From Psococerastis gibbosa (taxonomy: Eukaryota > Arthropoda > Insecta > Psocodea > Psocidae), in the NCBI GenBank assembly GCA_963971405.1, contig OZ020484.1, positions 19,158,001 through 19,222,000 on the forward strand: a stretch of DNA of 64,000 bases, in the 5' to 3' direction. This document shows, piece after piece, positions 1 through 64,000 of this stretch. Within the stretch, counting starts at the first letter, position 1. Every line of letters begins with the position of its first letter. The notes beneath the pieces were generated by a model. That model was not told the origin of the DNA, did not search any database, and worked only from the letters and a program-made list of their open reading frames with translations. The translations under genes were made by a program, and so were the position numbers.

Positions 1-402
1 TTTTATTACAGTTTAGAAAAAATATGATAAAGGAAAATGGACGGAAACGGGACTCGAACCCAATTGTCTCCCCCGTGGTATGCTGACTTTTGATTTGTTA
101 TTAAAATTACTGTAAGTTGACATGTCTCTTATAGTTGTTAGAAATCAATTATGTGTATACGGTATGTTTATGATTGGCATGGCCGTGCTTCGAATTGAAT
201 GAATAAACTTTATTATTTTTAGTTATGAATTTCGAACAATCATCTCTATACATTAATTCACTAAATACGTCCGTCTGTCTTACCCCGGCGTCAAAATGTC
301 CCTAGCAACGCGGGTTGGACCACAGGGGCTCAACTGACTTGCAATATTATCATTATAATAATCTGTAAAAACGGCAGACTTACAACCATTGTTAACTATT
401 CA

Positions 403-419
403 CCCCCCCCCCCCCCCCG
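403..419 (+). repeat. C homopolymer
   Basis: A run of C of about 17 bases, one of some twenty G/C homopolymers of at least 9 bases in the window. Confidence 0.9.
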
Positions 420-679
420 AAAAAAATCCTAGCTACATTCCTGCACGGTCGAGTCCGGGTTGGAATCTCAGCAGTCAGGCAAAATGCTGTTTAATTTTCT
501 TTTCCTTACCAAAATTTCAAGTACACTTGAGAGATAATCGATGAAAAAATATGTTTAGTTTACTGTGTGTTACTTTGGAAATTTATTTGTTTGTTTATTA
601 ATTTACCATATATGGAATTTTTAGCCAAAACATTTTTCCTTATTAATTGTTTTTGAACAAAAACTAGTAAATTCGAGTA

Positions 680-867
680 TATCGACTTCGATGGCCAGGT
701 GGTAACGTGCTTGCACATGTGCGAGTCGTTACACGCCATGCGATCGGAGACGTGTCGTAACCCAACACGGGTACTAACCTACAGGGGCGACTGAAGAGGT
801 CAACCGGATACATTCATTAAATTTTATGTATGCGATTAACATTTAAAAAAAAAAAAAAAAAAAAAAA
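680..867 (+). mobile_element. SINE family 2 with poly(A) tail
   Basis: Head GGCCAGGTGGTAACGTGCTT, core CGATCGGAGACGTGTCGTAA, then GGCGACTGAAGAGGTCA and a 23-base A tail. Shared with 31238 and 63711. Confidence 0.75.
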
Positions 868-2880
868 TGTATATGGATTCATCCCGAAAACGACCCTTAT
901 ATAAAACTATCGAGAAATTTTATCACACTAAGATGACCCGATGCGATTCCGGCCATCATCAGCTGAACAGCTATAAATACGACTGACATCTGCTCAAACC
1001 TGCTGCCTACCCCTAAAATATAGGGACTAGGGAGCCTTTCGGAAAAAAAAGAAGTGGGTAAGATTTGTGACACATGGTCGGAGCTGCCTTTAGGGCCGTG
1101 TCCACCAGGCTTAGAAATGTATAGGAATATGTACAATTAGGAATACATCGCCATGCATGTTCCAATGCGTGGAGGTACCATTCAGTATTCCTTCACGAGA
1201 CATTTCCAGGCGGGGTGGGACCGGCCCTACGTTGTATTTTTTAATAAATGCGGTGAACATGTTTTTTTTAAATAGGTAAGACTATGGGCTAATTGTAAGA
1301 GTGGGCCGAAAGGCCCAAACTTCGCCCACATGGAAAATAAGGACAATTTTCTTTCTTTCTTATGAGTAATAACTAATACTTTAACTGTGCCTCGGCCCTC
1401 CAATACTTCTTACCATTATCTTACCTTACCCTTCAATACTCCAGCCGGTTTTCCCATCATCTTTTTTTTGTGGAAATCTCAACAAAATTCTGTATACCAA
1501 CAGGAACTATACAATTGTACATATTCTGAGCTAATTATATGTATAACAATAGGAAGTGTAATGTTGCTTAGGCGGCTATTCCAAATGTCAAAATTCCGCC
1601 ATTTATGCATCAATTATAAGTCTCTACCATATTATAACTTAATTTATTATAGATTAGTTAAGTATCTACATAATAGCATTTCATCAATTTTTTATGCACA
1701 AATGACAAGTGGCGTACCCGCCATAATACAGTACTCATTGATCTATTCGTTGGAGACTGGTGGGTTTTCAATTTAATTAAATAATTACCTATGGTACAGT
1801 ACCTGTGCTCTACCTCTGTTGACAAACCACTTATCTTGTCTTTGAGTTATCTTAGGAACATTACAGCATGATGTATGTATGCTTTCAGCTTTTTATGGAT
1901 ACTTCATATAGTTGTAACAGGCGATATATTGGCAGAATCTTTTTACTTATTTATATTTTTATTTATATTATATATTATTATGAAAAAAGAAATCATCGCG
2001 TGTGTGACAATGTAAAGGGCATTAGAATGAAATGCCAATATACGAAAATACGATATGTTACATTTATGTTATCTCCCCACGACATCGCCATTCTTGATTC
2101 TTTATTCACACGCAGCAAACAGTAACTTACATAATTTTCAATTACTGTTAACTTACACTTGACTGAAATCTATCATTGTATTGTTTACTTAGTAACTTTT
2201 TTTTCACATTTGCAACATTGTTGCTGACTGCTTCGAGGGCCAATTTGGTAACAATGATAAAGGCAAGTTTATGCATCATTCCATACAAATGTTATTGTTG
2301 GGGATGTTGAGAAAGAACCGAGGAATAATAATTTTGGTCATTGTTTACCATTGGATCAATTAATTGAAAATGAGAGGTTCAATAAATTATTGAAATTCTC
2401 TGAGAAATTATATAACTATATTATATTATTATATAATTTATAGCTATCCATAAATTTTTGAATTTATGAGTGTATTCATTTAAAAAATATCATATTATAT
2501 TAATTTGAATGAAACATTTTCGGATTTAGGGTCAAACCCGGGTTAACCGAAGTCTAGTCTAATAACTTTAGTCTGAATTTCATAACTGAGGAGCAAACTT
2601 TCAAAACGTCACAAATCCATGAATATTAGAAATTGATTTTTTCATCGATTTCCCATCTTGAAGATGAGTTGAATCAGGATTGCTAATCAAAACAGAAACA
2701 AAATTTTTTTAACCCAGTCTTTGGAAGGGTTAAAATCTTATTTTCTCGTTATAATAAAGCCAAAATAATTATGTTTTTCGTGTTTCCTGAACATTTTACA
2801 AAAATGGATTAGTGCCGTTTTGAAAGTTTGCTCCCCACTTAGAACATCCGGAGGTCTCTTATTCTAACCCATCCATAGTA
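868..2880. other. AT-rich intergenic sequence
   Basis: No gene, RNA or recognised repeat. The longest ORFs (1387-1776, 1868-2125) have no domain, are rich in Ile/Tyr as expected from AT-rich DNA, and lack plausible splice context. Confidence 0.6.
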
Positions 2881-2887
2881 AACGTAT

Positions 2888-2891
<4 letters not shown>

Positions 2892-2936
<45 letters not shown>
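2892..2936 (+). repeat. (CT)n microsatellite
   Basis: About 22 uninterrupted CT dinucleotides. Confidence 0.98.
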
Positions 2937-2938
<2 letters not shown>

Positions 2939-3472
2939 CCTTATTGTCCGTTTAAGACGACACTTAAATGCACAAGCTAATCATAAAAGAAAGAAAATAC
3001 CTGGTTTGCGGGTCTCAAAGTGACCATGCCACATGTTATTGATGGTAGAGACAACATATTTATCTGTTTATAGCTGCTTCTCCTTGCACAAACAATTATT
3101 ACAGTTACACCCACACGCAAAACAAACAGAGCAAACATAAATAAACATTGCGACATTTTTTTGAAATTTTAAATAATCTCCCAAATTAAAAATTACCGTA
3201 CTTTATGCTGCTCAGCCCAACATCCTGTCCCTATAAATGATTGCAAGACAGGGAAAAATTTGCTATGTTACCTATGGGCAAGAATACAAAACCCCCGGTC
3301 AGGGCACCCTGGATTTAGAAAAATGAAATAAAAATTAATAGAAGTAAGATAACAATCAAATGAAACAGATATCTCTTAGATAACACAGAATATATCTGGA
3401 AACACTAAAGAAAATCATGCAGCGTATTGGCCTCGATAATTTTATCGAAATGATCATCAACCGCTTTAGAAA

Positions 3473-3556
3473 GTCAGGACATGTAGAGTTGTGGTACAGA
3501 CTGACTCCGCTAGGTTGGCTTGGTAATAGAACAAAAAATTCAATCTTTATTTATTT
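3473..3556 (+). mobile_element. Internally deleted SINE family 1 copy
   Basis: The first ~35 bp (GTCAGGACATGTAGAGTTGT) join directly to the last ~50 bp (CTCCGCTAGGTTGGCTTGG and a T/A tail). The B box is lost. Confidence 0.75.
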
Positions 3557-4387
3557 AGAAAGTACGCCAGGATGCTGCAGTTCCGAAACTAAATAAATCT
3601 ATTTAACTAACTTCCTGGTTATTGTTTTGGCTTTTATATTGGTGAACAAAGACAATATAATCTATCGATAATACTAACGACAATCTATTATGATCCCCCC
3701 CCCCCCCGAGCATTTTATGAACTTTGAACTTGCTTGTCTATAGTAGCCGTAAAAAAGAAAAAAAATGGGAATGAGTACAATTTTTAACTGATAAAAATTC
3801 ACGAAGCCAGTACTGTAACCATAAACTATGATCTGGCCTTCTCCATATGCATAAAATACCCTCTTAAACCTTTAGAAAACATCGTATATATAACGCTATC
3901 AATTATCATCAATGCTACCGTTGTCTATAATTTAGGCTACATGTTTTATATACTCGTTTCCAGCTGCTGCTGTTTCTGTATATCGCACTTCCTCTGTTAT
4001 CTTTCCTGCAGTATGAAGTGGTATCGCTTTACCTAATTTCCAGTGCCGCTACTCCTTTTTTAATCGCTAAGCTATCACTGTTCTCCTTCCCGACAAAATT
4101 CATCATCTTCTTCACCTACGTCAGAAATTTGATAAACCAATTGGTTGTTTTCCTCAAAAGCCTGATAATAATGTTATAATCTTTACTAGTGACTAACACT
4201 CTTATCTATCTCGCCTCGCGTTAAGTTACAAAAACCATTGCGCTATCATGCAAGTAAACCCGGTAAAAGTGATGTAAATAAAACATGCAAAATAGTTGGC
4301 TCATATTCTATATCTATTTAACTATGGAGGGTGTCGTAGATAATCTTGTAACTGGAGGTAGTTGGGATGACGTGGAGATCACCCAAT

Positions 4388-4577
4388 GGGGGATCCACGG
4401 AGGGGAGGGGGGGTCAGGGGGGACAAGACCCCCCCCCCCCCTAAATGAGTAAATTCATATGATGGTAATTTTTTTTAAATTGAATAAAACTCAAATTTTC
4501 AACAAAAAATTACCTTTTAAACTTACATACAACTTGTGACCTCCCCCCTAAATTTTTCGCTAGATCCGCTCTTGCAT
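4388..4577 (+). mobile_element. hAT-like MITE, family C, older copy
   Basis: Same internal sequence and ends (CAATGGGGGATCC and GATCCGCTCTTG) but more diverged; no clear duplication remains. Confidence 0.75.
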
Positions 4578-5937
4578 TGACCGAAAGTGAATAGTCTGCC
4601 AGTTACAAGGTGACGTGGATTTTAGTGAAATCGTTTTTTTTTTAACTTAAACTAAAACCACATTTATTGCTAATGGCCGGAGTAGAAAAAAAATTGAAAT
4701 GTTTAAAACTTTAAAAAAATTTGCATCCACTATGGAGCCCATGAATTAAGTAAGATCAACTTGTGCTTAAATATTCTCGAGAATAGAATGCGCCTTGCGA
4801 TATGGTAAATAAGGCGAGAGCGGTTTACAGCAGAATCATATATGATGACTGTGTCGCACTGTGTTTACACGCGGCCAGTGCTTCCATAATTTGGCTGAAA
4901 ACTCATCACAAAAGGGCATTCACTGTCCATTGTCTTATAACAATTAATCTGATGTAAACGTTGGTCATACTCATACATTGTGTTTTAGATTTTTTTCTAG
5001 AGTTAAATTTGAACCCACTCCAACGTTCATATAGGGTAACAGAGGGATGAACTTTCTTTCGCGTTGACTGGCTGTCTGCATCTTGACCCATTGTGGCGTA
5101 TTAGGTATGTTCTACGTTCTACACATAGGAGCGATGGTACTTTCGCTTCCACCATAAGTAATATTTTCTTTTCTGCTGGTAGCTCCAGCCTTGGACCTGC
5201 CACGCCTTCTTCGACCAGTCAGTGAAAAAGACTTGCGAAGGTCCCACCAGAATTGCAAAAAATATCCTATGTCCCATCTCTCCTACAACTCTACACAGTG
5301 CGACCAGGAATTGAAGACAGTTAAATGATGTGTTTCTTCGATTTTATTACTGTATGTTTATTCAAGGATTGGAATAAACGAAGTGTTTCACTGTCTTGTC
5401 TGACCGTATATACAGACTGATATTTTTATATAGTTTTATAACTTATAAATGTTTATGTTTGTACAGTGGAATTGGTACAATGTACTGTTCTGTACAATAA
5501 AATACATATTACAGTCAATTCAATGCAACACTGGATTTGTTCGCTTTTCAGTTTTCACTTAAATAATTTATTTACATATACATACCATACTATATATTTT
5601 AATTGATTCATGGACAATTAAACACATAGCTGTTGAGTTCGAAGCACGCCAGAATGTTAAAAATTGTAGTCGTCAATGAAAGGGAGGCGGAATTTATTTA
5701 GCCCACTGACACTCTTGAGAAGCCAATAAAAAATTGTATCAAATTTATCCGCGGACTAATTCAGTGCATTTGGCGTTTTACTTTTATTATTTTATTTTAG
5801 TTTTCACTCGAATGATAAAAATGACCTAACTTAATAAGTGTTAATGCTCACATTAATGGTAAAGTATGCGCGTCTATACATATGGAGGACCGAGATCGAA
5901 ACTACGAGATCTCGGTCTCATACAACTTACAAGGGCG

Positions 5938-6137
5938 CGAGGGCGGATCCAGCCGAAAATTTAGGGGTGGGGGGGGGGTCACATGTTTTTTGTAAGTTTA
6001 AAAGGTAATTTTTTTGCTGAAAAATTGAGTTTTATACATTTTTTTTTAAACTAGGTATCTTATGAATTTACTCATTTGGGGGGGGGGGGGTCATCATGAC
6101 CCCCCTGACCCCCCCCCCCCCTGTGGATCCGCCATTG
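5938..6137 (-). mobile_element. hAT-like MITE, family C
   Basis: Inverted relative to 23218-23402. Flanks CAAGGGCG (5930-5937) and CAAGGTCG (6138-6145) form an 8-bp TSD with one change. Confidence 0.88.
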
Positions 6138-6702
6138 CAAGGTCGTATGGTATAGGACACCTGAACCTGGCCCACACCGAAATCTTTTAAATTATGCTCT
6201 AGTCTTAAACAATGCTTGCATTTATTTTTCTTTGCCAGAAGTCATCTTTTTCACTACAATTGGAATATTTCTCATCGCGGCTTCCACCACACTAGTAACC
6301 TGTATTACGGTGCTAATCCAGCAAAAATGGCAATTGGAGGTTCAAATCCACCTTGCTAACTTGCTACAGGGCTGGTTCAGTTAGGGAGGTGTACCTTATC
6401 GTATATAGGCCACACAGCTGTCATCGAATCTTTTGTGACTAAAATAACATTTTTTGCGATAGTCCCACCCCTAAATAATGCAATAAATATATGTACTGGG
6501 TTTCAAAGCCATTTTAATAACTACAATCTCAGAACGGAGGGTGGCCTTGGCTCTCCAGTTTCGGCTTAGGCCTCGCATCGAGGCCGAAATCCACCAGCAC
6601 TAGTCCATACTTAATTACGTATTATAGCCAGCAGATACGGTATACTGCAGTGGCATGCGATTCTGGAGTGTCCCTGTACCTACTCATGGTACCGTACTTA
6701 TT

Positions 6703-7538
6703 GCTTTCCGATTTATACGTATAAGGAAAGCTTTGTGATGGTCGAAATTTTCGATTCCGTGTTTTCAACGGATTTACACGTTTTGAAGTCCCAGGAACCC
6801 AAAAAAGTGGTTTTTACGAAATGTCTGTCAGTCTGTCTGTCTGTCTGTGCATCGATTTCCGGGCAAACTACTCGGTCGATTTTGATGAAATTCGGCATGT
6901 AGGTTCATAAAAATCATACCTCGAGACCATTTTTTTATTTGGGGCTAACTCAATTTGGGGGGGTTTCATTCTCAAAAAACTCGAAAAAAACGTCAAAAAA
7001 ATTATTTCTCAAAAACGGCTCCAACGATTTCTTTTAAATTCACATATATTCTAGTCGTTCTTAATGTTGATAAAATGCGGGGGGTCGCTTACTCCTTGAT
7101 AGTTTGCTTCTCGGGGTAAAAAAATAAAAATAACTTAATTTTAATGAAAAATGACTAAAAAATAATATTTCTGCGAAACTTTTCTATCGATGATTTTTAC
7201 CTTCAGGCATGTTTTAGGTGTTAAGTTGAGTAACGAAACCGGACAGTTGGCTTTCCCAAAAACCTATTTGCTTTTGCGCAAAATTTTTTTGTTGAAAAAA
7301 TGATAGAAACTTCACGCTGAAATGCATTGCCTGCCCTGCCATCATTATGCTGTGTTGTAATGTGTTTTAAATATATTGAGGTTACCTCACCTCCAGTGTC
7401 GTCAGGTGGACCCCCCCCCCCCCCGGTGATATCCGAAATTTAACCGTAGGAAAATTATTTACCATGAAATTATTCATTTTCTCTCCCTACTAATTGATAA
7501 ATTGGAAAGCATGTTCGAGTAAACTCGGACCGGTTCTT
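6703..7538 (+). mobile_element. Non-autonomous element, family A (TGCTTTCC...CGGACCGGTTCTT), copy 1
   Basis: Starts with a GCTTTCC..TATAC..GTATAA..GGAAAGC hairpin, has a (GTCT)n tract near 6825-6850, and ends with ATAAATTGGAAAGC followed by CGAGTAAACTCGGACCGGTT. The 5' GCTTTCCAATTTAT and the subterminal ATAAATTGGAAAGC are inverted copies. No ORF. Aligns along its length with the copies at 24666 and 56571. Confidence 0.8.
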
Positions 7539-10500
7539 ATTATTGTTGTTGTACTAGTACTATATTTTATGCACACGCAAATGCAAAACTCTTTTTTATT
7601 AAAATTCAAAGCAAACCCAATATTCTTTGGTTCATTGGCTGACGACGGCAGCAATTTGTTACTTTGTTCATAAGAAACCCTCTCCTGGTCAGATTTATTT
7701 TTGCTGTCCATGTAGACTCATATTAGGGCAAGCCTCTGATTGTCATCTGCCATGGTGTTCTCACCTAGACAGGTATGCGCCTCAAACTGCTGAAACCGGG
7801 CATGTACAATAGTACTCATCCAGCAACAGGAATTTGTAATGGCTGAAAAATTTTGGTTCTCTGTCCTCATTAGCTATAACCTCAAAACAGTCAGCTGCTT
7901 AATTTATATTTATTATAATATTATTATTATTATAATTTATGATAAAGCTGTGGTCAGTGGTCCAGGTCCAACCAACCGGCCAAAAATGTTATGTTCTTTT
8001 TTTTAATTTGTAAAAAATAAGAATGCAAAACACCAAAAGCTGGAAGTGAAGGTACACTAATTAAAAAGATGTGTTCAGTTTTCTTCAATTCATTTTCACA
8101 TTTCACATGAATGTTGATTGTATCAGGAACCCCACTATTTTGTGCCGATGTATTCAAAACAATTCTCCCTGTTTACTGTTTTATGTCTGTAAATTCTACA
8201 TTTTTTTGCTGTTGTCAAAATGCCCCACTATTTTACACTATTCGTATAAGACACACTAATCGAGTTACTTACATACTTACACTAGTAGGTGGAGGGGGGG
8301 GGGGTTTAATCCTAGCGCAGGGGCTCCAAATTTATAGTTATGCCACGTGGTGAATCCAGTTAAATAAAATCGCCTAGATTTAGGGCGCATTCGCCATGAG
8401 TCTGATAGTGTAACCTTAAAGGCAGACGTACACGTCTACGATTATTTTTAATCTTAACCTGGGATTAAAAACGTAAACAAAATAATTTTAGACTGGAAAG
8501 GGCCAGTGGAACTCCCTAGATAAGGAAATCAGATCGCAGCTAAAGATTCGTGAGTTTAAAAGCCAGTTACTAAAAAAAATTTCTAGGTACAGAAATCAGA
8601 ACAAATATGTTTGGTGTTCTCTACTGTGACTTGGTGGAACTTAACAACTTAGACATCATAAAAATAAAAATAATGACTTAGCTTAGTCCACAAAATAAAA
8701 ACAATTGAATTAATTATTGTACCACCAGTTCCGGCACTAGGCCATCGTCAGGTGGAAAAATGGTGGAAAGAGATAAACTCTAACTTCCACTGTTAAATAA
8801 ATAATAATATAATAAATATTCGTTTATGAAGACAGCTTTCAAAGAGCTAGAAGTTCTAACGTTACCATTTTGTTATGTTTTTAAAATTCTTTTGTACGCT
8901 AAGAAGATGGCTGTTAATAATGAATGCTCACTTAATAAGTATAGACATAAGTATAATACTAGAAGAAAATTGGACTTAGCTGTTAACCAAAAAAGAAAAA
9001 CATTGTATGTGAAAGCCCCAAAGAAACACAGCTGGGTCATTCCATAAAAAGTGTAAATCAATTAATTGAACCTACGTTTCCGAAATAAGTTATTTTTACA
9101 GCTCTTTCTGTTCCCAGAGCACTCTGCAATGATATTATTTTTATCAACTGAATAATGCTTTTATTAGGAAGGGAAAGGTCGTAGAACCAAATTGGAATTT
9201 GACAGGGCTTTGACACATGACATAAATTGAATTTCGCGACTGATCTACTGTATATGTTGCTCTCTCTGAATTTATTTTTTATGTGATTTTTCACTATTGA
9301 ATCTATCCGGCAATCTCTTCCTTATTGTTCAGTGACAGTGTAGACTCGTATACAAGAACTGAAAACACCTTATATTTGAATTTCCTGTTCAATATATAAT
9401 ATTTCAAATTGTAGTCATGCTGTCGTATACTGTAAAATATTGCGCATAACGTACAGTAGAAATAAGTATAGGTACCTATAAAATTTATATGTATATGCGA
9501 TATCGAATAAGGTTTATTTTTTGCTTAGTTTGAGCAGGCGCAATTTCATAGGTCACCTCATACTCACACTGTATAACACTGTTTAATTAATTAGGCTTTG
9601 GACTCCTTATTACTGCTGCTGATATACCATAGAAGTTAATGCAAGACGTGAGTATTACAATAGCACATGAATTATTATTTAAATAGGTATAAGCATTTTA
9701 ACAATTACACATTAAAAATATATTAAATTCAGCACAGCGTTCTATTGTTTTAAAGTAATTGCATAAAAGCGTAGGGAACTGTAGATAAGATACCACTATA
9801 TTGTATATAATTGTTTAAATATTCGTAATATATTTAATGAGGACAGGCGTATATGCTGTGTTGCATAAAATTGTTAGCTGGATATTTATATAGGTAGAAG
9901 TGCAGGTTTTCAAAAAACCTAACTCTCTTCTTCTGCTGGCTCTACAGCCCTTGATGAGCTTTGGCCTGCTCGACATCACCTCCAGTCATCTCAGTTTTGT
10001 ATAACGCTCCACCATCTACGGACTCCCAACTGGCGAAGGTCAGTTTCAAACTCATCCTTCCCACAAAACCTAATATCATATATTAAAAATCTTGAAATAA
10101 ATTGTATAATAAACACAATAATAAGAATAGTTGACCCTCTCTAGGGGACAAATCCGGAAGAAAAGAAAAATAAACGTGAGCAAAGTTCTATAAATTATAC
10201 GTAATAAATTAAGGTATTGGCCACCCCTGGATCACCACAAAATGTTGGTTTATATTTTGTTGTTTAACTTAATAGTCAAGTTATAGAGATTAAGTCTCGC
10301 CAATTGTTAGTGGACTATGTCATCTAGGATTTTTTTTAGTTTTGGCGCAGTGTTTTTTCCGTGAAATTGACAGGTGGCAGAAATTTACCGAATTATCAAG
10401 TTATCATGGAAAACACCATTTAATATGGTATATGAAATATTCCTCTACCAATTGACAAAACCAAATCTTTTTAGCCTAAGTATTAAATTATATTAAAAAA

Positions 10501-10539
10501 TAAACCAACCTATTGTGGAGTGATCCATTTTGATCTTTA
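7539..10539. other. Intergenic sequence without recognised genes
   Basis: AT-rich. A G run at about 8293 and a diverged TCTACAGCCC-TGGCCTGCTCG segment near 9940-10040 may be old retroelement debris. I see no exon. Confidence 0.5.
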
Positions 10540-11345
10540 TATGAATGAAGAATAAGCTAAATGGGCGAGAATAGAAGGTTTGTTAGGTCAGCTGTCTTAG
10601 AGATGAACGGACGATTGTGAGAATAAGTTCTGTTAGGAGCGTTAATTTAATATTTGGGAGGGGGGGGGGGAGATTATTAACAAGGTTTTAACGATTTCTT
10701 CGTTATTCAGGGTCAATCTCGTATTTTTATCCAATTGCAAGAGCGGAGGGGGCAATTGACCCCATGCTTTCTGTTACAGGTTGCCAAGTATTTTCGGGTG
10801 AGATGAGAGAAGTAGGGAAAAATATAAGCGTTAGCAAAATTCTACAAATTTCACGTAATAAATTAATAATTTGAGTGAAGAATATAAGCTAACTAGGAGG
10901 GAATAGTAGTTTTGTCAGGTCAGCTGTGTTGCCTGTGTTAGAGATGGCCGGACGATTGTGAGAACAAGTTATGTTAGGAGCGTTAATTTAATATTTGGCT
11001 GGGGGGAGATTATTAACAAGGTTGTAACGACGATTTTATTTAATTAATTAATAATTAGTTAGGTCAGCTGTCTGCTATTGTAAGAGCTTCATTTCAACAA
11101 AATTTTTTGGGTGGGGGTTTAACAAGGTTTTTTTTACGATTTCCTCGTTATTCAGGGTCAATTTCGTATTTTTATCCAATCGCAAGAGGGGAGGGGACAA
11201 TTGACCCCATGCTTTCTGTTATACATTGCCAAGTATTTTCGGGTGAGACGAGAGAAGTAGGGAAAAATAAGCGTGAGCAAAATTCTACAAATTTCACGTA
11301 ATAAATTAATAATTAGAATGAAGAATATAAGCTAACTGGGCGGGA
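10540..11345 (+). repeat. Tandem duplications of a ~250-330 bp unit
   Basis: Three imperfect units share GAAGAATA(TA)AGCTAA, GGACGATTGTGAGAA, GGAGCGTTAATTTAATATTT, GATTATTAACAAGGTTTT, ATTTCCTCGTTATTCAGGGT and TTGCCAAGTATTTTCGGGTG. No coding potential. Confidence 0.75.
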
Positions 11346-12929
11346 ATGAATGTTTTGTTGGCACCCGACAAGTTCATTGAGAAGTAAAATATTGAATGAG
11401 GAGAGTCCAGTGTCATTCATGTCGCATGCGGCAGTCCGTTATGAAATCTTGCGATATATTTAACTCGCCGGAGTTTTGCCAGATTTCTGAAAATTTAAAT
11501 GTATATTTATATCGTAGATAGAAGAGAGATGAATTGCGCCTGTTGTGTCAACATTATACGCGCCCTCTTTTTGACCTACCTAAATCAGAGCTTTCTCTAT
11601 TGAAATTCCAATAGACATTTTTTCAGTGAGTTGCTAATTTCGTGGGAATTTATCTACGTGTAAACTGTCTGATGGGTATATTACATATGACGTTATAGTC
11701 AACTTCAAGCCTGTCCAGGGGGGGGGGGGTCAGCCAGTGTTAACCCCGCCCCTCTTGAAAAAAGTCGTAAAACCCCACGGTTTTGCAAAATTAAAAAGAA
11801 AAAAGATTTTCTGTGTCAAATGGACGCGAGAGCGGCATTTTTCACTATTTGGACTCCATAGATTTCTGGCATGTTTCTTACTCATAACTATTATTTTTTT
11901 GTTTGGCGATATTAAATAGGTTTCATGGCATATTTTTGTAATTTTTTTTTCATTCTTTAAATAAATACACTGCAGGCTTCGTTATAGGTTATTGTGACTG
12001 GTGTTATATGTTAAATAATATATGTTAAATGTTATAGGGAAGTTGAAATGGCAGATCCGAAAAGTATAAAAGAGGACTTTATTGACAAGACTAGTTATCC
12101 ATGTAGCGAGATTTAACGAACATTTTACTGGAAAAATTCACGAATCCGTCCCTACAAAGTTTAACTAACTGTTGTTTATAATAATCCTTTTCATTCAAGG
12201 TTGTTCACTTGAGTTGTCAATCGGACAAACCTTTAGTAATAGACTAATAGGCGTTCCTGTTTCATTCTTGGAAATTTCCTGTTGACATTATTTCTATATG
12301 CGGAATATTTGTCTCAATGCTTCATGAACGGGAATCCATTATTATTCATTTTACTCCTTTCATTGATTACAATATTTAATTAATCATTATTATTATATAC
12401 GGCAACATCCTGCGGTGAGGTAGAAGCTTGCTAAACGGTTTACACTTTCTGGTACATTGTCCTCACTATAATATCCGCAGGATGCCAGATCTGTGCTAAA
12501 TGTTTCATTGCTATTGGTCAATAATTAACAATCACCATTAGTTCATAACTTTACCTCTTTTCTTTGCTCACCTGGAGCCTTGACAATATTAGTTATTTTC
12601 TGCGGAAACTATTATATCTGCTGCTATGATAATTTCTTATAATTATAAACTTTCAAATTGGGTGCTAATTTCCTGACGTGGTTTTCCTCATTTCGTATTA
12701 TTATTATCATCATTTAATACAAAGCTAACTGACTGCTTCCTTTTTATTCAATGGATATTGATTGTTCAATAATTAGATTCTTCTAATTAAATTGACATTG
12801 ATTCAGACGACTGACGACTGATCGCTAAGATTGGTTATTCTGGTTTCCGCAGGCAAAAATGAATGTACACGACATTTTTTCAAAATTCCCAAGAATATGT
12901 ATATAACGGCGCGAACGCGGGAACAATAA
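11346..12929. other. Intergenic sequence without recognised genes
   Basis: AT-rich with a G run at 11720-11729. No domain-bearing ORF and no other repeat that I recognise. Confidence 0.5.
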
Positions 12930-13155
12930 GTCAGGACATGTAGAGTAGTGGAACGGACTCCAGCTTTCACCCGAAAGGTTGTTGGTTCGAGTCCCACACT
13001 TGCTATATTTTCTGGCCATGCTTCGGAGGGCATCTAAAGCAGGTGGTCCCGGGCTTTCCTAGTTGAGTGTAAGAGAGGGCTTATAGCCCTAACTCCGCTA
13101 GGTTGGCTTATAGTAATAGAACAAAAAAGTCGATATTTATTTATTTATTTATAAG
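12930..13155 (+). mobile_element. tRNA-derived SINE, family 1
   Basis: Head with a GTAGAGTAGTGGAACGG A-box-like segment and B box GGTTCGAGTCC, a conserved body (TTCGGAGGGCATCTAAAGCA, CCTAGTTGAGTGTAAGAGAG, CTCCGCTAGGTTGGCTTA) and a (TTTA)n tail. It is the best-preserved of four copies here. Confidence 0.88.
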
Positions 13156-13689
13156 CATCTAGATAACAGCGATTTTCCCGTCAAAAGGCTAAAAAAATTC
13201 TTGTGCTTCTTTTATTATTCTGTACAAAAAGTGAAAAATTTACTAAATTTCTATATGATAGAGCAAGAGATCTTATTTAGTATCCTCGTAATTCATAATG
13301 AGTTTGTTCATTAAAAGTTATATCTCCACGAGTCCTGGACACAGCTGTGCCGATGGGCTTAACAGACCTGAAGTAAGTACGAAGTTGAACCAGGACTTGT
13401 GCCTGGGCATGTGGCAGAGCCAGCTGCTTTTTACCAGCTGGGCCCGTGCCGCACTGGACGTTACTCGGTATTGTAGACCATAAACCTGGTTCAGTTGGTC
13501 TACTGTCTGTGCAAATTCTTCCACTGCTTATTTAAGATCCAGTACTAGTTTTTTTTTTTGCTTTTTTATTTATCAATTAGTATAGATACTGAAATAGTTC
13601 CGTGGTTAATTATCGGCTACCTATAAATTTTCCCTATCCTAAAGCACAGGATTGATCGATGAGACAAGTGCATAGTATACAATGGGCAA

Positions 13690-14290
13690 GCCAATAGTAT
13701 AATTCTACACATTAGGGCTGGGATCCAAAAAATCATAAATAATAATTTTATCTTCAAAAGCCAAACCTTACTTTGGAAAGTACCCCATTCTGTTTTGTTA
13801 CTCTATTTAGCACCTACAATATACCTGAAGTTAAAAAGCATCGATAACATGATTCACCAGAAAAATTATTTTTTAGTAATTTTCCATGAAAATTGAGCCT
13901 TTTTATTTATTTTTTGCCCTGAAACTGAACTACAAAGGAGGACCTAGTGTTTTTTTTACATCAATAATTACTGCAAAATATGTGATTTCTAAAAGAAATC
14001 TTCGGAGTAGTTTCTGAGGAAATATTTTTAATCCGTTTTTTGGGGGGTGTTCGGGGTATAAACCCCCAAAATGAAGTTATCAAAAAATGTAAAAAAGGGG
14101 TCAAAATAGGAAAAGCATGTGTAGAATCGATTCAATGAGAGCGTAATAAAATTAATTACCTTACAATAGATCTAATAAATTCCCCCCCGTATCCGACCAT
14201 GACTGGATAATATGTTCTTTAACCTACATGCCGAAATTCATCAAATTCTATTGAGTAGAGAGAGTTACAGACAGACAGGTCGGCTGAAGG
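13690..14290 (-). mobile_element. Diverged family A copy (minus)
   Basis: Reverse-oriented relics of family A: ACAGACAGACAGG at the right end, ATGCCGAAATTCATCAAA, the AAAACCCC/GGGGG block and the TTTTTAGTAATTTTCCATGA block. The ends are not preserved. Confidence 0.55.
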
Positions 14291-14299
14291 ACGTATTAT

Positions 14300-15755
14300 T
14301 ATTCTTGGAGAAGTCGTATGAAAAGCTCAGCATTTCAGAATTTCGTCCCAAGTTTACGATTACGAACGCGAAAGCTGCATAAGGATTGAATGGGATTTGG
14401 GCCGGGGCGGGGGTAGTGGGGGCTCGCGCCAGACGCAGAGACACCATCTGGCAAGTATGCCAGCCAGCCCACACCTGACGCTACCTTTTCCACTGTGGCT
14501 CATGCTTATTTTTAAACCGAATTACTATGGTTACATCAATTACACCCTCGCTCAATAAAACGGCCGACCACCGCTCGAATTTACATTTTCGGGTTAACTG
14601 CATTAGAAATGGTTGAAGTCCATTTTTTTTTATTATTGTTATTGCCTTTTATGGCCATAGTCTAGTTCATTGATATTTTCGAACATTAAATTTTGTTTCC
14701 GCATTAACTTTGGCCGATGAAATACCGGTGTCCTTGATGTCAACCCACACGAGCTCCAGCAACCGTGGACAAGCTGAGACATGCTTACCACTGACACAAT
14801 GAATCTAGCCGTAAGCGTGACTTGACCAACTTCGGTTACGAGTATTGACATGGAACTATTATAATGTGCTTTTTGACCCATTAGGTCGTGGCCCGTGATA
14901 TTAATGAATCTGAAACCCTTATTTCATTAGTTTTATGTTGTTTTATGTATAGTAGATACATAGATATAAGTTATTTACGTACAGTGCTAGATATCATTGA
15001 GGCACTTAATGATTATACTTTTTGTAGACTTTATTAAAGCTTCTGTTATTAGAAAACCCATAACAGCTTATAGTGAACAATGTATTTAATAAGTTATTAC
15101 ACTATTATAAGTACAATAGTAGCGTGCATTTAAACATGTAACTTTTGTGTACCCAATGGTATGCTCCTGATAGTGCTGTTTAAAAATGATACTGTGTCAA
15201 ATTGGCACACGCAATGGTTCTGCGTGATGAATGGAAAATATAAACATAATTATCACATATTGTATAGCATACTTAAAAAATATAATTTGAGCATGTAAGA
15301 AATAGCGTTTTAATTGGCTATAGTTATAAAATGAATGTTGTACTTACATAGAGTCCAGAAATTATGTTTTAACACAACCGTATGTACAATTATCAATAAA
15401 GCAGGTGTGTTGTTTGTCGTTCAATAAAGATAAATCATTCATAACTTTTTGCTCATTATCATAATGCACTAATGCAGCAATTAAAATTACACCTAGATAA
15501 ACTATCAGTTTTTCAGTTAATATGCAATTCATGCTGCATTTACAGCCTGACAGTACGATAACACTACATGCAGTAAATGCTCCTGCAAATAGAATTTGAC
15601 CCCGTCAGCAATGAGAAAAAAAACACAATAACCATTACTCCATTTTGTTTATTTTTATTGAAAACTGTTAGGTGGGAGTCCAAATCGCCTCTAGCTATCA
15701 ACCTCTTGTCGGAGCAAAGGTCTGAGGCGACGTTGAATTCTGCTGCCAACCAAAC
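14300..15755. other. Left flank of the large transposon
   Basis: AT-rich, no recognised gene. 15564-15810 is open in two frames, but the ORFs show no family features. Confidence 0.5.
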
Positions 15756-15789
15756 TAGTCCAGTCAAATTGTACATTAAAAATGGGTCG

Positions 15790-16278
15790 TGCATGCAAAA
15801 GGTCATGTAGTTCTAATTTTTTAGTATGTTGTTAGGATCACAACCATTAGTAAAAAACCAAGTTTGCCCCCCTTAAAAAGTTGTGCGACCAGCGTAATGG
15901 CCGAAAAACTTCGAAATTTTCGGACATTTTTTGGTTTTTGGTTAAAATCTCCCAGAGTATGCGTTGGACCGAAAAAACCCCTATATGCAGTATTAAACTG
16001 CATTTAATTATCTACCATTTGAAACCAAAACCATATCCGTAGGGCAATTACTTTAGAAAATACATCATTTCGGAAACAGGCAAAATTTTCGGACATGTGG
16101 AAAATTTTCGGTTTTGCATTGTTTTTCTTCAAATAACGTCAAAAATACTCATCACACAAGAAGTTAATCTGTACTAATGTAAAGGTACTTTAATAAGCTT
16201 TCTTTTGAGCCCAGATGGACACCTACAGCCCTATTCGTACTAATAAATTTCAGATAATCAGCGGAAACAGTGTAATGC
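15790..16278 (+). repeat. Left terminal inverted repeat of the long-TIR transposon
   Basis: This is the inverted copy of 21212-21702. It is AT-rich and has several AAATTTTCGG-type motifs, two of them followed by ACAT. It holds three TTYGAA-type hexamers (TTCGAA 15910-15915, TTTGAA 16018-16023, TTCAAA 16128-16133). Inner end is the GCGGAAACAGTGTAATGC stretch. Any element promoter would lie in this arm or in the 380 bp between it and the ORF. Confidence 0.9.
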
Positions 16279-16657
16279 AAACTGTTTCTTTCCCTTGCTC
16301 CTGCAGGTCTGCTCTAACTATAGAAGCTCCTCCTCCCGCATTCCGATCCCGTGATTCACACTATCAGCAGCACTCAATGCCTTTACCTTTTGGGTTTTCA
16401 TAAGTGTTAATGTAAAATGAATTAAGACATAATACATAATTCATTGGAAATTCAGCCTTATTATGACTGAGTTAACAGAATGAACAATGAATTACTATAG
16501 CACTTACACTCTTGTTTACCTTACGACAGCAGTTCCACCTTAGCGACTAAGTCTAATGAAGAAACGTCAGCATTTCTATGCCAAGTATAATAATGCAATA
16601 CTTTACTCAGTTTGTTCGTGTTGTGCAACGTGCAAGTAGTGAAAAACAATCAGTGGA

Positions 16658-19600
16658 ATGTCTATTCCTGCGGGAGTTTGTTTTATTTGCCGGAGGTCTC
16701 TCGATGAAGGCCCTATTGCAATCGTAAAAAAACGGGGTGTTCAATCATTCATTGAAGCGAGTGTGAAGCGTGGTCTCACGGATATTCAAACTTTACTTCA
16801 AGGGCTCCATGAAGTCACAGTTCATGAGGCGTGCAGAAAGAGGTATGCAACCGAAAAAAATGTTGATATTTCAGTTCGTCGACGAGAACGGGATTCTGCT
16901 CCACAAGCATGCAGATCTTCAAGAGCATCAAGTGCAGTCCATTTCAACTTGCAAAATATTTGTTTTTTGTGTGGTGAAGATATCACTGATGATTTTATCA
17001 AGCTTCAACAGAAATTGCCCTATTCACGAAGGAATATTATCCATACTGTTGAGCAGCTGGGCGTCAGAAAAACAGTGCTGGATGCAGCCCAACGCCGTGG
17101 TGATGAATGGGGGAGAAGTATAGAAATGCGCCTTCGTGCAAGTGAAGACGACTTGGTAGCTGCTGACGCAAGATATCACAGTCTATGTTATAAAAAGCTA
17201 TTTTCCATGCCGTCAATAACTGGAAAGAAGAGGGGGCATCGCCCAGCCAATGATATAGAAGAAGCAATGGAGGGTATATACGAATATCTGTTGGAAAACA
17301 GTGATGAATGCCAGTTCTCGTTAGATGATCTCTTAAAACTATGTGAAGGTGGTTACGTTCCTGACTCACGCACTGCAAAATCTCGCCTTATCAAACGTTT
17401 TGGCGATGACATCGTTATATCTGAGGCTGGCGCTAACAAGGGAGCAGTAGTCTGTTTCAAACACACGGGTCACAAAATTTTGTACGATAATTGGTATACT
17501 GCAAAACAGATTGATAAGCAACAAGAGCGATTGAGGGTGGTAAAGGCAGCGGCAGAGATAATATTAGAAGACATTCGCTCTCAAGTTTACGACACAAGTG
17601 ACTATCCTCCATCCGATGAGTTTTTAAATAATCTTGATTCAGTTATCCCAGAGTCTGTGACTCTATTTTATGAAACAATTGTCCTAAAAAACAAGCGTGG
17701 TCTACAGGAATCATGGAAGAAGAAGTGTGTGTCATTTTCCCACGCTCTCATATCAGCTGTACGACCGCGATCTTTTGTGTCTCCTCTACTGATCGGTGTT
17801 GGGACCTACTTTTACAGAAAATTTGGTTCCAAGCATCTTGTGAACATGTGCTCCGCACTAGGGTTCTCCTGCTCTTATAATGATGTCGTGCAGCTTGAAA
17901 GTTCTGCAATATTGCGGCCTGAATCGTTACCATCCATCGAGGCAGGAGCTTTTGTGCAATTTGTTTTCGACAATGCAGATGTAAACGTAAACACTCTGGA
18001 CGGGGAAAATACATTCCATGAAATGGGGGGCATTATGTGCGTAACGCCTTACACTGCTGTATTGCGGGACAAAAACATCCCACGCTTAAAGAAATATGTT
18101 CCCGCTGACAAAGTTACCTCTCAAAGTGACATAGAAATAAAACATTGCAATATAAGGAAAAATTCAGGGTTATCAACAATCGTGGTAAATGACCTAGAGG
18201 GAATTTATAAAGTGGACGGGGAAATATTGCCTTCAGCCTCAGACCTGTTTTGGTTGTTTGGAAAGTGGAGAAAACCTCTAAGTATGTCAGGATGGAATGG
18301 GTTTATGGAGCAAGTGACTGAAAAACTTGACTTTTCACGCTCCAAAATCCTTTTCCTTCCATTCATTCGAGCCCCCCCTACGGACTACGATACGGTATTC
18401 ACTTCACTCATTGAAGCAAGTAGGCGAAGTAAAGCATGTTCTCAGAAATTCACCTTTGTTACTTTCGATCAGCCGCTATTCATGAAAGCAAGAGACATTG
18501 TTCAAAGTGGTCAACATCCGGAGCTAAGTTGTGTGATTGTGAGACTTGGTGGTTTCCACCTCCTTATGTCCTTCATGGGTTGCATCGGTTCGATAATGGC
18601 TGGTAGTGGATTGAAGGAGTTACTGACGACTATATACGCAGATCATAGTGTTGATAAAATGCTAAATGGCCATGCATATTCACGAGCAGTCCGAGCACAC
18701 ATTTTGACAAACCTTACATTGGCTGGCATTGTTTTGGATGAAGTGCATCTGACTGCTGAGGAGATCAACGAAATTGAAAACTTGTTGTGGATCAGTGAGA
18801 GGTCTCACATCATATCTGCAAAGGAAACTGAAATATTTCAAATCCTCAACGCAAAGTTCAAAAGTGCATTGGATAAAATTGAAAAAAACGGCCCAACCTC
18901 GCAGTTATGGGTCCAATACTTTAGGATGACTACTCTCCTTAAACTATTTATCCAGGCAGAACGGATGGGTGATTGGGACCTTCACTTGTATAGCGTCCAT
19001 TTAATTATGCCTTTCTTTCATTCAGCTGGACATTATTTGTACGCAAAGAGCACCCATCTGTACCTACAGGACATGATGGCATTAGAAAAAGTGATGGATA
19101 AATCTGAATATGATATGTTCACAAATGGGTATTTTACTATCCGCCGATCAGACAAGTTTTGGTCTGGGCTATGGTCAGATTTAACAATTGAACAGAAGTT
19201 GATGAGGTCAATGAAGAGTTGCGGTGGATTAACCCAAGGGCGTGGAATCTCCAGCAGCGTGTTGGCAAGATGGACTGTAGGCATGGTATCCATGGTAAAT
19301 ATATGCGAGGAATTAGAGAGTTTCTGTCGCATTTCCTGTCCTACTGGAGAGCAGCATGTGGATATGAGACCTGCTCGCATCATCCGAGATAATAACGATG
19401 CTAAGAAACTTAGTAGTTGGTTCGCTCTTCACCCTCCATTCCCCACTACTGACAGGTTGCTGTCTCTCAGTAGTGGTTTAGTGGGAGGTCCAAACATTAA
19501 TTGTCACATGGCCCAACAGCTTGGGACTGCTGGAGTTAAGCTCATAATTGGGAAAACGTTTGACTGCGTAGCGTTCAAAAGGAAAAACAAAGTAGCCACG

Positions 19601-21106
19601 CTAGCATCGACAACCTGTTCTGTTAAAGTTAACGACAAGAGACTAGTCATTGATCCACTTTCAATTTTTCAGCGTTTGTGTATAACAAAGCAGTCAGAAA
19701 AGGATTTAGAAGAGCATTTCAAGTATGAATTAGCCCCTTTCCCAACGTCCTTGTTTAATGAACAGGGGATGCGAAAAGGGACAAAATCCACATTCTATTC
19801 TGCCTTCACTCCTCTCTCGAGTCGCACGAAAATAGATGCCAATACCTACGTCGTTTTAGATGGTGGACATTTGTTACACAAAGTGGTGTGGCGACGTAAA
19901 ACGTCAGTAGCAGACGTTGTCTCGGCCTACACTACCTACGTCAAAAATAACTTTGGAAAGAACGTCTCAATCGTTTTTGATGGCTACCCTGAAGACGCCA
20001 CTAAAAGAAACACGAAAACAGCTGAGCGACTCCGTCGCTATTCTGTTCAGACAAGTTATGAATTATCGTTTGAGGAATCCACTGTAATTCAAATCCCTCA
20101 AGATAAAGTGTTGGGTAATGAGAAGAATAAGCGTCGTCTGATAGCACTTCTATGTAGCGTCTTTGAGCAGCAAGGAATAGAGGTGGCGGTTGCACAGGAA
20201 GACGCCGACCGAGAGATCATTGTCACGGCATTATCAAAAAGCCCTTCAAGCGAAAGAGTGGTCATTGTAGGAGAAGACGTGGACCTACTTGTCCTGCTGA
20301 ATGGTTTATGTACTGGAGAGACAAACGTATACCTTCAAAAAAGTGACAATAGTGAAGAAGGCTTCTGTCACTATTCCACGACTTCCTACAACTTTCGAAG
20401 TTCCCGTCTTTCTCCACAGACGGTATTATTTACCCACGCTTTCACAGGGTGTGACACTACCTCAGCACCGTTTGCCATGGGAAAAAACAAATTTGCTAAT
20501 ATATTGGACCAAAAACTAGCTGAAATGACTGATGTCTTTCTACAATCCCAGTCCACCAAAGACGATGTGAAATTAGCCGGCATCAAGTGCTTCGTGGCTC
20601 TGTACGGGGGTGATATAGAAGCTGACATATTGAATCATCTTCGGTATAAGATATTCATCACCTCCGGTAACATTAACCTTGCGCGTCTACCTCCAACTGA
20701 GGATACTGCTGGGCTTCACGCTCTCAGGTGTTATTATCAAGTGCAGAAGTGGTTGGGGACAGACCTAAATCCAAAGGATTGGGGGTGGAAGTTAGACCAC
20801 CATGGGCTTGCCCCAATTACCACAACTATGGATCCCGCTCCTCTCTTGCTCCTCCGGAAAATATCCTGCAAGTGTAAGAAGGGGTGCAGTGGTAGATGCA
20901 GCTGCCGTAAAACTGGACTTAAATGCTCCGTTCTGTGTCAAAACTGCGGTGGCAAATCATGCACCAATGCTACTACAATTGACCTTAACGATTCAGACGA
21001 CGAGGAAGAAGATATGACATCCTCAATAGATGTAGGCAGCACTGATGGGACTCCTATTGTTGGGAACTCTCATGAACCGGGCCCGTCAAAAATGAAGAAA
21101 ATGTGA
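16658..21106 (+). CDS. Transposon-encoded protein: Cys/His clusters, FEN1/XPG-like PIN nuclease, CXC domain
   Basis: Uninterrupted 1482-aa ORF. Seen in order: a CxxC...HxxxC cluster (C8, C11, H56, C59); a second (C102, C105, H174, C177); a central region with FDNADVN (D438, D441) followed by a TFHEMGG segment, and a GGFHLLMSF block near residue 631. From about 1065 comes a PIN/FEN1-like nuclease: VVLDGGH (D1068), VFDGYP (D1108), EDADREI (E1181, D1182, D1184), GEDVDLL (E1206, D1207, D1209) and FTGCDTT (D1266) followed by a glycine/lysine segment resembling the FEN1 helix-two-turn-helix. These acidic residues fit the metal-binding set of that superfamily. Residues 1404 to about 1440 are a Cys-rich CKCKKGCSGRCSCRK block like the tesmin/TSO1 CXC DNA-binding domain. 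I recall similar FDN, GGFH and GCDTTS motifs in many unnamed repetitive invertebrate proteins. Likely role: transposase, or a nuclease accessory to one. The start is the first ATG of the frame; the C8/C11 cluster begins 8 residues later. Confidence 0.85.
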   Translation: MSIPAGVCFICRRSLDEGPIAIVKKRGVQSFIEASVKRGLTDIQTLLQGLHEVTVHEACRKRYATEKNVDISVRRRERDSAPQACRSSRASSAVHFNLQNICFLCGEDITDDFIKLQQKLPYSRRNIIHTVEQLGVRKTVLDAAQRRGDEWGRSIEMRLRASEDDLVAADARYHSLCYKKLFSMPSITGKKRGHRPANDIEEAMEGIYEYLLENSDECQFSLDDLLKLCEGGYVPDSRTAKSRLIKRFGDDIVISEAGANKGAVVCFKHTGHKILYDNWYTAKQIDKQQERLRVVKAAAEIILEDIRSQVYDTSDYPPSDEFLNNLDSVIPESVTLFYETIVLKNKRGLQESWKKKCVSFSHALISAVRPRSFVSPLLIGVGTYFYRKFGSKHLVNMCSALGFSCSYNDVVQLESSAILRPESLPSIEAGAFVQFVFDNADVNVNTLDGENTFHEMGGIMCVTPYTAVLRDKNIPRLKKYVPADKVTSQSDIEIKHCNIRKNSGLSTIVVNDLEGIYKVDGEILPSASDLFWLFGKWRKPLSMSGWNGFMEQVTEKLDFSRSKILFLPFIRAPPTDYDTVFTSLIEASRRSKACSQKFTFVTFDQPLFMKARDIVQSGQHPELSCVIVRLGGFHLLMSFMGCIGSIMAGSGLKELLTTIYADHSVDKMLNGHAYSRAVRAHILTNLTLAGIVLDEVHLTAEEINEIENLLWISERSHIISAKETEIFQILNAKFKSALDKIEKNGPTSQLWVQYFRMTTLLKLFIQAERMGDWDLHLYSVHLIMPFFHSAGHYLYAKSTHLYLQDMMALEKVMDKSEYDMFTNGYFTIRRSDKFWSGLWSDLTIEQKLMRSMKSCGGLTQGRGISSSVLARWTVGMVSMVNICEELESFCRISCPTGEQHVDMRPARIIRDNNDAKKLSSWFALHPPFPTTDRLLSLSSGLVGGPNINCHMAQQLGTAGVKLIIGKTFDCVAFKRKNKVATLASTTCSVKVNDKRLVIDPLSIFQRLCITKQSEKDLEEHFKYELAPFPTSLFNEQGMRKGTKSTFYSAFTPLSSRTKIDANTYVVLDGGHLLHKVVWRRKTSVADVVSAYTTYVKNNFGKNVSIVFDGYPEDATKRNTKTAERLRRYSVQTSYELSFEESTVIQIPQDKVLGNEKNKRRLIALLCSVFEQQGIEVAVAQEDADREIIVTALSKSPSSERVVIVGEDVDLLVLLNGLCTGETNVYLQKSDNSEEGFCHYSTTSYNFRSSRLSPQTVLFTHAFTGCDTTSAPFAMGKNKFANILDQKLAEMTDVFLQSQSTKDDVKLAGIKCFVALYGGDIEADILNHLRYKIFITSGNINLARLPPTEDTAGLHALRCYYQVQKWLGTDLNPKDWGWKLDHHGLAPITTTMDPAPLLLLRKISCKCKKGCSGRCSCRKTGLKCSVLCQNCGGKSCTNATTIDLNDSDDEEEDMTSSIDVGSTDGTPIVGNSHEPGPSKMKKM

Positions 21107-21211
21107 ATGTAAAAAAAAATTTGTTCAAGTACATTTAAAATATATAGGCCTACATAAGTAAAGTAATATTGTTTGTCTACTGCTATTTCTGGACGTGTAG
21201 TATCAAAATTC

Positions 21212-21702
21212 GCATTACACAGTTTCCGCTGATTATCTGAAATTTATTAGTACGAATAGGGCTATAGGTGTCTATCTCGTCTCAAATGAAAGCTTATTAA
21301 AGTATCTTTAAATTTGTATGAAGTAACTTTCTTGTGGAATGAGTATTTTTGACGTTATTTGAAGAAAAACAATGCAAAACCGAAAATTTTCCACATGTCC
21401 GAAAATTTTGCCTGTTTCCGAAATGCTGTATTTTCTAAAGTAATTGCCCTACGGATTTGGTTTTGGTTTCAAATGGTAGATAATTAAATGCAGTTTAATA
21501 CTACATATAGGGGTTCTTTCGGTCCAACGCATATTTAGGGAGATTTTAACCAAAAACCAAAAAATGTCCGAAAATTTCGAAGTTTTTCGGCCATTACGCT
21601 GGTCGCACAACTTTTTAAGGGGGGCAAACTTGGTTTTTTACTAATGGTTGTGATCCTAACAACATACTAAAAAATTAGAACTACATGACCTTTTGCAAGC
21701 AC
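21212..21702 (-). repeat. Right terminal inverted repeat of the long-TIR transposon
   Basis: Reverse complement of the left arm, with scattered substitutions and small indels. The hexamers recur at mirrored places (TTTGAA 21358-21363, TTCAAA 21468-21473, TTCGAA 21577-21582). It begins 105 bp after the ORF stop, so the transcript probably ends in or just before it. Confidence 0.9.
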
Positions 21703-22106
21703 TGATGTCTTATTTGACTGGACTAAACCGTTCACCCGAACATCCACGGCGTACATTGCCACTGTCTCTTCTTGTCTTAGAAGGCTCATTTTGCTCTTAC
21801 TTCTACGGCGAAGCGAAACACTGCCCGTTCCAGAGTATATTGCTGTCTGCATCAAAACAAAACTGATGCTAAACATTAAATATGCAAAATGCTGTACTAC
21901 AATAAATTAGGTGTTAATCGTTTTAACTATCAATAATAACGTAATATATCTGCACTGTATGTGCACGACGCAATTACTCACATGCGTCTGATAAGATAAA
22001 GCAGCAGACTGCACTACTTGACGAAGTTTAAATAATTAGATTTGCAGCTACATAAAATATTTCTGTATGGGTACTCGTATATACCGTCTAAGCAATGAGT
22101 GACGAG

Positions 22107-22385
22107 CAGGGACGGATCTACGGGGGGGGGGGGGGGTGGGGGGCTGTATGCCCCCATTAGGTTCCTCAAAATGCGTAAAACCCCACTATTTCAGTCTTAT
22201 TTTTCACGAATTTTCTCCCGGGGGAGACCCCCGGGCCTTCCTTGTGCTCGATTGTATTAATTACCTATAATATAGAACCCTTATTGCTCTGAAAATGCGT
22301 AAAACCCCTATATTTCAGCCCTATTTTAAAAAAAATCTTATTTAATCTTAGCCCCCTCCTTGGTCTCATTCTAGATCCGCGCCTG
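22107..22385 (+). mobile_element. hAT-like MITE, family D (CAGGCGCGGATCTA ends)
   Basis: Ends CAGGGACGGATCTA and TAGATCCGCGCCTG. Flanks GTGACGAG / GTTACGAG are an 8-bp TSD with one change. Internal AAAATGCGTAAAACCCC occurs twice. Confidence 0.88.
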
Positions 22386-23148
22386 GTTACGAGTATATGT
22401 ACAGTGCAGCTCCAACTATCCGAAATCTGATAATTTAATTTTTGTCATAAACGGGTCTAATTTAGACGGAAAAGGTATTTTTGAAGCTCCATTTCGACAA
22501 TTTTATTCAATTTTAAAAAATTATAATCTATGAAGCAACCCTGTGCCGGCCTGTGGCAGTGTAGATGTATGAAGGCTATATGTGCGCCCGCATTCACCGT
22601 AAACATAGCTTAGTAAGTTAGAAAAAATATTAAGTGCATGACGAAACTTAGCGTGTATAATCGCACATAATCGCGAGACACATGCATCACTATGCTCCTA
22701 ATTTTTCCATCCCAGGGTTTGGAGCTGAAAAAATGCTCATACCAATAGGCAATGCTAACATAAAAATTGAATTTACAAATGGGGAGGCACATCAGACAAG
22801 TTGACGCTGCTGACACACCAGGTAAAGGCGGCAGGCAGCACGTGGCCGCTGCAGGGTGCAGATGTAAATAAAGCAGCACCCCTTCAGTGCCAGCAGCAGG
22901 GGGCTTGATTGCCTACCTCAATCAACCACTAGATTTCTTCACAATCGACCTTGAAACACCCTCGGAACCCCACAGCTATATTTTGTAGACGCATCAGCAG
23001 ATATAGTAGGGGCTACACTTTCTTTCCCGCATTTTTCATTCCGTATTTAAATCATTGAAATTATATTGTCATACCACTCGTTCTTTTTGCGTTTTTAAAT
23101 TAGGTAAATAAATTGGCTCTTAATTTCATAATGAATCAATAGATATAG

Positions 23149-23705
23149 GCCGTGGTCGTTCTGAAAGCGTACATCCAAACGTTTCGTCAACATCTGCGGT
23201 CGACATCTTCAGTGGAACAATGGCGGATCCAGGGGGGGGGTCATGACCCCCTTAAATGAGTAAATTCATAGTAAATTTATACGATACCTAGTTAAAAAAA
23301 AATTGAATAAAACTCAACTTTTCAACCAAAAAAATTACCTTTTCAACTTACAAAAACTTGTGACCCCCCCCCCCCCTAAATTTTCGGCTGGATCCGCCCT
23401 TGCAGTGGATATGCGTAGACTTTTAAGATTGTATCTCGGAGGCTCAGCAGCAACTGTTTTGCTGTTTTGTAGCAACAGCAGATGTTGACGAATGACGAAT
23501 CAGTATCATAGATGACAAGCCGTGGTAGTTTTGAAAGCGTATATCCAAACGTTTCGTCAACATCTGCGGTCGACATCTTCAGTGCAACTGCGTAGACTTC
23601 TAAGATTGTTTCTCGGAGAGCAGCAACTGTTTAGCTGTTTTGTAGCAACAGCTGATATTGACGAAACGTTTGGATGTAAGTTTTCAGAACGACCACGGCC
23701 TATCA
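23149..23705 (+). repeat. Two tandem palindromic repeat units
   Basis: Unit 1 begins at 23149 and unit 2 at 23519, both with CCGTGGT.GTT.TGAAAGCG and CAAACGTTTCGTCAACATCT. Each ends in the inverse words (AACAGC.GAT.TTGACGAA). Unit 1 carries the nested family C MITE at 23218-23402; unit 2 does not. Confidence 0.8.
23218..23402 (+). mobile_element. hAT-like MITE, family C (CAATGGCGGATCCA ends)
   Basis: Ends CAATGGCGGATCC and GGATCCGCCCTTG; G run near the left end, C run near the right. Flanks CAGTGGAA / CAGTGGAT differ at one base, fitting an 8-bp TSD. The neighbouring tandem copy at 23519 shows the site without the insertion. Confidence 0.9.
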
Positions 23706-24039
23706 TCCCGGATTCTATTGATTCATCACGTACAGTAACAGTGAAAGCCTGTGTAATTTTATCATTTCATAATGTCTCCACTCTAAAAGTAGCCCCCAGC
23801 AGAATGGCGGGAGGGTCAGTGAATTGGGCCGTGCAGGTGCAGGCAGCACCTGTCGATAACGGCTGTACTGGCCGCTGCCTTCAACTATACCAAGTTATGT
23901 CATTTGCTTGTATACGATTAGCATTAGACCCCACTGCCTATCTGGTAGCTCTCGATTAATAAATAATTCTCAGTCGTTCGACCAACCTAACTTATATAGT
24001 AGATAATGCACCGTAACTATTTTTCTACATTACTTTTTG

Positions 24040-24457
24040 CAGGGACGCCGAGTTTTAAAAATTCTGGGGGGGGGGGGGGCAAGAATTCGGTACTCTGGAA
24101 AGTATTAGGAAAATGCATTGGTAAATGGTTACTTAAAATAACTATAATGCAGAAAGCATTGACCGACGTACACTCGCTCTTTCTATAAAATTATTTACTA
24201 AAGCCTTTACATCAAAAACCATTCGAAAGTTGGCTATACGAACAAAAATGGCGCGAAAAAGTTTCTTTAAGTTGGTGCGTTGCAAATGCCAAATTATGAG
24301 ATTTATTTTTATCTTAATGTTTGAAATATTAAGGGAGACAAATATATAAACTGCACTAAGGGTTCTTTGCTTCTGGGGGGGGGGGGGGGCGCTGCCCCCC
24401 AGAAACTAGTCTGCCGGGGCAAGATGGACCGTGCCCCCCCCCAAGTCGGCGTCCCTG
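24040..24457 (+). mobile_element. hAT-like MITE with perfect 8-bp TSD
   Basis: Ends CAGGGACGCCGA and TCGGCGTCCCTG are inverted repeats. ACTTTTTG is present immediately outside both (24032-24039 and 24458-24465). An 8-bp duplication and CAGGG-type ends are hallmarks of hAT elements. Contains two long G runs and no ORF. Confidence 0.9.
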
Positions 24458-24665
24458 ACTTTTTGCACCTCTATGAGGGGAGGGGGCAGCGTCCCGCTAG
24501 AGTGAGGACAGCTATCCCATAACTGGCGATGCCCATATCGACTATCGAGGGGCCGAATTGGGCAGACTGGTTTTGCAGAAGTCTAGATACTGTACGTGCT
24601 GTACGTACGCATAACATCAATACACGGCCCTTAAGAGCAAATGGAATCCGGCATTTACCGTTTTT

Positions 24666-25503
24666 GCTTTCCAATTTATTCGTAGTATAAGGAAAGCTTT
24701 GTGTCGGTCGAAATTTTCGATTCCGAGATTTCATCGGATTTCCACGTTTTAAGGTCCCAGGAACCCAAAAAAGTGGTTTTTACGAAATGTCTGTCTGCTG
24801 TCTGTGCGTCGATTTCCGGGCAAACTACTCTGTCGATTTTGATGAAATTCGGCATTTAGGTTCAAAAAAATCATACATCGGGACCATTTTTTTTATTTGG
24901 GGCTAACTCAATTTGGGGGTTTTTATTCTCAAAAATGTCCAAAAAAAAACGTCTAAAAAAATTATTTCCCAAAAACGGCTCCAACGATTTCTTTTTAATT
25001 CACATATATTGTAGTCGTTATTAATGTTGATAAAATGCGGGGGGTCCCTTGCCCCTTGATAGTTTCTGGGTAAAAAAAATAAAAATAACTAAATTGTATT
25101 GAAAAATTACTAAAAAATAATTTTTGTGCGAAACCTTTCTATCGATGATTTCTACCTTCAGGTATGTTTTAGGTGTTAAATTGAGTAACGAAACCGGACA
25201 GGTTGCTTTCCCAGAAAAGTATTTGGTTTTGTACAAAAAAATGTTTTTTGGAAAAAATGATAGAAATTTCACGCTGAATTGCATTGCGTGCCCTGCCAGT
25301 ATTGCTGTGTAGAAATGTGTTTGTCTGACCTATCTTGAATTTACCTCACCTCCAGTGACGTCAGGTGGACAACCCCCCCCCCCCCCCAGATATCGGAAAT
25401 TTAACCATAGGATAATTATTTACCATGAAATTACTCATTTTCTCTATCTATACTATTTTTGATAAAATGTAAAGGATGTCCGAGTAAATTCGGACCGGTT
25501 CTT
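24666..25503 (+). mobile_element. Non-autonomous element, family A, copy 2
   Basis: Full-length relative of 6703-7538 with the same start hairpin, a short GTCTG tract and the same 3' block. The right subterminal repeat has decayed (ATAAAATGTAAAGG). It contains a C run near 25373-25387. Confidence 0.8.
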
Positions 25504-25613
25504 TTGTTTGCACAAAGTCAAATTTATCTTAAAATATTCAATGGTAGACGTATTGTAGTATGTCGTAAAGTAAGTTAGAAGAAATTATCATTTTGATGTA
25601 AAGGACATGGCCG

Positions 25614-25800
25614 AGGCCAAGGCCGTAGCCAGGATTTTTTTCGGGGGGGGGGGGGGGTTCATAAATTTAATTGGATATTACATAGTGGTTTTAAGTTTTT
25701 ATTTTTCCTCTCAAAATCCGATTCTATCTAGTATCAAACCATTTCATGGGGGGGGGGGGGGTGGTTGAACCCCCTCCCCCTTGGCTTAACACCAATTTGG
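25614..25800. mobile_element. G-run repeat resembling family E
   Basis: Begins GGCCGTAGCCAGGATTTTTT and has two long G runs and a C-rich right side. Ends near CTTGGCTTAACACC. It resembles family E, but the target duplication is not clear. Confidence 0.5.
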
Positions 25801-27558
25801 CCACTGTTTTAGAACTCTTTCGACCTGACATGCTCAGTGGACATTTTTTTTTTTTTTTTACACAAGTTCAATATCTGTAGCCTATCAGTGTTATTAATGA
25901 CGGTGACATACTCGTAATATACATCAAAGCATAGAGGAATATATTTCCTGGTTAATGATGCTTCATTTATAGCTTTTTCGATTTATTCATCATGACAAAT
26001 TTGACTGCACAAAAAAATGGAAAGCAACATTTGCCCTTAAAAATTCATTTTCTATTGATTTAATTATTCATCTTGCTTTTTGTGTACAACTACATAAACC
26101 AGCATTTAAATATATAAATATTGACGCTTTGTTCTATTACTTAGCCAACCTAGCGGAGTTAGGGCTATAAAGCCCTCTGTTACACTCAACTAGGAAAGCC
26201 CGGTACCGCCTGCTTTGCATGCCCTCCGTCGGACACGAACCAACAACCTTTCGCGGGTGAAAGTATCAGTCAGTACTATACAACTCTACATGTCCTGACT
26301 TTACTTTCTGTATGTATATATTTGTATATACATAGGACTCGTAGGTAGTCCATTAGTGACTAGTAAACGCTTTATAATTGTTGCTGTGTTTGAGAGGATG
26401 CAAAAATTAGAGCGATTGCAGTGTGGTGAATTTGTTTAGGAAGATTTGGCCTACTTTGCACTAATTATTCTATTGAGCAAGTTGATTGAATGATAGTTCG
26501 CAGCTTCCATTGGTATGATGTTCACTGTGTCAAATTGTAACAAAGCTACCTACAAGCGTAAAATGCCGGGTGTTTTGTAAACTTGCCCAAGTAGCATCTC
26601 CCACCAAAATTGTGCAACCGCTGCTCTTCAGTTACCAAAAGCGGATTATGATACATTATAATATTATTTTACATAAAGTAGAATGTTCGGATATAGACTG
26701 TACATCACGATTCCTAAAAACTAAATAACTTTTGCTAAAATTAAATTAACGTAAGCTAAGTTTGCATCCTTTTAATTTTTTAACGGGGACACTCGGGGAT
26801 GTGAAAACTCTAACCTGTGCTCAGCCGCTCAGCCATAATATTAGTAATACAAAACATATAACTAAATAAATTAAAGCGTTCTGATAATTGATTAATTTAA
26901 ACGAATATATCGTACTTATACACGTAATACCGTACCTATGTGTTGTTCTGCAACTAGCGAGATGAATTTATAAATTAGTTCAGATTATCTGCGAAGTGAC
27001 GGCCCTCATGTGGTTTATAACCACATCCGCTCTAATGTGCAAAATACTGTGCGTCAAATATAATTTTAATAGTTATGACTTCTGCTATTCTGCCGTGATA
27101 AGGTCCAAACTGTTGGACGCTCTAATTAATGTCACATTTGTACTTACTACTTAGGGTGCAGGAGGACCTTCCTTGTGGTGCAATTATAAGAGGTTTTAAT
27201 GTATTATACTTGTTCATGGTGGTTAGGGGCCTCCCTCCATAAAAAAAGCTCTCAAAAGTCAATGCGGTGATAGGGTCCCTCCAGAAAAGGTAAATTGACT
27301 AATGTGAGTTGTAATAATTTGCCAGATAGCTGATGTTCGGGTAAACAGTGAGCTGTAAGTGGTTTGGTTGGTAGAATTCAACGTTGTAAATAAATATTTA
27401 CTTTTTTTTGTTCTCTCGTCCTCTGTCCGCGGTGCGGTAAGATGTAGATGGCTAGATCTTGCTGCCGAAAATATTTTATATTACACGCCACTGTTAGGGG
27501 CCAATAATATGAATTGCATTAAATCCCATATGATCAACCAGAGTTGCCGAGGTCTTTT
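25801..27558. other. Intergenic sequence
   Basis: Apart from the SINE at 26110-26299 and a T run near 25847, I recognise nothing. Confidence 0.5.
26110..26299 (-). mobile_element. SINE family 1 copy (minus)
   Basis: Reverse complement of the family 1 body and head (B-box complement GGACACGAACC, GCCAACCTAGCGGAGTTAGG). The tail is degraded. Confidence 0.82.
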
Positions 27559-27673
27559 AGGGAGATTCATCTACCTATTGAGATGGCGACCAATGTTCGA
27601 CTTTCGGAACATTTCTTCACAACTTTTCATTTCATGACCCCCTGAGCCTAAAACCACCCTCTGTTCAAAATGT

Positions 27674-27706
<33 letters not shown>

Positions 27707-28210
27707 TTTAGGAAACACTCTAACTTCCGTAAATATTATCCGATTTTCATGAAACTTGGCACAAAAATTGATCATACAAATGTCTTGATCGAGTTCGTTA
27801 ACCAGCTAGATCCACTATTTAGTTACAAGATGGCGGCCGATTGAAACGTTATATAACTCATATCTCAGTTAATATTGGTCGCAGACGAATGAATTAAAAT
27901 CTGACTGAAAGCCCGTATTATTATCTACGATAATGGTAATCACCTCTTTTTACGACAAATCAACCATTTTAAGATAGCATCCAGTCAAAGTGAAAATAAT
28001 TTGATAAATGAAAGTTCATAGTCGGCATTGTGGTTCGAAATTTGGAACACAAGAGTGTTTAGTGCGTGTGATGTTGTGGTCGGGAAAATAATGATATATT
28101 TTTTATTTGTTATTACATACATAGCGTACGTAGGTAGCGTATAGGAAAAGCAGGGTCGGCGGAATCTCCCTACTCCTGATCGGCCAGAACCGAAAGGGAT
28201 TTTTTTATTA
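27559..28210 (+). repeat. Repeat B-related copy
   Basis: Shares with 56338-56460 and 57630-58015 the blocks GGGAGATTCATCTACCTATT, CATGACCCCCTGAGCCTAAA, CTTCCGTAAATATTATCCG, AAGATGGCGGCCGATTGAAA and GGAATCTCCCTACTCCTGAT. Contains an (AT)n tract near 27670-27697. No coding potential. Confidence 0.65.
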
Positions 28211-28839
28211 TATATATATTATTATACCCATACGGCTAGCAGAAGATTTCTTGTCGATTTCTGAAGTTGGTGCGAAGTTGACCGCACGAAAGTGCATCGT
28301 TTACCCCTAGATCATGGAAATATTCTGAAATAGACTGTGGTTTAGCATCAACCCTTCACCATGTCTTATGGTCACAATAGAAAAAGACGATGGTAACTCA
28401 GCCTGCTGACTAAGAAATAAATGTGACCGCTTTAAGCCTTGTGCTTTAGTAAAAACTCGCTATTTCGGGCCTATTTATTCAAACTTTCTCCCCCGGGGGA
28501 GACTTCGAACTCTTCATCTGCAAAATCTAAAGATAAAATTATTTTCAATAATATTCTTCGTTTGTAAAATCTCGCCCTCTCTCTCACCTGGCAACAAAGT
28601 ACAAAGTAACAGTCCCGTAGTTGGAGCAAATTACCACGAACGACGAAGCAAGCATGAACAACTACAACCTTCACTGTCTACGTCAGGAGCCAGTGCTTGA
28701 GGAGCCTTGCCTGAATGTCCATGTCTATTGTCTGGTAGAGCTGAAAGCACGCAAGCCTTCAACGATACAGATACAATTGAGTTCATAGCTGAGTCACGCG
28801 CGAAGGAGCACGGACTCAAGGACAAAGCGTCTGAGCCGC

Positions 28840-28950
28840 ACAGCTACGGATTGGTCCAGCGCTGGCGGGCGGGGCCGGCGTCAGCCAATCACAGTCCCTC
28901 TACGGCGCATGCTATTATATTCGGTGAACTCGCCGCCTGGAAAACTTGGG
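28840..28950 (+). promoter_or_regulatory. Candidate CCAAT/GC-box promoter
   Basis: A locally GC- and CpG-rich patch in AT-rich surroundings has an inverted CCAAT box (ATTGG 28850-28854), a GC box (GGGCGGGG 28867-28874) and a CCAAT box (28885-28889) within 40 bp. A TATA-like CTATTATATT follows at about 28911. Spacing and orientation suit a promoter firing rightward toward the pnt exons. No transcript evidence. Confidence 0.45.
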
Positions 28951-28969
28951 ATGGCCAGGTGCTCAACAG
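28951..28969 (+). CDS. Possible short alternative first coding exon of pnt
   Basis: ATG at 28951 in a favourable context (GGGATGG) reads six codons (MARCST) plus one base and ends at a CAG|GTAGAC donor. This phase matches the next pnt exon at 32884 exactly, giving MARCSTGGYSTHV. It lies just downstream of promoter-like CCAAT and GC boxes. Drosophila pnt uses alternative promoters with and without the PNT domain, so such an isoform is plausible. The exon is too short to establish from sequence alone. Confidence 0.3.
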
Positions 28970-29012
28970 GTAGACTTGCTATCGGTAGCTTGAGCATCAG
29001 CGTACTTGGGAC

Positions 29013-29210
29013 CAATGGCGGATCCACGGGGGGGGGGGGGGGGGACAGGGGGTCATGCCCCCCCCTAAATGAGTAAATTCATACTAAATTTAAACGATAC
29101 CTAGTAAAAAAAATGAATAAAACTCAACTTTTCAACTAAAAAATTACCTTTTAAACTTACAAAAAAACTTGTGGCCCCCCCCCCTAAATTTTTGGCTGGA
29201 TCCGCCTTTG
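29013..29210 (+). mobile_element. hAT-like MITE, family C
   Basis: Same ends and internal sequence as 23218-23402 (GAGTAAATTCAT, AATAAAACTCAACTTTTCAA). Flanks CTTGGGAC / CCTGGGAC are an 8-bp TSD with one change. It lies just after the candidate pnt alternative first exon. Confidence 0.9.
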
Positions 29211-29908
29211 CCTGGGACAAGGACGCTAATCTTTAACTACAATACTTTATTTCTAAAGAGATAATGTATGACACAGGTGTACGTGAGTGCTGACTGGCTG
29301 CTGAGATGGCATAATCAGATGGTTCTTAAATTAAACTATGGGGATGGCAATAAGCAAATTAGAGCGGCAAGTGCTAACCCGTGCCCAGTTGCACCTCTTG
29401 TGTATGCCTATGTAAGTGAAGTAAACCATAAAGATCAATCTGATCTGAAAATCTTAATTATGCAACATGACTGTGGCTACTGTGGGAAACCATTCGACGT
29501 TTTTATATTACTAATCTTAAATCTAGATGGTAAATGTGGTCGTCGTGATATTATTTGGGCACAAATACGATATTGTGACCAAAGGCAATCCTTTTCGGGG
29601 ATTGTGCCTTACCGTAAAAAGAACCGGTACGAGTAAACCCGTACATACTTTCCTATTTATTTATATTAGTACAAATACAGAGACCGATAATATAATTAGT
29701 TCCATTATCGTAGGGTAAATTTCGGTTACCTCTATCCCAAAGCACTAAATTGATAGACGGCACCATTGCATAGTCTAGAACGTGCAGACAATAATGCTAC
29801 ACAGTAATAATGACTTTCATCATAGTGTTTTGGGCCATATTGTCTATAAATCTTTCAAATAATAGTTTTCTCAAAAACCAAAACATTCTATAGCTTAGTC
29901 TTGGTCTT

Positions 29909-30360
29909 GCTTTCCTATTAGAACGTAGTATAAGGAAAACTTTGTAATGGTCGAACCCAAAACATGCTTAAGGTTGGAAAGCATCGATAGAAAGGTTTTG
30001 CTGAAAAATTATTTTTTTCGTAATTATTGTTCATGAAAATGCAGTCTTTTGAAATGAAATAGTTTTTTTTAAATAAAACTATCGAGAGGCCAGTGTCCCA
30101 GTTGTTTCTGTCTACATTAACAATGTAATAACGACTGCAATTAATTATGTGAATTGAAAAAAAAATTAGTTGGAACCGTTTAAAATTTTTTTTTTAGCCT
30201 TTGCTTTGAATTTTGTGAGGGGCAAAACCCCCAAAAATTGGCTAACCCAAAATAAAAATAAAATTGTACCGAGATATGATTTTTGTGAACCTACGTACCA
30301 AATTTCGTCAAAATCCATGGATGGCATAAGGGCTGGAGATCCTGGAGAAAGATTGATTAG
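29909..30360 (+). mobile_element. Truncated family A copy
   Basis: Begins with TGCTTTCCTATTAGAACGTA and the ATAAGGAAAAC hairpin arm, then skips to internal family A sequence and the CGTCAAAATCCATGG region. Internal deletions; right end unclear. Confidence 0.5.
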
Positions 30361-30389
30361 TGATGAGTTTTACTTGATTTGCTAGGTTG

Positions 30390-31237
30390 CTTTGAAGGTA
30401 GGTACGCCTTGGTCGATCCTAATTCCTGAGTACGCAAGTGAACAACTGGGGGCGGTTCCTCGCTGTGACATTATACAGGGACAGCGCATAATGACTCTTG
30501 TAAGCGGTCTATCTCGTCACGGTCGAGAGCACGCCATGCTAATGGAACGCCCCAACCACTTGCAGCTCTTAGTTTTCTTGAAACTCGTTTTTCCATTAAT
30601 TACGTAGTATGTTTCTTTGTTCTGGTGGGCACCGTGACCTCTGGCTAATTTATGTACAGACATTATCTGTCCGATGGGCCGGTTCGCTTGGGAAAATCGC
30701 CTCTCTTTGTTCGCTATCAACCAATGTGGTCAAGTTGTCTCTATAATTTACATGGTTTCTATGAGCGGCGAACGCAGCGGTTTCTGTAGACTAGTTTTTG
30801 ACTGTTTGGAATCAATTCACATTGAGCCCTGTTACCCTACCCACTTGCGTGATATTTGGGGATGCGAGGGATAGAGAAATTTTTAATTCGCCAACCAATC
30901 AGCAATGAATGGTTGTGACGTGGGATAGGAGAGTAACCCCGCAGTAGTTGAGTTTTGACTTTGATGGAAATTTGAAATATGTAGTCAAATAGGGTACTAG
31001 CCACAGCAGACTCCTATGTGCGCTCTATTGCCTAGCGCCCTCAATTTTCCGTGCCGTTGGGAACAATGAGCTATTCTGATTATAGCCTGGATCCGGCACA
31101 GATTTGCGATTAGTCAGGAGTGACAGGACACAATGTTGCGAATGACTCATGGAAAAAGACGAGGACGAGTGAAAACCACCTAAAACAATGATTTTAACAT
31201 TTTTTTGGTGCCAGGAAGGGAAAATGCTTGTGTTAAA
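30390..31237. other. Moderately GC-rich stretch upstream of pnt exons
   Basis: Base composition is closer to even than in its surroundings, with a CCAAT box near 30893. It could hold regulatory sequence of pnt. No exon can be supported. Confidence 0.35.
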
Positions 31238-31389
31238 ACGGGCTTGTACTTGTGCTTGTACTTGTACTACACCATTGCGATCGGAAACGTGTCGTAACTC
31301 GACACATACAGGTTACTTAGTGAGGCGACTGAAGAGGTCAATCGGATATATTCATAATACTGTTTGCATGCGATTACCCTTTAAAAAAA
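31238..31389 (+). mobile_element. SINE family 2 copy
   Basis: Contains GCGATCGGAAACGTGTCGTA and GAGGCGACTGAAGAGGTCAA, with an expanded (TTGTAC)n head. It lies next to a family A fragment. Confidence 0.65.
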
Positions 31390-31847
31390 TTGATTTGGAT
31401 GACATCATTTTTGGGGGGTTATACTCTAAAAACGCCCAAAAATGTCTCAATTTTTTTTTCTCTAAAACGGCTCCGACGTTTCTTTTAAATTCACATAATA
31501 TATTATAGCACTTATATGATGTGAACAAACCCCACTGGGTCGCACCCCCCTTAATAGTTTGGTTCAGGTCGTAAAAAAATAAAGAAATTACAATTTTCAT
31601 GAAAAATAATTAAAAAATAATTTTTCTGAGGAACCATCAACCATTTCATCGATGCTTTCTAACTTTTAGGTGCTAAATAGAGTAAAAAAAAAAAAACAGA
31701 ACAAGGCGTTTTCCAAAGCAAGGTTTTGGTTTTGAGTTAGTAATGGCAGCTGGTATTTAACCACAGGACAAATATTTACCATATAACTATTACGGTACCT
31801 ATACTAATTGATAAATAGGAAAGCATGTACGGGTTCACTCGTTCTTT
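31375..31847 (+). mobile_element. 5'-truncated family A copy
   Basis: Internal and right-end family A sequence (AAAACGGCTCCGACGTTTC, AAAAAATAATTTTTCTG, TTGATAAATAGGAAAGCATG), ending at CACTCGTTCTTTTA. It directly follows SINE B copy 31238-31374. Confidence 0.55.
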
Positions 31848-32600
31848 TATATATAAAAAAAACAATAAATTCCGCAGTGTATTTTTTTGAAAGTGCATAC
31901 GAGTACATGCCGAATTTTGTCTAAATCCGCTGTTTAGTTCGGCAGAACAGCCATGAACAGACAGACATAATAAAATAAATTAAAATACTAAAGTATATAA
32001 TTAATAAGAAAGCAAAATAACAATAATAGCAATAATTCGTGTATTTTTTTTTTTAACATGTTTAACATTTCTACAGATATTGTAGGCCCCCTTAAACTCA
32101 GAAATTGAATGGAACTGAAAAAACTGAATACTAGGTGGCATAAAAATATATAAACCTTTTTCGTAGGAACACGTACGGTTTCTGTATACTAGGCCGAATG
32201 TGCCTGCAATAATATAATTATGCACTGGCGTTTTTTTTCAAAATATAAAGGCTATTTTATTTTTATTTTTCGCCTCATTGCTGATTGCATGACATTAAAA
32301 TTAAGAAAAATTGGGGGGGGGGGGTACGATTATGGCATCTTGTCATAAAATGGTAGGCTACTCATTATCTACGTCTACAGGTAGTAGATAGACTTTATAT
32401 ACTATGTAGGCTACTTACTTGTATAGTTACTTGCCCCTTTCCTATTCATATAATCGGCCCTATAATTATCCGTTATATACTGACCTCCTGATGATGTCTC
32501 ATGTAACATATGTATGTATGGCGCAACCAGTAAATGGATTTGCAATTTTTCAGTATTAAAGTTCTATTGTAACCACGTATCGATGCAATGGTAAACTGGA

Positions 32601-32828
32601 CATGGCCGTGCCCAGGGGGTGGTCCAAGGGGTCCGGACCCCCCCCCCAATTAAAATTTAAATTTTAGGGATACAATTTATCATTTTGTGTAAGCCTGTAT
32701 TATTTGATGAATTGGAGTACATTTATTAGAGTTTGAACACTGGATAGAATGGACTTTCATTAATAAATTACGTAAAAAATTTTTGGGACCCCCCCCCCCC
32801 CTCCTGAGAAACCAAAACTTGGGCCTTG
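32601..32828 (+). mobile_element. hAT-like MITE, family E (CCGTGCCCAGG ends)
   Basis: Ends CATGGCCGTGCCCA and TTGGGCCTTG. Flanks AAACTGGA / AAACTGGC are an 8-bp TSD with one change. It ends 55 bp before the pnt exon at 32884. Confidence 0.82.
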
Positions 32829-32883
32829 AAACTGGCTATAAGTTATCTGCGCGTGTTCTTTACGCTATTTCTTTCTCTTGCAG

Positions 32884-35800
32884 GTGGCTACAGCACACAT
32901 GTACGGAATGGAGACGGTGAAAGGCGTCCCCTGTCGAACACCCCACCGACTAGCAATGGATTCCTCCACCCGCGAGGCGCCTTCAGTCAGCTGGACGGTA
33001 TGCAGGAGATGGGGGGTGTAGGCCCTCCGGACGACCCTGCGGGAGTCACCTCCTACAACACCTACGAACCCGACTCGGATTTCCACGGTCTGGAGTCAAA
33101 CCAACACCCTGCCGGCTATGTGGACAATTCCCCCGAGTTTTACCCCCAACCTTCTATATTGGACAATAAATACCCTCCCACCCACTATCCCAAGACTGTC
33201 TCCAGAGGTAAGAATTTATTAATTTTCCGCATTCCATGCGTTAGTTTTAGTGCTGCTGAAACCTACCACCAAAGGACGTACATTGTATAGGACCGTTCCT
33301 ACTTCAAAATTGGACTTGTGTACCATAACCACCGGTGATCCGCAAGAAACAAAGAAGAATTTATGGTTCATTGCTGAAATGTGGTGACCTGTCCAGTATT
33401 GAAACACTATGGTGATTAGGACTTTTTTCAGGGTATATCAGTGCTTTTACATAGAGTATAAGCAGGCGCGGAGCTATAGCCCCCCCCCCCCCCCATTAGG
33501 GTCCTCAAAATGCGTAAAACCCCACTATTTCAGTCCCGCATTCTTCACAAATTTTCTCCCGGGCGAGACCCCCGTGCCCTCCTTGTGCTCGATTGTATTA
33601 ATTACCTATAATATAGAACCCTTATTGCTCTGAAAATGCGTAAAACCCCAATACTTCAGCCTACTTAAAAAAAAAAAACCGAAATTTCATCTTCCCCCCT
33701 CCTTGATCTCATTCTAGATCCGCGCCTGAGTATGAGGGCGAAAGAGCTTTTAACCAGGTTTACGAGTAAAGCAAAAATTTTGATACTGATTCTGGAAATA
33801 CAGTGATGATAAGTTGCTCTTAAATACTATAGGGTTCTATATGTATATAATATGTAAGGACTGAGTGCTCCCGGCCCGGCATAAGAAGAAAATCCTGGTT
33901 GAAAAATTTGGCAAGAGTACGACTTCCCTTTTCAGAGCAGCAGTCTCCAAGGTCCAAATTGCCATGCTGATCGCCAATCTTCGATAGAAGACGCATTTAA
34001 AGAAGGAGATATATGTATACACTGGAATAATAATATTTTTTTAAGTCTTAGCCTTACAGCGCAGTTTAATTCCCAACCACTATGGTGGAGTATGAATACC
34101 CCTATATTCAGTGCCAAGGCCGTGCCCAGGTTTTGATTTCGGGAGGGGGGGGGGTTCCAAAAAAATTACGTAATTTATAAATGGTCCATTCTATCTAGAG
34201 TTTAAACTCAAATAAATTTATTCCAATTCTTCAAACAATATAGGTTTACATTAAAAAAAAATATTTTTTTGGGGGGCGGGGGAGGGGTCTGGTCCCCTTG
34301 TACCACCCCCTTGGGCACGGCTATGTTCATAGCCCTAAATAGGCTATGCACCATTTCATTGCACCTTCGCTTATAATGAATGCTTGGGATCATTATAGGT
34401 AGATTGTGCGGCAGGAATTTTTCCCTCTTCGTGTGGACGCCCAGACTACGTGATGCATTACAATGACATGTGATCTTTTCTTCCAGGACGGTATCCACAC
34501 CATGACCCCTATAGCGAACCTTACAGTTCGCCGTTCGACGGGGGGCCCTTCCAGACGGTGCCGAGCAGTGTGAGTGGGGGCGAGCAATGGCCGACGTCGG
34601 GGGTGGACGGCCCCCACCCTGCTTTCCTCATGGGCTACCCCCGGGAGGCACTGCCCCACACCCAGTCCGATGCCAAGCCATTCCTGCAGACCGCCATGTT
34701 GGCGGGCTACTCCTCAGGCGCGGGGCCCTGCTTCACGGGCTCTGGCCCCATTCAACTGTGGCAGTTCCTCCTCGAACTTCTCACCGACAAAACCTGTCAG
34801 GTAAGTTAAATGGAAACCCCTCAGCCTACTGGTCACCAAAAGTCTCAGTACAGACTCCGTACAGAACTTTTTATTTTTAATTTTTGTTTCATATACCAAT
34901 TTACCATGCAAAACGCGGATGTACAGTAAGTTCATTGAAATATCAACGTAATGGGGAAGATAGCCTCATCAAAAGGAAGTTATTGGGACAATCAGGATAT
35001 AATTTCTTTCTACCTCCACGATTTAGTTGAATTTTTGCACATTTTGACACTCACATGAATTTTACGAAAATCTACGTAAATTGTACCTTAGACCTGTACA
35101 GGCTACAGTTAAATGGAAACTGGTATTTCACTCTACTTATTCATGAATGTTTAATTTATTCCAGGGGTTCATCTCTTGGACGGGAGACGGTTGGGAATTT
35201 AAGTTGACGGATCCCGACGAAGTAGCGAGGCGATGGGGCATCCGCAAAAACAAGCCCAAGATGAACTACGAGAAACTCAGTCGGGGGCTACGTTATTACT
35301 ACGACAAGAATATAATACATAAGACTGCTGGCAAGCGCTATGTCTACCGATATGTCTGTGATCTGCAACAACTATTAGGGTAGGCTTATTTCTTTCTTTT
35401 TACATGCCTCCTAATGTAAATTAGTAGTTCCCGTGTCATTATATTATATTATTACCTAGGTAAATTGAATATAAAAGACACTTGTTTCCGCAACACAACC
35501 AACATCAGAATGCATTGCATACGTGCCCCGGAAAGGCATAGATCGAGGGTTGGAGTCCCGTTCTGTACAGATTTTTTCGATTCCCTTTTCTGGATATAAT
35601 ATACAGAGTTGGTTGCCTAAGTCAATATATTTTAAAAAACAACAACTAAACATAGTTGGATGCAATGTTTACTGGCTTCGCCTATCTACAATATTATCTT
35701 TTTTATCCATTATAGGACAGCACTGTTCTTTTTTAAAAATTAAATACGAGTAGGAAGTAGTTATATCGTTGGTTAGGCGCCCATTCCACCGACCGGCTAT

Positions 35801-36928
35801 GGCTATTTACAAAAACAGTGACGTGGTAGCAGACATTCAAGACTTAGGCGGGGTTTCCACCGACCTCGCATTGCAGAATTGACGGAAATGTTTATTTTCA
35901 TCTATGCCATAGTTAAAATTGATGATCATTATCATAAAATAATGATCATACAGTAAAATCACAAACAAACAAACTAAAATTAAAAAATGGCGCCATGGGA
36001 TATGTTAAGTACAAACATTTTAATAGATTTCTATAAAAAGAAAAATTCTAATTTCCGTCAATGTCATTTGCATTCTGCAATGCGAGGTCGGTGGAATCGC
36101 CATCTAAGTCTTGAATGTCTGCTACCACTTCACCGTTTTTGTAAATAGCCCTAGCCGGTCGGTGGAATGGGCGCCTTATCGACATTGCACAGTTGAAAAC
36201 CTGCGCATATTATTATGTTGGCAGTGGTGCCAGATGGCTGGTTTAGATTCAAAGGCGACAATTCCAGCTACAGAAATGGCACGAAGAGTACCTTAGCCTT
36301 ACCTAATTATAATAATAATAATATGTGTATTGAAAACAATTTTACATTACACAGATGAGCAGTAGCCACAACAGCTAGTGTACACCTTTTCAATGGTGCG
36401 AACGATCTTCTTAACTTTTGTCTGACTCGGTTGCCATGGCGACCCGGGGCTAAATTGAAAATTGCCCCAAGTTGCCCCGAGCACGCACATAGCATAGCCG
36501 AATAAATGTAGCAGTTGCATTTTTCTCCAGAATCTAGATTAGTATACTTTATTATTTTATTATTATTATTAAAAGGAAATTACTTTGTTTGCCTGTAAAA
36601 TTTTGGGAGGGCTGTAGCCCCAGTGCCCTTATGGAGGAGCCGCCACTGACAGCTACATAACTGAAAGAGAATCAACGTACATTATCACTCAAAATTAAAA
36701 ATTAAATTAGAAATAAATAAAACACAGCATCACATAATAAATTAATTGAATTACATATTTTTCATTAAATAAATAAATAAATGAAAGATTTATGCGGACA
36801 GGAGGAACTCCATTTTAATTTATGATATAACCTTGTTGATATCTAAAAATTTCTCTTTTTCTAGATACAGTCCGGAGGAAATCCACACAATGGTAGACCT
36901 TAAATTGGAGAAGAAAGAGGACGACTGA
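32884..36928 (+). CDS. pnt: Pointed/Ets1-type ETS transcription factor, 3' coding exons
   Basis: Four coding exons with GT-AG introns and compatible phases: 32884-33207, 34487-34800, 35165-35379 and 36865-36928 (stop TGA 36926-36928). Exon 2 ends with [20 protein letters not shown], the start of the ETS domain. Exon 3 carries the DNA-recognition core ([20 protein letters not shown], then [18 protein letters not shown]). Exon 4 gives the tail [20 protein letters not shown]. The sequence upstream of the domain with [10 protein letters not shown] and the C-terminal tail are diagnostic of the Ets1/Ets2/Pointed group. Known role of the family: nuclear effector of RTK/Ras/MAPK signalling, binding GGAA/T sites. 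The first two exons are a Gly/Pro/Ser/Tyr-rich linker. No PNT/SAM domain or MAPK-site exon is visible, so the canonical 5' exons must lie upstream of this window or be unrecognised. The first exon starts in phase 1, so it needs an upstream coding exon. Confidence 0.92.
33463..33728 (+). mobile_element. hAT-like MITE, family D, in a pnt intron
   Basis: Second copy of family D with the same duplicated AAAATGCGTAAAACCCC motif. Flanks AGTATAAG / AGTATGAG are an 8-bp TSD with one change. Confidence 0.88.
34115..34325 (-). mobile_element. hAT-like MITE, family E
   Basis: Inverted relative of 32601-32828 (CATTCTATCTAGAGTTTAAACTC matches GAGTTTGAACACTGGATAG). Flanks TTCAGTGC / TTCATAGC, 6 of 8 matching. 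Confidence 0.75.
35775..36177. mobile_element. Palindromic Harbinger-like MITE
   Basis: Inverted arms of more than 100 bp (GGCGCCCATTCCACCGACCG... and its complement) flank an AT-rich centre. TTA is present on both sides, matching the 3-bp TWA duplication known for PIF/Harbinger elements. It sits in the last pnt intron. Confidence 0.8.
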
Positions 36929-37072
36929 TAAGACCCTGAATAAGAAGAAACTTTCTGTCCAAATGTTGATGCTTATTCTGAGTCTCTACAGCAACAAGTC
37001 TGCTCTGCGTCGTCTCAAATATTTTTCTTGGAAACATCTTCCGAGATTCCTTGGATAGCCAAAAGGAGGGAA

Positions 37073-37148
37073 GATGTGCTTTAATTAAAAGGCCAAAATT
37101 AAGATAGGCTTTCAAATGATGTGCTTTAATTAAAAGGCCAAAATTAAG
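37073..37148 (+). repeat. Short tandem duplication in pnt 3'UTR
   Basis: The stretch GATGTGCTTTAATTAAAAGG and the following AAAATTAAG occur twice in a row, separated by the words AGGCTTTCAAAT. A third AGGCTTTCAAAT lies just after. It looks like a local replication duplication. Confidence 0.8.
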
Positions 37149-38184
37149 AGCTTAAGGCTTAAGGCTTTCAAATGAATGTTAATGAAAGGAATCCAGTCTT
37201 TTAATATAATTTAGGTCTAGGTCTGCAGCTTGTGGACTGTAGAAGCAATGAAATTTACCTAATTGACAAGTAGGTAATAAACAACATACTCGTAATAGAA
37301 AAACCCCTATTAGGGTTGTTGCATATATGCTAGACGTAAAGAATGAAAATTGTCCTATTTTCCATATAGGTGAATTTTGGGCTTTAAGAACTTGCAACAG
37401 GTATAGGTGTCAGTATTTTATTTACTTGTGTCTTCATTTATAAGTTGGTACGAAGCGACCTTACTGCATGTGCAATTTTTCTTAAACTTGACAGCCTTGC
37501 TAATGTAACGCTCGATCTTGAATTTCGATTGCTTAATGGACAAATGTTTGACAAGACTGAGATTGCCACGCCGCGGAGCAAACCAGCTGAAATCGGTCTT
37601 CATTATTAGTAAAACAAAGTGCCTTGTAAATATATAATAATGTTGCTGTTTTGTCTAAAACGTTAAGAGATGTTTTGTATTGTATTTGAATTTTGAATCA
37701 TTAATTTTTTACTATGTGTTTAGTATGATCGCTGCATTTCTATGTAAGCCTATCGTTTCTCAAAAGTGTAAAAGGAAGGTAGCTGCGATCTTGTAGCATA
37801 ACTTGACCATAAATTAAAATTTTTATTAATTGAACAACAGCCCTGTACAAAGAGGAAGGGTGAAATGTTCATAGGCTTTCTTAAAGATTGATTAAATTGT
37901 ATTCAGTCTCATACTGTACATTATGCCGATAGCCTATAATCAGTTTCTAGCTCCCACTCCTTATACCTGCTCTACGTACTCTTGGTCAAATAAAATTGTC
38001 ACAATTGTCAAAAATTTACTAAGAGATCGAAAATAAAAAATTGTTATCCTAATGGAAATTGGCAGATCTAACGCAATGAAGCAATTAGACCAACTACGAT
38101 TTATTGTGTCTATGTGATAACATAATATATACCATAATTTTTGAAATATAGTTTCATCGCTAATATTGTACTATGTACGGTGGG

Positions 38185-38213
38185 CTTATGTAAAAGTGTG
38201 ACTTTTACATAAG
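38185..38213 (+). other. Perfect 13-bp hairpin with 3-nt loop
   Basis: CTTATGTAAAAGT, loop GTG, then ACTTTTACATAAG. Perfect pairing in the probable pnt 3'UTR. The AT-rich stem makes it only moderately stable as RNA. Function unknown. Confidence 0.8.
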
Positions 38214-39746
38214 TCACCTATAGTAAACATTCATCACAGTTGGCTTGTAGCCTAAGTAACTTAACTGTACATCTCATGTGACTTTTAATGTTACTATGCA
38301 GACCAGTGACCAGGCTACATTAGGCTGCTTATGTTATTAGACGAATAGGTTGCATGTGGCCTGTTTGAATAAAGGTCGTTAAATTGTTAACTAGTGGACA
38401 GATTCCGTGTTGGCGACAACGTTAAACTGCGAATTGAGATTGCAACATGGAAACTGTCAGTTAACAATTTTTTTATATCTGACTATTTCAACAGTAGGCC
38501 TACCTGAGTTTTCTATTGTTATTAGTAATCGTGGACGAATGATACTAGATAGGTAATAGGCTGCCAATTGTGCAATTGAGTTACCGAATTATTTCCCAAA
38601 CAAACCTGGACTTACTTTGTTTTCATTCTGCAATATTCTTACCTTATTTATTTATTCTTATCTATAATTTACTGGACAATCTCACACTGTGAGGAAAATT
38701 ATTTGTTAACACGTCCTGACAGTAATATGTAGAATTTACTTAAAATAGTCATTTTATTGGGCATTTGATTATGAGGTATCCTAGCCCTACTGTTCATTAT
38801 AAATTCTTGTTTATTTAATTCAACTGTAGATGCAGGATACAGAAGACAATGTTGTTATAATGTTTCCTATGCTATAAGTCCGTAACTAGTGGAATATCAA
38901 AAGTAGTGCGTGGACACATAAACTTTCCATTTCCATTGAATCTCTAAATTTCTAAAGCTATCTACAGAAGGTGTCAAACTGATCTTTTCTTTGACATTTC
39001 TCTAGTGAATAGTTACTAAATTATGCTTGTACCTAGCACTAGGATTGCTCAGTTGAAGTTTGTAATTAACCGTAGTATTTCTAAATAACTTAATTTATTT
39101 TGTATCATTTCCGGGGTAGTCAACTTCACTTGCTATATTTCCAAAGTACGTTAGATGTATTAAAAAGCTAATGCAGCAATACTGCGGACATGGTCGACTT
39201 TGTATTTTCTTTTCGATAGTTGGTCTATGTTTTCATTGCTCTAATTAGCAGTATTCAGCATAAGTTGGTCTGCCTGGAATAGTGACTGAGAGCATAACTT
39301 TCATGCTACGGTAGCCTCCCGTACAGTATATTTTTCAGTAATTTAAATTATCTACCGGTACCTATGCAGTTTCACATCTACAATAAATGTTCTTTTATGT
39401 ACTTAACTGTATTATGTTTTACGACTAAATCCGCGCCTTGTCTTAAATACATTTACATTTAAAAAAAATAGATCGGCTGATATAGTCGATAGTACCTATC
39501 AAGCCTAGGAACCTAGCAAATGAGCTGCCGAGCACTAGAAGTTCTTGTACAATGCATTCCTCTCTCAATTCTGTATATTTAGTTGGCATTGCTGTCCGCC
39601 CCCCCCCCCCCTAAGTACCGTGCCTATAGCCTAGGATAAAAAATGAAATTAGGAATGGTTTTAAGCCTATGTAGAAATTAAAACCCAAACAAAATGGCTT
39701 AATGGAATGTATAATTACCGGTAATACGAATTTTTACGCTTATTAG

Positions 39747-40236
39747 CAGTGCCGGAGTAACTCATGGGCATTTCGGGCACAGTCCCACGGGCCCCACAAA
39801 AATGCCTGAAATTCCGGCCCCCCACAAACGAGATTAAAAAAAAAAAAAATCAAAGTTGGAAGTTAAACGGTTTTTTTTTTGCTGCAATGTTAGTAGACAG
39901 AGTGCCGGCCGCCTTACCAAGTTGAATCCAGCGGCCCAGAGCAGGTTCAAAGATGCAGATAACTTGGTAGTGTGCACAGTGCCGGTAGGGAAACATGGTA
40001 GGACTTGTCCTGGTCACCTCCGAACTAATCGTGTGACTTCACTGTGTTTCCCAAGTGGTTCGGAATCCACTATAATCAGGAGGTCCCCTGTCCTATGGGC
40101 CCACACCGTGGCCTGGGACTGTGTCCAACCATACTACTACTACTACTAGTAGACAGAGTTTGCACCTGTGGCCCCCACATGGCCACGTATCTTCAATCTT
40201 GCGCCCACGGCCCCCACAGGGGTTAATTCGGCACTG
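39747..40236 (+). mobile_element. hAT-like non-autonomous element
   Basis: Ends CAGTGCCGGAGTAAC and TTAATTCGGCACTG are inverted. Flanks CTTATTAG / CTAATTAG are an 8-bp TSD with one change. 490 bp, no ORF. It lies between pnt and sip3. Confidence 0.85.
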
Positions 40237-40859
40237 CTAATTAGGCGTGTATGTCAAAACTAGGATATACAATTGTGGAAACGACGCTGCCGTGCCGCCG
40301 ACCCTCCATGAGGAAAAGGCGTAGTAAAAGTAAAAGTAAGTACTATAATATGGACTATAGTAGCCTACGTCATGCAGTACATCGCACATGCATAGCATGA
40401 CCTACCAGGTAGATTTCGTAAGTACCGTATGTGAGTAAAAATATTACTGGAAGATTTTTAGAATGTATCACTGCATTCTAAATTAATATGGTAGATAATG
40501 TTAATACTACATAGAGTGCCAAGTACATACTAGAAGACGACCGAGGCCATGAAAATATTTCGTATTAGGTGTAGTCTCCTATCATAAAATGACAATTATC
40601 AGATTTTCGTTATTTAAGGTCTGTCATTGGTACTTCTTCAAAATATTAATGACTTAAGTTGGATTCCTTAGAATAAGTTTAATTTGAATCCAAGTGATAT
40701 ACCCGGCGTTTAAAGAGAGTATGATTATTTATGTAACTAGGAAGTAGTTTATTAAAAAAAAGTAAAATTGCGGGAAAATTATGAAAAACCACTGCTCTCT
40801 ATGCTCATAGAAGGCACTGGAATTAGATTAGTTCGTTCATCCACGTCAGTTTATAGAGG

Positions 40860-40890
40860 GCGCCAGCCGCCAATCGCCATTGGTTGGTTT
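40860..40890 (+). promoter_or_regulatory. CCAAT pair upstream of sip3
   Basis: CCAAT (40870-40874) and an inverted copy, ATTGG (40879-40883), lie about 90 bp upstream of the sip3 start codon in a small GC-rich patch. The position fits a proximal promoter or TSS region. No clear TATA box. Confidence 0.4.
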
Positions 40891-40964
40891 AAAAATCCTT
40901 CAAGTAGTGAAATTATTTTAACTAAAAGTCTAATTGAAAATTTGCAAGATCTTATCGGTTATCA

Positions 40965-43900
40965 ATGAAGATGCGGGCCGCTGGAATAACGGTTGCGAGT
41001 CTGGCACTAACTTCAGCTGTTATTGGAAATGCTTACTACCACAAAAAACAGTTTTATCCATCTGTTGTGTATATTACAAAATCTAATCCTAGTATGGCTG
41101 TAAGTATTAGGGTTTAAAATATTCAAGCTATAATCTACAGTCGTTTTGTATTGGTTTACGGCAGTTTATTACATGCCATTCATAGTGTAACAACAAATAG
41201 CCGACGTGTAGCTTACGTTATTGGAATAGCCAGAAGGGAAGAGTTGGCAAATTTAGGCTTAAGGTCAATCGGACTGTCAGAACAAGATGAAAAACACTGC
41301 TGAACTTGCTTTGATGACATGTTGTCCATTGCTAAATTTTTTCTAATTACTAATTTGCTACACAACGCAATGGGGTGCTGTAATGTATTTTGCTATCGGG
41401 TCGTATTGTTTGATTGATTCTTTAAGCCAAATTCCGGAGCATAGTGTGTGTGCATAGCAGGGATAGCCAACATGTTTACTCTAAAGTCTAAATAAATAAG
41501 ACATAAGCAATGTAATTTCATATAATGAAGTTAAGAGGTTGCTAGCTGAGTCATAGTCTTTAACATTCTGTTTCACTGTTATGAAAAGAAATCAAACGCC
41601 GTTGAATGACAACGCATTGAGGGTCTAAGCACTGAGGTCGGGCATAAGCTTCTCTGTCATGACCACTGCTCTTTGGGCTTGAAAAGGCCGATTTTATTTC
41701 TTGTTTGGACAATAACTGCCTTGGTAGCGTGTGGAATAGAGGTTGCCCGACACACTGTAGATTGTTGTTTTATTTGGTTTGGGGTGAAGGAGCTTGGCTT
41801 GCGCGCGGCTGTTTATTTTACTGAAATGACCAACGTATTGCCTCTAATCGGCTCTTAGATCTACGGTAAATAGGTTATAACAGTAGCAAGGTACAAGGCC
41901 ACAGGTGTGTTCCGTTCATGCCAATCACTGGCGGTATTCATTGGACGTTGTAGTTGTAGTGTGTCTGGGCTATAAAATCTATTTAATTCAAGTTAAAATG
42001 AAGGTTAGGTAGCTGTTTCAGGTATTTGCAGATGCATTTACGATTATTTGTAGTTTAAAAGACAGTGGTGTTGAAAAAGTTGAAGAAGTTAAAACCGACA
42101 TTCGTATGTGTAGCCTACTGAATATTATGACGAATTCTTTAATTCTTTAACTTTACTTCTTCACCAACGCATCTTACAATGTTTTGTGTTTAATTGATTT
42201 CAGGTGATGTACATTCAAGCTTTCATTCTGGTCTATCTCCTTGGTAAATTAATGCGCAAAGTATTTTTTGGAGAACTTAGACATGCAGAGTTCGAACATC
42301 TAATGGAAAGATCTTGGTACGCTGTAACGGAAACTTGCTTGGCATTTACAGTTTTTCGGGATGACTTCAGTCCAAAATTTGTGGCGTTGTTTACACTTTT
42401 ACTTTTTTTAAAGTCGTTCCATTGGCTTGCGGAAGATCGCGTGGATTTTGTAAGTGAAATTTAAATTTTATTTCGTTTCGATTGTTGTGTGGTAGTGGGC
42501 CCTTAGGCGGGACTTCCACCGACCTCGCATTGCAGAATGCAAGTGGCATTGACGCAAATGTTTGTTTTACTCTATGCCATAGTTGAAATTGATCAATGAT
42601 CAGAGAGTAAAATCACAAACAAACAAACTAAAATTAAAAAATGGCGTCATGGGATATGTTAATTACAAACATTTTAATAGATTTCTATAAAAAGAAAAAC
42701 AAACATTTCCGTCAATATCATTTGCATTCTGCAATGCGATGTGGGTGGAAACCCCGCCTAAGTTTTGAATGTCTGTTACCACGTCACCGTATTTGTATTT
42801 AGCCCTAGCCGGTCGGTGGAAACCGCGCCTTATGACACCATCTTCTTGATTTTCCAGATGGAACGAAGCCCTCAAATATCATTAGTGTTCCACATAAGAG
42901 TACTTGGTGAGTGTTTTTGTTTTTTTTAATCATTAAAAAAACCTGGCATAATATACGAGTAGCCCCAAGTAACATTAATTCTCCTAGTCTTACAAAGTAA
43001 TCAGCAAGCGAAATTTTTGACCAGTCTAGTCGCATATGTCGCTCGAAAAAATACCTAAGCTATTTAGAACCTGGCCAATAATATTATCTGCAAGTGTCAA
43101 AAGTAATGGTGGTTTCAACTTTGGTCGAAAGTGTTTGCTTAGTCTCTTAATGCGGCATATTTCTGAGCGATTGTGAAAATGGTGTTTTAGGCAGTTACAT
43201 GCTAAGTACTTCAAAATGTAGGATTTAATCGCGTCGTGGTCTAGAAGCTGCCACGGATTTATCCGACCTAAAACACTTGATTGTTTAATGCATGATCAAT
43301 TTTTAGATTGCGTTCTATCGCAATATCCTCTTCGTTTAAGAGGAAGCTGGCCGTACACATTGGCCAACCCTGGAGCATGTGCCGGTCTTTGCCTCAATCG
43401 TGGGACATAGACCAGCATTTCCAGACGCTTAGAATGGCTTGATCATCAGCCCTTCAGTCTTTCTTTTTGGCTAATCCAAAGTGCAAAGGTCCATTTTTAA
43501 AGTAAGATTAGTGGCTAAGAAATTATAGAATTTGATTGAGGTGGGTTCGCCTGAAAAATGCCTGAAATTAACAGTAAATGAATAAAAATACTAATTTTTT
43601 CAGCACTCTTAACACTTTTGGGAGCTCTTGATCTAGCATTCGTTCACCATGCCTATCAGTCAACTGTGACGAAGGGTGCATCAGTGCAGCTGGTGTTTGG
43701 ATTTGAATACGCCATCTTGGCAACTGTGATTCTCAACATTTCCATTAAGTATGCACTTCATACATTCGATCTCTACAACGATGTCACCTGGGAACATAAA
43801 GCGGTCTTCCTCTTGTACACTGAACTCGTAATGGGTAAATTATTTTTTGAACTATAATAGTTAACAATGGAAAACTAATTTACGTCGGCCTACGCTAGTC

Positions 43901-46900
43901 TTTTGTCTAGTCTAGGGGTAAACGCGCTTTCTGACGTGTAGGCGCTCTAATGGATGTGTCATGGGTAGTTGAGCGTGGTTTGAGAAACAGCTATCCGGAG
44001 CACATTGGGCAACGAGGTTACCCAAGGACCGACTAAAACAATTATCCGTTATTGAAACTGTTTGTTGTTGATCTCGGTGCAATGTCTAGTTGTGTGTTTC
44101 GTTTCTTTGGTTGGACGGCCTGCTATCAGGAACACTCTGGGCAACGGGTTACCCAAAGACAGTCTAATCTGTGAGTTTATTGTTATTGTTTTCTTGATGC
44201 GTTCGTAAGTATACTTTGACGTATTTAATTCTGTTGCAGGGCTAATCAAAGTAATTCTATACGTGACGTTCGTCATGATAATGATACGGTTGTATACTCT
44301 ACCACTGTTTGCATTGAGACCAATGTACCACACAATGAGGTAAGTTTCGGACATGTTATTTGTAAAGATTGTAATATCAAATACTATTAAGTCCTAAATT
44401 TTCGTTGCAGTGTTATTTTGAAATCAAGAACTGTTGAAGGCGTCTTACTTTGTAGCCCACTGACCAATCGGTGCATACCGTTGATAACGTTTCTTTACAG
44501 TATTGTTATCAGATTGATTTATCAGTGTAATCTTACGACAATGGGTATTTATTTCCCTGTTTGGTGTTCAGTGTAGCTAAACATTTCCTCTTCGATGTGC
44601 CTAATAATTAATTTAAAGTTTTTTCAGCTGGCTTATTTTTTAAGACTGGACGTTTCTGTAGGTTTTTGTAACGTACGATAGAGAAATGAATAAGAAGTCC
44701 TAGCCAATGATTTTATAGCCCGTAAAATGTGTGTTTTTTTTTTTTTTTAATTTCACATTTTATTTAGGCGTAGGATATGACTAATAATTTATTTGATGAG
44801 TGTTCAGTAACTTTGGCGAAACTCAGCTTTTACCATAGCTATCTGTGCGTTATCATTGCTCTCGTGTAAGTTATTAGAACTTTTAAAAGAGTGCTATCCA
44901 AATGATTTTGCTAAAACATTAACAAAGAAATCTGACCGTTTACAGTACACGTTATACGCCCTGAAGATTGCTCTTCACACTGGCTTTTCAATTTGAGGCA
45001 ATTCACATGTTTTAAATTGATTGTAAAAACGAAACTGAAAACTTTTTTGCAGAAAATTCAAGAAAGCATATAGTGACGTTATTCTTTCTCGCCGTGCTAT
45101 CCAAAACATGAACACACTTTATCCTGATGCTACAGCTGAAGAAATGGCAAACAGCGAGACTTGCATAATCTGTCGCGAGGAAATGACGTCGGCTTGCAAG
45201 AAGTTGCCATGCAACCACATTTTCCACACGTCCTGCCTGCGCTCGTGGTTCCAGCGTCAACAGACCTGCCCAACATGTCGTCTCAACATTTTGCACCCAC
45301 AAACACCCGCGGCACCCGCCCCTCCACAGCGCCCCTTTCCCTTTTGGCAACAGCCTCCTGCTCCTCCAGGTAAGTCGGCATTAGGGCTCTATTTCAGACA
45401 GGTATTGTCATCCGCCATATTGTATTCATTTTAAGCCTGGTGTATAAGCCAAGCATTGGGTGTTTTCCTAGGTATTTTTAGAAATTTATCATTGTTTATT
45501 TATTATTATTTGAAAAGCGTGCTGCTAATTTGGGAAGTGTTTAATAAAAAATTACTAAAACGTGTAGAAGTTTTTTTTCTCAATATTTTTCAATCTTTTA
45601 CTTTTCTTACAATACTCACCGTATAGGAAATATGGGTTACAACATGGCGGATGACAATGCCCGGTTATATAGTGCCTTAGTCGGCATGTTCTCACTGATA
45701 ATTAAAACAGCTTTAGTGATCAAATCAATGTAGGTCCAGAGTTTAAATACCCAATCTAATTTATTCTATTCTATTTATTATTATAAATTTGTGGATGGTT
45801 TTCAAATCGTAATAAATAATTTTCCCCGACGAGCTTTTGTTTATGATATAGGAGGTTTGAAATTCTCAATATATTGCCTTGTCTTAAACTTAACGTGCAG
45901 AAATCAGAGTTCTACCCCAATGCGCTGGCTTATAAAAAAACGCCACCTACAAATAAACGGCTTAATATGCGATTAAAAATCATGACAACCCCACGTCTTT
46001 ACATACATAGATAGATGCATTTTACATATCTTAAGTTCTGAGGTGTGCAGGAAATTTAAACAAAATGAGGACACCCACACCTGCAGCACTACAACCTTGT
46101 AAGGCCAGCACCACGTACAGCCTAGTGTGAGTGACTGGATCCTATTCTACAAGGATTCGCCTACGTTAGATAACTCCCGAATGAATGAATGCATAGTTTA
46201 TTTCCCATCTAAAAAAAGCAATATACAATATAAAAAAATAATAGGTTTGCCCTTTGGACAAATGGAATGAACTGGGAGCATCGAGAAATGCTACTAGCTT
46301 CCCTAAATTGCTTAGAGACCATCTCTTAGAGTTATGAGAAAGCTTTCTACACTGTTACTGAGACAGTAACACAATGGCAATGACAGAAAAACCTGATTTT
46401 GACGATAATTTGACGATTTTACCTTAAATACCTTCTTGTTGATTGTATAATTTCACAGAAATATAAATTTATTTATGGATTTATTTATCCTTGCATTTTA
46501 GCAGCATGAATTCTGTTGCGCACGCCTACTTCACGTTAAACATTGAGAGGATAATTTACGTAACGACTTTCGTCTGCAAATATTCTGACATCGAACAAAC
46601 TGCGATAAACTGCCTTTATGTGTTGTTCAATAGATGGTGTTTTAACATGTTACAGGCGGAGTGCCTCCTGCCCCCGGGCCTCCTGGCCCCGCGGACGCTC
46701 GTCCTCAACCTCCTCGCTTTACGCCCATGCCGCCTCCATTCTATCCTCCGATGATGGGGTTGTTCCCTCCACCGCCCATGCCGCCCGCAGACTTTACGGG
46801 ACTCTCTGACGAAGAGCTTGCACGAATGGAGGGAGACACTCGCAGGAATATTGAAGCCAGGCTGCAGTGTTTGCGCCAGATTGAGCTTCTAATGCACGCC

Positions 46901-48264
46901 GCGGGCACCGTCATGACTCAGTATCTTACAGTCGCTCCTGTTGGAACACCGTAAGTTACCATTTTATTATTTATTTCTGAAATCTACCTGAATCATCTAT
47001 GAATATAGTTCTAACTTTAGAAAAGTGCTTCGGTTTGTTGGCTTAAACGATTCTACATGAAAATAGGGGAAAATTTCAAATTTACACTAATATTCAAGCT
47101 TTCCTTATACTAACGTACAATTAGGAAAGCAATAAACCATAAATCTTTGAATAATAGTTCCCCCCTTTTTTTAAAAGTTGAATCCATTTCGACAATAAAT
47201 TTTGTTCGTTTAGAATTCTGTAAACAACAATCAATTATAATAAGGACTGATACTTAAAGTTTACGAGTAAATGAAAATTACTTAAATTGTAATTGTAATA
47301 AAATCTAAAACTTAAAGTTAAAGTATCAGCGTCGGATCGCGCCTTAATAGGATAAGATGCTTCCGAAACAGGAGTTAAACCCCTTAACAAGTTAAAAATG
47401 GGTCGACCAATATTTATGATCTTTGTATTGTTGGGTCTATCGCTTTCCAAAATTACAGAATAACTTTCAAAATAATGATAAAAGAACATTAGAACTACCA
47501 TCTCTAAGCCCAATAGCAGGATAAATATTATAGCATTGGAAAAAGTTGAAAAAAACACGGCCGATACCTGAGCTGCAGCCCGCGGAAGGCTTTAGATGTC
47601 GAGACTGCGAAGCGGGCTGCAACCGGTAGTAATGAATAACATAATACCTAGGAGAGTACATATGAACCATAATAATTGTTAAAAATCAAGAGTGGCTATG
47701 TATTGTAAATACTATTAGTACCCGACACAAACTTATAAACTTAGCCTAGTCACTGTTGCTGATATAATTCCTTTTTGAGCAATGCTATCATTAAGAATAT
47801 ATGCTAACCGATATGTTTATAGTTACGCCGACACAGGGTTCGGGCTTGATCCAAAATAGCCTACTTGCCCATCCATGCCTTTTCTCCGCCCGAGGCTTCT
47901 ACCCGTCCACCCCGTGCAAATAGAAATAATTTTACTATCTTGGAATGGTGATGAAAACCTGTTGTCTAGGTTACGTACTGGTGCTGCACCAACCCCTGGC
48001 CCATCGACCAATGGGGCTGATGAATCGTCGTCGACAAACGCGTCAGCTCCACCCCCTGCTACCCCCGCCAGTGGCCCATCGCCCCAGGCTTCTACCCCCA
48101 TGAGCAGTCCTACAGCTTCGGCTTCATCCACTACTAATGACACTGCTGGAGACTCAGTACCCAACGATGCAACCGATACCACCGCGACCAATGCATCTGG
48201 TCCAACATCTAGCCAACAAGAGGAAATCCGAAGACTGAGGCTGCAAAAAATTGCACCCGAGTGA
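40965..48264 (+). CDS. sip3: ER membrane E3 ubiquitin ligase Hrd1/synoviolin (Sip3)
   Basis: Eight exons, all GT-AG and in phase: 40965-41099, 42204-42449, 42858-42906, 43604-43834, 44240-44339, 45053-45369, 46656-46950, 47970-48264; 555 aa. The N-terminal half holds the hydrophobic segments of the Hrd1 multi-span domain (SLALTSAVIGNAYY, YIQAFILVYLLGKLM, FVALFTLLLFLKSFHWLAED, GASVQLVFGFEYAIL, GLIKVILYVTFVMIMIRLY). The RING-H2 finger lies at 291-329 (C291, C294, ... CNHIFHTSC ... C326, C329), the same position as in human SYVN1. A Pro-rich stretch (exons 6-7) and a Ser/Thr/Pro/Ala-rich stretch (exon 8) follow, and the end EEIRRLRLQKIAPE resembles family C-termini. Known role: catalytic core of the ER-associated degradation retrotranslocation complex, with the RING on the cytosolic face. 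The start MKMRAAGITVASLALT aligns with vertebrate and fly N-termini. All eight exons are intact. Confidence 0.95.
42505..42834. mobile_element. Harbinger-like MITE in sip3 intron 2
   Basis: Same family as 35775-36177: the inner GACCTCGCATTGCAGAATGC arms and the conserved AT-rich centre are shared, and TTA flanks both ends. The left outer ~70 bp of the longer copy are missing. Its right end lies only 23 bp before the acceptor of sip3 exon 3 (AG 42856-42857). Confidence 0.8.
45384..45695 (+). repeat. Repeat B copy in sip3 intron 6 (unoccupied site)
   Basis: Matches 56465-56570 plus 57438-57630, that is, the flanks of family A copy 3 without the insertion. Shared words include GACAGGTATTGTCATCCGCC, GTATAAGCCAAGCATTGGG and CAACATGGCGGATGACAAT. 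It starts only 14 bp after the exon 6 donor. Confidence 0.8.
47099..47131 (-). repeat. Solo left end of family A in sip3 intron 7
   Basis: 33 bp matching, on the minus strand, the start hairpin of family A (GCTTTCC...GTATAAGGAAAGC). No internal sequence follows. Confidence 0.5.
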
Positions 48265-48298
48265 AAGTTTCATAGCTATGGAAAGAAACTTTCTTCTC

Positions 48299-48310
48299 TT
48301 GCGAGGTAAG
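48299..48310 (+). promoter_or_regulatory. Candidate splice donor 41 nt after the sip3 stop
   Basis: GCGAG|GTAAGC (intron would start at 48306 or within 1-2 bases) is a good donor just downstream of the stop at 48264. A matching acceptor CTTTGCAG|AAATT occurs at about 48864. An intron in the 3'UTR is possible. AATAAA at 48614-48619 would instead serve unspliced transcripts. Confidence 0.35.
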
Positions 48311-48953
48311 CAGTAGGAAAATTAACTGTGAACTTATCTAGAACAAATACTCCCATACGGGAAGTTCAGTGTTGTGTTCTTGTGAGTGTACGAATTTGTT
48401 GAAAGTCCATAAAATAATAGTAGGGAGACAAAATCGTATGGTGACACGATCATAACACAGGACGAATCTAAAAATTACTTTTCATATTTAAAAAAAAGTG
48501 CAAGTTCACTCTAAGTATAGAAAAAAAAAACATCTAAGTATAAAAAAAACCACAAGCATTTTATGTAGATGATGGGATTGCATTAAAATTATTATAACAT
48601 TTTAACTGCATTGAATAAAAATAATTTTCTCGAAAATGGCTGGGCTGTAAGTCTACTTGTTATATTTTTCTAATTCCGGATACTTTTACTGTCGTTACTG
48701 TTATTCCATACAGTTTTTAATTAAATATTTTACTATTACTTTTAAACTAGAAAATTCAATTGTGAAGTTAAGAGTTAACTATTGTAGATATAAAGTAGAT
48801 CAAAACTGTAGTTATTAAATAATAATAATAAGTCAAATCTTGAAAGAAATTATTTTCTTTGCAGAAATTATGGACTGACTCATCGCTGGAACCGGGTCCC
48901 CGGGATATTTTTCATTTAAGAACTACAGAATCGTTTCTTGGAGACGAATATAC

Positions 48954-49243
48954 TGGGTGTTTCAGGCGGAAGGCAACACACTTCTAGGGTGTGTTCCCTG
49001 TTCAATTTGGAGGAAAAATAACCTATATATTGTTCTACCGAAAATGCACTTTTATCTATCTACGGGTGAATTAAGGGTAACATTTTCCTGGAACTCTGCC
49101 CATTCCCAAATTTTACTCTTAATCCGCCCCTGGCTCGATAACGGTACCTTTTCGGTATTGAAATTTAATGGGTTATTTTTGCTCCAAATTGAACGTGGAA
49201 TGTGCCCAAGAAATTTTTCACCGTTCACCTGAAACACCCTGTA
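48954..49243. mobile_element. mariner-like MITE
   Basis: Palindromic ends GGGTGTTTCAGG / CCTGAAACACCC within TA-flanked termini. Inner arms TTCAATTTGGAG and CTCCAAATTGAA also pair. The ends fit Tc1/mariner MITEs. It lies between sip3 and the zinc-finger gene. Confidence 0.75.
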
Positions 49244-49907
49244 CAATTTCAGACAGCCAAATGGTTTTGTAATAGAATAACGATTCTTGAAACCAGTTAA
49301 CTATGTGGATTTATTAATAATCCATTTCGAAGCCAAGATTTTTGGCACTTGTATTTTATTTACGGTATTCGATTTAAGGTGCGCGGTTACGACGAAAAAG
49401 TTCTATTACGAGAGTCGAGAGCAGCGATATTTTACAATACGTTGGCCGGAATTTTATCTCTTTTTTCTCCCATTTAATAAAACTGATAGTAGGGTAAGTC
49501 AATGGGTATGGGGTATACTCTGGTACACTAATGTCCAGTTGCATTAAACTTTATTATTGCAGTTTATGAAATGTAACGTAGCCCGTAGGTCATATTTTTT
49601 ATGCAATATAAAAAATTATAGGCCATTTATTCATACAGAGGTACAATATTTTGTGTCGGGCGGTCACATAAGGTCATAACAACGAATTTAAATTTCCCGC
49701 TATTTAGCTTTTTAATGTTGGTACCTCTAATTTTTGAAGATTTTGATTGGATGTCCGAATCAAAAAGAAAAACAACATTTTCAAAACTCAAAAGTGTCAA
49801 AAGTTGTATGTTTGAAACTAACAATCAAATTTCAAGCGTCAAATATTTCAATTCATAAATTAATTACGCTAAATCATGTAGGCGTTAGCAAGTCAATAGG
49901 CCGGGCC

Positions 49908-52900
49908 ATGGTCAACCCAGAGGCTGATTTGCCCTCTTTTCCTAATTATAATATGGATCAGTCACAATTTGGTAAGTATGTTAGTGTGTTTGCTTGCTTT
50001 TTTTAGATCGATGGAACAGTTTGCTTGTACTAATGTTAAAGAAAGCTAATTCTTATGTAAATTTCCTTTGTAAACTAGAGCTACTCGCAGTCCACGATAC
50101 AGATAATAAAGCTAGACTATGAACTGTAGTCTGGAATGAAAATAAAAATTAGGCGTAAGTGTAACTTAATTTTAATGTATATCTGGGCACTGAACTGTGC
50201 TAGGTCAATAGACCTATTCTACCTATCTCATTCATATCACTGAACAGTAAAGCAGTTTTAGACAGTTCCTATTACTGTAGTATGGCGCCAATGAGTGTTA
50301 TAGACGGCTGCATACTTACTATCCATTATAATGTTGAGGCACATTACTTCTAAGTGGCTCTGCGATCAACATCTTATGTGAAATATGATTTTGTGCATAC
50401 CACAGATAGAAACTAACTAAATTGTCAAATTTACTGTAGCCTATGTATGTAAATTACTGTACATAACTGATATACTTTAGGACTTTAGGCTTATCGTTAC
50501 TTACATTTAAATTCTTTGCAGATTTGACTCATGAAGACCCATCAGAAGTCCTTGGTCTTGATTTGAGAGTTAAACGCGATGAAGATAATAATACCAGTTC
50601 AGGGGAGAATTCAGACTCCCACCCAAATGATGAAGATGTGTGGGGTAATTCAAAGGATTATACTGCAGAAAACTCTGTTCCAATTAATGTAAGTTGTGAT
50701 GTTGAATTTGAAGAGGGGAGCAGTCACGGTGACGAACCTCTCGATCAAGGACCTTTGCCTGAAGCTTGCCTGAGCGTCTGCTTTGAGGAAGAGGTTAATG
50801 GAGGTAAGTAAGCGTTAGATCTGAAAGTTGATATAGTTTCAATTTGTAGACTAAATAACGTAGTGAATGAACAATGTGTGACTCGCAAGGCTTAGAAATG
50901 AAAATTTAGATCCAAATCTGGCTTCATCCATTGCTGCCGTAATGTAAGTGGCATTTAAATCTGTTAGTGGAAAAAAACGATGTTATGTTATGTTTATGGT
51001 TGCGGATACACTCTGATACAACCGCTTTTATCTTTGTCGTTATAGTACGTTTTAATTTATTAGTTCATCATGAGACCTTTTACTATTTGTCTAATCTTCC
51101 ACCAGCTGTTGTTATGTTCGATGTGGTAATTGCTCTCTGTGTCGTTCTCAACTCCTTCACAGAAGCACCGCGTTAACATTAAGCTGTCATAAATAGAACA
51201 GTGACTGCATTGCCATCTCGAAACTATTCACTAAAAACTCATGGCACTTGTGGCATGACAGCCCAATGAGGGTCTAGGCATGAGGACTCACTCTTCACCA
51301 CGGCTCTATTTAGAATGTTGCGGTAACCAACAGGTTTTTTACGGTGGAAGTTATGGTTTGGTGGACCCAGAGCTGGCGGAAATTTCTCTTCCGTTTCATA
51401 GTCTATTACCTACTGAACTATCCCTTCCTCTACCCATGACCATTGTACCTTTTAAATAGTTAATGGCAGTGGAAAGTAAGCAGCCTTCTGTAATGTAGTA
51501 ACGCAGTAAACAGTTCTATCTTGAATGTCAAGACATGTAGAGTAGTGGTACGGACTCTGACTTTCACCCGAAAGGTTGTTGGTTTGAGTCCTACACTTTC
51601 TACATTTTCTGGCCATGCTTCGGAGGGCATGTAAAGCATGCGGTCCCGGGTCTTCCTAGTTGAGTGTAAGAGAGGGCTTTATAGCTCTAACACCGCTAGG
51701 TTGGCTTAGTAATAGAACAAAAATGTCCTTATTTATTTATTTATCTGACCATATACAATATTAGGAAAATACAGGTATTGAATTTACACACAATTTTTAC
51801 TCATTTCGTCTATATTGCAGATGTTTCAAAGTTGTTGGATGCTAAGAAATACGTACCGAGAAAACCGCGCGGAGGAAGAAAAGTGACAGGTAAGATAGGA
51901 ACATACTGTCAAGTTTCCAAATAGTGCCCAGCTAAAATTAATGAAAATAAGTATCGTCTATTTTAGTCTATTTTACAAACATTAGTTTTTTTTTTTTTGA
52001 GGGGGGGGGCGCAATGCCGTCTAGGCCACACACGCCCAGGTATATTATATGGTTAGGTACGGTAGGTTATGTTCGTTAATGTAAGCTTGCTTTTTTCAGT
52101 TTCTGGATATTATAGGAGGTTGATGAGGTTCGTAGTAGTTAAAAATGAGAGGATAGTTGGGGTAGCGGTTTCGTCATCACGTAGTAGGGTTGAGAGGGAT
52201 GTTTGTGGGGGCCAGGTTCTGTGGTGGGTGAGGTTTTGGCATTCGACAAGGATGTGGGCATTAGTGTATTTACTTTAATTTATTTAGTACAATACAATAT
52301 GCATACGTTTGAAGATAGCAAGTAAGTGGTTTGTTATTTAATTAATTCATCATTGAAATAAATAATATGTCGCGGAAAAAGTTTCAACAGAAATTAGTAT
52401 TGCTGATTGAAAATCGTATTCAAACTTGACCTACTAGAATGCGGTTTAGGGCATTAACAAATAGCCTACGTTTATTATTTCTTTCTTATTTTTCAATCAT
52501 GGAAGTGTAATTTTCGTTTTCAGGTGATAAAAAGCCAATAGTGCGTAATATAGTTTGCAAGGAATGCGGAAGACGTTTTGCGAAAGAACATCAGTTGAAG
52601 AAACATGAAATTATGCATTCTGGGTTCCGGCCTTTTGCCTGCAAGTACTGCGAGAAAGCTTATTACATTCAAATCCACCTAAAACTCCACGAGCGGGTTC
52701 ACACTGACACTCGCCCTTTTCAGTGCTCCATCTGTGGCAAGCGGTAGGCTCACCCTCACATCCTTTAAAAATTGAAACACAAACTCAGTTAGCTAGTTAG
52801 ATAATGAAATATAATATATGGCACCTACTCACAAGCTAAGTAAGGCCGATAGCGTTGAAACGGATATGGCAAAGGTGGTCAAGAGAAATGTTACTGGGAT

Positions 52901-55900
52901 TGTAGGGTTGCAACATAAAAGAAAAGATTGGAAAATGTAAAACAAATGAACAATCCAACAGAATCGCATGCGCAGAAGTTCTGCGGCAAGCCCCAACCAC
53001 CATTTGGCTTGAGAAATTTTCGTGCCATTATTCATGGGTTGGTGTGTGCAATGTTATAATAGTAACTTCTTACATTCCGTACTGTGTGAAACCAACCATG
53101 AACGCAAGAAAAGTTTTTTTTTGTTTTGAGAATGGCTAATAATGACTCTGTGTACATAGGTATACCGTGAAGAGCGTCCTAAAGAAGCATGAGCGCACTC
53201 ATTCAAACGAGCGGCCCTATGTCTGCGGAAAATGTGGCAAATCTTTCATCCACTCATACAATCTCCGAAATCATGAGCGCTCCCATCAACAAGGTAATTT
53301 ATGCATTAATCACATATTCACTGAATTCCTCTTAAATTTCTCAGACCAGACCTGAAATCACATTCAGGAAATAATTTAAGTGCATAACCTGAATCTCCTT
53401 ACTAATTTGACAGGCCACCCATCATGCAATTTTCAGAATTTCTGTATAGGGACTAGAAGAAAGCATAAATTGTTTGAATCCATCGAGGAAATAAAAAAAT
53501 AAACACACTTCAAATGGATGATCACCTCTATCGTATAGTTGACCGCTGATCACCCGATCCTTACATCATACCGCTCGCCTTGCTTTACATGGCGAAGTGA
53601 AACCGGTTGCATTTTAAATACATTTTGGCAGTAGAGTGCTTCTACTTGCAGCAGTTTAATATATTCTATTAACTACGACTTGCTTGCCGACAGGATTGTT
53701 TAGCGCATAGGCTGACCATAGTCAAATATCGAGATGTTAAATTGTATTTGTAATTTGAACAAGCTACAGCCAGATTCACATGAATTTTATTCTAATTTTC
53801 TGTGAAAAATGAAACTTTTACTGTTGTTCCTAATAGTAACCTATGTTATAAGAGTTTAATTGCCAACAAGGACAACAAACAGCTTATTAAATTGGATGAG
53901 ATGTATACCAAGCATCTCTTGCATGTGTATGTGAAGATATACTGCATATAATCTTAAAAAAATAGTATATTGTATTTTAGATTGGCAGTTACTGAGTTTA
54001 TTAATGAAATAATGAATCTGATAATTCTGAATAAAAACTATGGATTTATTAGCCATATTTTATTCCATTTACGATCCATTTAGGAAACTGGTCAATTTTG
54101 AAACTACAAACGGTACCGGTTCGACGTCGGCGTCAGATTTTGAGAAATTTATCATTGAAGCAAATGGACTTGGTGAATGGTTGGTTCAAAACCGCAGATT
54201 TTAGAAGGTTTCTATGAGCTGGCGTGTCGGGTGGAAAACCGTGCGCTCGGCCACGCCAGCTGGCGAATTCGTCAAGAAATCTTCTGCTAGTCCTATGGCT
54301 ACAATAGAAGAGACGTCGGCAAATCGCGACTGGGTGAATCGTTCATGTATACCGGGCCTTAATATTAAGTATTTAACGATTTCAGAGCGTCCATTTCCCT
54401 GTGAAATTTGCAATAAGGCGTTTAAAGATCGGAAGGATAAGGAAAAACACGAGTTGACGCACAGTGCAGTACGCTTATTTGAATGTGACCAGTGCTCCAA
54501 GAGTTTTGTCACTGAGGTCAGACTGCGGGCCCATGTGCGCAAACACAATATGTCGCGCACACATATCTGCGAAATCTGCAATAAGGGGTTCAGAGAGGCG
54601 TTTCAGCTTCGAAAACACGTGATGATCCATGAGGTGAAGCGCGAGCGGCCGTTTCCGTGCGACTGCGGCAGGGCGTTCACAGACGCCACCTCCTTGAAGA
54701 GACATCAGCAACTGCACGCAGGCATTCTCAACTATTATTGTTCCATTTGTCAGAAGGGATTTTTCGGGAAAACAGCATGCAAAAAACACGAGTTGACGCA
54801 TTCGGACACGAAAAATGTTGCTTGTGATGAGTGTAGTAAGTGTTTCCGGGACGAAGATGCGTTGAAAAGGCACAAGCGCGTTCACCTGGATGTCAAGCCA
54901 TTTGTGTGTGAAACTTGCGGGAAATCTTATTTTGATGTGAGCTCGCTAAGGAATCACGAACAGGTAAGAAAGAAACTGTTAATAAATAAGAAATTTATCC
55001 ACCAAATTGGGCTGATGCTACAATTGTAATTCGAATATTTTCACTGATTTCTCAATTTCATCGCTTTGAACTCGCTAAACTAGTCGTACACAGTTGTTTT
55101 GGATCATGCTTCATCGCCAAATGTGGCATTGGATTGATGATTAATACATTCCATAATTCCACATCGAAAGTCATGATAGATCATGGCTCGATAATGCCAT
55201 TTTCTGTGGCGAGTTAGATTGCTGATCTAGCTGACTTTCTTTTTTTAATTTGTCAGAGCGGCAGTTTCGCGTATGTACAGAAGCATGGGCCAAGTTCGCC
55301 ATATGTCTTGGTGGATGTCACTCCTCAGCGGTTTGGGCCATTTCGAATACATAAATAACAACCCTCGTACAATTGGGGTAATAGCAAATTAGCTAAAGGT
55401 TAGATTTGATGTATGGTTGTGCAGATAATACTGGTCACTGGTCGGGAGATCACTTTGTTTTTCATGAAATATGTGTGCTGAAACTCAATCAGTGCGGTAA
55501 AAATAATTTAAGAGATGTGACAGCTCATCTATATTTGCTTTCTAATCCTCAATAATCTGACTACACCTACTTTAAGGATCCTTGATATATGAAATAGTAT
55601 ATTAACAAACTAAGTAAGCCCTCCCACTATCCACTGAGTTGCCTGGCGACATGGGTACTTTCCTTAATTCTTTCAACTTTTATGTAGGGTTGGTCACTAT
55701 GAGTTTTGGCAATAGTTAGATCCATATAGGCCTAGGTGGTGTCTCTTCACACCAATTACTCTTCTAAAGGTGTCTTAGGCGACTACCATGGCAAGAGCTT
55801 CAGTTAGTTTGAAGTCCTTGTGCACTTGTTGTTAATTTCAGACGCATATGAATATCATTCACACTTGTTCCTGTGGAAAGGACTTTGAGACGTTGCGAGG

Positions 55901-58900
55901 GAAGCAAAGACATGAACGGTTGCATCAGACTAGTACTGAGACGCTGTTGTGCAATGTGTGTGGGAAGGAGATGGTGTCCAAGTACGCGCTGGTACGGCAC
56001 CTTAAATACCACTCTGGCGAAAGGACCTACCATTGTCGACACTGCGAACAACAGTTCACGGACGTTGACGATCTGAATGCGCATAGAAAAACCCACAATC
56101 TCACCTACGAATGCGACGTAAGTTGACGTCGACGACGATGGCCCGGTAGACACGTTCGATTCGAATCCATCGATTCACGGACGTTTTGTCAATTAATGGG
56201 TTGGTGCAAAAAACTGTCAATTTTCCCATATATTCCCGATTTATGCCACGTACTACCAAGCCAGTAGCGAAAAGTATTTATTGAAAGAATTTTCATTTAG
56301 GTTGGGTGCACCCAGGTCTGGCGGAATATTCAATTTTAGGGAGATTCATCTACCTATTGAGACGGCGACCAATGTTCGACTTTCATAAAATTTCTTCACA
56401 ACTTTTCATTTCATGACCCCCTGAGCCTAAAACCACCCTCCGTTCAAAATGTTATATGTATATCGATTTTAGTAGGGCTCTATATTAGACAGGTATTGTC
56501 ATCCGCCATGTTGTATCCATTATAAGTCTGGTGTATAAGCCAAGCATTGGGTGTTTACTTATTTATTTTTGCTTTCCAATTTATACGTAGTATAAGGAAA
56601 GCTTTGTGATGGTCGAAATTTTCGATTCCGAGATTTCAACGGATTTACACGTTTTGAGGTCCCAGGAACCCAAAAAAGTGGTTTTTACAAAATGTCTGTC
56701 TGTCGGTCGGTCTGTCTGTCTGTCGGTCGGTCTGTCTGTTCGTCGATTTCCGGGCAAACTACTCAGTGGATTTGAGTGAAATTTGGCACGTAGGTTCACA
56801 AAAATCATACCTCGGGACCATTTTTTTTTTTGGCTAACTCAATTTGGGGGGGGTTTTATTTTCAAAAAACTCCAAAAAAACGTCAAAAAAAATTATTTCT
56901 CATTAACGGCTCCAACGATTTCTTTTAAATTCTCGTAGATTGTAGTCGTTATTAATGTTGACAAAATGCGGGGGGTCGCTTGCCCCTTGATAGTTTGCTT
57001 CTGGGGGTAAAATAATAAAAATAACTAAATTTTAATGAAAAAATGACTAAAAAATGCGAAACCTTTCTATCGATGATTTCTACCTTCAAGCATGTTTTAG
57101 GTGTTAAATTGAGTAACGAAACCGGATAGGTTGCTTTCCCAAAAAAATATTTGGTTTTGCCCAAAAAATTATTTTTTGAAAAAAATGATAGAAAATTCGC
57201 GCTCAAATGCATTGCATGCCCTGCCATTATTGCTGTGTGGTAATTAATGTGTTTGTTTGACCTATCGAGAATTTACCTCACTTCCAGTGACGTCAGGTGG
57301 ACAACCGCCCCCCCCCCCCCCCCGAGATATCGGAAATTTAACCATAGGAAAAATATTTGCCATAAAATTACTAATTTTCTCTATCTAATAATTTTGATAA
57401 ATTGGAAAGCATGTTCGAGTGAACTCGGACCGGTTCTTAGAAATTTATCTTTGTTTATTATTATTATTTAAAAGACGTGCTACCAATTAGGGAAGTTTTC
57501 AATAAAAAATTACTAAAACGTTTATTCGTTTTTTTTCTTCAATATTTTACTTTTCTTACAATACTTACCATATAGGAAATATGGGATACAACATGGCGGA
57601 TGACAATACCGTATATAGTGCCTTAGATTTTGGGAAACACTATAACTTCCGTAAATATTATCCGATTTTGATGAGACTTGGTACAAAAATTGATCATACA
57701 AATGTCTTGAACGATTTCGTTAACCAGCCAGATCCACTATTTAGTTACACGATGGCGGCCGATTGAAACCTGAAATCAACGATAAGAAGATGGTGTCCAG
57801 TCAAAGTGAAATTAATTTCATAAGTAATATTTCATTGCCTAGTCGTCATTGTTGTTCGAAATTTGGAACACACGAGTGTTTTGTGCGTTGATGTAGTGGC
57901 CGGGAAAATAATAAAGTGTTTTATTTTATTTTTTATTACATACAATAGGAAGGTATTGTAGAGGAAAAGCAGGGTCCGCGGAATCTCCCTACACCTGATC
58001 GGCCAGAGCCGAAAGGGATTTTTGATGTTGAGCCGGGAACGTCGACCTTTCCGTTTCATAGTCCAGTTCTCTATCACCTGGGCTACTCCTGACATACAAG
58101 AGACTGGCAATATTTTGAACATCTGCCATAGGAGGGCAAGCTGACACTTGCGGAAACGCAAATATGCTGACGACCCGCTAGTTTTACATTTATATAACAC
58201 AACGCATGCTCTATTTAGACTAATATTCTCATCATATTGTTTTAGATTTGCGGCAAAGTGCTGTGCGACAGGTATCATTTGAACCTCCATATTAGAAAGC
58301 ATACGGGGGTCCGCCCATTCGCTTGTACTGTGTGCAGCAAGACGTTTATGGACATTGGGACTTGTCGAAAACATGAACGGACACACGAAAATAAGATCCA
58401 CGATTGCACTGCATGTGGGAAGACCTTCCGCACGGCATCGAGTCTCAAGAAACACGAGAGCACTGTGCACCAAGATGTTGAGGTATTAGTTATTGCCGCG
58501 TCAACGGAAATAGACTAGGCTATTTTTTATTTATTTTAACGAAAGTCGCTAATTTGGCATTCAATTCTCACTAGATGATTTAAGTATAAGAGTAGGCCGA
58601 AAGACACTTTACTAATGGGCAAGATTATCTCCAAGGAATGGTAAAGGGAAGGTCTGCAGTTTACTTCTTTCCACTTCAGCAATTGAGTTGAAATTGTTAT
58701 AGGCCTAAAAGATAATTTTTTTGTGGAAATGTCAACCTAAGAGGATATGGCACCCCAAAATTAGATGCTTAATATTTTTTTTTTATTTGACTAAGAAAGT
58801 TATTAAAAATTGATCAGTTGTAGAAGACTATTATTTTCATACATTATAGGGTATTTTCAATTGTTTGTCTTACTTCACAGGGGAAAATTGTAGTCCCCAG

Positions 58901-58982
58901 TAACATTCAAGAAGGAACAGCTGTGTCTAGCATTAAAAATACCTTAAACGACTTAAACAACTTGATTGGACTAAAGCTATAA
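49908..58982 (+). CDS. C2H2 zinc-finger protein with 17 fingers
   Basis: Nine exons with consistent phases: 49908-49971, 50522-50803, 51821-51889, 52524-52743, 53160-53293, 54386-54963, 55842-56117, 58246-58482, 58881-58982; 653 aa. The N-terminal ~145 residues are acidic and finger-free ([18 protein letters not shown], then an Asp/Glu/Ser-rich stretch), ending in a basic [16 protein letters not shown] linker. Then come 17 C2H2 fingers: two in exon 4 plus one split by the exon 4/5 junction (CSICGKR|YTVKS), one in the rest of exon 5, seven in exons 6-7 counting one split at the exon 6/7 boundary (LRNHEQ|THMN), three more in exon 7, one split over exons 7/8 (YECD|ICGK) and two in exon 8. Fingers 8 (PCDCGRAF) and 12 (CSCGKDF) have CxC instead of CxxC. 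The tail is [20 protein letters not shown] and a Leu/Asn-rich end. Probable DNA-binding regulator; orthologue not identified. The start is the ATG with best context (GCCATGG), but the frame is open further upstream to 49734. Confidence 0.85.
51527..51744 (+). mobile_element. SINE family 1 copy in the zinc-finger gene intron 2
   Basis: Same head, body and (TTTA)n tail as 12930-13155. B box GGTTTGAGTCC is slightly changed. Confidence 0.88.
56338..58110 (+). repeat. Repeat B composite, interrupted by family A
   Basis: Outer parts match 27559-28210, the inner part matches 45384-45695, and 56571-57437 is a nested family A element. The right end (58020-58110), read on the minus strand, resembles a tRNA-derived head (TAGCCCAGGTGATAGAGAAC and a B-box-like AGGTCGACGTTCC), so a SINE may form this end. 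Confidence 0.55.
56571..57437 (+). mobile_element. Non-autonomous element, family A, copy 3 (ends fixed by an empty site)
   Basis: 867-bp copy with both inverted words intact and an expanded (GTCTGTCG)n tract at 56693-56740. The flanking sequence is a second repeat whose unoccupied version lies at 45384-45695, which places the ends at GCTTTCC and CGGACCGGTTCTT with a T-rich target. It lies in the intron between zinc-finger exons 7 and 8. Confidence 0.85.
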
Positions 58983-59870
58983 CTTGTTTAGTAAATTTAA
59001 TAAAAAATCAAAACATCAGGTTTTTGGTGTGCCAATTTTCTACATTCCACAACCTGCAACCCACAAAAGCAATATTATTGTCTGAAATATTTCCATTATG
59101 TTTTCCTTTTAGGCTACCGTCCCCATTCTATTGCACGTTTAAACACGAGATTGTCGTTAAAGGAACGGGACATTATTAAAAAATAATAATAATGCAAATG
59201 TAACTGTAAGATGTATGAACTTGGTAAATGTGAGTTATGTAAGTCAGAAACGATTTAGTGTTTATCTTCATTTTTTTTAATGAAGTCCTGTTGAGATATT
59301 TGTAGATGCTGCCAAGTAACACATTTTTTGCAGTAGTTATCCCTCATTTAGTTGTTTAATGTTAATTTTATAGACGAAGCAAAAGAGCCATGTGTATCTC
59401 AATAACCGAATATATCGACTTCTTATTTGTTATTACATGCTTGTAGGAAAATTACTATGTTGTATAAGATTAATTGTGATTTTCTTGCTTCCAAGAAAAA
59501 AAAGCCTCACGTAATTCACTGTATATTAATAGAATTGTAATTTTAAATGTTCTTAACGGTTTCCTAAATATTCGCCTTATTGGCAAACTTTTAAATATTT
59601 AAGAAATTTGAATGAATATCATGGGCTCAAAGGAACGTTTAATGGAAGTTCTGAAATTTAATTATTTCTACCTTGTCGATGTAACCGAACTTTTACACAA
59701 AAAATTGCATGATTACCTAAGTCTATGTAAAATTTCAGTTCGATCAGTAAGCTCACAAATCTTCCATTGCCCTTCCTTTATGGCTATGCTCATTCTTAGT
59801 ATGATTTTAAAATATTTTATAATGTGACCTGTGATGAGATTCGTAGTTGAAAATTAAAGTTTTTTGGTTA
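58983..59870 (+). other. Probable 3'UTR of the zinc-finger gene
   Basis: AT-rich sequence with no ORF of note follows the stop at 58980-58982. An AATAAA signal occurs at once (58999-59004), and further A-rich candidates lie downstream. A second, longer UTR is possible. The 3' limit is a guess. Confidence 0.35.
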
Positions 59871-61573
59871 GACCTGAGAGCTTTGGCGATATTGATTGGA
59901 GTTCTCTTTGACCAACGTCAGTGGAGACGTATAGTTTTCTTTGTTATCATAGTAATGGACTTGCTCCGCTTACAAATATTTATACTTTTTATTTTTACAT
60001 TTTAATATCGTATTATTTATGTACCTATGTCTTTAACTATGTAACCCACGAAATGTTTACTACTCGCAATTTTAAGATAAGACCTACTTTGTTTTGAGGT
60101 CTCAATTTTTTTTTAAATTATCAGCTAGGTAATAGTCTGACCAGTACTTTTATTCTAAATGAGCTTAACGACGCACGTTTCATGTTTGCGAAAGGCGAAA
60201 ATGGATTTTGGTTTAATGGCGTTTCATTGATTTGGCACTGACGGGATTAGCATTGTATCAACATTCGACCCGGACAGCCGCCTTTTCAGCAGTGGCACCT
60301 TCAAACATAGATGCCACTTTTTTGAAAAATAAAATTATGTAAATAATGACCACCAAATTTAACATGGTATATTCGCCAAATTAATAGGTTATATCTGAAC
60401 TGTCAGGCAAGGTTTTTGTTGTTGTTGCAAAAATATATTAATTTTCTGCAGTTTATGGGGAAAGAGGTATTTAATCAATGCACCTGTAGTACTATAGGTA
60501 TCCCAATCAATCATGGTTATCAGAAATAATAGTATTTTCCGTTATAAGTTACAATTTAATTGTAGAGACGTTCATTTGAAAATATTATTATATGGATATT
60601 TTATGCAAAATATTTGTTGTCAATTGTCATATTACTGTAATACAGTCGTCTACTATGTCTACTTACCGCATTTTGGAAATACAGTGCGTTGGACAATTAC
60701 TAATAAACCTCTTTTGTCACAAATGGCAAATGCTTTTCGGACGATTTCGGTGAGTTGCAAATCAACTTTCAAATTTTTCATGCTTTGACTGAACAGCAGT
60801 CTGACATATTGCACTGGTTCCATCTAGCGGCTTCCATGCGAAATAACATAACATTGTACGACCATTTGCAATTTATGGCCAGGAAGGTCAGGAATACACC
60901 ATCATACCAAAATGGATTTTTTTTACGTGCAACTCTATTGCCTTTACCAAACCAAATTTGTCCAAGTTTTCTCTGGTGAGATTCAAGGTCGATTTTTTAA
61001 ATTAACCATACCAATCCTTTACAGCAAGGATAGAAAATCTTTCGGCAATTTACTGCATAAAAATGTATTGTAATATCGGTAATATCGCTAGCCAGAAAAA
61101 CGTATTGTACATCAGAGTTTGGCAGGTAGGGGCAACTACTAGTCAAGGGTTAAAAATTAACGAATAACATTTAAACATTTAGAAGAAAGAGGCATACGTT
61201 CAAAGCATCAGTGGTCGTGAGATGAAAATAGAAATTGGCCTAAACTCAATTTTATAAAATGCAATAGTCTTGCCTCGACAGGCGGCAGACGCTTGATGGA
61301 AGTAATGCATGCAGTATTACTACAGCCATGCCTGATAGCCGATAAGTCGAAACATAGAGTGCATGTAGCTCATCAGAGCCACCGGAAAGGATGAATTGAA
61401 AAACTATCCCCAAAGTAATGGTAATTGAATTCAGCTCGGGAGTGAACTATTTCTGATGACTAGAAATCCAAATTTTTTATCATAGTTTAAACATACCATT
61501 TAGCTGTTAGAATCATGCAAAATTGTCATATGTACTTTGTTTCCATGGGTTCGATAAACTGCTAAATTCGCAG
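59871..61573. other. Intergenic sequence between convergent genes
   Basis: Lies between the zinc-finger gene (+) and the unidentified minus-strand gene. It should contain the 3'UTRs of both at its edges. No repeat or gene recognised. Confidence 0.5.
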
Positions 61574-62656
61574 TTAAATCGGATTATGGGCTGCCTTACG
61601 TGATAATATTCGGGGCGAGCGCCGCGTGTCTCGCATTGGCGTCAGAACTTCAAGAGGCAGTGCCTTCAGGGGTGTGGCGCGACTCCTCGGCGTTCCACGT
61701 GCTTGACTCCTGGGTGTCTTCAGGGCCTGCGCGGCTGTTGTCAGAGCTTGTTTTATCAAGGGAGCACGCGACTGCAAGCTAAGCTCATTCCTTACGGATT
61801 GCAATCGCAATTCCATGGAACGATTACTGCGATCTGATTCCATGTCAGTACTATGATTTAAAGAATCAAAAAACTTGGTCTTAGCATGTACCATCCCAGT
61901 ATTATTTCTTCGTATGTTCACGATAGAATCTCGGCGCTCAGGTATTTCACAAAATTTCCTCAGTGGAGAAGAGACAGATACAGGTGAGCCAGTCTTTAAC
62001 TTGTTCTTTGCTGACATTTTCTTAGTATTGCCACTCAGTTCCTGTGGACTTCGCAAACCAGTTTGTCGGGTGTTAGGGCGCCCTCGTTGTAAATTGGTTC
62101 TAGGACCGGCGGAATTGCTCCGAGCTAATTCTCGTGACCGTCTACGTATGGATCCTATTTTTCGCTCACTTGGCGACCTTGCTACCCTGCCTTCAGAGCT
62201 CCAACGAAGTCTGACGCTTTTCCTAAGCTGAGGGCCTATTTGTTCTGATTGCACGACAACCCTCTGGAAGGCTTCATTAACTGCCGCAGCAGTAGTTACA
62301 TCCCTATCAGCAGCAGTTGCTTTCCTTTCATTTTCATCTAAATTTAGTCTTAAACCCTCGTTAAGTTGCACTGCTAAGCGCTCGGATTCCAGGCTCATTC
62401 GAATGTCTTTGGACTCGTGGCGTTTTTCTAATAATTTCTCCATTGAACTAACACGAATTTTCATGTCATCGTATTCCTTCCTCGATATCGTGACCAATTC
62501 ATCTTTATCGCCTGCATTTGGATCAATAATTTCCTGGTTCTCGTTATTTACTTTAGGACTCGATTTTCTCTTTCTCCAAGTCATATGACTTAATTTTCGC
62601 TCTATGTTTTTTTTGCTCATCATCATGTTGCTAGTGCTTTTTGACGTCTTCAGACC
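61574..62656 (-). CDS. Unidentified basic Ser/Arg-rich protein, last coding exon
   Basis: Minus-strand exon open from an acceptor (TTTCAG|GGTCTG, first exon base 62656) to a stop at 61574; 360 codons. Reading continues upstream of the first ATG (GLKTSKSTSNMMMSKKNIE), so the ATG at 62626 is internal. Content: a basic segment (MTWRKRKSS), a likely short coiled coil (VTISRKEYDDMKIRVSSMEK and about 20 more residues), and a long Arg/Ser-rich low-complexity tail with many SP/TP sites (RSPSERKIGS, TPRSQARGTPRSRATP, RRSPRILSRK), typical of a phosphorylated cytoskeletal or mitotic regulator. The organisation (coiled coil, then RSPS-KIG-RRRSRE) faintly recalls C-terminal tails of some RhoGAPs; this is only a guess. 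The exon joins in phase to 63496-63541. Confidence 0.7.
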   Translation of the reverse strand, partial: GLKTSKSTSNMMMSKKNIERKLSHMTWRKRKSSPKVNNENQEIIDPNAGDKDELVTISRKEYDDMKIRVSSMEKLLEKRHESKDIRMSLESERLAVQLNEGLRLNLDENERKATAADRDVTTAAAVNEAFQRVVVQSEQIGPQLRKSVRLRWSSEGRVARSPSERKIGSIRRRSRELARSNSAGPRTNLQRGRPNTRQTGLRSPQELSGNTKKMSAKNKLKTGSPVSVSSPLRKFCEIPERRDSIVNIRRNNTGMVHAKTKFFDSLNHSTDMESDRSNRSMELRLQSVRNELSLQSRAPLIKQALTTAAQALKTPRSQARGTPRSRATPLKALPLEVLTPMRDTRRSPRILSRKAAHNPI

Positions 62657-62829
62657 CTGAAAGAAAAATATTTAACGTAGTATCGAGTTTAGGTTGTGGG
62701 CTTTCTAACTAACAATGCCGTATGAACCCTAAATCAAAAACTTCTAATTTCCGCATACAGTAAATTTCAAAGCTCTCTTGTCACTTTCAAAATACGAAGA
62801 CAATAGCCGTACGAGACGAATCTATGGCG

Positions 62830-62961
62830 GGGTTTCCATTGACCTCGCATTTGAGCGTGAGCGTGACATTGACCTGGTAGCAGACATTTTTAGACTGTCT
62901 TTAATGTCTGCTACCACGTCAATGTCACGCTCACGCTCAAATGCGAGGTCAATGGAAACCC
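62830..62961. repeat. Near-perfect 59-bp-arm palindrome
   Basis: Left arm 62830-62888 and right arm 62903-62961 are reverse complements with one mismatch that I can see, around a 14-bp loop. It lies in the intron of the minus-strand gene. The outer part (GTTTCCATTGACCTCGCAT) and the GTCTGCTACCACGTCA words recur in the Harbinger-like MITEs at 35775 and 42505, so it is a derived, shortened member of that family. Confidence 0.9.
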
Positions 62962-63495
62962 ACCTAAGGGCTTGTTTCTACTGTTGATAAATAAGCTCCA
63001 CTGCAGTCACTCGAAGTGGTTTGAAAGATATCCATTAATGCATGGACAGAGTCATTGGCCATCTCTCGTTGACTGCCAATCTAATCGATACCTTCAACCA
63101 CTATAATTCGACCGATGAAATAAGAGAAAAAATGGAATTGGTGAGAGCTCTTACGCCTCTCAATTTCTTGTAGTTCCCTTTCAGCTATTCGTCTCCATAA
63201 TAATAACAAATAACTATGTAGTTAAGGCCCCGTTAGCCAAGCCCCCGTAACAGCAACTGGACTCCACAACTTCCCGTTTTCGCGATGGTTGCTCGTCCAA
63301 ATGAGTCACTGCAACTCTTGTCAGGTACATCAGTCAGCGGGCAGGGTACTCATACTGTACATGGCTTGGATTAGGCTGGGATCGACCCACTAGTTGCTAT
63401 TACAGGGATCATTCTTTACAGCGACTATTTCTAGTATTTATTTATTTCCATATAATACTGTCAAGTAAAGACAAAATCTCATCCCATCCTATTAC
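62962..63495. other. Intron of the minus-strand gene
   Basis: Sequence between the two exons beyond the palindrome. No other feature seen. Confidence 0.5.
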
Positions 63496-63541
63496 CTTTT
63501 TAGAAGACTTCTTAGCTCCTTCATTTTCCGGTTCCTGTTCC
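63496..63541 (-). CDS. Penultimate coding exon of the same minus-strand gene
   Basis: 46-bp exon bounded by TTTTCTAG| and |GTAATAGG on the minus strand. It reads EQEPENEGAKKSSKK after one leading base and runs in frame into GLKTSKSTSN of the next exon, making a charged, disordered stretch. Further 5' exons lie beyond the window end or are not recognisable. Confidence 0.55.
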
Positions 63542-63710
63542 CTAGAAAATTAAAATAGTGGGTTAAGTTAAATTAGTGCGTAATGTTCCTCTAAGTTGGC
63601 CAAAGACAGTCCGCTTTAAAAAAGCATCCTCTCCAAAGCATGACAAATGTGGGATTCGAGCCTGGGGGCATTTTTTATATAGGTATTTTTAAGAAAATAT
63701 TCATTAATTT

Positions 63711-63882
63711 ATTTAAAAAAAAAAACATTAATCTCATACAAGCATGAATGTATCTTATAACCTCTTGAGTCGCCTCATTAAGTGACTTACGTTGAGTTAC
63801 GACACGTCTCCGATCGTATGGTGTGTAGAGACTCTCAGAAGTACAAGCACGCTACCACCATGCCACCGAAGCCGATAATGAT
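63711..63882 (-). mobile_element. SINE family 2 copy (minus)
   Basis: Minus-strand head GGTGGCATGGTGGTAGCGTG, core GATCGGAGACGTGTCGTAAC and GAGGCGACTCAAGAGGT, with the tail as a run of A/T at 63711-63730. Confidence 0.75.
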
Positions 63883-64000
63883 GAAAATATGCATGTTTTC
63901 CTACGTATCTATTAGTGTAGGTATCGAAATATGATATAATCATTACACAGTTCTATGGTAATTAATTGTCCAAATATTAAATTTCGACTGCCTCAACTGA

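Follow-up and report, generated by a model that had tools for sequence, protein, structure and literature searches.

The window (the whole 64,000-nucleotide stretch of Psococerastis gibbosa DNA that was analysed) contains a complete, autonomous and very recently mobile DNA transposon. The original prediction of a DNA transposon with long terminal inverted repeats (TIRs) around a single FEN1-like nuclease/CXC protein was borne out, while its designation as a new type was overstated: a passage of PMC10045372 describes the Academ lineage AcademX with a nuclease and 3-4-bp duplications, a correspondence of description only. As a whole, the best explanation, which we consider probable, is an autonomous, recently mobile transposon of the Academ kind (AcademX) whose protein carries both a DDE and a PIN centre.

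Extent, ends and genomic copies of the element

The element occupies positions 15756-21725 of the forward strand (5,970 bp), slightly more than the 15790-21702 first outlined. It runs from TAGTCCAGTCAAAT to ATTTGACTGGACTA between exact 3-bp target-site duplications, AAC, at 15753-15755 and 21726-21728. The inverted arms of about 490 bp noticed at the outset match with 94.9% identity over 494 columns (15789-16281 against 21209-21702). The full TIRs measure 526 bp on the left (15756-16281, plus strand) and 517 bp on the right (21209-21725, minus strand), and the arm-to-arm alignment contains 488 identities, 28 mismatches and 11 gap positions. The true ends lie about 30 bp outside the arms first noticed, beyond a short divergent segment that includes a 10-bp indel, and are marked by an identical 14-mer, TAGTCCAGTCAAAT, at 15756-15769 and, as its reverse complement, at 21712-21725. 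Searched genome-wide, this 14-mer gave 41 matches, 38 of them at the 19 copies described below; the remaining three are close to the base-count expectation (about 3), a reversed-pattern control gave one match, and no MITE family with exactly this end was seen in the search.

Each arm also contains three AAATTTTCGG motifs, at 15914-15923, 16083 and 16102 on the plus strand and at 21380, 21399 and 21568 on the minus strand. Six of the eight occurrences within the 64-kb window fall in the arms, and these motifs are candidate protein-binding sites, perhaps bound by the zinc fingers and the CXC domain. Elsewhere in the window, direct and inverted repeats of 39-70 bp cluster at 23145-23716, to the right of the element. 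An ORF at 54214-55029 has six C2H2 zinc-finger matches, and a 350-aa ORF at 61574-62626 (minus strand) has no Pfam match at E up to 0.01.

When the host assembly (409 Mb, 68 contigs) was searched with the left arm, all 38 candidates were scored and 38 matches were obtained, corresponding to 19 elements with the window copy included. The original prediction had named arms present only once as grounds for its own refutation; the 19 copies, each with a 3-4-bp duplication, dispose of that possibility. All 19 were compared with their flanks, and all begin and end at the same bases. Seventeen, including the window copy, are 5,970 bp long with 0-5 base differences from the window copy, and the 1,482-aa ORF is open throughout in 17 of the 19, with 0-2 amino-acid changes. 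Three copies (L011, L016 and L018) match the window copy at every base, while L020 has a 2-bp deletion and L012 a 2,193-bp insert, with no other mismatch in either. Eighteen copies have a duplication of exactly 3 bp, and L025 has one of exactly 4 bp (ATTT). A TA duplication within the TIR had been an option but was abandoned, as the duplications of the 19 copies lie outside TAGTCC.

An empty site, for which the original prediction had proposed a search, was detected for L020, the one insertion site examined among the 19. This copy sits in repeated sequence. Joining its two flanks through one ACC gives a sequence that agrees in 400 of 400 bases with each of the 40 scored places (the best 40 of 339 candidates), which shows the pre-insertion site and a clean, precise insertion. 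The reading as a host gene flanked by chance or segmental repeats, to which one long intact ORF would be suited, is refuted by the 19 dispersed near-identical copies, their duplications and the empty site, and we give it practically no credence. The left and right arms differ by about 5%, and this difference is common to the copies; it therefore predates the burst and gives no date for the insertion.

Some individual copies have features of their own. In L028 (G000:C13:3619695-3626406), a 35-bp stretch of the left arm carries five variants that belong to the right arm, which points to conversion between arms within a single copy. The insert that splits L012 (G000:C19:20367359-20376263) has CAGGGCTGGAAC inverted ends, a 275-aa frame that by eye resembles a hAT C-terminus, and a junction sharing the bases TGTATA. 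A gypsy-like integrase stretch, recognized by eye (e.g. C14:21895197-21895596), shows no difference over 400 bp among the 40 scored places, the best 40 of 339 candidates, so this retroelement family has also multiplied very recently.

Two sister families were detected in the same genome through a protein search in which 32 of 214 first-look candidates were scored and 33 matches listed, and the family counts are lower bounds. The second family, 47-49% identical to the window protein, occupies at least eight places, seven of which were compared (L030-L036; 5,793-5,807 bp). Its longest ATG-initiated ORF is 1,564 aa in four of the seven and shorter in three, and its duplications are 3 bp in all seven. 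The third family (about 2.0 kb, at least four copies, L037-L040) has arms of about 345 bp with TAGTCCGGTCAAT ends and 3-bp duplications in 4/4. Two of the four encode a 354-aa protein with the C-terminal half of the PIN region and the CXC domain, without the D1068 and D1108 region, and the ORF is shorter in the other two. The arm of this family has at least 40 genome matches (the best 40 of 140 candidates). Among the matches listed there are at least 16 facing arm pairs, spanning about 1.7 to 2.15 kb, and no full-length partner was seen. This non-autonomous family is probably moved in trans. TAGTCC[A/G]GTCA ends are common to all three families, with one changed base among the 22 sister-family ends examined (right end of L036). 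The duplication is 3 bp in 11 of 11 sister-family copies and, for the three families together, 3 bp in 29 of 30 copies and 4 bp in one.

Conserved regions of the encoded protein

As originally reported, a single intact ORF of 1,482 codons, with no internal stop, lies between the arms (16658-21106, plus strand, as are all features below). No Pfam family matched its product at E up to 1, and searches of the PDB by sequence and by profile gave best matches of only E 0.27 and worse. A sequence search retrieved at least 43 homologues, with a beetle, a butterfly, an ant and a wasp among the named hosts, and a profile search recovered 42 of these 43 and one more. The distant homologue P0042 retrieved at least 98 matches, itself included, with hosts such as corals, a sea cucumber and fish. 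Each protein search scored the best 7,999-8,000 candidates, those sharing most words. From the 141 proteins collected, the 100 of at least 1,300 aa were aligned with the window protein and the 41 shorter ones were left out. No relatives were found in viral contigs (three scans), in plasmid records (DNA search) or in phage and plasmid records (protein search). GTDB contigs contained one partial fragment (L001), in a mussel-symbiont (Bathymodiolus symbiont) assembly, and a piece of the same protein family (P0067) was present in a Sedimenticola MAG; these pieces in bacterial symbiont assemblies are probably host contamination.

Two C2HC fingers are found at the N-terminus. The first (C8, C11, H56 and C59; 16679-16834) is kept in 91-93 of the 92-93 sequences that have the residue, and the second (C102, C105, H174 and C177; 16961-17188) in all of them (94, 95, 100 and 100, respectively). 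At the other end, the predicted CXC (tesmin/TSO1-like) domain spans C1404-C1435 (20867-20968); its nine cysteines are kept in 87-90 of 90-93 sequences with the residue, and CXC is also the UniRef name of some relatives. The window protein has 173 acidic residues, only 17 of which stay acidic in at least 95% of the sequences with the residue: D165, D305, D438, D441, D604, D841, E845, D902, D911, E1024 and seven acids of the PIN region. Twelve of these are D438, D441, D604, D841, E845 and the seven PIN acids, while D165, D305, D902, D911 and E1024 lie outside both centres. Both sets (D438/D604/E845 and PIN) are kept in about 100 homologues.

An RNase H-like domain had been suspected in the central region, at FDNADVN with D438 and D441. 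Both residues proved conserved (101/101 and 99/101); their probable partners, D604 and E845, each invariant in the 101-protein alignment, had gone unnamed. Together with H634 (101/101) and D841 (100/101), they would make up an RNase H-type (DDE) transposase centre at 17945-19207, an assignment made because of this conservation pattern, with D438, D604, E845 and H634 invariant. In some relatives, residues of about 600-900 weakly match Pfam DUF6589, a family that no paper found in our literature search names. It matched eight of the 31 members of alignment A1 (30 relatives plus the window protein, which has no such match), with a best E of 5.8e-05, and the three members whose scores were examined fall below the curated cutoff. 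Among the 98 P0042-search matches, DUF6589 was precomputed for 18, and a rescan of six found three that pass the cutoff (P0047, P0122 and P0138).

The second putative centre is a FEN1/XPG-like PIN nuclease at 19835-20482. Acidic residues in FEN1/XPG order had been predicted here, and seven of them are conserved in 97-100 of 97-100 sequences: D1068 (100/100), D1108 (98/99), D or E at 1182 (98/98), D1184 (98/98), D1207 (97/98), D1209 (97/98) and D1266 (97/97). E1181, also listed in that prediction, is kept in only 85 of 98. We compared a profile of residues 1030-1395 (58 sequences) with five archaeal FEN1 sequences. In this one HHalign comparison the score was modest (27.3 over 220 columns, P 0.008, probability 5%, 12% identity), and what we take to be the seven catalytic acids of P. 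furiosus FEN-1 were all in register with D1068, D1108, D1182, D1184, D1207, D1209 and D1266. The reversed profile scored 14.6 and none of 300 column shuffles reached 27.3 (best 22.1), while two of 200 15-column block shuffles scored above it (30.8 and 28.1). The PIN assignment is thus made because the acids are in register and conserved. FEN1/XPG nucleases resemble this region in the order and register of the seven acids, and their GIGLKK region falls on MGKNKF; they differ in the low identity and in that here the PIN region is fused to a transposase and a CXC domain.

Relation to described superfamilies

The nuclease of AcademX is XPG-type, and our literature search found no paper printing Academ together with XPG. 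In a passage of PMC10045372, AcademX has duplications of 3 or 4 bp and AcademH of 9 or 10 bp. Academ is listed among DDD/E superfamilies in PMC9587614, and curated bivalve Academ elements average 5,565 bp in PMC10294476, each in the part available. The portions available of other sources count Academ among the superfamilies present in all species investigated (PMC6327564), give it by name only (PMC4455052 and PMC12210899) or mention AcademH helicases (PMC10799480). As far as these descriptions go, the element resembles AcademX (Repbase) in its nuclease, represented by the PIN/FEN1-like region, in its duplications of 3 or 4 bp, shared by the sister families, and in its length of 5,970 bp; the putative D438/D604/E845 centre would correspond to the DDD/E transposase. 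Since a nuclease and 3-4-bp duplications fit AcademX as printed, the element most likely belongs to this lineage of the Academ superfamily, assigned indirectly, by printed description, and is probably not a new superfamily but a member of an already described kind. AcademH, of the same superfamily, was rejected: it has a helicase and 9-10-bp duplications as described, whereas the present element has a nuclease and 3-4-bp duplications, and no Pfam helicase matched in the window protein or the A1 members.

Alternatively, the element could represent an unnamed superfamily outside Academ, combining DDE, PIN and CXC. Academ was compared by description rather than by sequence homology, and the Academ descriptions, in the parts available, name neither a CXC domain nor DUF6589. 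Nevertheless, the AcademX combination of nuclease and short duplications as printed (PMC10045372, in part) and the bivalve mean length, close to that of the element (PMC10294476, in part), argue against this reading, which we consider improbable.

KDZ/Zisupton, which the original prediction had mentioned as a possible match, also has a CXC domain. Its duplications are of about 8 bp, as opposed to 3-4 bp here, and we know of no PIN nuclease in it; it fits less well by duplication length and was rejected. piggyBac was rejected as well: it makes TTAA duplications, found in none of the 30 copies. The same holds for Kolobok, to which a passage of PMC9587614 ascribes TTAA duplications. According to that source, in the part available, hAT, P, MuDR, Kolobok and Dada have a C/DxxH motif between the second D and the last E. 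No conserved C/DxxH was seen in the D604-E845 interval, where the invariant H634 is preceded at -3 by G631, itself invariant in alignments A1 and A2, and membership in these five superfamilies was rejected.

Possible roles of the two centres

In the AcademX-type explanation, the fingers and the CXC domain would bind the TIRs and the putative D438/D604/E845 centre would nick the 3' ends. The same centre would then join these ends to target DNA with a stagger of 3 bp, rarely 4 bp, the length seen in the duplications. The PIN centre would cut the 5' strands that are not transferred and so release the element fully double-cut, as TnsA does for TnsB in Tn7. Given the rest of the explanation, we put this role of the PIN centre, suggested by analogy, at somewhat short of an even chance.

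The main alternative is that the DDE centre cuts both strands and the PIN centre works after joining, where it would trim 5' flaps or gaps at the new junctions and help set the 3-4-bp duplication. Flap cutting is the established job of FEN1. Moreover, a passage of PMC10045372 says that AcademH and AcademX differ in duplication length in a way that 'seems related' to the one having a helicase and the other a nuclease. However, host FEN1 is available, and that about 100 relatives keep a nuclease of their own suggests an earlier step specific to the element; flap trimming is a tenable reading that we lean against. It is very improbable that the PIN centre is itself the transposase and D438/D604/E845 structural: all seven PIN acids are conserved, but D438, D604 and E845 are kept as tightly, and DDE strand transfer typically leaves a short stagger of fixed length.

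With near- or wholly identical copies, an intact ORF, known ends, duplications and an empty site, the transposon with its two putative centres is a ready-made test element: its two active sites can be inactivated one at a time and the role of the second cutter tested. A natural passenger is at hand in the same genome, in the non-autonomous family whose ends are of the same kind. This bears on the question of what a flap-type nuclease is for in those DNA transposons that also have a DDE transposase.

If one polypeptide did use an RNase H-type centre on the transferred strand and, on the other, a FEN1-fold PIN centre, this eukaryotic transposon would have reinvented the logic of Tn7 TnsA/TnsB independently and would still be using it in this animal, which we regard as possible and rather unlikely. 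In Tn7, TnsA and TnsB are two unlike nucleases that share the strand cuts, and the likeness to the present element is in this working only. No homology is claimed: TnsA is restriction-enzyme-like and a separate protein, whereas here both putative centres lie in one polypeptide.
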